From the IMG/VR virus record IMGVR_UViG_3300032560_000080, positions 1-31,817 of that record: 31,817 nucleotides of DNA. One strand, 5' to 3'. This document shows, in pieces, positions 1 to 31,817 of this stretch. Below the pieces are notes generated by a model that searched no databases, was not told the DNA's origin, and saw only the letters and a list, made by a program, of their open reading frames with translations. Made by a program: the position numbers and the translations under genes. This DNA comes from a virus. Every line of letters begins with the position of its first letter. Position 1 is the stretch's first letter.

Positions 1-146
1 GTGAAATTGATGTCACCCTGCACGTCCAAGGGGTAAACAGGGGAAATGTTATTGATACCGACGGCTTCAGCACTAGAATCCAACGTTAGCTGTACACCTT
101 GAGTATCAAGTTGAATATCTCCGCTTACTGCCGTTAGATTAATGAA
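1..146. repeat. terminal overlap, left copy
   Basis: Matches 31672-31817 over 146 bases with two mismatches (positions 18, c versus a, and 20, g versus t). Joining the copies restores one 628-residue tail-fibre frame, so the duplication reflects circular mapping or terminal redundancy. Confidence 0.93.
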
Positions 147-1769
147 TTCACCAGCAGTAAGCTGCATGTTCTGGCTGCCGTCGTCTAGCGTAATGAAATT
201 ATCGGAGCCGTTCGTGCTGTCACCAACTGTGCCAGACACATCCAATTGATATTGAGGAAGATTTGTTCCAATACCAACATTACCTTCCACAACTAGCCCG
301 TTCATAGGTAAGTTGAAGTTGTTGGCATTGATATAATCAGCACCAATGATCACTCCTGAGTTCAATCCTTGATAACCACCGCAACCGACTGCCATGACGT
401 TTATCTGGTCACCTGCAGCATCTCCACTAGCATTGGTAGCAAAGACAGTCAAGCCACCATAATTGCCTCGGTCAGTAAATGTATAAGTAGCTGCAGGCGT
501 TTCTGTAAAAGAACTGCCATAGCCATTACTGCCGCCGTAATTGCCATAAGTGTAGAAATTGATCGCACAGTTTCCAGTGCCATTCCAGGTAGCAAAGTTA
601 AGATCAACTGTTCCGCCTGAATTAGAGCTAAACAAGTCTACATTTCCATTGTTACCTACCAATGTCAGGTCATTGCCACTGCTATCACTTATGATACCTT
701 TTATATCCAAGGTATACTGAGGATTACTATTACCAATAGCTACGTTTCCTCCATTAGGCTGAATATATACTGAATTGGATATGGCTGCCAAAGTGAGGTT
801 ACCTGAACTATTACCAACTGTCCCCTGCACATCAAGGGTATAGGCAGGGCTAGTTTGATTAACGCCAATATATCCACTATTGGCAACTAGAGTAATGCTA
901 TCATAGGAACCTAGGCTAAGATTGCCTAAACTGTTACCTATTGTAGCATTGATATCAAATTGGTAAGATGGACTGCTATTATTGACACTGATATAACCGC
1001 CAGCACTTAGATACAGAGAATCTGCGCTCGCTACAGTAAGATTGCCTACGCTATTACCTAGTGAGCCATTAATGTCCACTGTATACGCAGGAACATTTTG
1101 ATTAAACCCGAAATTACTACCTGCATTAAACAGTTGATTACCAGCACCATCATCCAAAGAAATGTAGTTTGGATTACTATTCTGTGAATTTCCAATATTA
1201 CCTGCAACATCCAAAATATAGGCAGGAGCAGGTTGGCTGATACCTACATTGCCTGCTACATCATAAATATTAGGATAACTTCCACCTCCGCCTCCATTCA
1301 TAGCATATGAGGCAGTCACAGCATAGCTGGATGAAACTGAAGACTGGGCTAAAGCAGCAAAAGCTGCATAACTGGCGGATAGGGAGGCTTCGGAAAAGTA
1401 AGCCAGTGAAGAAGTCCAGGCAAAGCTAGCTGTAGTATTGGCAAATGATCCGGTCGGAAATAGGTTTACAAAGCAATCAGCTGCCGAGATAGTCCCGCCA
1501 TGCAAATCAGGAACTTGCACATAAAATTGATTCGTAGTCTGGCCACCTGATCCTCCGAATGCTCCTAATGCACGAATTTCATAGATGCCTGGCACTAATG
1601 AATTTACTGTCAGTGTCGGCGAATTAGGAGTAATGTCGCGGATAACCGGATCAGACATGACAATACTGCCTGAATACACCGAAGGAGTCTGAATCGGTGA
1701 CAATATGACTCTTGAATAGAAATCATTGCTATCGGCTCGTTCCAGATTGATGGTTAAATTTGTGCTCAT
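1..1769 (-). CDS. tail fibre protein, N-terminal part (runs off left edge)
   Basis: The ATG is at 1769 and the frame is open to base 1, giving 589 codons in the window. It continues in frame at 31671 down to a TAA at 31554 if the two ends are joined, which makes a 628-residue protein. The N-terminal part (about 1-110) begins MSTNLTINLERADSN and looks like a virion-attachment region. An Ala/Ser-rich stretch of the SASYA type (about 130-165) and a Gly run follow. After that come about seven repeats of a pattern like SPxYxLDVxGxxGNS, spaced roughly 40 to 80 residues apart, as in trimeric beta-structured fibre shafts. AGGA lies 8 bases before the start. It follows the large tail protein and a 79-residue gene, as expected for a host-recognition protein. 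The role comes from composition, repeats and position; no enzymatic domain is visible. Confidence 0.8.
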   Translation of the reverse strand, partial: MSTNLTINLERADSNDFYSRVILSPIQTPSVYSGSIVMSDPVIRDITPNSPTLTVNSLVPGIYEIRALGAFGGSGGQTTNQFYVQVPDLHGGTISAADCFVNLFPTGSFANTTASFAWTSSLAYFSEASLSASYAAFAALAQSSVSSSYAVTASYAMNGGGGGSYPNIYDVAGNVGISQPAPAYILDVAGNIGNSQNSNPNYISLDDGAGNQLFNAGSNFGFNQNVPAYTVDINGSLGNSVGNLTVASADSLYLSAGGYISVNNSSPSYQFDINATIGNSLGNLSLGSYDSITLVANSGYIGVNQTSPAYTLDVQGTVGNSSGNLTLAAISNSVYIQPNGGNVAIGNSNPQYTLDIKGIISDSSGNDLTLVGNNGNVDLFSSNSGGTVDLNFATWNGTGNCAINFYTYGNYGGSNGYGSSFTETPAATYTFTDRGNYGGLTVFATNASGDAAGDQINVMAVGCGGYQGLNSGVIIGADYINANNFNLPMNGLVVEGNVGIGTNLPQYQLDVSGTVGDSTNGSDNFITLDDGSQNMQLTAGEFINLTAVSGDIQLDTQGVQLTLDSSAEAVGINNISPVYPLDVQGDINF

Positions 1770-1806
1770 GAGGTTATTCCTAGTATAGTGGATCGATGGT
1801 TTTTAG

Positions 1807-2046
1807 TCAATTATATGGGTAGGCAGTATCAAAGTGCTGCTGACGATTTTTACATCCGCAGCTCTTTTTGGAAACCTGTTCATAGATTCCTGCCAGTTTG
1901 TCCAGTTTGCTATTCTTAGCCAGTCTTTCAATGGTTGTACCGACACCCTTTTCGCCAGCTATCTTAAGACTGGCTATAGCTTTGGCCCAGACTGGCCAGA
2001 CCTTAGGTTGATTAGGGATAATAGTATGATAGGCACGTTGAAACAT
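1807..2046 (-). CDS. small protein with C-terminal CGC..RQ..YPY motif
   Basis: A 79-residue protein that starts 9 bases after the stop of the large tail gene and ends 37 bases before the tail-fibre start. The middle reads GEKGVGTTIERLAKNSKLDKLAGIY. The last 20 residues contain CGCKNRQQ followed by FDTAYPYN. A short C-terminal CGC-x-x-RQ-x(4,6)-Y-P-Y/F arrangement recurs, from memory, in small proteins beside phage tail genes, but I cannot attach a function. Two cysteines one residue apart could bind metal, though no second pair exists within this chain. A longer opposite-strand frame (1834-2082) overlaps it; this one is preferred because strand and spacing fit the operon. Confidence 0.7.
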   Translation of the reverse strand: MFQRAYHTIIPNQPKVWPVWAKAIASLKIAGEKGVGTTIERLAKNSKLDKLAGIYEQVSKKSCGCKNRQQHFDTAYPYN

Positions 2047-2055
2047 ATAGATAGC

Positions 2056-5000
2056 TTAGCAAGATATCCATTGACCATATGAACCGCTGAATCGACAATC
2101 AGCAGTATTGCAGAAATTAGTGGCGACCGTCCAAGGAAATACCCAACCATTAGGTACGCCACCAGGAATGCTAAATCCATTGGGAGCTGGTGGAGGCAGA
2201 CCGGAGCTAGTCACCACCGGACTTAGGATCTGCCATGAAAATCCTTTGCTAGCCGGATCAGGAGCGGTACTGGTGCTACTATCCAGCAATACCGTCGTAG
2301 GCAAACTTAAGAATGGCTCAATCTGATCAGGATAAGGATAGTAAGCTACTGTACCGTCTTCCGCATCCATCTGACAACTGCCATTATCCTGAGTCCAAGT
2401 GCCGATAAATCCGCAGGTTGGATGAGGTTTTTGCCAGATCAGGTCAGTAACTGTCTGAATTATCTCACCATTCCATGAATTAGGATAGGTTTGATCTATC
2501 ACTATGCTAGGAATGCTGCTGACATAACTATAGGAAGCTGATGGCCAGGTTTCTCCATTATTACTGAAGGACATGACACTATAACCACAATGGGAAGTAT
2601 GCACATTCAAGCTGCCGGAAGTAAATGAAGCATACCTATTATTATAGCTGCCGGTAGTGATGGCGCTTCCCGTACAATCCGTTACGCCAATTAATCGGTT
2701 ATTTTCACCATTTATTCTCGGATCGCTCAGCCAAGTACAGGTGATCGCCTGTCCCTTAGGCTGGTTATCGCACCACCAAGGTTGCAATCCACTGCTAATC
2801 ATGAATTTGGCACCGGTCAGATTAGCCGAGGAAGTCACTTGAGTCGGACTGGTTTGATAGACAGTAACTCCAGTATAGGCTGCAGATTGTAATGGCACGA
2901 TCGTACCGCTGCTATTGATAGTGCTGCCATATAGATCAATACTGGCAGTATAGAACAAAGGCAACTGACTGCTGCAATTGACATAGGAACTGGTTCCATC
3001 CCAAGTAATCCCGACTGAAGTCAAACCTACCGGAGGAGCAGTTGGAAAGCGCAGTCGGCAGAAGGGCTCATCAAAATCAGCCGGCATCGTACTGGAACTG
3101 GGCAATGTCAAAGATAGCACATATGGTGAGCCAGAACCGTCTCCTGATATGCCATTGATAGTGTAAAATCCACCAACTGCAGTTCCACCCCAAGTATCAC
3201 CTACACTGGCGGTTGGTACGGGATTGAAATAGCTAGAGTCATAATTATACAGTGTTACATTGCTCGTTCCATCAAAACTAGGATTGCAACAACATGCTCC
3301 TTGGTCAGGCAAATAGAGATCAAAGCCATATGGACGATTAAAGTCATAACTAGGCGTATTTAATTTGATTTCAGCCCACTTTTGACGAAACACATATCCT
3401 TCGGCTGGCAAAGTAAATGCGCCATAAGGAAGATATTGAGCATCATATAGATTGGTGATCTGCGTAGCACAGGCAGGAGTACCATATTGACCGTTGCAGA
3501 ATTCACCCGCTCCCTGGATAAACCATTGATAGGTACCGGAATCAGGGCAGCTATCATAATCATATACTTTCTTATAGAAATCGAAATTGTTAGTATAGAC
3601 AATTGTGCCGGCGCTGGAACTGCTATATGCCGGTTTGCCTAATACGCTACCATCATATAATATGGTTATTCCTGCTGCCGCCGCATTAGCCGAACTGCCA
3701 GTACCTGTCCAATAGAAGCAGGAGGTATCCGGGTCAAAGTAAGGCATTAAATTGTAAGTCGGCACCCAATCAACCGGAGCACTATAGCTGGCGGTCCATT
3801 GCGGGCTGAACGGAACATTACCATGACTGTCATTAATCGGTTCACCATGCTGCCCAGGAGTAGATGCGGTACTAAATGGCGCATTATAGTAGACATCAAT
3901 GATCGGGCTTCTTAGATCATTGATCGGTCCATGCCAGGCTTGCAGCGGACTGTTAGGATATTCATTTCGGCTGATGATGGGTGCAATACTGGCATTACCA
4001 TCAGTACGCCAAGGATAGATGGCATCGTTATCCAAAGGATAGTAATTGGTCAAAGTATCCAAATCAGCCTGGACTGCGCTGGCGGTATAAGGACTTCCCA
4101 GGATGGCATCAAAGTTGTAGGTCAGGATGGCATTATTCATCGGAGCGCCCGAACTGTCTGAATAATAGGTCACGTTCATGGAAATGGACGCACTATAGAC
4201 AGTTTCGCTCTTAGTCACATTGATATTGATAGTATTGGTATAGGCATTATCCAAATAATCAATGACATAGGATTGGCTGGTGCTCCAACCATTGACAGTA
4301 ACGGGTGGAACGATGATGAGACTTCCGGAAAAGTCAGGATTGTAACCGATCAGCATATTCCAGAATGTGACCACGTTTCCAACAGTAGGAGCATCGGTTG
4401 AACAATATGGATTGCAGCCAAAATCATCAGTAAATACCATGTCATTAGTAGGATACAATCTTATGGCAATGCTAGGAATATCAACACCGGCCGTTCCATA
4501 GCCATAATGAGGATTGCCATATTGATCAAAGTAGATACCGTCATAAGCCTGGAACTGCATCTGACCGGTAGCTCCATTCCATTCGGCATAAGTGAAAGTA
4601 TCATTAAGATCAACCGTGGCAAAAGGTGATCCATCGGTATTATTGACCGTATATAGATAACTGCCTGATTGAGGACGAACCGTACAAGTCTGGGTAACAC
4701 TGATCGAATTATTGTCAGTAAAGCCTGAAACCGGGTCAATTGATACGTTAAAATTACCCGAGGCATCCAGTTGTCGATAAGTCCAGGTATCAGTGACAAC
4801 ACATCCGGTCATACTGCCAGTCATATCATAGCTGCAACTATAGTTATTCACCAGTTCGGTATATGACAGACTGCCATTGTAACTGACGCTGCAATACTTG
4901 TTCTGGCTAGGCGTATCATGAACTGCGCGCCACGTTGACCAAGTCGGATTCCATCTTACCGGATTATCAACAGGCAGTTGTCCTGGACTAGTTGGCAATG

Positions 5001-5487
5001 TATAAGGAAGATTGCCATTGCTATCAGTGCAAGCTTCGTAAGTATCCGGGCAATTCCAATAGTCAGCATTGTTCCATCCGGCCGTACCTTGCCAGAACTT
5101 CTTGGCTTGCACATTTTTATAGCCGATCGTATGACATTGGGTGGGATTGAACAAGCTGGCGGAAGTATAACCGGATGCAGTCGGAACTGGTTGAACTGAA
5201 CTGTATTGGTAGACATGATCACAACCAACCCAGGTTTCATGCGGGCAAGCTCCATCAGTCTCATCCGGGCAAGCTGAAGGAGTTCCGCAAGCCACGCCAA
5301 TTCCTCGGGTATAAGGATTGCCTGCACTACCAGTCGGATATTGGATTACATTATTGTAGATAGCCTGACTGGTGGAAAACAACTGATTATTTTGCTGGTT
5401 AAATATGCTCCCGAGGGTAGGAGCAGACGATACCGATAACCAACCATTGGCCGGAGCACGAAAAGGAATGCCGTATAGTCCGCTCAT
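2056..5487 (-). CDS. large tail tip / receptor-binding candidate (1143 aa)
   Basis: This is the longest gene in the genome. Its frame extends upstream to a TTG at 5502, but the ATG at 5487 (MSGLYGIPF) is preferred because it starts two bases after the TAA of the previous gene, and the TTG would overlap that gene by 13 bases. The protein is rich in Ser, Thr, Tyr, Asn, Gly and Pro and looks like an all-beta secreted or virion-surface protein. It is unusually cysteine-rich, especially at about 70-160, where many pairs could form disulfides. No transmembrane segment, coiled coil or catalytic motif is evident. Its position after distal tail proteins and before the fibre suggests a tail-tip, spike or adhesin role. 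That assignment rests on size and context only. Confidence 0.72.
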   Translation of the reverse strand: MSGLYGIPFRAPANGWLSVSSAPTLGSIFNQQNNQLFSTSQAIYNNVIQYPTGSAGNPYTRGIGVACGTPSACPDETDGACPHETWVGCDHVYQYSSVQPVPTASGYTSASLFNPTQCHTIGYKNVQAKKFWQGTAGWNNADYWNCPDTYEACTDSNGNLPYTLPTSPGQLPVDNPVRWNPTWSTWRAVHDTPSQNKYCSVSYNGSLSYTELVNNYSCSYDMTGSMTGCVVTDTWTYRQLDASGNFNVSIDPVSGFTDNNSISVTQTCTVRPQSGSYLYTVNNTDGSPFATVDLNDTFTYAEWNGATGQMQFQAYDGIYFDQYGNPHYGYGTAGVDIPSIAIRLYPTNDMVFTDDFGCNPYCSTDAPTVGNVVTFWNMLIGYNPDFSGSLIIVPPVTVNGWSTSQSYVIDYLDNAYTNTININVTKSETVYSASISMNVTYYSDSSGAPMNNAILTYNFDAILGSPYTASAVQADLDTLTNYYPLDNDAIYPWRTDGNASIAPIISRNEYPNSPLQAWHGPINDLRSPIIDVYYNAPFSTASTPGQHGEPINDSHGNVPFSPQWTASYSAPVDWVPTYNLMPYFDPDTSCFYWTGTGSSANAAAAGITILYDGSVLGKPAYSSSSAGTIVYTNNFDFYKKVYDYDSCPDSGTYQWFIQGAGEFCNGQYGTPACATQITNLYDAQYLPYGAFTLPAEGYVFRQKWAEIKLNTPSYDFNRPYGFDLYLPDQGACCCNPSFDGTSNVTLYNYDSSYFNPVPTASVGDTWGGTAVGGFYTINGISGDGSGSPYVLSLTLPSSSTMPADFDEPFCRLRFPTAPPVGLTSVGITWDGTSSYVNCSSQLPLFYTASIDLYGSTINSSGTIVPLQSAAYTGVTVYQTSPTQVTSSANLTGAKFMISSGLQPWWCDNQPKGQAITCTWLSDPRINGENNRLIGVTDCTGSAITTGSYNNRYASFTSGSLNVHTSHCGYSVMSFSNNGETWPSASYSYVSSIPSIVIDQTYPNSWNGEIIQTVTDLIWQKPHPTCGFIGTWTQDNGSCQMDAEDGTVAYYPYPDQIEPFLSLPTTVLLDSSTSTAPDPASKGFSWQILSPVVTSSGLPPPAPNGFSIPGGVPNGWVFPWTVATNFCNTADCRFSGSYGQWISC

Positions 5488-5489
5488 AG

Positions 5490-6155
5490 TTATGGAGTCC
5501 AAGGTAAAGTGGCTAAATTGTACATGCTTCCGCTAACAATACCATTTATATACATAGTCGTCGTGATATTGTTGATACAGACCTGGATTGGCATCATTGG
5601 AGACAAAGGCTGCCAATAGACCTGGTTAGCCTGGATATCATAGCCAGAAGCTTCATCCAAAGCAACCGTGGCACTGCTAGTCGGGATTGTTGGATAGCTG
5701 GGATAGTATACATTATAGTCATCCCAACGATATAATTGAGCCATATCATTAATGACACTGCCTCCATATGCCGGCACTACTTGGGTTAGAAAGCTGGAAC
5801 TGTTGGCATTGGCTGGCGGCACATATCTGACACATAACCAGCTACCTCCGCATAATGGCATTTCCGAGCTGGAAGTATAAGGTAGCGGATTCCCATCTGT
5901 ATCAAGATAAGTCAAAGTCGGATCAACAAATACTACGTCATTAGGATAGTATTCAGCTCCAGAATCATAAGGTTCAGCCCAACTCATCTTATCTTTACGA
6001 TTAGGCTCGGAACAGGAGATATGTGTACCATCATTACCAATAGCTATGGCAATACCTTTACCGGCTACCAATTTCTGGCTTCGTATATTGGAAGACAGAT
6101 TGTTGAGAACCTGGTGATTACTATGACCAATTGGTAATGGACGGCTATTATACAT
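5490..6155 (-). CDS. tail-tip associated protein (221 aa)
   Basis: The protein begins MYNSRPLPIGHSNHQ and starts 4 bases after the stop of the distal-tail candidate. The N-terminal third contains GKGIAIAIGNDGTHI, a Gly/Ile-rich stretch like those at the junction of tail-fibre or baseplate proteins. The remainder is Tyr/Ser/Pro-rich with a few cysteines (LCGGSWLCVRY at about 100-110). No enzymatic motif is visible. The TAA stop lies two bases upstream of the preferred start of the 1143-residue tail gene, so the two are probably translationally coupled. The structural-protein assignment is inferred from position and composition. Confidence 0.68.
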   Translation of the reverse strand: MYNSRPLPIGHSNHQVLNNLSSNIRSQKLVAGKGIAIAIGNDGTHISCSEPNRKDKMSWAEPYDSGAEYYPNDVVFVDPTLTYLDTDGNPLPYTSSSEMPLCGGSWLCVRYVPPANANSSSFLTQVVPAYGGSVINDMAQLYRWDDYNVYYPSYPTIPTSSATVALDEASGYDIQANQVYWQPLSPMMPIQVCINNITTTMYINGIVSGSMYNLATLPWTP

Positions 6156-6159
6156 AGTC

Positions 6160-7236
6160 TTATGAGTGAGTGACTAACCAGCCTCCAGGGTTGGCAGTCG
6201 GGGTAAATACCGGAGGAAAATCAGTGACCGGACTGGCAACGTAGTATAATCCGGCCAGCCATTCACCCCATTCGAATTCCTGGGTAATGATGAACTTATT
6301 GACGGAAATCTGCTGCCAAGTGATGGGTTTGACTAGCCAGCCAGCTGTGACATAGTATACGTTTCCTGAAGTATAGCCGGAAGCTCCATTGATGTTAGTA
6401 TACTTGACATAACTAGGATACATAAAGCTGCCGATAGTATTAGTTGGAATACTATAGCCGGCCTTCATACCTTTAGTACTTAAGACATAGTTTACATTAC
6501 CATTGGCATTCAAGTCATGGAAAGTGGAATCAGCAGCAGTCTGAAAATATTGATTGGTATTACGCGAATCAACACAGGCCGTTCTGCGTAAGATCTGACC
6601 ATATTGGGGAACTCCTTCGACACCAAATCTCATATAATCAAGGGCAGCCTGGGCAAATGGCAGAAAGGAAGCGCTATATACAGTTGATCCGGTAGGTGGC
6701 AAGGTTACAAATGAGCTTTTATTCTCATATGCTTGCTGGACTGCTACTTTGTATACATCAGGCAATACGACTAGATTACCGGTTGTACTGGGTGCGACAA
6801 AAGGATTGGCAACAAATCCGTTATACAACAATCCTTTGGTTACGGCGTTAGGCAACAGTTCCCATACTTCCTGGGCACCAATGCTAACATTAAAGTCTTC
6901 ATTACTGATCGTATCCCAAGGAACCTGGACCGTAATTGTATGAATGGCACCTTCCTGAATATCATAGTTACATGCCCAATCACCGAAATAAGCCGCCAAA
7001 TTGATGATATCGTCGTAATTAGGACTAGTATAGATATGGGTGGTTGCTCCCAATGTATTCGGCTGATAGTTCACTTTGCGCGGACTTAGCACGATATTAG
7101 GACTGCTGGGAAATGGCAGGCTTAAGTACGGGCTTGAAAGATGTACAAAAGGATCTTCCAATATGTAATTATCGCTATCCGGATTCAGAATGACCGGCTC
7201 TTCGCTGCCTTGATATACTGTGATTGCGTCTGCCAT
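6160..7236 (-). CDS. distal tail or tail-tip protein candidate (358 aa)
   Basis: The first gene after the tape measure, beginning MADAITVYQGSEEPVI. In siphophages this position normally holds the distal tail protein that caps the tube. The sequence alternates short hydrophobic strands with turns (for example WDTISNEDFNVSIGAQEVWELLP) and lacks catalytic signatures, which agrees with a beta-sandwich structural protein. A segment near the C-terminus reads EFEWGEWLAGLYY. The leader is TAATCAT directly before ATG, with no Shine-Dalgarno sequence, as at several other genes here. Family membership was not recognised from the sequence alone. Confidence 0.68.
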   Translation of the reverse strand: MADAITVYQGSEEPVILNPDSDNYILEDPFVHLSSPYLSLPFPSSPNIVLSPRKVNYQPNTLGATTHIYTSPNYDDIINLAAYFGDWACNYDIQEGAIHTITVQVPWDTISNEDFNVSIGAQEVWELLPNAVTKGLLYNGFVANPFVAPSTTGNLVVLPDVYKVAVQQAYENKSSFVTLPPTGSTVYSASFLPFAQAALDYMRFGVEGVPQYGQILRRTACVDSRNTNQYFQTAADSTFHDLNANGNVNYVLSTKGMKAGYSIPTNTIGSFMYPSYVKYTNINGASGYTSGNVYYVTAGWLVKPITWQQISVNKFIITQEFEWGEWLAGLYYVASPVTDFPPVFTPTANPGGWLVTHS

Positions 7237-7256
7237 ATGATTAATTGGTTAATGAA

Positions 7257-9014
7257 TTAAGGTGTACCAGTCTGGGTTTGGTTCGGATTGCCAGTATTAG
7301 CCGTTAGCAAACCATGCGGATTATAGGTCGTATTCTTGGCAATGACGGACAGGTCTCTTACCATCTGTTCGGTTAGATTGATGATCTTGCTCTGGAATCC
7401 GGAGGCAAAGGCATTACCATAGGATATGCCAGTCTTGCCGCCAGCCGTACCTAAATCCTGGAATAGGCTGTTTCTAGGCAGTATGGGAGGTAAATCTAGA
7501 GGTCCGTTATTTGGTTGTAATAACTTGGCCGAATTAATACCGCCAATCACATTTTTAGCCAAGTTAGCTTTGCCATATTTGGTTAGATAAGTTGAATTAG
7601 GTTTGTAGGCGGAATAGCTGCCATACTTCTTATCACGTGCAGCATAAAACATTCTTTCTTCAGGAGAATTTAAAAATGCCGCCGCTTCGTCGTTTTCCAT
7701 GCCAACGTAGGTCATTTGAAATTTTTGAAAACGATAATTTTGAGCATCATTAAAAGCCTTATATCCGGCTGTCATCCTAGCTCTTTGGAGTCTGGACATT
7801 GCAGCTGGATTAAGAATTCCGCTATTTCTGGCTTTGATTACATTTCTGGCAACTCCGGATAAACCTAATTTGCCAGCTCCACCCGCTATCCCAGTCAGTC
7901 CGGCTTTGGCTCCGCCGGCAAGACCATCAGTGCCAATGGCTGCAACTACATCTCCTAATGCTGATCCTTGGTTTTTGGCGTTTTTATCTGCGCCTCCTTC
8001 TTCTAGTTTGTCATTTACCCAATCTTGAGCAGCGTTAACACCGGTCGAAATCTTGTTTTTAATGCCACCTAGACCTGGAATATGTGATAAAAGATTAGCC
8101 AATACATTTGGTATGAAAGTAATGAGCTTAATAATGCTGAATACGGCATTATCAATAACAGCAGCCATAGTTGCCATATTGCCTAACGCAGCTAAAAATT
8201 TTCCATGAACCAGATTATTGATTCCTTGTATGAATGAACTGATCAGATTTACCACTCCACCTAAAGCGCTAGCCAAGGAGTTAAGCAATCCTACTATAAA
8301 TGATACAACTGGTACCAACTGTGTACCTAATTGTTTTATTTGAGAAGTAAAAGCATTCCAAGTTTCACTAAGCTTACCGATTTCTTCATTAGTAGCTATC
8401 TGACTAGGATTCTGCTCTTTAAGCTTAGTTAATCCTGATTTACCATCAGCAGCTTTTGGTAATTTTCCAATGATTGAATTAAGCACTCCTTCTGGTGTGC
8501 TGGTCACATCTTGAATATATCGTCTAGTGTTGCCATCGGTCGATCTGGAGATACCTCCAGGTCCGGCAGCTTGTTTTATCTTATCAGCAGTTTCGGCAAA
8601 CAATTCGCTAGGAGCTTTGTTATACAAGTCATTCAATGTGACTCCCAGTGCTCCAAAGCTCTTGATTAGATCTTGATTGCCGGCCAAAGCATCCTGCCTA
8701 GCTTTGGATATGTTCTCAAACATCGTCGTAGTGGCATCATCAGCTACATTAGCCTGTCGGCCTAGCAACTGGATGGATTGCAATACTTCCGGAGGAATAC
8801 CCAGTGATTTGCTAGTACGATCCAGATCATTAGCCCATTGAGCAGTCTTACGGGTTACCTCTTCGATCGCCGTTACCGTAAAAGCAGTCTTAAGCTTGGC
8901 TCCCAATTCACTACGCAGCACATCACCAGTACGCTTGAATGTAGTTTGCAATACATTAGCCTGGCTTTGCGCCTGGGATCCATCCAGGTCAACTCGAAAA
9001 CTTAGATTGCTCAT
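7257..9014 (-). CDS. tail tape measure protein (585 aa)
   Basis: A long, Ala/Lys/Asn-rich, largely helical protein starting MSNLSFRVDLDGSQAQ. The N-terminal third contains a tape-measure-like region with QWANDLDRTSKSLGIPPEVL (about 80-100). A central hydrophobic stretch (about 225-320), with repeated VVSFIVGLLNSLASALGG-like segments, resembles the membrane-active part of tape measures. Gly/Ala-rich linkers follow. It lies directly between the chaperone-like gene (1-base gap) and the distal tail genes. Tape length sets tail length at about 1.5 angstroms per residue, so 585 residues predicts a tail of roughly 85-90 nm (inference). No lysozyme or peptidase domain was noticed. Confidence 0.85.
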   Translation of the reverse strand: MSNLSFRVDLDGSQAQSQANVLQTTFKRTGDVLRSELGAKLKTAFTVTAIEEVTRKTAQWANDLDRTSKSLGIPPEVLQSIQLLGRQANVADDATTTMFENISKARQDALAGNQDLIKSFGALGVTLNDLYNKAPSELFAETADKIKQAAGPGGISRSTDGNTRRYIQDVTSTPEGVLNSIIGKLPKAADGKSGLTKLKEQNPSQIATNEEIGKLSETWNAFTSQIKQLGTQLVPVVSFIVGLLNSLASALGGVVNLISSFIQGINNLVHGKFLAALGNMATMAAVIDNAVFSIIKLITFIPNVLANLLSHIPGLGGIKNKISTGVNAAQDWVNDKLEEGGADKNAKNQGSALGDVVAAIGTDGLAGGAKAGLTGIAGGAGKLGLSGVARNVIKARNSGILNPAAMSRLQRARMTAGYKAFNDAQNYRFQKFQMTYVGMENDEAAAFLNSPEERMFYAARDKKYGSYSAYKPNSTYLTKYGKANLAKNVIGGINSAKLLQPNNGPLDLPPILPRNSLFQDLGTAGGKTGISYGNAFASGFQSKIINLTEQMVRDLSVIAKNTTYNPHGLLTANTGNPNQTQTGTP

Positions 9015-9015
9015 A

Positions 9016-9714
9016 TTAAATTAGTGCTGATTTACCGCCATGAATGCGCTTTTGATTAGCCTCAAACTTGCTCAAAATCTTTATTTGACCTTCGGTTTCG
9101 GCAAAGGCAGCCCATTCCAGGAACATACGGCGCATATTCATGTTCAAAATCTCATCCTGAACATATCCCATCTTCTTGAAAATTATGAATATATTAGTAC
9201 GCCAGTCATTGCCACTAGGTTTGCCATCATCCTGTTCCGAGGCTGATTCATATTCCGGCATGCTATCGAGGAAATAAGCCAGATATTCCTTAAACTTGTT
9301 AAACTCGTAAATCAAGTTCCAATGCTTGTTCTTCTCCATGACTAGTTTAAGGTTAGCCACGAATTCCTTGGCAGTCTGGTCTAACTTAGCACTATCATTC
9401 AATGTCTCCAAAGCTTGCTCATACTTCATGCCACAGATGACCAAAGCTATGAACAGATGAGTGGCCTGATCTCCATAAGTATCCAGTTTAATATCATCAC
9501 ATACGGCCGGATTCTTGATTTGTTCCAATAGTATGATATGACCCAGGCTTAAAGGCATAAGTCTCACGCCACAGACAATAAACTCCTTAAGGATAAGCGT
9601 ATTGCCATAGTTAGTCTGGATGATTTTTGCCGGATCCGTCTTACGTTTCTTAGTAAGCGGATTGCGTGCCTGTCTAGCCAGCTCACGGCAAGTCTTGGGA
9701 TCAACGGTAGCCAT
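9016..9714 (-). CDS. tail assembly chaperone-like protein (232 aa)
   Basis: A charged, mostly helical protein (MATVDPKTCRELARQARNP at the start) in the slot between tail tube and tape measure, where siphophages encode the tail assembly chaperone that coats the tape measure before tube polymerisation. The lambda G/GT type is made by a programmed frameshift. Here one frame covers the whole interval and the tape-measure start follows within a base, leaving no room for a separate T extension, so frameshifting is not supported. The hairpin at 9722-9754 sits just upstream of the start. The assignment is positional plus composition; no diagnostic motif was recognised. Confidence 0.65.
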   Translation of the reverse strand: MATVDPKTCRELARQARNPLTKKRKTDPAKIIQTNYGNTLILKEFIVCGVRLMPLSLGHIILLEQIKNPAVCDDIKLDTYGDQATHLFIALVICGMKYEQALETLNDSAKLDQTAKEFVANLKLVMEKNKHWNLIYEFNKFKEYLAYFLDSMPEYESASEQDDGKPSGNDWRTNIFIIFKKMGYVQDEILNMNMRRMFLEWAAFAETEGQIKILSKFEANQKRIHGGKSALI

Positions 9715-9721
9715 AGTATGT

Positions 9722-9754
9722 CTAGGAAGGCCGGTTGTTTGTCAGCCTTCCTAG
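9722..9754 (-). other. 10-bp perfect hairpin between tail tube and chaperone genes
   Basis: CTAGGAAGGC (9722-9731) is the exact reverse complement of GCCTTCCTAG (9745-9754), with a 13-base loop. It lies in the 56-base gap after the tail-tube stop and just before the next start. No run of T follows on the minus strand, so it is not a typical intrinsic terminator. It could be a partial terminator, an RNA-processing site or a 3' end protecting the abundant tube mRNA. Confidence 0.6.
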
Positions 9755-9770
9755 TTGATATACTGCAGGA

Positions 9771-10181
9771 TTAGGTGATCTGCGGGTAGTTGATACACTT
9801 GAGCGTTACTTTGGTAGCGCTAGTGTTCTCTTCGCGAATCAATACGTTTTGTACGATCCAAAAGCTTCCGCTAAAAGGACCGTCTGCTCCGATACTAACC
9901 ATGCTAGCACGGTCAGGAACGCTAGTATTGATGGTAATTGGTGCCGAACCTGAAAAGGTTGAGCCCGAATCAGCCACATAGTATTCCAAAGTAGCTTGCT
10001 GCGTCGGGTTATACCCTATCCAGGTCACTACATTGCCACGCTGATCGCGAATTTCCTGCTCGTCGATCTTAAGTTCATTTTCGATTGATTGAAATATTCC
10101 GATCGCATTGGTGACTGTGACAGCGGTAGCGCCCAATCCCCAATGCAGGTCGATTCCGTACTCGGTAAATGCATTTGCCAT
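9771..10181 (-). CDS. major tail tube protein (136 aa)
   Basis: A short beta-rich protein starting MANAFTEYGIDLHWGLG. A central segment, EIRDQRGNVVTWIGYNPTQQ (about 43-62), matches the common tail-tube pattern in which an acidic, charged loop is followed by a Tyr-Pro turn and a beta strand. Its place downstream of the tail terminator and upstream of chaperone and tape measure is canonical for the major tail protein. AGGAG lies about 12 bases before the ATG, a longer spacing than usual. It is short for the family, which is often 130 to 250 residues. The family is inferred from pattern and synteny. Confidence 0.7.
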   Translation of the reverse strand: MANAFTEYGIDLHWGLGATAVTVTNAIGIFQSIENELKIDEQEIRDQRGNVVTWIGYNPTQQATLEYYVADSGSTFSGSAPITINTSVPDRASMVSIGADGPFSGSFWIVQNVLIREENTSATKVTLKCINYPQIT

Positions 10182-10187
10182 AATGAG

Positions 10188-10706
10188 TTATACTCCTATT
10201 TGATTGTTAATTGGGGATACGGCCCCGTGGTCCGTTTTTGCAATTGAATCAGCCAGTTCATGTTTTTCAACATACTTGGCTAATTTCAATATCAAAATTT
10301 TATCTTCAAGTAACAGGCCCAAGGCAGTGTTACAATGATTACATAAAAGTGCGCGAATCTTACCATTTTTATGGTTGTGATCGACTGCTAGCGCTTTTTT
10401 AAATTCTGCCTGATGCTTATTACATACTGCGCATTTTCCTTCTTGTGCGGCAAACATAGCATTATAATCTTCCAAAGATAAACCATAGCCATATTTAAGC
10501 TTATAGTCTATTATCTTGTCTTTATTAAGGGTAACATAGTTCTTCATTTTTGCCAATCTGCCAATTCTATTCTTAGCGTAACCTTTGGCTTCAATTGCTC
10601 GGACTCTGTCTTTATTTTCATCAGTCCATTTCTTATCATAGGCGGCATGTTTCTTGGCAAAATCAGGATTAAGTTTGACCTTTTGATATTGTTCTCTAGT
10701 AGGCAT
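10188..10706 (-). CDS. HNH endonuclease, endonuclease VII type
   Basis: A 172-residue protein with a C-terminal nuclease domain. It has CAVC (Cys92, Cys95), the catalytic segment VDHNH (Asp109, His110, His112), NGKIRALLC and CNHCN (Cys122, Cys125, Asn126). This is the treble-clef zinc and HNH arrangement of the recombination endonuclease VII family. The N-terminal half is Lys-rich and helical and probably binds DNA. It interrupts the otherwise continuous tail module between tail terminator and tail tube, typical of a free-standing homing endonuclease, though a resolvase-like role in packaging is also possible. Its start overlaps the stop region of the upstream gene (TGAGTTATG). Confidence 0.9.
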   Translation of the reverse strand: MPTREQYQKVKLNPDFAKKHAAYDKKWTDENKDRVRAIEAKGYAKNRIGRLAKMKNYVTLNKDKIIDYKLKYGYGLSLEDYNAMFAAQEGKCAVCNKHQAEFKKALAVDHNHKNGKIRALLCNHCNTALGLLLEDKILILKLAKYVEKHELADSIAKTDHGAVSPINNQIGV

Positions 10707-10709
10707 AAC

Positions 10710-11159
10710 TCAGGCTGATGGTATTAAGGCACCGATCATGCGAAGGGTGATCTCATTTATCAACGTATCTTCATTGGTAGCATGTTTCATGTCCAATGTC
10801 TGCACCTGGCATATGCTGATATTGTAAGCCGGGTTGGTAAAATTAGCCTTGGCTCGGTCAGTATCAACGAATTCATTGAATACATTTTCAGCCAAAGTGC
10901 CTAAACTAGTAGTATCGGCAGCCATTTCTTTCACGAATACGGTTACATTGAACTCGTAGACTCGGCTGAATGGAATTATTTCATTAGCCTGGTCAGCCGA
11001 TACTACGATAATCGGTGCCGTATTCAGATCTTGATTGGATACGCCGGTAAAACACGTATATGATCCGGTATAGAGCATGCTAGCTGTGTTAGTTTTGCAA
11101 CTAGTCAGATAGCTGGCAATGCTGGTTTCCAGACAATATGATGGTGCCAAGATAGGCAT
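10710..11159 (-). CDS. tail terminator / tail completion protein candidate (149 aa)
   Basis: The protein begins MPILAPSYCLETSIASYL and has alternating helix and strand segments, including SRVYEFNVTVFVKEMA (about 84-99) and a final NEITLRMIGALIPSA. Size, predicted alpha/beta mix and its place after the neck genes and before the tube suit the lambda gpU-like tail terminator that caps the tube. No catalytic motif is visible. The assignment is mainly from order in the module. Confidence 0.55.
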   Translation of the reverse strand: MPILAPSYCLETSIASYLTSCKTNTASMLYTGSYTCFTGVSNQDLNTAPIIVVSADQANEIIPFSRVYEFNVTVFVKEMAADTTSLGTLAENVFNEFVDTDRAKANFTNPAYNISICQVQTLDMKHATNEDTLINEITLRMIGALIPSA

Positions 11160-11168
11160 ATGGATTAC

Positions 11169-11534
11169 TTATAGATAGCTTACCAAAGAATAACTTAAAG
11201 ATACAGGAGAATGTGCTCCGACTGCCTTGGCATAGACATTGGCGCTTCCACTATAAGTAAGCAAAGCATTGTCACCAGGTTGTAATAGTGATGCATAGCT
11301 GGCCGTCTGATTCAGTGCAATATATACTGAACTGGTCAAATCATTATTACTGAATGTACCTAGTCGGAAGTCAATATTGGTACCTTGCGGCAAAAGCGTC
11401 CATGATCCGGTCACCAGGTTAATGGTAGCCGTGACTGCCCCGCTACCGCTGATAGTTGGCGCATCATTCAAGGTAACGATTGAACGTTGGCTATAGTTTG
11501 TTATTGTCAGAGTTCCGGCGATATTGACTTGCAT
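11169..11534 (-). CDS. small beta-rich structural protein (121 aa)
   Basis: The start MQVNIAGTLTITNYSQ is preceded by AAGGATAATC, a good Shine-Dalgarno sequence at short spacing. The protein is Ser/Thr/Asn-rich with predicted strands throughout and no cysteine, and lacks recognisable motifs. It sits between a gp10-like neck protein and the tail terminator candidate. A head decoration, neck or minor tail role is possible. I do not recognise the family. Confidence 0.62.
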   Translation of the reverse strand: MQVNIAGTLTITNYSQRSIVTLNDAPTISGSGAVTATINLVTGSWTLLPQGTNIDFRLGTFSNNDLTSSVYIALNQTASYASLLQPGDNALLTYSGSANVYAKAVGAHSPVSLSYSLVSYL

Positions 11535-11542
11535 GATTATCC

Positions 11543-12226
11543 TTAGGTTTGGCGCTTGTTGATTCTTTCAAATTCTTCGTTAAACTTACGGGTTATGTAA
11601 GTTCGCATACTGGCTGTTTCCAATGCGATACCTTTATCCAGGCCTTGTTTTAGCAATGGATGAACAGTCTTGGTATCCTGTTTGCCCGATCCGACTGTAT
11701 TTCCTATTTCACCCCAGGTTTTGACTCGGTCCGGCTTGGCATAAATACAATATCCTTTTGGTTTGCCATATTCCTTGACGCCCATGGGTTTCTTCGGGGC
11801 AAATCGTTTTACGAATTTAAGATTATCAGAATTGCGCTTGTTCCAATAATCCAAAGTTTTCAGAGCCGGAATCCATCCTGATCTGAGAAATTGAGTGCGG
11901 CTTTGCTGGGCTCGAACCAGCTTATCAACCGCCTTGGCCATCTTTACACCGGTTAATCCCTTCTTACCAGCCTTGCCTAGCTTGCTATTCACCAGGATCG
12001 CAGCCAAAGGTACGTTCTTGGTTATCCTGGCCGGTTGCATCAGTTTGTTTCTAATGCCGTCCTTGGTAGCAGTCTTGGTTTGTCCCATCGCCTGCAAAGC
12101 TACGAAATATAGCTTACCGTTGATGATTTCACTAGGCTGCTTCTTTTGCCAGGTCATATACTCGGCAAAAACCTTGTCAAATTCCTTCTGATTATCAGAA
12201 ACTCTGACATTGAACAATGATGACAT
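11543..12226 (-). CDS. neck / minor tail protein, HK97 gp10-like candidate (227 aa)
   Basis: A very basic, Lys-rich protein with N-terminal helices (SDNQKEFDKVFAEYMTWQK) and a middle segment KATKDGIRNKL (about 53-65). HK97 gp10-like head-tail joining proteins share high Lys content and a position just before the tail terminator. The C-terminal part, with RTYITRKFNEEFERINKRQ, is helical. The start is ATG at 12226, with GAGAGG about 10 bases upstream. The family call is tentative; no motif proves it. Confidence 0.55.
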   Translation of the reverse strand: MSSLFNVRVSDNQKEFDKVFAEYMTWQKKQPSEIINGKLYFVALQAMGQTKTATKDGIRNKLMQPARITKNVPLAAILVNSKLGKAGKKGLTGVKMAKAVDKLVRAQQSRTQFLRSGWIPALKTLDYWNKRNSDNLKFVKRFAPKKPMGVKEYGKPKGYCIYAKPDRVKTWGEIGNTVGSGKQDTKTVHPLLKQGLDKGIALETASMRTYITRKFNEEFERINKRQT

Positions 12227-12229
12227 AGC

Positions 12230-12586
12230 TTAAATGCCTCTCTGTACACAAACTCCGGTCATACGGAAACTTACATTAACCGGATCAGCTTCAACCGTAT
12301 CAATACGATATTGTTTGCCATCAATACTATAGGTGATCTTTTGCTGAGGTTGTGGCAATACATTCAAGGGAAATACATAGCTACCATCCGTATTCACTGT
12401 TCTTACGGTAGCTTTGATACCTTGCTCCAGTTGAAAACCACCAGTCTCCAATTGACGGGCATAGGTGGTCATGCTGGGAATGAAATTATAAGTGTTACTA
12501 TTCCAGGTAAAGGTCGGATTGCCCATTTGACATTCAATCAGGCTCAAATCCTCGACTTTTATCTGCTGGTATTCATTCAGTGTCAT
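12230..12586 (-). CDS. head-tail connector candidate (118 aa)
   Basis: The protein begins MTLNEYQQIKVEDLSL and is beta-rich in its second half, with QKITYSIDGKQYRIDTVEAD (about 85-104) and the ending VCVQRGI. This resembles lambda FII or similar head completion and stopper proteins, in which a small beta domain caps the connector. It is the first gene after the capsid terminator. The 93 bases between it and the capsid gene are occupied mainly by that terminator. The stop is TAA, 3 bases before the next start. Identification is by position and fold impression only. Confidence 0.5.
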   Translation of the reverse strand: MTLNEYQQIKVEDLSLIECQMGNPTFTWNSNTYNFIPSMTTYARQLETGGFQLEQGIKATVRTVNTDGSYVFPLNVLPQPQQKITYSIDGKQYRIDTVEADPVNVSFRMTGVCVQRGI

Positions 12587-12628
12587 ACCAATAGTATATA
12601 GCAGTTGTGTATCAGTGTCAATTTTACC

Positions 12629-12663
12629 AAAAAAGAACCCCTGGCCGATGAAGACCAGGGGTT
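12629..12663 (-). terminator. intrinsic terminator after the major capsid gene
   Basis: Read on the minus strand, AACCCCTGG (12663-12655) pairs perfectly with CCAGGGGTT (12644-12636) across a 10-base loop. After one C, six T residues follow (12634-12629). It starts 17 bases downstream of the capsid stop, so it would separate abundant capsid mRNA from the connector and tail genes. No comparable T run exists on the plus strand. Confidence 0.9.
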
Positions 12664-12679
12664 GTGAATTAGCTAACTA

Positions 12680-13660
12680 TTATACACCTGATGCGGAGAT
12701 CAGAGGCACAATGGCGTTAGTGTTACCGACAGCGGAACCGAACAGCGAATACACGCCGAGACGGATTGCCGGAGCAGCCGTATCAAAGGCGAGGATGAAC
12801 TGAACCGGGAATCCGGAGGTCGGATCGGTATAGTTATAGGTTTCCATCAAAGGAATGTCCTGGGTGATCGGAGTACGAGCAGCGAAGGCCAGACCTGACT
12901 TGTGACCGGCGAAACCAAACAGACCGCCATTAGCAGCAACCTTGCCACCACCATATGGGAGCGAACCATTGGCACCAATACGGGCGTAAGGGAAGGCATT
13001 GAAACCAGCCATATACAGACCAGGGTTGGCGCTGTTGATGATGGTACCGTCAGCCTTCTGATAACCGTTATAGCGAACGATTGACTGATCGCCATAGACG
13101 TATTGCTGATAGAGCTGTGAGGTCAAGTTCTGATAAGCATTCGGATTGATCACAACATAGCGATTACCCTGGGGAATTTCCAGGTTTGACAGGCTAGTTG
13201 CAACGGATTGCAAGCTGTTCGAACCGGTGAAACTGAACAGGCTGGAGCTATTGACAGTCACTACATTGGCAAACGAAGCCGTAGTAACGTTGTTCATCAA
13301 ACTGATGGTAATACCGTTGGCTACGCGGGCACTGAGCATACCACCGAAGGTATTGAACAGTTGCTGCTCGCCAATGGTTGCCCATTGCGTAGTTGTAAAC
13401 TTATGGTCACCACCTGAGGTAGCCAAGTTGACAGTCACGGCCGAGCTGGTTGCATTCTGGCTTTCCCAACCGCTATCGAGGTTGTTGAGAGAGCTTCCGA
13501 ACACAGTGGTCGGAATACGGGTGATTACCGCTGTTCCTTGCTGTGCGATTGAGGAGTCGAAGTCCTCGGTATACATGTCGCGGGGCGGCATGTTAGCCAT
13601 GAAGGCTGGAATGGTCTTGTAAGCATATACTTCAAGAAAACCATTTAGTGAATTTGCCAT
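12680..13660 (-). CDS. major capsid protein, P22 coat-like (326 aa)
   Basis: A 326-residue protein beginning MANSLNGFLEVYAYKTIPA. It has the hallmarks of HK97-fold coats of the P22 gene 5 type: an N-terminal helix, an early segment with TAVITRIPTTVFG (about 38-50), QWATIGEQQLFNTFGGMLSA (about 92-111) and a late segment RYVVINPNAYQNL (about 168-180). Its position after protease and scaffold candidates and its dedicated terminator support it. AAAGGAT lies 6 bases before ATG, the best Shine-Dalgarno in the genome, preceded by a 127-base untranslated stretch, consistent with very high expression. P22-type coats are established GroEL/ES clients, which makes the GroES-like gene at 25640-25897 relevant. 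The exact family was not confirmed by alignment. Confidence 0.85.
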   Translation of the reverse strand: MANSLNGFLEVYAYKTIPAFMANMPPRDMYTEDFDSSIAQQGTAVITRIPTTVFGSSLNNLDSGWESQNATSSAVTVNLATSGGDHKFTTTQWATIGEQQLFNTFGGMLSARVANGITISLMNNVTTASFANVVTVNSSSLFSFTGSNSLQSVATSLSNLEIPQGNRYVVINPNAYQNLTSQLYQQYVYGDQSIVRYNGYQKADGTIINSANPGLYMAGFNAFPYARIGANGSLPYGGGKVAANGGLFGFAGHKSGLAFAARTPITQDIPLMETYNYTDPTSGFPVQFILAFDTAAPAIRLGVYSLFGSAVGNTNAIVPLISASGV

Positions 13661-13666
13661 ATAATT

Positions 13667-13673
13667 ATCCTTT
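13667..13673 (-). promoter_or_regulatory. strong ribosome binding site of the capsid gene
   Basis: The minus strand reads AAAGGAT, then 6 bases, then the ATG at 13660. It is one of the few well-placed Shine-Dalgarno sequences in this genome, where many genes have AT-rich leaders with none. Confidence 0.75.
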
Positions 13674-13787
13674 GTTTTGCCTAATGTTAGATTAGACGTT
13701 GGTTAAATTGTGGTACGATCTTTATTCTTTTGACCGTCGGTAACCAGATTACTCTGTCAACGCAGCCCTTTGCTGAGTTGTACTAAA

Positions 13788-14216
13788 TTAGACGGCTCCT
13801 TTGACGAAGCCGGTAATGACTTTTTCATTGGCACGGAAGAATGTATCCTTTTCCGCACCGCTAAGACTCATGAACTTGGAATAGATCCCGGATGGAGAAC
13901 TGTCTGAATTGGAACGTCCGATCTCTTCCGGTGCGAATTGCTTCACCCCGATGTCAGCCAAGGCTTTGTTAACCTTGCGATTGACTGATTTGCGTTCCTG
14001 TTCCAGTTCGTTTTTCAACGCCAGTACATCCTGGCTATGTTTCTTTTCCATAGCAGCCAACTGATGCTCATAACCGGATTTGACTCCGACGAAGGCTGAA
14101 ATGGTCTGACGGTAATTGGCGTTTTCATTTTTAAGCAATGACACTTCGTTCTGCAGAGCATTATGAGTGTTCTGCAGAGCTTCGAGTGCTTTGCTGTCTT
14201 TACTAGAAAACAACAT
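13788..14216 (-). CDS. coiled-coil protein, scaffold candidate (142 aa)
   Basis: The protein starts MLFSSKDSKALEALQN. Residues about 8-95 form a strong heptad-like coiled coil (ALQNEVSLLKNENANYRQ and DVLALKNELEQERKS). A short Ser-rich linker and a small C-terminal helical part (PSGIYSKFMSLSGAEKDTFF) follow. Its location directly upstream of the capsid gene and its helical character fit a scaffolding protein or a fragment of one. In many lambda-like phages the scaffold overlaps the protease gene; here it is separate. The role is inferred. Confidence 0.65.
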   Translation of the reverse strand: MLFSSKDSKALEALQNTHNALQNEVSLLKNENANYRQTISAFVGVKSGYEHQLAAMEKKHSQDVLALKNELEQERKSVNRKVNKALADIGVKQFAPEEIGRSNSDSSPSGIYSKFMSLSGAEKDTFFRANEKVITGFVKGAV

Positions 14217-14221
14217 ATTGA

Positions 14222-14917
14222 TTAGATTTTGATATTGGAAGGCAATGGAATGCCAGCGCCAGCCTTTTTGGCAGGCAATTCAACCGAGGTGGCCAGCTGT
14301 TTGCCGTTAAGCAAAGGATGGGACTGCAACTCGTTGATAATTGAAGTCATGTTCTTCTCCCACTTAGACTTGGGAATCTCTTTGCGGCCTAACAGCTGGT
14401 CGAGAGATACTTTGCTATTGAGAATGCGGGCAGCTTTCTTAGCCGGAGTTTCGTCCTCTTCCTTGTCGTCTTTCTTGTCTTCAGCCTTGCCATAAGTACC
14501 ATCATAGGTTCCACCAGTGCCTTGTTCTTTCTTAGGCTCTGCGTCCTCGGCTTTGACGGCATCCACTACCGATGTCTCTTCTTTCTTAGGCTCTTCTGCT
14601 TCAGCTTTGCCCTTGGCTACTTTACCAGTGCCGGCACAATGCGAACAAGATACCTGGTCATGGACTTCATCCTTGCCGGTGTCAGGCTTGTTACCGCCGA
14701 CATTGGAGTCCTTCACAATAGCTTCCGCCTTAACAGCGTCGACTACGGATGTCTCTTCTTTCTTAGGTTCTTTGTCTTCAGCTTTTACGCCATCGACAAC
14801 GGAGGTTTCCACTTTCTTAGCGTCATCCTCAGCCTTGCCATAAGTACCATCATAGGTACCTTGGGCCTTGGCTTTGAGATTGGGACTGACTAGTTTGGTG
14901 ACGAATACGTTCTTCAT
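14222..14917 (-). CDS. acidic repeat protein with half DnaJ-type zinc motif (231 aa)
   Basis: A low-complexity Lys/Glu/Ala-rich protein between the S49 protease and the coiled-coil scaffold candidate. It contains internal repeats: KKEETSVVDAVKAE-type units at about 35-48, 52-65 and 111-125, and GTYDGTYGKAED at 20-31 and again at 136-147. Between them lies CSHCAGTGKV (91-100), matching half of the CxxCxGxG zinc motif of DnaJ. The compact end (about 160-231) is helical, with KVSLDQLLGRKEIPKSKWEK. Position suggests a head-morphogenesis role, perhaps a scaffold or protease substrate cleaved at the linkers. No family was recognised. Confidence 0.7.
   Translation of the reverse strand: MKNVFVTKLVSPNLKAKAQGTYDGTYGKAEDDAKKVETSVVDGVKAEDKEPKKEETSVVDAVKAEAIVKDSNVGGNKPDTGKDEVHDQVSCSHCAGTGKVAKGKAEAEEPKKEETSVVDAVKAEDAEPKKEQGTGGTYDGTYGKAEDKKDDKEEDETPAKKAARILNSKVSLDQLLGRKEIPKSKWEKNMTSIINELQSHPLLNGKQLATSVELPAKKAGAGIPLPSNIKI
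14481..14509. repeat. 29-bp direct repeat, copy 1
   Basis: This 29-base segment is identical to 14829-14857. It encodes the GTYDGTYGKAED block near the C-terminal side of the acidic repeat protein. Identity at the nucleotide level as well as in protein suggests a recent duplication or gene conversion. Confidence 0.85.
14829..14857. repeat. 29-bp direct repeat, copy 2
   Basis: Second copy of the repeat at 14481-14509, in the same orientation and reading frame, 348 bases apart. It encodes the block near the N-terminus of the acidic repeat protein. Confidence 0.85.
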
Positions 14918-14953
14918 AGATTGGTTTGCTAATTGTTAAATTGTTTGCTGCGT

Positions 14954-15799
14954 TTACAGGGAATTGATGAACTCAACGACATTTTCAGTTACTGCATCCA
15001 CCAAACCTAGCTCAAAAGCCTGGCTACCTTCATAGGATAGGCCTTCTAATGATTCCTCCTTTACTTCAGGACGGTTGGCTTTGATTACATCTTTGAATGC
15101 CTGCTGCTGTTTCGTTACGTCTGCCTGTAAAATAGCTCGTTCTTCATCGGTCAGGCTCATATGACGGTGACCCATTAACTTGAACTTGCCGGAATAGATG
15201 GAATTGATTTTAATCCCTTCATTCTCTAGTTTAACCGATTCATCAGGTAAAAGCAAGTATACGCCTACATTGCCGATTGATGCCGATAACGTCATACCGA
15301 TGGCTCGACATTGCGAAGCCAGCCAATATGCCGCTGAAGCACATTGCGTCTCAGTCCAGGCATAGACCGGTTTGATTGTTTTGTCGATGTTACGGATCTT
15401 ATTGCCTAATTCATGAATACCGGTAGTCTCGCCACCAGGGGAAGAGAAATTGATGATAATGCAAGATACTGATGGATCGGCTGCCAATACATCCAAAGAC
15501 TGGGAGATTCTATCTATGTTGACCAAGCCTAGCATCTCTTCTTCATCTTCACCGGCGCCTTTGACCATGATGCCGCATATGTTAAGCAATGCAATATCTC
15601 CGGTTTCTACAGATGGTATATCATTATTAGTGTTAGTACCAAGTGCTTTGGTTACGATTGAATTGCCATAGATAAGCCCTTTAAGGCCGCCATAGTTTAT
15701 CTCGCTAAGCTGTCCGATCGAATTATACAGACTGCGAAAACCGGCAGTGGAAATCATCCATTTGCCTTGCAGCTTGGATTGCAGATTGGTCATATTCAT
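14954..15799 (-). CDS. S49-family head maturation protease (281 aa)
   Basis: A ClpP-fold serine protease like lambda gpC and SppA. INFSSPGGETTGIHEL (116-131) supplies the oxyanion-hole glycines, CASAAYWLAS (153-162) carries the predicted nucleophile Ser155, and SGKFK (203-207) carries the candidate general base Lys205. These enzymes cleave scaffold and portal or coat termini during prohead maturation. The ATG at 15799 overlaps the portal stop by ATGA and is preceded by AAGGAAAACCT, so translation is coupled to the portal. An alternative ATG lies two codons in. Unlike lambda C, no scaffold is fused at the C-terminus: the protein ends shortly after the protease domain. Confidence 0.9.
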   Translation of the reverse strand: MNMTNLQSKLQGKWMISTAGFRSLYNSIGQLSEINYGGLKGLIYGNSIVTKALGTNTNNDIPSVETGDIALLNICGIMVKGAGEDEEEMLGLVNIDRISQSLDVLAADPSVSCIIINFSSPGGETTGIHELGNKIRNIDKTIKPVYAWTETQCASAAYWLASQCRAIGMTLSASIGNVGVYLLLPDESVKLENEGIKINSIYSGKFKLMGHRHMSLTDEERAILQADVTKQQQAFKDVIKANRPEVKEESLEGLSYEGSQAFELGLVDAVTENVVEFINSL

Positions 15800-17433
15800 A
15801 GGTTTTCCTTGTCAGTAAGTCCAGTACCTTCATCGTAAGGTATCTTATCCATGGCCAGATCTTCACGCAAACTGTTGATGACTAGTTTAATATCAGTATC
15901 GGTTGCCTTGGCTATGTTTTGGGCAGTTTGAAAGAATAATGTCTTTTCATCTTCAATTTCTTTCATGAAATCGACGATATTCTTATTTCGTTTGGATAGG
16001 ATCTCAGTCAATGATTTCAGACCGGCTTGATAGTCGGATACATCAGATTGGCGATCATAACCATCATTAAGGGTAAAGGCGGCTGGATGGGTAAAAGTGA
16101 ACAGTCCATATAGGCTTTCTTCATCATTAGGAGGCAGATCTCCATTCTTGATTGCTTTTGCCACGGCCCAAGAACAGATGAAAGCAGCCCACTTATCGAG
16201 GATCTTCTGGCGGTAATTGATCGAACTGTTGAATAGCTTGCCAACTCCATCACTCATACGGCCGCTGATCTTCTCCGGGCTGAATAGCAATGGATGAGGA
16301 ACCCCGATGGCTTGCAATACATGAGATTCAAGTCTAGTGATATATTCCTGGGTTTCACCGGCAGGAGTATTGCTGGCCAGGCTTTTGATATCACCACCGG
16401 ATGCATTCACATATTTGATCGTCGGACCGGTGACAATCTTAAGACCTTTGGTCGCTGATTGTGCTCCGTTGGCAATACCGGGATAAAGTCCGATATCATT
16501 GCTTTCGGCCAACATCGAAGCATAGGAATTATTATCTTCCAACGGTCCTTCACCGTTGGGAGTCTTTTCGACCAAGGCTACCATGGATTCGATCTTGAGC
16601 TTCTCCACCATATAGTCCTGGATTTCTTGCAAGCTAAGACCGGTCAATACTGCCGAGCTTATGCTGGGGAATCCACGGCCACGATCAAAGAAACGAGGAT
16701 CATAGATTAGTTGGGCGTCCTTGGTGGAGAAAAACTGGTTACCTTGATTACCGAGCAATGAATTCACCATGTTATTAGGATTCATGACATTATATCCTAC
16801 TGGTCCGCCTTGGTAATCATATACTACACCATCACTGACTATGGTATTCGGCAATGGTCCGGCAGTAGGAGTGTTTTCCGAACTAGGTGTGACAAAGAAA
16901 GTATCCTGCTGGTTCTTGGAATTGCGACTGCTGATACGATGACTGGGGACGATCTGAATCTTAGGATTACCGGATTCATCTTCACCATAGATACAAAGCA
17001 TATCACCGTCCTGATCCAACATCATGCTGGCAACGAACATTGTGGTTGTAAAATCGAAAGTAGGACCGCGTTTGTTGCAGTTAGGATAGAACTCATTGGT
17101 TAGCCAAGTAGTAGCCAGCTTGCCCCATTCCTTGTTGTTTCCCTGATACTGAGGAAGATAAGCTGATCCGACACTATACAAAGCTAGCATTCGAATGGCG
17201 GAATAGACCCAACCGGTTTGGGCACATAACTCCCTAGACCAACGACAGATGAAATCACGGGTAAGATTGGATGCGCCTAGCTCGGAATCTTGATTGACAT
17301 AAAATCGGCTTCTGTAGCGTTGCTGATTAGGGTATTCATAGATAGAGCTAAATTGAGCAAACCCTTGCTTCTTAACACTAGGTGCAATGTTAAGCGGCTT
17401 TCCGTGTTCATTAAGTAATTTGTTCTTTAGCAT
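15796..17433 (-). CDS. portal protein, lambda gpB-like (545 aa)
   Basis: The dodecameric portal through which DNA enters the head. The sequence carries features of lambda-type portals: NLTRDFICRWSRELC (about 56-70), TGWVYSAIRML (about 73-83), VAGIG-like replacements at SVGSAYLP, FDRGRGFPSISSAVLTGL (about 248-265), GAQSATKGLKI (about 321-332) and TPAGETQEYITRLE (about 354-367), then HPLLFSPEKISGRMSDG near 385. The length of 545 residues is normal for the family. It is followed directly by the S49 protease with an ATGA overlap and preceded by the gpW-like gene, reproducing the lambda W-B-C order. Confidence 0.92.
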   Translation of the reverse strand: MLKNKLLNEHGKPLNIAPSVKKQGFAQFSSIYEYPNQQRYRSRFYVNQDSELGASNLTRDFICRWSRELCAQTGWVYSAIRMLALYSVGSAYLPQYQGNNKEWGKLATTWLTNEFYPNCNKRGPTFDFTTTMFVASMMLDQDGDMLCIYGEDESGNPKIQIVPSHRISSRNSKNQQDTFFVTPSSENTPTAGPLPNTIVSDGVVYDYQGGPVGYNVMNPNNMVNSLLGNQGNQFFSTKDAQLIYDPRFFDRGRGFPSISSAVLTGLSLQEIQDYMVEKLKIESMVALVEKTPNGEGPLEDNNSYASMLAESNDIGLYPGIANGAQSATKGLKIVTGPTIKYVNASGGDIKSLASNTPAGETQEYITRLESHVLQAIGVPHPLLFSPEKISGRMSDGVGKLFNSSINYRQKILDKWAAFICSWAVAKAIKNGDLPPNDEESLYGLFTFTHPAAFTLNDGYDRQSDVSDYQAGLKSLTEILSKRNKNIVDFMKEIEDEKTLFFQTAQNIAKATDTDIKLVINSLREDLAMDKIPYDEGTGLTDKENL

Positions 17434-17437
17434 AGTA

Positions 17438-17701
17438 TTAGGCTAGTCGGAGTACCTGGCTCTGGCGAACGATAGAACCATAACGTCCTGGATTTTTGGT
17501 CTTTAGAAATAGTCTAGTTTCACGTAGGATATCTTGAACTGGAGCAACAAACTCACGCTTACCTTCAGTGCCCTCTCCAGACCATTCAAGAGTAAGCACA
17601 CCTTTGCGATAGTTTTCCATGGCCTTAGCACGGATCGCCAGCACATCGGCCTCAGAATCGATCATTACGTCAAGATAACCGCCAAAATAGGTGTCACTCA
17701 T
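17438..17701 (-). CDS. gpW-like head-tail joining protein (87 aa)
   Basis: A small protein between terminase and portal, the place of lambda gpW. A helical N-terminal half (EADVLAIRAKAMENYRKG) is followed by a short beta hairpin and a second helix (FVAPVQDILRETRLFLK) with a basic tail. This helix-hairpin-helix pattern, including a Gly just before the hairpin, suits gpW, which fills the connector during DNA retention. It is somewhat longer than lambda gpW (68 residues). The start at 17701 is six bases beyond the previous stop. Confidence 0.65.
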   Translation of the reverse strand: MSDTYFGGYLDVMIDSEADVLAIRAKAMENYRKGVLTLEWSGEGTEGKREFVAPVQDILRETRLFLKTKNPGRYGSIVRQSQVLRLA

Positions 17702-17707
17702 AGTATA

Positions 17708-17920
17708 TTATTTCCAACGTATATGATCCCAATTATGACGGACGGCTCTAGTATCTTCTTGTCTACGTTTGCTCCCTTTGCCGCCTTTGACACGCAATTC
17801 GGAGAATCGACGCTTCTCAATGACATCGGCAACAATGGCCATATCATTGGAATGGACGACAGCAGGGGCACGGTCATAGCTCTTTTCACCTATGGGAGAT
17901 GAAGTAAGTTTCTTGGTCAT
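17708..17920 (-). CDS. small basic protein between terminase and gpW-like gene (70 aa)
   Basis: The protein begins MTKKLTSSPIGEKSYD and is rich in Lys and Arg, with KRRFSELRVKGGKGSKRRQ at about 36-54 and a final HNWDHIRWK. It has no cysteine or membrane segment. The start comes 12 bases after the terminase stop and the stop comes 6 bases before the gpW-like start, so spacing supports a real gene over the 63-residue frame at 17698-17889 in another register. A nucleic-acid-binding role is possible from charge alone; no family was recognised. Confidence 0.65.
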   Translation of the reverse strand: MTKKLTSSPIGEKSYDRAPAVVHSNDMAIVADVIEKRRFSELRVKGGKGSKRRQEDTRAVRHNWDHIRWK

Positions 17921-17932
17921 ATGTATAGTATA

Positions 17933-19810
17933 TCAGGTTGGGTTGGTTTGTAAAGCAGCCGGCTCCTGGTTTAGCACGGCCTTGGCTTGTTTGATGGCTT
18001 CATCTTCGCCAATGGTCGCTTCCGGGATGAAACAACGGGCCATTAATGCCATGACTAACGCCATACACATACAGTCCCATAAATGGTTAGGAGTGGATTC
18101 GGTCTTAGGCTTATAGCGTCCGGTCTTAGGATCCAATCGTTCGCTATCCATATGGGCAGTAAAAGTCTCATCGGCTCTTTTATTGAATCGGAAATTAAAC
18201 GGTAATTTGCCGGCGATCATACTGGATAGGACAGTTTTGATTGACAGGTTACTCCAGACATAGTGGGTGGCTCGATGCTTGGCCCAGGGACTTCCAGCCG
18301 GCCATTGCGGATCTGGACGTGATTCTACCCCATAATAGCGTCTTTGACCGTCTGGATGAAGATAATCAACCCTAGGTGTAATATGCCCACCATCGCCTTT
18401 CAAACATATCCAAGTAGCCCAGATCTCCCTATTATCACGGCGTTTGAACTTCTCTCCGCGTAAGATAGATTCTTTGTATAATGCCACTGTATCCGTACCT
18501 GAATCAATACCGACGCTAATCGGACTTACATTGTATTTCTTACGGATATTGACTAGTTCATCAAATCCGACACAGACACCCCAATCAACTAGTCTAGCTT
18601 CGGATACTTTGTTACTCCAAGCGGTGACTAACCAATACATATGACCGGCTTGTACGTCGACAGTCAGGAATCGATGTGTCTCGTCCAGCCATTCTTCCGA
18701 TCCCAAACTGGTATCTTGCAATAGCTTGGGTGCGGTAATCTGTTCGCCAATCTTCCAGAACTGGGCTAGCTTTTGATTACGAAACAGCTTCATATCGTTA
18801 TCAATGCCAGTCTTATCATATACTTCCTTGGCTTTGAAGTATTGCATGGCGATCTTCTTGTAGGTTATGTCTTTATTAACATAAGTCGGCCAACTATAGC
18901 TATTGATAGTACGATCTCCGGTCTTGATCTGGATATAGGCACCATTTTGAACCATGGCTATGCGGTTATCTTCAGTATCAGTCACTTCATGAAAACAATG
19001 CTGGCAAACCATTCTGGTATTATCCGTACGTTCATCAGGAGTCAGGGTCTTTTCTTCATTTTGAGGAGTCCAGACCAATCCATAGTGCTTGCCATCCTTC
19101 GTACCTTGGAATTCATATGGTTGCAGTTTCTTACAACTAGGACAAGTCCAGCCATAGTGATATACATTTCCTTTCATGTATTCCTTATGAAGCTGACTGC
19201 CTTCGGTGTCTGGCTGGCTAGTTAAGATCAGTTTGCTGCTATTCTCAAAGGCGCTTAGACGGGAACGGACCTTGTCGACTACATTGGCATCATCATATAG
19301 CCATACTTCGTCTAGGATAGCAGTCTTAATGCTTAAACTATGCAGATTATTCTCTGACGTACCGCATGCTTTGATAAACTGGTTTCCTAGGTTTAATACC
19401 CCGGTTTTGCCATTGTACTTGGCTAAGTTAAGCAAATTGTTAGTATTGGCATTGGTTCTTAGCAATGGCAGGATACGAGTATTCATACAGGTGCTGGCCA
19501 TTACATCAGTTGGAAATACTCTTAATACCGGGGATGGATCTTGCAGTACTATATATGGAGCTAATACTTCCTGGATCAGACTCTTACCGGTTTGAGTACT
19601 GCTGGCGATGTTAACCTGTCGAATAGCCGGATCAGTCATATCTTCCATTGGTTTGTTAAGATATGGGCTGATTTGTGTATTGAACGGTCCGGTTATGGCA
19701 TATGCTCCTACCGGCAAAGTCAGGTTCTGTTCACACCATTGCCATAGATTGCCTTGGAATACCTTCTGGAAACCTTTGCTAAATGCCTGGACTAGCTTAT
19801 TTGGATTCAC
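17933..19810 (-). CDS. terminase large subunit, lambda gpA-like (625 aa)
   Basis: DNA packaging ATPase and nuclease. The N-terminal ATPase has a Walker A-like ASSTQTGKS (69-77) and Walker B with AILDEVW (Asp167, Glu168), followed by SKLILTSQPD as coupling motif. Two CxxC pairs (WTCPSCKK and VCQHC, about 230-285) form a zinc-finger-like insert, as in GpA proteins. The C-terminal nuclease domain has acidic positions in LTVDVQAGHMYW and VGIDSGTDTVALY. The start is GTG at 19810, supported by AAGGAT just upstream, and overlaps the end of the small terminase by 14 bases. Relatives of this type commonly cut at cos sites, which is relevant to the dyad array at 29494-29721. Confidence 0.94.
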   Translation of the reverse strand: MNPNKLVQAFSKGFQKVFQGNLWQWCEQNLTLPVGAYAITGPFNTQISPYLNKPMEDMTDPAIRQVNIASSTQTGKSLIQEVLAPYIVLQDPSPVLRVFPTDVMASTCMNTRILPLLRTNANTNNLLNLAKYNGKTGVLNLGNQFIKACGTSENNLHSLSIKTAILDEVWLYDDANVVDKVRSRLSAFENSSKLILTSQPDTEGSQLHKEYMKGNVYHYGWTCPSCKKLQPYEFQGTKDGKHYGLVWTPQNEEKTLTPDERTDNTRMVCQHCFHEVTDTEDNRIAMVQNGAYIQIKTGDRTINSYSWPTYVNKDITYKKIAMQYFKAKEVYDKTGIDNDMKLFRNQKLAQFWKIGEQITAPKLLQDTSLGSEEWLDETHRFLTVDVQAGHMYWLVTAWSNKVSEARLVDWGVCVGFDELVNIRKKYNVSPISVGIDSGTDTVALYKESILRGEKFKRRDNREIWATWICLKGDGGHITPRVDYLHPDGQRRYYGVESRPDPQWPAGSPWAKHRATHYVWSNLSIKTVLSSMIAGKLPFNFRFNKRADETFTAHMDSERLDPKTGRYKPKTESTPNHLWDCMCMALVMALMARCFIPEATIGEDEAIKQAKAVLNQEPAALQTNPT

Positions 19811-20420
19811 GGATATCCTTATGTTTGTGCTCCTTAAACCACTTATCTATATCATTCTGCAGCTTATCTACAATCTCATTATAGAGAGTTTTACACATTA
19901 CTATACGTTGGGTGCCATCTACTCTATTGATACGATCGGGCAGCTCATTGACTAGTTTGCTCATCAATAGGTTACCGACTGATGATCCTAACTTGCCAAG
20001 AAACTGTTCAAGTTCTTCCAAACTAACCATTTGTCCTTGCAGTTCGGCTATCTCCAGCTTCTGTAAAGTAATGTCATTCTGAAGCTTAATTCTCTTAAGC
20101 TCGTCAAAGTTATCACCTTTGGAAGCTAGTTCGATGACTTTATCCTTATTGGCGTCATAGAACTCCTTTACCTTATCGGCTATGACTGTATTAACCTTGA
20201 AACCATCTGGAAACAGTATCTTGACTGCTTTCAGATGATCCACCGGTATATTTAGATGTTGGCTAGCCTGTTTCAATGACAGGTACTTCTTACGCTTGTC
20301 AGTGATTGGTCGCCCACCCTTGTTCTTAGGTTTAGGCGCAGCTTCGGCTAAGTTAGGATTGGATTCCGTTCCTATATGCTGTATAGGGGATATAGTATCA
20401 TTATTCATTGGTTTTTCCAT
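19797..20420 (-). CDS. terminase small subunit, Nu1-like candidate (207 aa)
   Basis: The DNA-recognition subunit, by position directly before and overlapping gpA. A Lys/Pro-rich N-terminal tail (KPKNKGGRPITDKRKK at about 31-46) precedes a predicted winged helix-turn-helix with SLKQASQHLNIPVDHLKAVK (about 48-67), the Nu1-style DNA-binding arrangement. A long coiled-coil or helical region with LKRIKLQNDITLQKLEIAEL (about 108-127) follows, as in the Nu1 dimerisation region. The ATG at 20420 has no Shine-Dalgarno sequence; a second ATG four codons downstream is equally possible. The 151 bases before it form the largest gap in this half of the genome and may hold the late promoter. Confidence 0.8.
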   Translation of the reverse strand: MEKPMNNDTISPIQHIGTESNPNLAEAAPKPKNKGGRPITDKRKKYLSLKQASQHLNIPVDHLKAVKILFPDGFKVNTVIADKVKEFYDANKDKVIELASKGDNFDELKRIKLQNDITLQKLEIAELQGQMVSLEELEQFLGKLGSSVGNLLMSKLVNELPDRINRVDGTQRIVMCKTLYNEIVDKLQNDIDKWFKEHKHKDIRESK

Positions 20421-20571
20421 TAGCGATCTGAAAGAGCACTTGCCAACCTGGACCTAGTTTTAGTCATTTTTTTCAAGGAGACTCCCTAATTTATTTATTA
20501 TAAACAACTTAGACATATCTTGATTTATGTTAGTATTTGGATGGTCTAAACTAGTATAAGATAGGCTAGTA

Positions 20572-20808
20572 TTAGACTGATTGATCATCAGTAACTAGTC
20601 TGACTGTAAGATAATGTTGTCGTTCAGCTGGGATGATAATACGACACTCATCCTTAGTATAACGGTAGAGAGTGTTACAGAAACTACATTGGTTATAGAG
20701 GGTATCCAATGGTTCTGATCCTATAGTTATCTTATGTTTCATGTCACAGTTCGGACAAGCTATATCCAAAGTGATTGCCGGTTCAATCTGGTTGGGTTGT
20801 TCGCTCAT
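20572..20808 (-). CDS. zinc-ribbon protein (78 aa)
   Basis: A compact protein with two CxxC knuckles, CPNC (18-21) and CSFC (41-44), separated by 19 residues. This is a classic zinc ribbon. The C-terminal half is a strand-rich tail (CRIIIPAERQHYLTVRLV). The start at 20808 has AAAGGA at good spacing. It is followed by a 151-base untranslated gap and the terminase module, so a transcription-associated role, for example regulating the late operon, is an inference from place and fold. No family was recognised. Confidence 0.78.
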   Translation of the reverse strand: MSEQPNQIEPAITLDIACPNCDMKHKITIGSEPLDTLYNQCSFCNTLYRYTKDECRIIIPAERQHYLTVRLVTDDQSV

Positions 20809-20844
20809 TGGATTCCTTTGTCTTAAACTTGTTTAAATAGTCTA

Positions 20845-20910
20845 TCATATTCTGTAGTATGTGATAGATTTACCACAGACTGGACAATTATAAGTGTTTG
20901 GTGATGGCAT
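20845..20910 (-). CDS. microprotein with CxxC (21 aa)
   Basis: An ATG at 20910 and TGA at 20845-20847 encode a 21-residue peptide containing NCPVCGKS, half of a zinc knuckle. The leader is TAATCAT immediately before ATG, the same one used at 7236, 27121 and 27650, which is the main argument for translation. It starts four bases after the preceding small gene's stop. It may instead be a remnant of a longer zinc-finger protein. Confidence 0.4.
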   Translation of the reverse strand: MPSPNTYNCPVCGKSITYYRI

Positions 20911-20914
20911 ATGA

Positions 20915-21061
20915 TTACTTCTTAGGCTTGATTGTCTTAAGATATTGTTTGATCCATGGCAGTTTGGCTTTCAGTCTGGCATATTCCTGTTCACGATGCT
21001 CTTTCTCCGGGAATATTTCTTGCATCTCTTTGCTATTCATAAACTGCTTTTTATTAAACAT
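20915..21061 (-). CDS. small basic protein (48 aa)
   Basis: A short frame beginning MFNKKQFMNSKEMQEIF and ending YLKTIKPKK. It is helical, Lys-rich and free of cysteine. Its ATG at 21061 lies four bases after the stop of the last glycosyltransferase gene, with AAGGAT abutting the start, and its TAA is followed by the leader of the 21-residue frame. Compact spacing and composition support a real gene of unknown function. Confidence 0.6.
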   Translation of the reverse strand: MFNKKQFMNSKEMQEIFPEKEHREQEYARLKAKLPWIKQYLKTIKPKK

Positions 21062-21065
21062 ATCC

Positions 21066-21752
21066 TTAAGTTTGTACCGTATCTATAGTTTTCATAGCTT
21101 CGGCTTCCCAATCAGTCAAAGGGGTTAGCCATTGGGTTTCTCCATGGGTTGCATAGCCTGGTACCGGAGTAACCAATATATAGCCAGACTGTCTTAGCTT
21201 CATAAACATCATGAAGTCATTCGGATGTTGGTTGTTCACTATCTCTGATCTTATCACACTTTCAGCTGATTTCAAAGTACTGACTTTGGCTGCGAAGGTC
21301 ATGGTGGTGGAAGAAGCTATGCGCCAATGGGTTGATTTACCCATATATAGCTGCGTAGTCTCAATGTTATTCATATACTTGTCCGGATGATCATATAATG
21401 ATACAAAGCCGGCTCCCATTCCCAACGCTTCTTCGATCAAACCAGGTGAGTTGGCTTTATGCAAGTAATCATCCTCCACAAAGTAGACGATCTCGTTATC
21501 CGATAGTTGCAAAGCCAGGTCTAATACATGGAGAAAGCTGCCGGCATTCCCTAGGCTAGTCTGGGCAAATTTGATCGTTGGAATGTTAAGGATATGTTTA
21601 AGTAACTCAGGATCAGTAAGATTATCACCGACTACTGTAATATCATGACCTTGAAAGCGAGCCAGGAAGTTAGTCAGGCAATTGATCTTAGTGATATAGG
21701 ATGGCTTGATCTTGGAGTATCCTTGATTGCTAATGCGATAGTATATCTTCAT
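21066..21752 (-). CDS. GT-A-like glycosyltransferase (228 aa)
   Basis: The sequence has a nucleotide-diphospho-sugar transferase pattern. An N-terminal alpha/beta part includes HDITVVGDNLTDPELL (about 36-51). A central FVEDDYLHKA (91-100) acts as the metal-binding DxD-type motif. Then come GAGFVSLYDHPD and a histidine-containing C-terminal segment YATHGETQWLTPL (about 205-217). The length fits a minimal catalytic domain without a membrane anchor. It is the last of five transferase genes, with a three-base gap from the preceding one. The acceptor is unknown; virion protein, host envelope sugar and modified DNA base are all possible. Confidence 0.75.
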   Translation of the reverse strand: MKIYYRISNQGYSKIKPSYITKINCLTNFLARFQGHDITVVGDNLTDPELLKHILNIPTIKFAQTSLGNAGSFLHVLDLALQLSDNEIVYFVEDDYLHKANSPGLIEEALGMGAGFVSLYDHPDKYMNNIETTQLYMGKSTHWRIASSTTMTFAAKVSTLKSAESVIRSEIVNNQHPNDFMMFMKLRQSGYILVTPVPGYATHGETQWLTPLTDWEAEAMKTIDTVQT

Positions 21753-21755
21753 AGG

Positions 21756-22403
21756 TCAATGTTGTCCTCGGTTCTGTTCTGGCGTGTAATCCTTAAGATA
21801 GCGGGCATTATCCTGGTGTTGCTTGGTCATGGATTTGACATGGATAATATCGTTATCCTGGTACATCGGCAAATGAATGACATTATGCAGCTTAGGATCG
21901 GTCTTGATCTGTTCATGTAACACTCCGGAATATCTGATGTCACGGCGTACTCTCCCTATCCTGCCTTGGTAATCAGGATAATTGATCAGCCCATCTTTGA
22001 CTGTCCAACCATACATCAAGGCATCAATAGGCTTGAATCCGCTAAATATGTTCTTTCTTGGCAACCAGATTACATCTGGCTTATGGGTGTTAGTGATGAT
22101 TTCCTTGATTCCTTTGAGCAGTTTCAGCGTCGGTTGTTCATCAGCGTCATGAAACCAGAAGTAGTCGGTTTTCACACGCTCCAATATATAGTTACGGTGT
22201 TCGCCATAGTCTTTGTTTAATATATGATTGACTACGTTGACTCCCTGGGCTTTCAACTGCTTTTCATATTCAGGTGTAGTCGGGTCATTAAGGATCCAGA
22301 TCTTATCCTGGCTATGTTTGTATGATTTGAGCAGATCAATCAGTTCGAACACCTGAGGTTCGCCATGAGTACAGATGATATGAGTAATCGTCGGGTTGTT
22401 CAT
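21756..22403 (-). CDS. glycosyltransferase family 2-like protein (215 aa)
   Basis: It starts MNNPTITHIICTHGEPQ, a typical first strand and loop of GT2 enzymes. KIWILNDPTTPEY (about 34-46) and KTDYFWFHDADEQPTL (about 78-93) follow; the last carries the DxD metal site. A later WLPRKNIFSG segment resembles the acceptor region of this family. There is no transmembrane helix, so it is probably cytoplasmic. The ATG overlaps the stop of the DUF5672-like gene by ATGA, indicating coupled translation within the glycosylation operon. Confidence 0.82.
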   Translation of the reverse strand: MNNPTITHIICTHGEPQVFELIDLLKSYKHSQDKIWILNDPTTPEYEKQLKAQGVNVVNHILNKDYGEHRNYILERVKTDYFWFHDADEQPTLKLLKGIKEIITNTHKPDVIWLPRKNIFSGFKPIDALMYGWTVKDGLINYPDYQGRIGRVRRDIRYSGVLHEQIKTDPKLHNVIHLPMYQDNDIIHVKSMTKQHQDNARYLKDYTPEQNRGQH

Positions 22404-23095
22404 GCGGTGAATGGTTTTAACGTTCCTGACTGCAATTGGTTGATGATTTCTCGCTGGCGGTCATTAAACTTACCATGCCAGCCAAACGTATCCTTAAAGT
22501 CTCGTCCTGGGTATTCCGGGATGTCGCCTTCATAAGAGAACTGGGCAGCTATCTTAAGATCCGGGAATTTGATGCCATTTAACTCCAATTGTGGTTTAAC
22601 GATCAACGATAACCAGACATCCTCCGGTTCTTGCACCATATATCCGGTCTGTGCTCCCAATCTTAGCAATTTCTGACTCCTTAGGCTAAATCCTCCATTA
22701 CCTATCCTGGCAAACCCATGATAAGGACGATAGCACCAATGAGGAGGATAAGGTGTCCAAGGTGCGCCAATGTAATCGTAGTTTAGGAATGCATCAGTCC
22801 ATTTGTCAGGATTAGTGATGAATCCATCCGTTTGAACAATCAATACGTGTGAAGTATTGATATGTTTGTATATCTCGTTTATTACATAGTGTTGGTAATA
22901 AGCCAATCCGCTATTTTCCACTTTAACGAAGCGATAGTCAGCCGGAATAGTCAGGCTAGTGTTGTTGGAAACGAATAGAGTTTCCTTAAAGTCAACCAGG
23001 CTATTGCAATATTCCAATACTTTGACACCAAACTGCGCGTCTGATGCACAGTTGACCATGCATAAGGTTACTGATGGCAGGTTAGGTTTGGTCAT
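22400..23095 (-). CDS. DUF5672-type putative glycosyltransferase (231 aa)
   Basis: The pattern LIVQTDGFI (85-93), NYDYIGAPW (105-113) and GNGGFSLRSQKLL (132-144), plus PEDVWLS nearby, is characteristic of the DUF5672 family. This family is commonly found in glycan loci and is thought to be GT-A-like, with QTDG replacing the DxD. The N-terminal LCMVNCASDAQFG fits the first strand. Both ends overlap neighbours by ATGA, so it is an integral part of the transferase operon. Confidence 0.85.
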   Translation of the reverse strand: MTKPNLPSVTLCMVNCASDAQFGVKVLEYCNSLVDFKETLFVSNNTSLTIPADYRFVKVENSGLAYYQHYVINEIYKHINTSHVLIVQTDGFITNPDKWTDAFLNYDYIGAPWTPYPPHWCYRPYHGFARIGNGGFSLRSQKLLRLGAQTGYMVQEPEDVWLSLIVKPQLELNGIKFPDLKIAAQFSYEGDIPEYPGRDFKDTFGWHGKFNDRQREIINQLQSGTLKPFTA

Positions 23096-24279
23096 AGCAA
23101 GGCTTTGTCCAGAATTCCATGCAAACGCTTCTTAAACATATCCAGGCTATACTTATGACGGTTGATTTCAGCCAGTTCCAGGGCCTTTTGATTAGCTTCG
23201 GTACGATCGCTATTGTAGAAATCCAGCATGATTTTGGATGCCTGCGCGTAATCGACAAAGAACCACTGTGAATTAGGTGGCACATATTCGGTTATATGTC
23301 TGGATTCCACTGGCTTTACTTCACCAGGCAACAGGATGGTATGGTCTTTATCTAGGAAATCCAGATGACCGCTCCAATTGCTGACTAGGATAGGTTTGCC
23401 GGTACAGCTGGCTTCGAGTAGAGGCAGGCCAAACCCCTCACCATGAGTGAAACTTGCATTCCCGATGATCTTAGGATGAGTATATAAGGCTGCCATCTGT
23501 GATTCGGTCAGCTCACCATGGAATACATAGACCGGAGTATCATTGTCAGGAACCGTGGCTTTGATCGCCTCGACTATCTCTATGCAAGCATTGCGGTCAT
23601 GCTTGCTATAGTTAATGCCATGAATCTTAAGGATAAGTGCCGGTTGTTTGGCTTTACCTTTGAATGTATTGCAGAACGTAGTGACCAATCCTTCCAAGTC
23701 TTTACGATCAGGACCTCCACCGCCAGCCTGACCGACGAACAGAAATGCCTCGGTTTCTTTGATCTTAGCCATCGTTTCATTGATTGAGGCATCTTCGGGC
23801 GCATCTGGACGGTATATGTCAGTATCCGTACTCCAAGGTAACACTTGGATTTCCTTGGTCATCTTAAACTTGGAATTGAGATAACCTTGTTTGGTATGAT
23901 TAGAGCATACCAGGCAAGTATCAAAGCGGTCAAAGGCTTCGGCAATCTGAGTCGGTACTTCTACCACTTCAACTCCGGCATTGATTGAAATATTATGGAT
24001 TGACCCGGATGGCTTGGACATATGAGGCAATGTATGACTGATGAACAAGTGTGGCGGAGGAATCTGGTTCGTCTTGGGAAAGTTATCACGGATGGCTTGA
24101 TCCCATTTTCCACGATGATACTTAGGTGCATTGCCACCCCATATTAATGGAGCAGTTAGCAGGTTAATCTTAGGATAAGTGCTAAGACCGTACCAGATCA
24201 GATCGGAAGCTACGCCATATCCCGACGAATTCAGGACGGGAGCTGAATATAGAGTGTTGAATTTCAGATTATTATTCAT
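23092..24279 (-). CDS. glycosyltransferase family 4 (395 aa)
   Basis: A GT-B fold retaining transferase. The N-terminal domain begins FNTLYSAPVLNSSGYGVA (about 7-24). The C-terminal nucleotide-sugar-binding domain has LFVGQAGGGGPDRKDLEGL (about 180-198), VYVFHGELTESQMAALY (about 250-266) and the GT4 signature GEGFGLPLLEAS (280-291), whose two glutamates are seven residues apart (Glu281, Glu289), then GKPILVSNWSG. It overlaps the next gene by ATGA and is four bases from the previous one. Substrate is unknown. Confidence 0.92.
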   Translation of the reverse strand: MNNNLKFNTLYSAPVLNSSGYGVASDLIWYGLSTYPKINLLTAPLIWGGNAPKYHRGKWDQAIRDNFPKTNQIPPPHLFISHTLPHMSKPSGSIHNISINAGVEVVEVPTQIAEAFDRFDTCLVCSNHTKQGYLNSKFKMTKEIQVLPWSTDTDIYRPDAPEDASINETMAKIKETEAFLFVGQAGGGGPDRKDLEGLVTTFCNTFKGKAKQPALILKIHGINYSKHDRNACIEIVEAIKATVPDNDTPVYVFHGELTESQMAALYTHPKIIGNASFTHGEGFGLPLLEASCTGKPILVSNWSGHLDFLDKDHTILLPGEVKPVESRHITEYVPPNSQWFFVDYAQASKIMLDFYNSDRTEANQKALELAEINRHKYSLDMFKKRLHGILDKALL

Positions 24280-24282
24280 AAC

Positions 24283-25635
24283 TTAAGCAGGGTATACATC
24301 AAACATCGGCGTTGGTTTAAAGCCGGCAATCACATCTTTGACTAGGCTGGTTAGACGGCTGCTAAAGCCATCCGCTGTCAGTCCTTGGTCTAGGCACCAT
24401 TGGCGTCCTTTCAAGCCTCGGCGTTTGCGTTCTTCCGGAGACACATTGTACCAGTATTTGAAAGCGTTGGCTGTGTCATCAATACTGGCGGCGTATTCAT
24501 ATAGATAGGGTGTTTGTGGACAACCTATGATAGTACGCTGTCCAAACAAAGGATATACCCATTCACCATGACGCTTATGCTTTGATTCGTTGAAGTTAGC
24601 TTCTGTCCATTCGTCATCATAGCCTAGCTGATCTCTTAAACCACCGACGCAATTGGCAATCAGCGGAATGCCGGCTAGACTAGCTTCATGAGTAGTCAGC
24701 CCGAATCCTTCCGAGTTAGCTACGTTAACCACTACATCAGCACAGTTATACATACGATTAATCGTATCTTCATTGCACTTCTGATGACTGATGCGAATAT
24801 TACAATTAGGTGCCAGAGCACGGATGACATGATCCAGATCAGTTCCGGCTACTGTAGCTGGTTCGGTATGTAACAATAGCAAAGTCTTGTCTGATTCAAC
24901 CTTAGGCAATGATTCATTGAACAATCGCCAGGCCATGATGGTATCAGGCAGTTTCTTGCGCCATTGATTACGATTATTAACCAAGGCTACGAAATTATAG
25001 TCCTTATTGCCGAACAATTGATCCTTAACCGGCTTAACATCACTATCCGGGATAGGTTTGAACACTTCCGGATCACGACCATGACCACAATACTGCACTA
25101 TTGGCTGCTTACCATACTTTGATTTGGTCAAGGCGTTAGTTACAAACCATTGGGTTTGCTTGGAGATAGTTCCAATTCCATCACAAGATTCATAGATCGG
25201 CAGATTCCAATGATAGCGACCGTCTGGATGTGGCGATAGTTCAGTATCCCAGACATGAAAAAACACAATCGGGCACTTCTGACGGATCATTTGGGCTGAT
25301 TGAAAGACCGCATCAAAGAAGTGAGGATCCTGGAACAAGAGCAAGCATTTAGGCTGTTCCATTGCCATCGCCTTCATGAAAGAGTCCATATCATTGAAAT
25401 CATGCGCCGGAATGATCTTAACCGGGCCATAAGGCGTGGTAACTGTCTCTATCTTAGGCAATGGACGTTCGCGAGGGGAATTGACGGTAGCCAATACCAC
25501 TACTTCATAATTGTTCTTTAGTAAATCAACACAGATATGCTGGCATTCACCTGATACTCCGCTAGTACTAAAGGGAGGATCACTAAAGATAAGTATCTTT
25601 TGCTTGGCAGTATTCAATGATACTAGGTTTTCCAT
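24283..25635 (-). CDS. glycosyltransferase family 4 (450 aa)
   Basis: The first transferase gene of the cluster. The N-terminal domain has ILIFSDPPFSTSGVSGECQ (14-32), a glycine-rich donor or acceptor loop, and FFHVWDTELSPHPDGRYHW (about 125-143). The C-terminal domain has NFVALVNNRNQWRKKLPDTI (about 214-233) and the GT4 signature NSEGFGLTTHEASLAGIP (307-324), with Glu309 and Glu317 in the E-x7-E arrangement. It differs enough from the neighbouring GT4 to indicate a distinct specificity. Four bases separate its stop from the ATG of the GroES-like gene's upstream operon partner on one side and the next transferase on the other. Confidence 0.92.
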   Translation of the reverse strand: MENLVSLNTAKQKILIFSDPPFSTSGVSGECQHICVDLLKNNYEVVVLATVNSPRERPLPKIETVTTPYGPVKIIPAHDFNDMDSFMKAMAMEQPKCLLLFQDPHFFDAVFQSAQMIRQKCPIVFFHVWDTELSPHPDGRYHWNLPIYESCDGIGTISKQTQWFVTNALTKSKYGKQPIVQYCGHGRDPEVFKPIPDSDVKPVKDQLFGNKDYNFVALVNNRNQWRKKLPDTIMAWRLFNESLPKVESDKTLLLLHTEPATVAGTDLDHVIRALAPNCNIRISHQKCNEDTINRMYNCADVVVNVANSEGFGLTTHEASLAGIPLIANCVGGLRDQLGYDDEWTEANFNESKHKRHGEWVYPLFGQRTIIGCPQTPYLYEYAASIDDTANAFKYWYNVSPEERKRRGLKGRQWCLDQGLTADGFSSRLTSLVKDVIAGFKPTPMFDVYPA

Positions 25636-25639
25636 AGAT

Positions 25640-25897
25640 TTACTTGCGGATGACTACCAGGATTTTATCTTCCTTGACGATATGATACTCAGTACCATCA
25701 ATATAGATAGGAATAGTATCGGCAGCAATCAGTCGGTCAGTAGTCTTGATATCCAGTTTAAGATCACTAGGCAGGATAACTGGTTGGAATTGAATCGTAT
25801 CTTTGCTAGTGGACAAGATAATAGCGCCGATCTTCTGTTCCGAGGTATCAATCTTATGCGCCAGGATTACGTTGGTGTTGGTGATTAATTGGGTCAT
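25640..25897 (-). CDS. GroES-like co-chaperonin (85 aa)
   Basis: The frame continues upstream to 25990, but the ATG at 25897 gives an 85-residue protein of exactly Cpn10 shape, one base after the previous stop. Alignment by eye to GroES: NVILAHKID (9-17) is the first strand. DTSEQKIGAIILSTSKD (17-33) corresponds to the mobile loop, keeping the hydrophobic tripeptide IIL that contacts GroEL. LDIKTTDRLI (48-57) matches the LDVKVGD segment. DGTEYHIVKEDKILVVI (67-83) matches the C-terminal strands of GroES, which typically read like EEYLILREDDILAVI. The roof loop is shortened. Phage co-chaperonins such as T4 gp31 work with host GroEL to fold capsid protein. No GroEL gene is present here. Confidence 0.85.
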   Translation of the reverse strand: MTQLITNTNVILAHKIDTSEQKIGAIILSTSKDTIQFQPVILPSDLKLDIKTTDRLIAADTIPIYIDGTEYHIVKEDKILVVIRK

Positions 25898-25898
25898 A

Positions 25899-26129
25899 TT
25901 ACTTAAGTTTATGGTTGGAGGTAGCACGCCAAAGGGAAATTCCAGTCGAACTATTGTACTTTTCCTGCACAAAGCACCAGGCAATTCCACCTCGTTCCAG
26001 ATCTTTGATCATATTGCTCAAGATCCAGTACTCTCTTGGGCTTTCAATTGGGATGCTAAGGGGTAACATGCCTAATAGTTTTGCTTTTTGTGCCGTGATG
26101 ATTTTGTCTTCGTTAATAAAATTAGACAT
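25899..26129 (-). CDS. small protein of unknown function (76 aa)
   Basis: The protein begins MSNFINEDKIITAQKAKLLG and continues with PIESPREYWILSNMIKDLE, helical in its first half. The C-terminal half, with GGIAWCFVQEKYNSSTGISLW, is strand-rich. There is no membrane segment or known motif. The start overlaps the end of the previous small gene by eight bases (ATGTCTAA) and the stop is one base from the co-chaperonin ATG, so it is tightly embedded in the operon. No family was recognised. Confidence 0.7.
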   Translation of the reverse strand: MSNFINEDKIITAQKAKLLGMLPLSIPIESPREYWILSNMIKDLERGGIAWCFVQEKYNSSTGISLWRATSNHKLK

Positions 26130-26301
26130 TTAGATCCTTGTTATTAAGATTGGCGAGCTTTTTGAGTTCGGTATTCTCTTCCAGCAAGTTAATGAGTCGA
26201 TCCGTAGCTCGCAGATACTTCATTTGCCAGTTCTCTTCCTTCTGTTGTTCAGTGCTGGCCAGTTTGCGGTCAGGCGGGGATTGGGTGAAGGTTTTGTTCA
26301 T
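26122..26301 (-). CDS. small coiled-coil protein (59 aa)
   Basis: The ATG at 26301 follows CAT (leader AACCAT) and the TAA is at 26122-26124. The peptide begins MNKTFTQSPPDRKLAST, then forms a helical heptad-rich region (ATDRLINLLEENTELKKL, about 32-49). It starts four bases after the TAA of the amber-containing gene and overlaps the following gene by eight bases. These spacings and its protein-like composition support expression. The function is unknown; small coiled-coil proteins of this kind often act as adaptors or inhibitors. Confidence 0.65.
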   Translation of the reverse strand: MNKTFTQSPPDRKLASTEQQKEENWQMKYLRATDRLINLLEENTELKKLANLNNKDLNV

Positions 26302-26305
26302 ATGG

Positions 26306-26578
26306 TTATCGCTTAAGACGGGGTTGTTTGTTCTTGTTGGACTTGATGCTGGCTAATGCTTCAGTTTCAGTCATAGTATTGTCTAGGAGTGAAGCAGCGT
26401 AGATGGCATTTGCGGTTAATTCATCCAATTCTTCCTATTCTTCCTTAGTCTTGGCAGGATTCAATATTGACTTGAACTTGCTAACATAGGCTTGAATGAC
26501 GGAATCGTTAGGTGTGGAATCCTTGAAGAGGGAAATGTATTCTGCTACTACTGCGTCCAATTGTTGTGTGTCGGTCAT
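26306..26578 (-). CDS. 90-codon gene interrupted by an in-frame TAG
   Basis: The frame from ATG at 26578 gives 47 residues (MTDTQQLDAVVAEYISLFKD and onward to KTKEE), then TAG at 26435-26437. It then continues for 42 coherent residues (EELDELTANAIYAASLLDNT onward to QPRLKR) before TAA at 26306-26308. The TAA is four bases before the next gene, the normal spacing here, which argues that the whole 273 bases form one gene. A single C-to-T change would convert CAG (Gln) to TAG, and the context is Glu-rich on both sides. Possibilities are TAG readthrough or reassignment, a recent nonsense mutation, or a sequencing error. Amino-acid function is unknown; it is acidic and helical. Confidence 0.55.
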
Positions 26579-26676
26579 AAGTTGTTGTGTTGTTTGACTA
26601 TCTGTCTTAATCTTAACAGTTTGTCCGGCTTGGATCCAGGAAATAATGAAGTTAGATTATATTCATTATCAACAAC

Positions 26677-26763
26677 TTACAGATCTGGTTCAATTTTTCT
26701 GGAGTACTCATTATGTATTTCAATGATTCGGTCATCAAAAGTGTATATCAGGTCGGAGAGCAT
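26677..26763 (-). CDS. short open reading frame (28 aa)
   Basis: An ATG starts at 26763, one base after the TGA of the HNH gene, and a TAA lies at 26677-26679. The peptide MLSDLIYTFDDRIIEIHNEY with a short tail is acidic and helical. Tight spacing and preserved T before ATG are the only support. It could be a real micropeptide or a degenerate remainder of a longer gene. A 98-base gap follows before the amber-containing gene. Confidence 0.35.
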   Translation of the reverse strand: MLSDLIYTFDDRIIEIHNEYSRKIEPDL

Positions 26764-26764
26764 A

Positions 26765-27121
26765 TCAGTCCTTGGTTAAGTATTGGTGGCAGCTTAAGGC
26801 CATGTTTGGATCATCATTAAGCATAGCCAGAATGGTATTGCAACGTCGGCAGGTCAATCCTCTGATCTTGCCGTCGGAATGCCTATGCTCGACACACAGA
26901 TCATAAGGAAAGGCCGATTGGTGCTGCTTGCAGATATGACAGCAGCCAGCTTGCTTTGTAAACATCCTTTGATAGTCGGACAAGCCGATGCCATACTTTC
27001 GCCTTAGGGTAGCCTCCTTGATCCTAAGTTTATAGGCAGGAGTCTTTCTAAGTTGATTAAGCTTATCACGATTATTACGGTAGTATTCCGTATTGTAGTT
27101 GGGGTTTGACGGCTTGCTCAT
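26765..27121 (-). CDS. HNH endonuclease, endonuclease VII type (118 aa)
   Basis: A small relative of the gene at 10188-10706. The zinc and catalytic parts are CHIC (Cys61, Cys64), VEHRH (His79, His81), DGKIRGLTC and CRRCN (Cys91, Cys94, Asn95). Where the other copy has Asp before the first catalytic His, this one has Glu (EHRH versus DHNH), so activity may differ. The Lys/Arg-rich N-terminal region (RRKYGIGLSDYQRMF) is shared with the first copy (KYGYGLSLEDYNAMF), showing common origin. It lies with the GIY-YIG gene next to the helicase. The leader is AATCAT directly before ATG. Confidence 0.9.
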   Translation of the reverse strand: MSKPSNPNYNTEYYRNNRDKLNQLRKTPAYKLRIKEATLRRKYGIGLSDYQRMFTKQAGCCHICKQHQSAFPYDLCVEHRHSDGKIRGLTCRRCNTILAMLNDDPNMALSCHQYLTKD

Positions 27122-27146
27122 ATGATTATTTGGTTTGATTGTATGA

Positions 27147-27650
27147 TTAGTGTTTGATTGTATGATAGCGCATCATCATATCTTGAAATGCATAAGATAC
27201 GACAGTTGTATTGTCAAACGTGTCAAATGTCATACGTGCGCAAAGATACGGATCAATGTGCTTTCTTACGAACTCCTTTACTTTATCAGGCAATGAATTC
27301 ACCTTTTCAATGGCTTTGCATTTGAATGACTTGTTGTAGTATCCATCGAATGTCTTTATGGTATCCAGGTATAGCTGTTCGTCAGCATACAATTGCTGCC
27401 TAGGATAGTTCCAGGAGACAATCTTTACAAAATGGATAGCGAATGATTGTTCGCCATACTTCTTAAAATCATCCTGCATAGCCAGGTTGGTGTGCTTTCC
27501 CTGTTGCAAATCTCTCAAATGGCTCCTTAACCTGGGTTTGAATTCCCCGGCTGAACCAACATACTTAAGGTTGGTAGCGGTGCACGTGATTATATAGATA
27601 CCACCGCGATGATATAATGAAGAGCTAATCAGAAATTCGGAAAGTAACAT
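27147..27650 (-). CDS. GIY-YIG endonuclease (167 aa)
   Basis: The N-terminal catalytic domain has GIY (17-19) and YVG (30-32), the variant of the second motif seen in many phage enzymes. Arginines follow in KPRLRSHL (39-45), then an acidic segment ADEQLYLD (89-96) with the metal-binding Glu91, and YYNKS (about 104-108). The remaining 60 residues probably bind DNA. It is free-standing with only 4 bases between it and the helicase gene. A homing endonuclease or a repair or resolution nuclease are the alternatives. The leader is AATCAT directly before ATG, as in the next gene. Confidence 0.9.
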   Translation of the reverse strand: MLLSEFLISSSLYHRGGIYIITCTATNLKYVGSAGEFKPRLRSHLRDLQQGKHTNLAMQDDFKKYGEQSFAIHFVKIVSWNYPRQQLYADEQLYLDTIKTFDGYYNKSFKCKAIEKVNSLPDKVKEFVRKHIDPYLCARMTFDTFDNTTVVSYAFQDMMMRYHTIKH

Positions 27651-27654
27651 ATGA

Positions 27655-29058
27655 TTATTTGGTTTGGTTGTCAGCCAAGCAGTACAATCCAGGGGAAGGC
27701 TGGGATATTCCTGGGATTGATTTCAATCTGGCATAGAAGGCGCTTCTACCTATGCCGAGGTTGCCTAAGGCTCTTTTATATATTATCGAAGCAGATTCAG
27801 GTGTGCTGGTGAATTGGGAGAGCATTTCCTGGTTTGAATATTGGCAATTAGGATTTAGCTCTTCCTTGGAGTATGAATTGTCCACGAGCAGGCTGGGTCC
27901 GTCACAAATAATACCTATTGGATGTACTTGCTTATAATAACTGCAGACAATATCGACCACAAATCGATGTTGCTCTTCGTCAACAATACGGATTCCCAGC
28001 ATAGTTCTAAGAATGCGACCCCAACCACCGCCGGATGACAATTCTACGGCGCGCTTGCCGGTTTGATCACCTTTGGTTGTGTGGGTGACTATAAGGATTG
28101 CCAGCTTGCCGGTTTTGGCAAGTTCCTCAAAAGGTTCGGCGAGTTTAAGCATAGTATCGTTACTATTCTCTTCCAACCCGTCGACCATCCCATATAGGCG
28201 GTACACGCTGTCAAAACATACGAACTTATATTGGTTATCGATTATCTCCTTGCGCAGAGCTTCGAACATATTGGTGGCGCCCATTTTTGCACCTAATGTA
28301 TGAATGACTGAAAAGTGCACATAGTCAATGTGAACGATTCCAAGTTCCTTAGCCACCAATTGGATACGCTCTTCAAATTCACCGTCAAGTAGCTCAGTAT
28401 TAACTAATAGAGTTTTGGTCTTCTCACATTTATGTCCCAACCAATCAAGGCCGTGAGACACACAGAGAGCCAGACGTATCAAATGCCAGCTCTTGTACGC
28501 TTTGGCTGGCGCGGCGAGACATGACAAAGTACTGCGCTTGATCAGCCCATGAATAATAGCAGGTTCAACATCGATTTTTCGGATGAGCAGATCCTTAATG
28601 CAGCTCTTTCTAAAACCGATATTTTCTCCAGTCGATTCAAGTTCTTTTTGAATCTGCAAATAGCTGGATAACTCATCGGCGACAGATAGCAAACCATCAG
28701 TTTTATGTTTGACACCGTTAATGCGCTGTCGGAGCATCCAATCCTTTAGCATAGAAGTTTCGTCTTTGACAGGAATTGGATCTTCTCCATGAAGTTTAGC
28801 AAGCGCAGTTATAAAGTAGTCCTCAGTTGGAGCGGTTTTACCCTCGTTTGCCTCCAAATAGGACAAAAGTTGTTCTTCGTTAAATTCCAATGGACGAGCT
28901 ATTATATAATTGGCGATAGTTTGGTATAATTGGTCACCAAATGTATTGTTAATCATGAAGTCTGAAGACTTTACTCCAAGATTGGTGGCGATTGCACGGA
29001 AGGACTGACTGGTAAGCATCGCGTTTAAAATGCGTGCCGTGGTTATTGTATTGTTCAT
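27655..29058 (-). CDS. RepA-like replicative helicase (AAA_25 type, 467 aa)
   Basis: A RecA-fold hexameric helicase. The N-terminal 160 residues are helical, with a DnaB-like LNAMLTSQSFRAIA. The ATPase has the RepA-type Walker A APAKAYKSWHLI (183-194), Walker B FVCFDSVYRL (279-288) and ILIVTHTTKGD (321-331), the conserved His-Thr-Thr-Lys sensor of this family. SSGGGWGR (341-348) follows. The C-terminal 80 residues contain a winged-helix-like part (KRALGNLGIGRSAFYARLK). It is the first gene after the putative origin and is the only DNA-replication enzyme recognised, so polymerase and probably primase are host-supplied. No separate primase domain is visible. The leader has no Shine-Dalgarno sequence. 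Confidence 0.88.
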   Translation of the reverse strand: MNNTITTARILNAMLTSQSFRAIATNLGVKSSDFMINNTFGDQLYQTIANYIIARPLEFNEEQLLSYLEANEGKTAPTEDYFITALAKLHGEDPIPVKDETSMLKDWMLRQRINGVKHKTDGLLSVADELSSYLQIQKELESTGENIGFRKSCIKDLLIRKIDVEPAIIHGLIKRSTLSCLAAPAKAYKSWHLIRLALCVSHGLDWLGHKCEKTKTLLVNTELLDGEFEERIQLVAKELGIVHIDYVHFSVIHTLGAKMGATNMFEALRKEIIDNQYKFVCFDSVYRLYGMVDGLEENSNDTMLKLAEPFEELAKTGKLAILIVTHTTKGDQTGKRAVELSSGGGWGRILRTMLGIRIVDEEQHRFVVDIVCSYYKQVHPIGIICDGPSLLVDNSYSKEELNPNCQYSNQEMLSQFTSTPESASIIYKRALGNLGIGRSAFYARLKSIPGISQPSPGLYCLADNQTK

Positions 29059-29081
29059 AATCTGTAATCTTTATTGGTTAA

Positions 29082-29182
29082 TTGAGTGGTTTAAGTTTAT
29101 TTAAAACACCAGAATTAACTGGCGGAACAATAGACAAGACAGAAGAACGGAGGAGATTAGGCTCCGCACTTAAACCACTCAA
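29082..29182. repeat. 15-bp perfect inverted repeat upstream of the helicase
   Basis: TTGAGTGGTTTAAGT (29082-29096) is the exact reverse complement of ACTTAAACCACTCAA (29168-29182), with 71 bases between arms. The first arm ends 24 bases before the helicase ATG. It could be a pair of operator half-sites for autoregulation or an RNA stem closing a leader structure. Confidence 0.7.
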
Positions 29183-29357
29183 AATTACTTTCGCTTGTCA
29201 AAACTGTTCTCTACTAGCCAGGCAATCACTCCTGACTACAAGATCAGCTTAGGACATTTTATGCTGGATGACAATAAAAAAGTGGAAAATTATGATCAGA
29301 TGTAGTTAAGTCATTGATTATTAATGTAATTTAGTGCAAAGAAATGCCAAATTTTCG

Positions 29358-29388
29358 TTTGATTTAGTTTATTAAACTTTTAATCAAA
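29358..29388. other. AT-rich hairpin in candidate unwinding element
   Basis: TTTGATT (29358-29364) with AATCAAA (29382-29388) and AGTTT (29366-29370) with AAACT (29374-29378) form an AT-only stem with a three-base loop. It lies in the most AT-rich part of the intergenic region (about 29270-29393), suited to DNA opening. Confidence 0.5.
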
Positions 29389-29401
29389 TTCCGGTCTTAC
29401 A

Positions 29402-29466
29402 GGTCTGAGTCCGTACCGCAGCCTAGCCAGGTGCGGACGAAGGACCTTGGTACGAAGGACCAAGCT
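29402..29466. other. GC-rich structured element with GAAGGACC repeat
   Basis: GTCCG with CGGAC and CCGCA (29416-29420) with TGCGG (29432-29436) can pair, and CGAAGGACC occurs twice (near 29438 and 29454). It stands out from the AT-rich sequence beside it. It does not fold as a canonical tRNA. It may be part of the origin or a small structured RNA. Confidence 0.35.
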
Positions 29467-29513
29467 TAGTTCTTTCTCCTTATAAGGTGACCGGACCACC
29501 GGACAGCGTTATA

Positions 29514-29536
29514 AACTCTACATTATTAACGAGTTA
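29514..29536. repeat. 23-base hairpin repeat, copy 1
   Basis: Begins AACTCTACATTAT and ends GAGTTA; 21 of 23 bases match copy 2 at 29626-29648. The AACTC and GAGTT ends pair. Both differences fall in the loop, so the stem is conserved. It lies between box 29499 and inverted box 29555. Confidence 0.8.
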
Positions 29537-29625
29537 CGACAAAAGTTTTCATGGCTGTCCGGTGGTCAAACCGGACAGATTTACGTTCAAACCGGACAGA
29601 ATTCCGGTAAACCGGACAGTATCTT

Positions 29626-29648
29626 AACTCTACATTATCAATGAGTTA
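29626..29648. repeat. 23-base hairpin repeat, copy 2
   Basis: Second copy, in the 48-base loop between the 33-bp arms of the dyad array. Same orientation as copy 1, 112 bases apart. Confidence 0.8.
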
Positions 29649-29722
29649 CATCAATAACCCTGTAAAGCTGTCCGGTTTACCGGAATTCTGTCCGGTTTGA
29701 CCACCGGACAGCATCGGACAGC

Positions 29723-29753
29723 AAAAAGACCTCCCCGCACAACCAGGGAGGTC
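29723..29753 (-). terminator. intrinsic terminator ending the late transcript
   Basis: On the minus strand GACCTCCC (29753-29746) pairs with GGGAGGTC (29735-29728) across a 10-base loop, followed by five T (29727-29723). It lies 87 bases downstream of the lipoprotein stop and just before the box array, so it would stop tail and lysis-region transcription from entering the origin. Confidence 0.9.
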
Positions 29754-29839
29754 CAAACAACAACTTATTTACGACACATCAGACTTACACCATCAGATTA
29801 GCATAACTACCAGAATACGTCAAGATCGCCTCGGGAAGC

Positions 29840-30202
29840 TTACTTAGCAGCTGCACTGGCTCCTTGGATGGCTGCGGCTCCAGCAACCTGCAAAGCGTTC
29901 ACAATGGCATTTCCAGTTGCGGTCACTACATTAGCCTCGGCGGTCCCAGTATTGACGATATTGGTAGGATTCTCAGTTGTGCTAAGATGATCAATATGAA
30001 TGTTAGCCGTACCGTTGGTTGCCACACTAATGTCCAACCCGTCCAAAATAGTGTCCTTGGGATTGCTTAGACTGAAAGGCTGGCCATTAATGGTACCTTG
30101 GAGATTCAAATGCGGCGTATTGGCGTTGAGCGTATCAAGCGACTGGCAACCTGCGAATACCAAGGTAAACGCAGCCAGAATTGGGAGTAGAATATATTTC
30201 AT
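29840..30202 (-). CDS. small lipoprotein (120 aa)
   Basis: A signal peptide MKYILLPILAAFTLVFAGC (1-19) has a lipobox-like VFAGC, with Cys19 as the expected lipidated residue. The mature part is Thr/Asn/Ala-rich and beta-like (LNLQGTINGQPFSLSNPKDT), ending in an Ala-rich tail (VAGAAAIQGASAAAK). It would be attached to a membrane facing the periplasm. It is the last gene before the terminator, in the region where lysis genes are expected, so a spanin or superinfection-exclusion role is possible. It lacks the Pro-rich sequence of Rz1 proteins, so the first is doubtful. Confidence 0.75.
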   Translation of the reverse strand: MKYILLPILAAFTLVFAGCQSLDTLNANTPHLNLQGTINGQPFSLSNPKDTILDGLDISVATNGTANIHIDHLSTTENPTNIVNTGTAEANVVTATGNAIVNALQVAGAAAIQGASAAAK

Positions 30203-30300
30203 AGTATCTAGAGTCTAGCATAGCGATTTAAAGGGGTCAAGAAGGCCCCTGGGAGCCTCTAGGACGCATTTTGATCCTTCTTTTTTATCTCTATGAAAAT

Positions 30301-30819
30301 TTAACAATTCCAGGAGTCAGACTTCGTAATACAAGCGCTGACTTTTAGGATATCGTCAAAATAAACAAACAGTTCCTGATTAAACTTAGGACTAGTTGGA
30401 TCAAGGCACGGTTCAAACTTGATCAACTCCAGGTTAGTAAAGAATTCCCGGCTTTGAAACCAGTCAGCCCTCCACCTAAACCACTGTCTTTTGGCATTTT
30501 GCTGCGTGATATATCCTCTAAGTGAATAATCCAATTTACTCAGTTCTGCAATATCCCATTTGATTGGTTTGGCTTTGTTATCATAGTAATCGTGCATAAA
30601 CTCACATCTTTTGAGAAATGAGTAAAAATGTCTATTGTTCAGCTTACTATTGCAAGTCTGGCAGGCATGAGTAGTTGGACCATATATTGTTTTATCAGCA
30701 CGTTTTCTATTTATAGTCTGGCTGGATACGGCAATAATATGATCTATTGATTCGGCATTGTCTCCGCAATATGTGCAGAAATTAGACGAACCAAACTTAA
30801 AGTAGGGCAGGCTGGACAT
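30301..30819 (-). CDS. HNH endonuclease, third copy, different subtype (172 aa)
   Basis: The HNH domain is at the N-terminus: CTYC (Cys15, Cys18), DHIIAV (Asp26, His27) and CQTCN (Cys53, Cys56, Asn57). The spacing and the N-terminal placement differ from the endonuclease VII-like pair, so it is not a close paralogue. The following 110 residues are aromatic and basic (RQWFRWRADWFQSREFF) and probably bind DNA. It separates the holin-like gene from the lipoprotein and is likely a mobile homing endonuclease inserted in the lysis region. Confidence 0.85.
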   Translation of the reverse strand: MSSLPYFKFGSSNFCTYCGDNAESIDHIIAVSSQTINRKRADKTIYGPTTHACQTCNSKLNNRHFYSFLKRCEFMHDYYDNKAKPIKWDIAELSKLDYSLRGYITQQNAKRQWFRWRADWFQSREFFTNLELIKFEPCLDPTSPKFNQELFVYFDDILKVSACITKSDSWNC

Positions 30820-30845
30820 ATTCTAGTCCAAATATCAATATAAGC

Positions 30846-31208
30846 TTAGTGATGTTGTACTTCCACGGTCTGTGCCTGTTCTGCATGTTGAATGGCAAAA
30901 CGTTCCGCTAAGTAAGGCATTAGTAGTGAAGTTATGATCACGCCGATTACTACAATAGCTCCTGACCAAACCAATACTTTCTTACCAATGCCTCGCACAT
31001 CATCTTTCAGATCCTTAATATCTAAGGTATGTTGGGCAAGAACGACATTATTGGCAGCTATACTAGATGGATCAAAACTAGACAGCTTGCTGGCAATCAG
31101 TTCAACGTTACATTTGATCGCAGTCAAGTCGCTTAGACTAGTTTCAACGCGCTCCATTCTGCTCTCCAATACGGCGATCTTTACCTCTTCAGATTGATTA
31201 TCACTCAT
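30846..31208 (-). CDS. holin-like membrane protein with one transmembrane segment (120 aa)
   Basis: The frame reaches a TTG at 31226, but ATG at 31208 (MSDNQSEEVKIAV), with AAGGG just upstream, is preferred. Residues 8-75 are a coiled-coil-like charged region (ESRMERVETSLSDL). Residues about 78-100 (VLVWSGAIVVIGVIITSLLM) form one clear membrane helix, and a short charged, His-rich tail follows. XhlA-type and other single-helix holins, or tail-anchored membrane factors, share this layout. Position after the tail fibre is the usual lysis location. A holin role is probable but not proven. Confidence 0.7.
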   Translation of the reverse strand: MSDNQSEEVKIAVLESRMERVETSLSDLTAIKCNVELIASKLSSFDPSSIAANNVVLAQHTLDIKDLKDDVRGIGKKVLVWSGAIVVIGVIITSLLMPYLAERFAIQHAEQAQTVEVQHH

Positions 31209-31231
31209 ATCCCTTAGACCTTTCAAGTAGC

Positions 31232-31534
31232 TTAGCTGGCTGGAAACAGTTTCTTAGCGATCGCCTGACTATTTACAGCGGCATAAATGGCTGTCATCGC
31301 TGCAGTAATATTAGGATCAGTTGCTCCAGCTGCAGTCAAGTCAGGGATGGTAAGTACTTTGGATTTCTCCAGTAATAAAGTACCTGTAGAACTGACCTGA
31401 GGCACTAGAATAGCCTTTACAGCTATTTTGCCAGTAGTAGTCGGTGCTGAGATAGTCAAAGAGCTTATCCAGAGACTATCGGCAGTCAGTTCTGGTGTAG
31501 CTGGTACGTTGATTGGATTGGGAATTGGGATCAT
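31232..31534 (-). CDS. small protein after the tail fibre (100 aa)
   Basis: It begins MIPIPNPINVPATPELTADS and is Ala/Thr/Pro-rich, with strands in ISSLTISAPTTTGKIAVKAI and a helical end AAMTAIYAAVNSQAIAKKL. It has no cysteine, signal peptide or membrane helix. It lies between the tail-fibre stop (19 bases away) and the holin-like gene. It might be a tail-associated or fibre-chaperone protein; the family was not recognised. Confidence 0.6.
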   Translation of the reverse strand: MIPIPNPINVPATPELTADSLWISSLTISAPTTTGKIAVKAILVPQVSSTGTLLLEKSKVLTIPDLTAAGATDPNITAAMTAIYAAVNSQAIAKKLFPAS

Positions 31535-31553
31535 GTATTTGCTTGGTTAATTG

Positions 31554-31817
31554 TTATGTATGACTGGTAAGAATACCATTGGTGAAAACTAGTGTGCCGT
31601 TTCCAGATGGATACTTTTGATAAGCTATTGTAACTGACACACCTGGAGTTCCACTACTACGAATGGTGCCAGTGAAATTGATGTCACCATTCACGTCCAA
31701 GGGGTAAACAGGGGAAATGTTATTGATACCGACGGCTTCAGCACTAGAATCCAACGTTAGCTGTACACCTTGAGTATCAAGTTGAATATCTCCGCTTACT
31801 GCCGTTAGATTAATGAA
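31554..31817 (-). CDS. tail fibre protein, C-terminal part (runs in from right edge)
   Basis: These 87 residues and TAA complete the gene whose start is at 1769. The first 146 bases of this piece (31672-31817) duplicate 1-146, where the fibre frame is identical. The new portion is the last 39 residues, TGTIRSSGTPGVSVTIAYQK onward to ILTSHT. The last repeat reads SPVYPLDVNGDINF here but LDVQG at the left end, because two bases differ. No chaperone or peptidase domain is seen at the C-terminus. Confidence 0.8.
   Translation of the reverse strand, partial: FINLTAVSGDIQLDTQGVQLTLDSSAEAVGINNISPVYPLDVNGDINFTGTIRSSGTPGVSVTIAYQKYPSGNGTLVFTNGILTSHT
31672..31817. repeat. terminal overlap, right copy
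   Basis: Right-hand copy of 1-146, in the same orientation. If the copies are one locus, the unique genome is 31,671 bases. Confidence 0.93.

Follow-up and report, generated by a model that had tools for sequence, protein, structure and literature searches.

A box array beside a RepA-like helicase gene as a probable replication origin in a 31.8-kb virus genome

Helicases and initiators that read iterons

The closest described systems are SaPI Rep/ori and the SCCmec Cch2 system, in which the genes of self-loading initiator helicases have short iterons beside them; the phage locus described here shares the placing of iterons beside a helicase gene. The C-terminal domain of SaPI Rep and of SCC Cch2 reads iterons located just downstream of its own gene, and Cch and Cch2 are predicted to be distant homologues of different SaPI Rep helicases, belonging to different helicase families (PMC7581432). 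For the phage, reading by the helicase's own C-terminal domain is a proposal. The phage differs from SaPI Rep and Cch2 in that its helicase core is RecA-fold and RepA-like, outside the SaPI Rep and Cch2 families, and in that its array stands upstream of the gene and consists of two convergent-box units. The kind of system is known; what varies is the class of helicase, the design with convergent boxes and the position upstream.

Other replicons share part of this organization. The oriV of the IncQ plasmid RSF1010 contains iterons and an AT-rich stretch, and its helicase, like that of the phage, has the RepA fold. The RSF1010 iterons are read by a separate protein, RepC, whereas no RepC-like gene was recognised in the phage. 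In phage P4, the C-terminal winged helix of the alpha helicase, a protein that also contains a primase, reads the short repeats of ori and crr, which occur in both orientations and include a duplicated repeat block. Rep_3 plasmids of the pDCAR4 and pKMA505 type resemble the phage in having 20-22-bp spaced repeats with TCAAACC(T)GGACAGATTTACG that precede the initiator gene. However, the plasmid units have an extra T, the phage has no Rep_3 gene, and its boxes occur in both orientations, forming large inverted repeats.

Composition and geometry of the array

The window, meaning the whole stretch of virus DNA analysed, is the complete IMG/VR record IMGVR_UViG_3300032560_000080 (1-31,817; 31,817 nucleotides). 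Its ends (1-146 / 31672-31817) share an overlap of 146 bp (98.6% identity) that falls within a tail-fibre gene. The map is therefore probably a circle of about 31.67 kb, and a circular or permuted genome is probable despite no end repeat having been called. All recognised genes lie on the minus strand, and no tRNA was found in the record. The sole large regulatory-looking gap (29059-29839) is bordered on one side by a small lipoprotein-like gene (29840-30202, minus strand) and holds the array at 29490..29722. Between the late genes and the array stands a strong intrinsic terminator of the late transcript (29727..29754, minus strand), and past the array comes the gene of the RepA-like helicase (29058-27655), in agreement with the sequence-only reading, which had placed the array between the end of the late transcript and this gene.

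The array comprises eight copies of ACCGGACAG and one of TCGGACAG in both orientations. Exact CCGGACAG boxes start at 29499, 29571, 29592, 29612 and 29704 on the plus strand and at 29555, 29668 and 29688 on the minus strand. The ninth box, at 29714 on the plus strand, is the near-match TCGGACAG. No exact CCGGACAG occurs outside the array in the 31.8-kb record, and the ACCGGACAG 9-mer has an expected count of 0.15 over both strands of the whole circle. In every other 250-bp stretch of the record, no 8-mer occurs more than three times, and three was also the ceiling in 2,000 shuffles of the array. The locus thus has several copies of one short sequence within about 200 bp that are unique in the replicon, as in iteron-type origins, and the observation of the array is confirmed.

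The array is a duplicated unit with a period of 113 bp, in which convergent boxes flank an AT-rich core and are separated by 56 bp, start to start, in both copies. Unit 1 (29494..29567) consists of box B1 (plus), the core and box B2 (minus); its inverted arms (29494-29507 / 29554-29567) are 14 bp long, one more than the 13 bp first reported for this perfect repeat. Unit 2 (29587..29700) has perfect 33-bp inverted arms, B4-B5 (29587-29619) and B6-B7 (29668-29700), around the second core, with the inner boxes B5 and B6 at the same 56-bp distance. This 33-bp repeat and the 24-mer at 29555-29578, an exact reverse complement of 29688-29711, are both present as originally described. The two cores, AACTCTACATTATTAACGAGTTACGACAA at 29514..29542 and its copy at 29626..29654 (both plus), had been taken for hairpin repeats. 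They are real direct repeats, 86% identical, with weak hairpins only (-1.6 and -2.2 kcal/mol; z -0.13 and -1.43); since the folding is no better than that of shuffled sequence, the label of hairpin should be dropped. Between the two cores, direct iterons beginning GGTCAAACCGGACAGATTTACGTTCAAACCGGACAG (29564..29619, plus) recur at 20-21-bp spacing and resemble the iterons of Rep_3 plasmids.

Elements flanking the array

About 100 bp from the array lies the record's highest-AT 120 bp (29271..29390), a candidate DNA-unwinding element with 78.3% AT against a record mean of 56.5 (sd 4.8). Two adjacent stem-loops (29409..29464; DNA fold z ~-3 on either strand) stand between this stretch and the array. 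The helicase leader (29100-29190, minus strand) also folds better than shuffles (z -3.2) and possibly forms a leader RNA structure. A promoter scan gave no excess over shuffles, and Rfam gave no match at gathering score; sub-threshold Rfam miRNA matches were rejected, as they arise from the inverted repeats of the array. The GC-skew profile, proposed earlier as a check for an origin, lent no support: its range is unremarkable (42 of 500 block shuffles) and uninformative.

Likeness to plasmid iterons

A plasmid nucleotide search with 29550-29630 as query matched 11 records, nine of which are pDCAR4 and a group of eight plasmids from Pasteurellaceae, and iterons preceding Rep_3 initiators are the best plasmid match of the window. 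Two records, pDCAR4 and pKMA505, were opened; in both, the matched DNA is a set of non-coding repeats that lie upstream of the gene for a replication initiator, which in pDCAR4 is Rep3 by Pfam. The alignment to pDCAR4 has 50/58 identities and is iteron-like in the manner of a Rep_3 replicon, with a significance that is inflated because both aligned sequences are themselves repeats; the match is one 22/23 unit repeated.

These iterons raise the alternative that the array is an iteron origin read by another initiator, either a phage protein that escaped recognition or one of the Rep_3 type supplied by the host or a plasmid. The likeness extends over 47-58 nt, beyond the box itself, which speaks for such a reader. 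On the other hand, the Rep_3 domain (PF01051, PF21205) is absent from all six frames of the record, the small ORFs that were scanned gave no initiator match, the repeat structure inflates the plasmid match, and dependence on a plasmid protein would make the phage fragile. We therefore regard another initiator as unlikely.

The helicase and its C-terminal tail

The RepA-like helicase (467 aa; 27655..29058, minus strand) has a RecA-fold core at residues 167-345, with AAA_25 (PF13481) as its sole Pfam family match, and the array lies 431 bp upstream of its gene. The top fold matches of its structural model are RecA-type ATPases, DnaB, Twinkle and RSF1010 RepA (1olo). At residues 409-461, AlphaFold2 places three helices and a beta hairpin (pLDDT ~65-81), a region predicted with moderate confidence to be a C-terminal winged helix. 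The winged helix of the window protein has no Pfam match, and helix-turn-helix (HTH) profiles match two helicase relatives at the corresponding place. The earlier reading had recognised no initiator gene and had left the binding protein as a question. A likely answer is the adjacent helicase itself, whose predicted winged helix is the proposed reader of the CCGGACAG boxes.

Box arrays beside distant helicase relatives

Distant relatives of the helicase, 25-30% identical, were retrieved with a six-sequence alignment (80 viral and 80 genome loci), and 133 loci remained after dereplication. An array was scored where one 8-mer occurred at least four times within the 300 bp that follow the helicase gene. 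By this test, 60 of the 133 loci carry an array; among control windows taken from these loci, 16 of 13,194 do so, and the best cluster adjoins the helicase stop in 61 of the 67 loci having such a cluster. Boxes occur in both orientations in 45 of the 60 arrays, and their sequences vary greatly among relatives. Open frames overlap 29 of the 60 arrays in a 60-aa test, by chance or at a gene end, which is a caveat for the weaker arrays. Strong stem-loops accompany the relatives' arrays (55% versus 8% of control stretches at the chosen score). The pairing of helicase gene and box array recurs across many unrelated phages.

GC-rich stem-loops follow the box arrays at L120 (7440-7470), L080 (7430-7460) and other helicase loci; the loop GATGCTTAC is common to those of L120 and L080, and these structures could be priming sites or terminators. 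One relative that was checked in full (L195) has a primase domain in addition to the helicase, and its 15-copy cluster was set aside, being 1.35 kb away from the helicase stop and resembling a coding repeat.

Two features of this comparison count against the reading of the array as an origin read by the helicase. About half of the relatives have no array by the four-copy test, and the window array stands upstream of the helicase gene, whereas the relatives' arrays stand directly downstream. The same difference in position bears on the possibility that the boxes are operators, on which a regulator would control the early (helicase) transcript with no origin function. The window array does lie ahead of the gene that opens the transcription unit, and dyad boxes suit dimeric regulators; however, arrays downstream of the helicase gene would be unable to control that gene's promoter, and no repressor or integrase was recognised in the phage. 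Iterons may also autoregulate, so such control could be an additional role. A purely regulatory array is accordingly considered very improbable.

Do the boxes follow the helicase tail?

Among the 60 arrays, similarity of the helicase tail (the last 75 aa) predicts box similarity beyond the similarity of the ATPase core, with a partial rank r of 0.22 that was reached in 0 of 1000 permutations; the reverse partial is 0.10. Mean box similarity climbs steadily with tail identity. In relatives with a changed tail and a changed box, the ATPase domain is 91-96% identical, and pairs with near-identical cores and unlike tails have unlike boxes (L097/L122, L122/L192 and L122/L123). L097 and L122, for example, share 95% of the core and 29% of the tail and have the boxes GGACAAAA and AACGAAAA, respectively, while L097 and L123 (core 93%, tail 78%) have an identical box. 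Shared boxes likewise accompany similar tails in L112/L146 and L080/L120. This correlation is no proof of binding: the tail is encoded right next to the array, so linkage could contribute and shared inheritance alone could account for the result. The box nearest to the window's CCGGACAG is CCGGACAA of L120. The window tail is only ~14% identical to the L120 tail, for which reason the likeness of the two boxes was not used as evidence, and it may be coincidence.

Nearest isolate and the packaging alternative

By portal and capsid, the nearest isolate is Verrucomicrobia phage P8625 (NC_029047), which carries a TATCGGCA array directly after its own, different, primase-helicase. This array spans the ends of the deposited record (32780-32894 and 1-59) and is easily missed, because the record begins and ends inside it. 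A genome 95% identical to P8625 (L244) has the same TATCGGCA array after the primase-helicase as a continuous stretch. An array therefore follows the helicase in this lineage too, with a box that differs along with the helicase.

The L244 array lies ~570 bp upstream of terS as well, and the evidence from P8625 and L244 by itself would therefore be compatible with a role in packaging. The sequence-only reading had offered a terminase recognition site as an alternative to an origin; in its cosB form, a Nu1-like small terminase would bind the boxes and the genome would be cut nearby. The window does encode a large terminase of the GpA type and a small terminase that resembles Nu1 (a weak match to a small-terminase family, with the Nu1 likeness judged by eye), and the array falls where the transcription map naturally breaks, between its end and its start. 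P8625 even has a record that starts inside the array, but its paper reports a single contig with a gap closed by PCR and describes no mapped ends, so the break proves nothing. Against packaging, terS (19797-20420) is 9 kb from the window array, the constant neighbour of the relatives' arrays is the helicase, terS of EFC-1 is ~2 kb from the helicase gene, and the box sequence tracks the helicase tail. The terminase claim is left without support, and a packaging site is judged quite unlikely.

No close relative of the array was found among phage records, and the viral contigs yielded only a near-identical 12.9-kb fragment that does not include the array region. Four loci with box-pair matches (L010, L029, L044 and L045) were rejected, the repeats lying within coding frames where checked, and L264 was rejected as a lone terminator-like palindrome.

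A proposed self-loading helicase at its own origin

The earlier suggestion of an iteron-type origin is well supported by the arrays beside RepA-like helicases, the plasmid iterons beside Rep_3 genes and the adjoining AT-richest stretch. We infer that the array is probably a replication origin whose boxes are read by the C-terminal winged helix of the helicase. Copies of the helicase would bind the CCGGACAG boxes through this small predicted domain, and the two convergent-box units would probably place two helicase assemblies face to face. The AT-rich stretch at 29271-29390 would then melt, and the helicase would load there with neither a separate initiator nor a loader.

A broader proposition, for which the case seems evenly balanced, is that phage helicases with the RepA (RecA-type) fold make up a wide class of initiators that load themselves, in which a swappable C-terminal winged helix reads a matching box array beside the gene and origin specificity passes from phage to phage as a small cassette; the window array would have been relocated upstream and arranged as two convergent units. 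If this is true, repeated 8-base boxes beside a RepA-like helicase gene would give a simple rule by which the origin could be located, and its reader named, in many phages that lack an assigned origin. A RecA-fold helicase would also join the initiators that recognise their own origins, a role best documented in other helicase classes. The natural tail swaps provide ready-made pairs for specificity tests.

Other genes of the record

A run of glycosyltransferase-like genes (21066-25635), identified by eye only, lies between the small ORFs and the terminase and is unusual cargo for a 32-kb phage. Homing-type endonucleases of the HNH/endonuclease VII-like and GIY-YIG kinds are encoded at 10188-10706, 26765-27121, 27147-27650 and 30301-30819, several in one small genome, and two of these genes directly follow the helicase gene.
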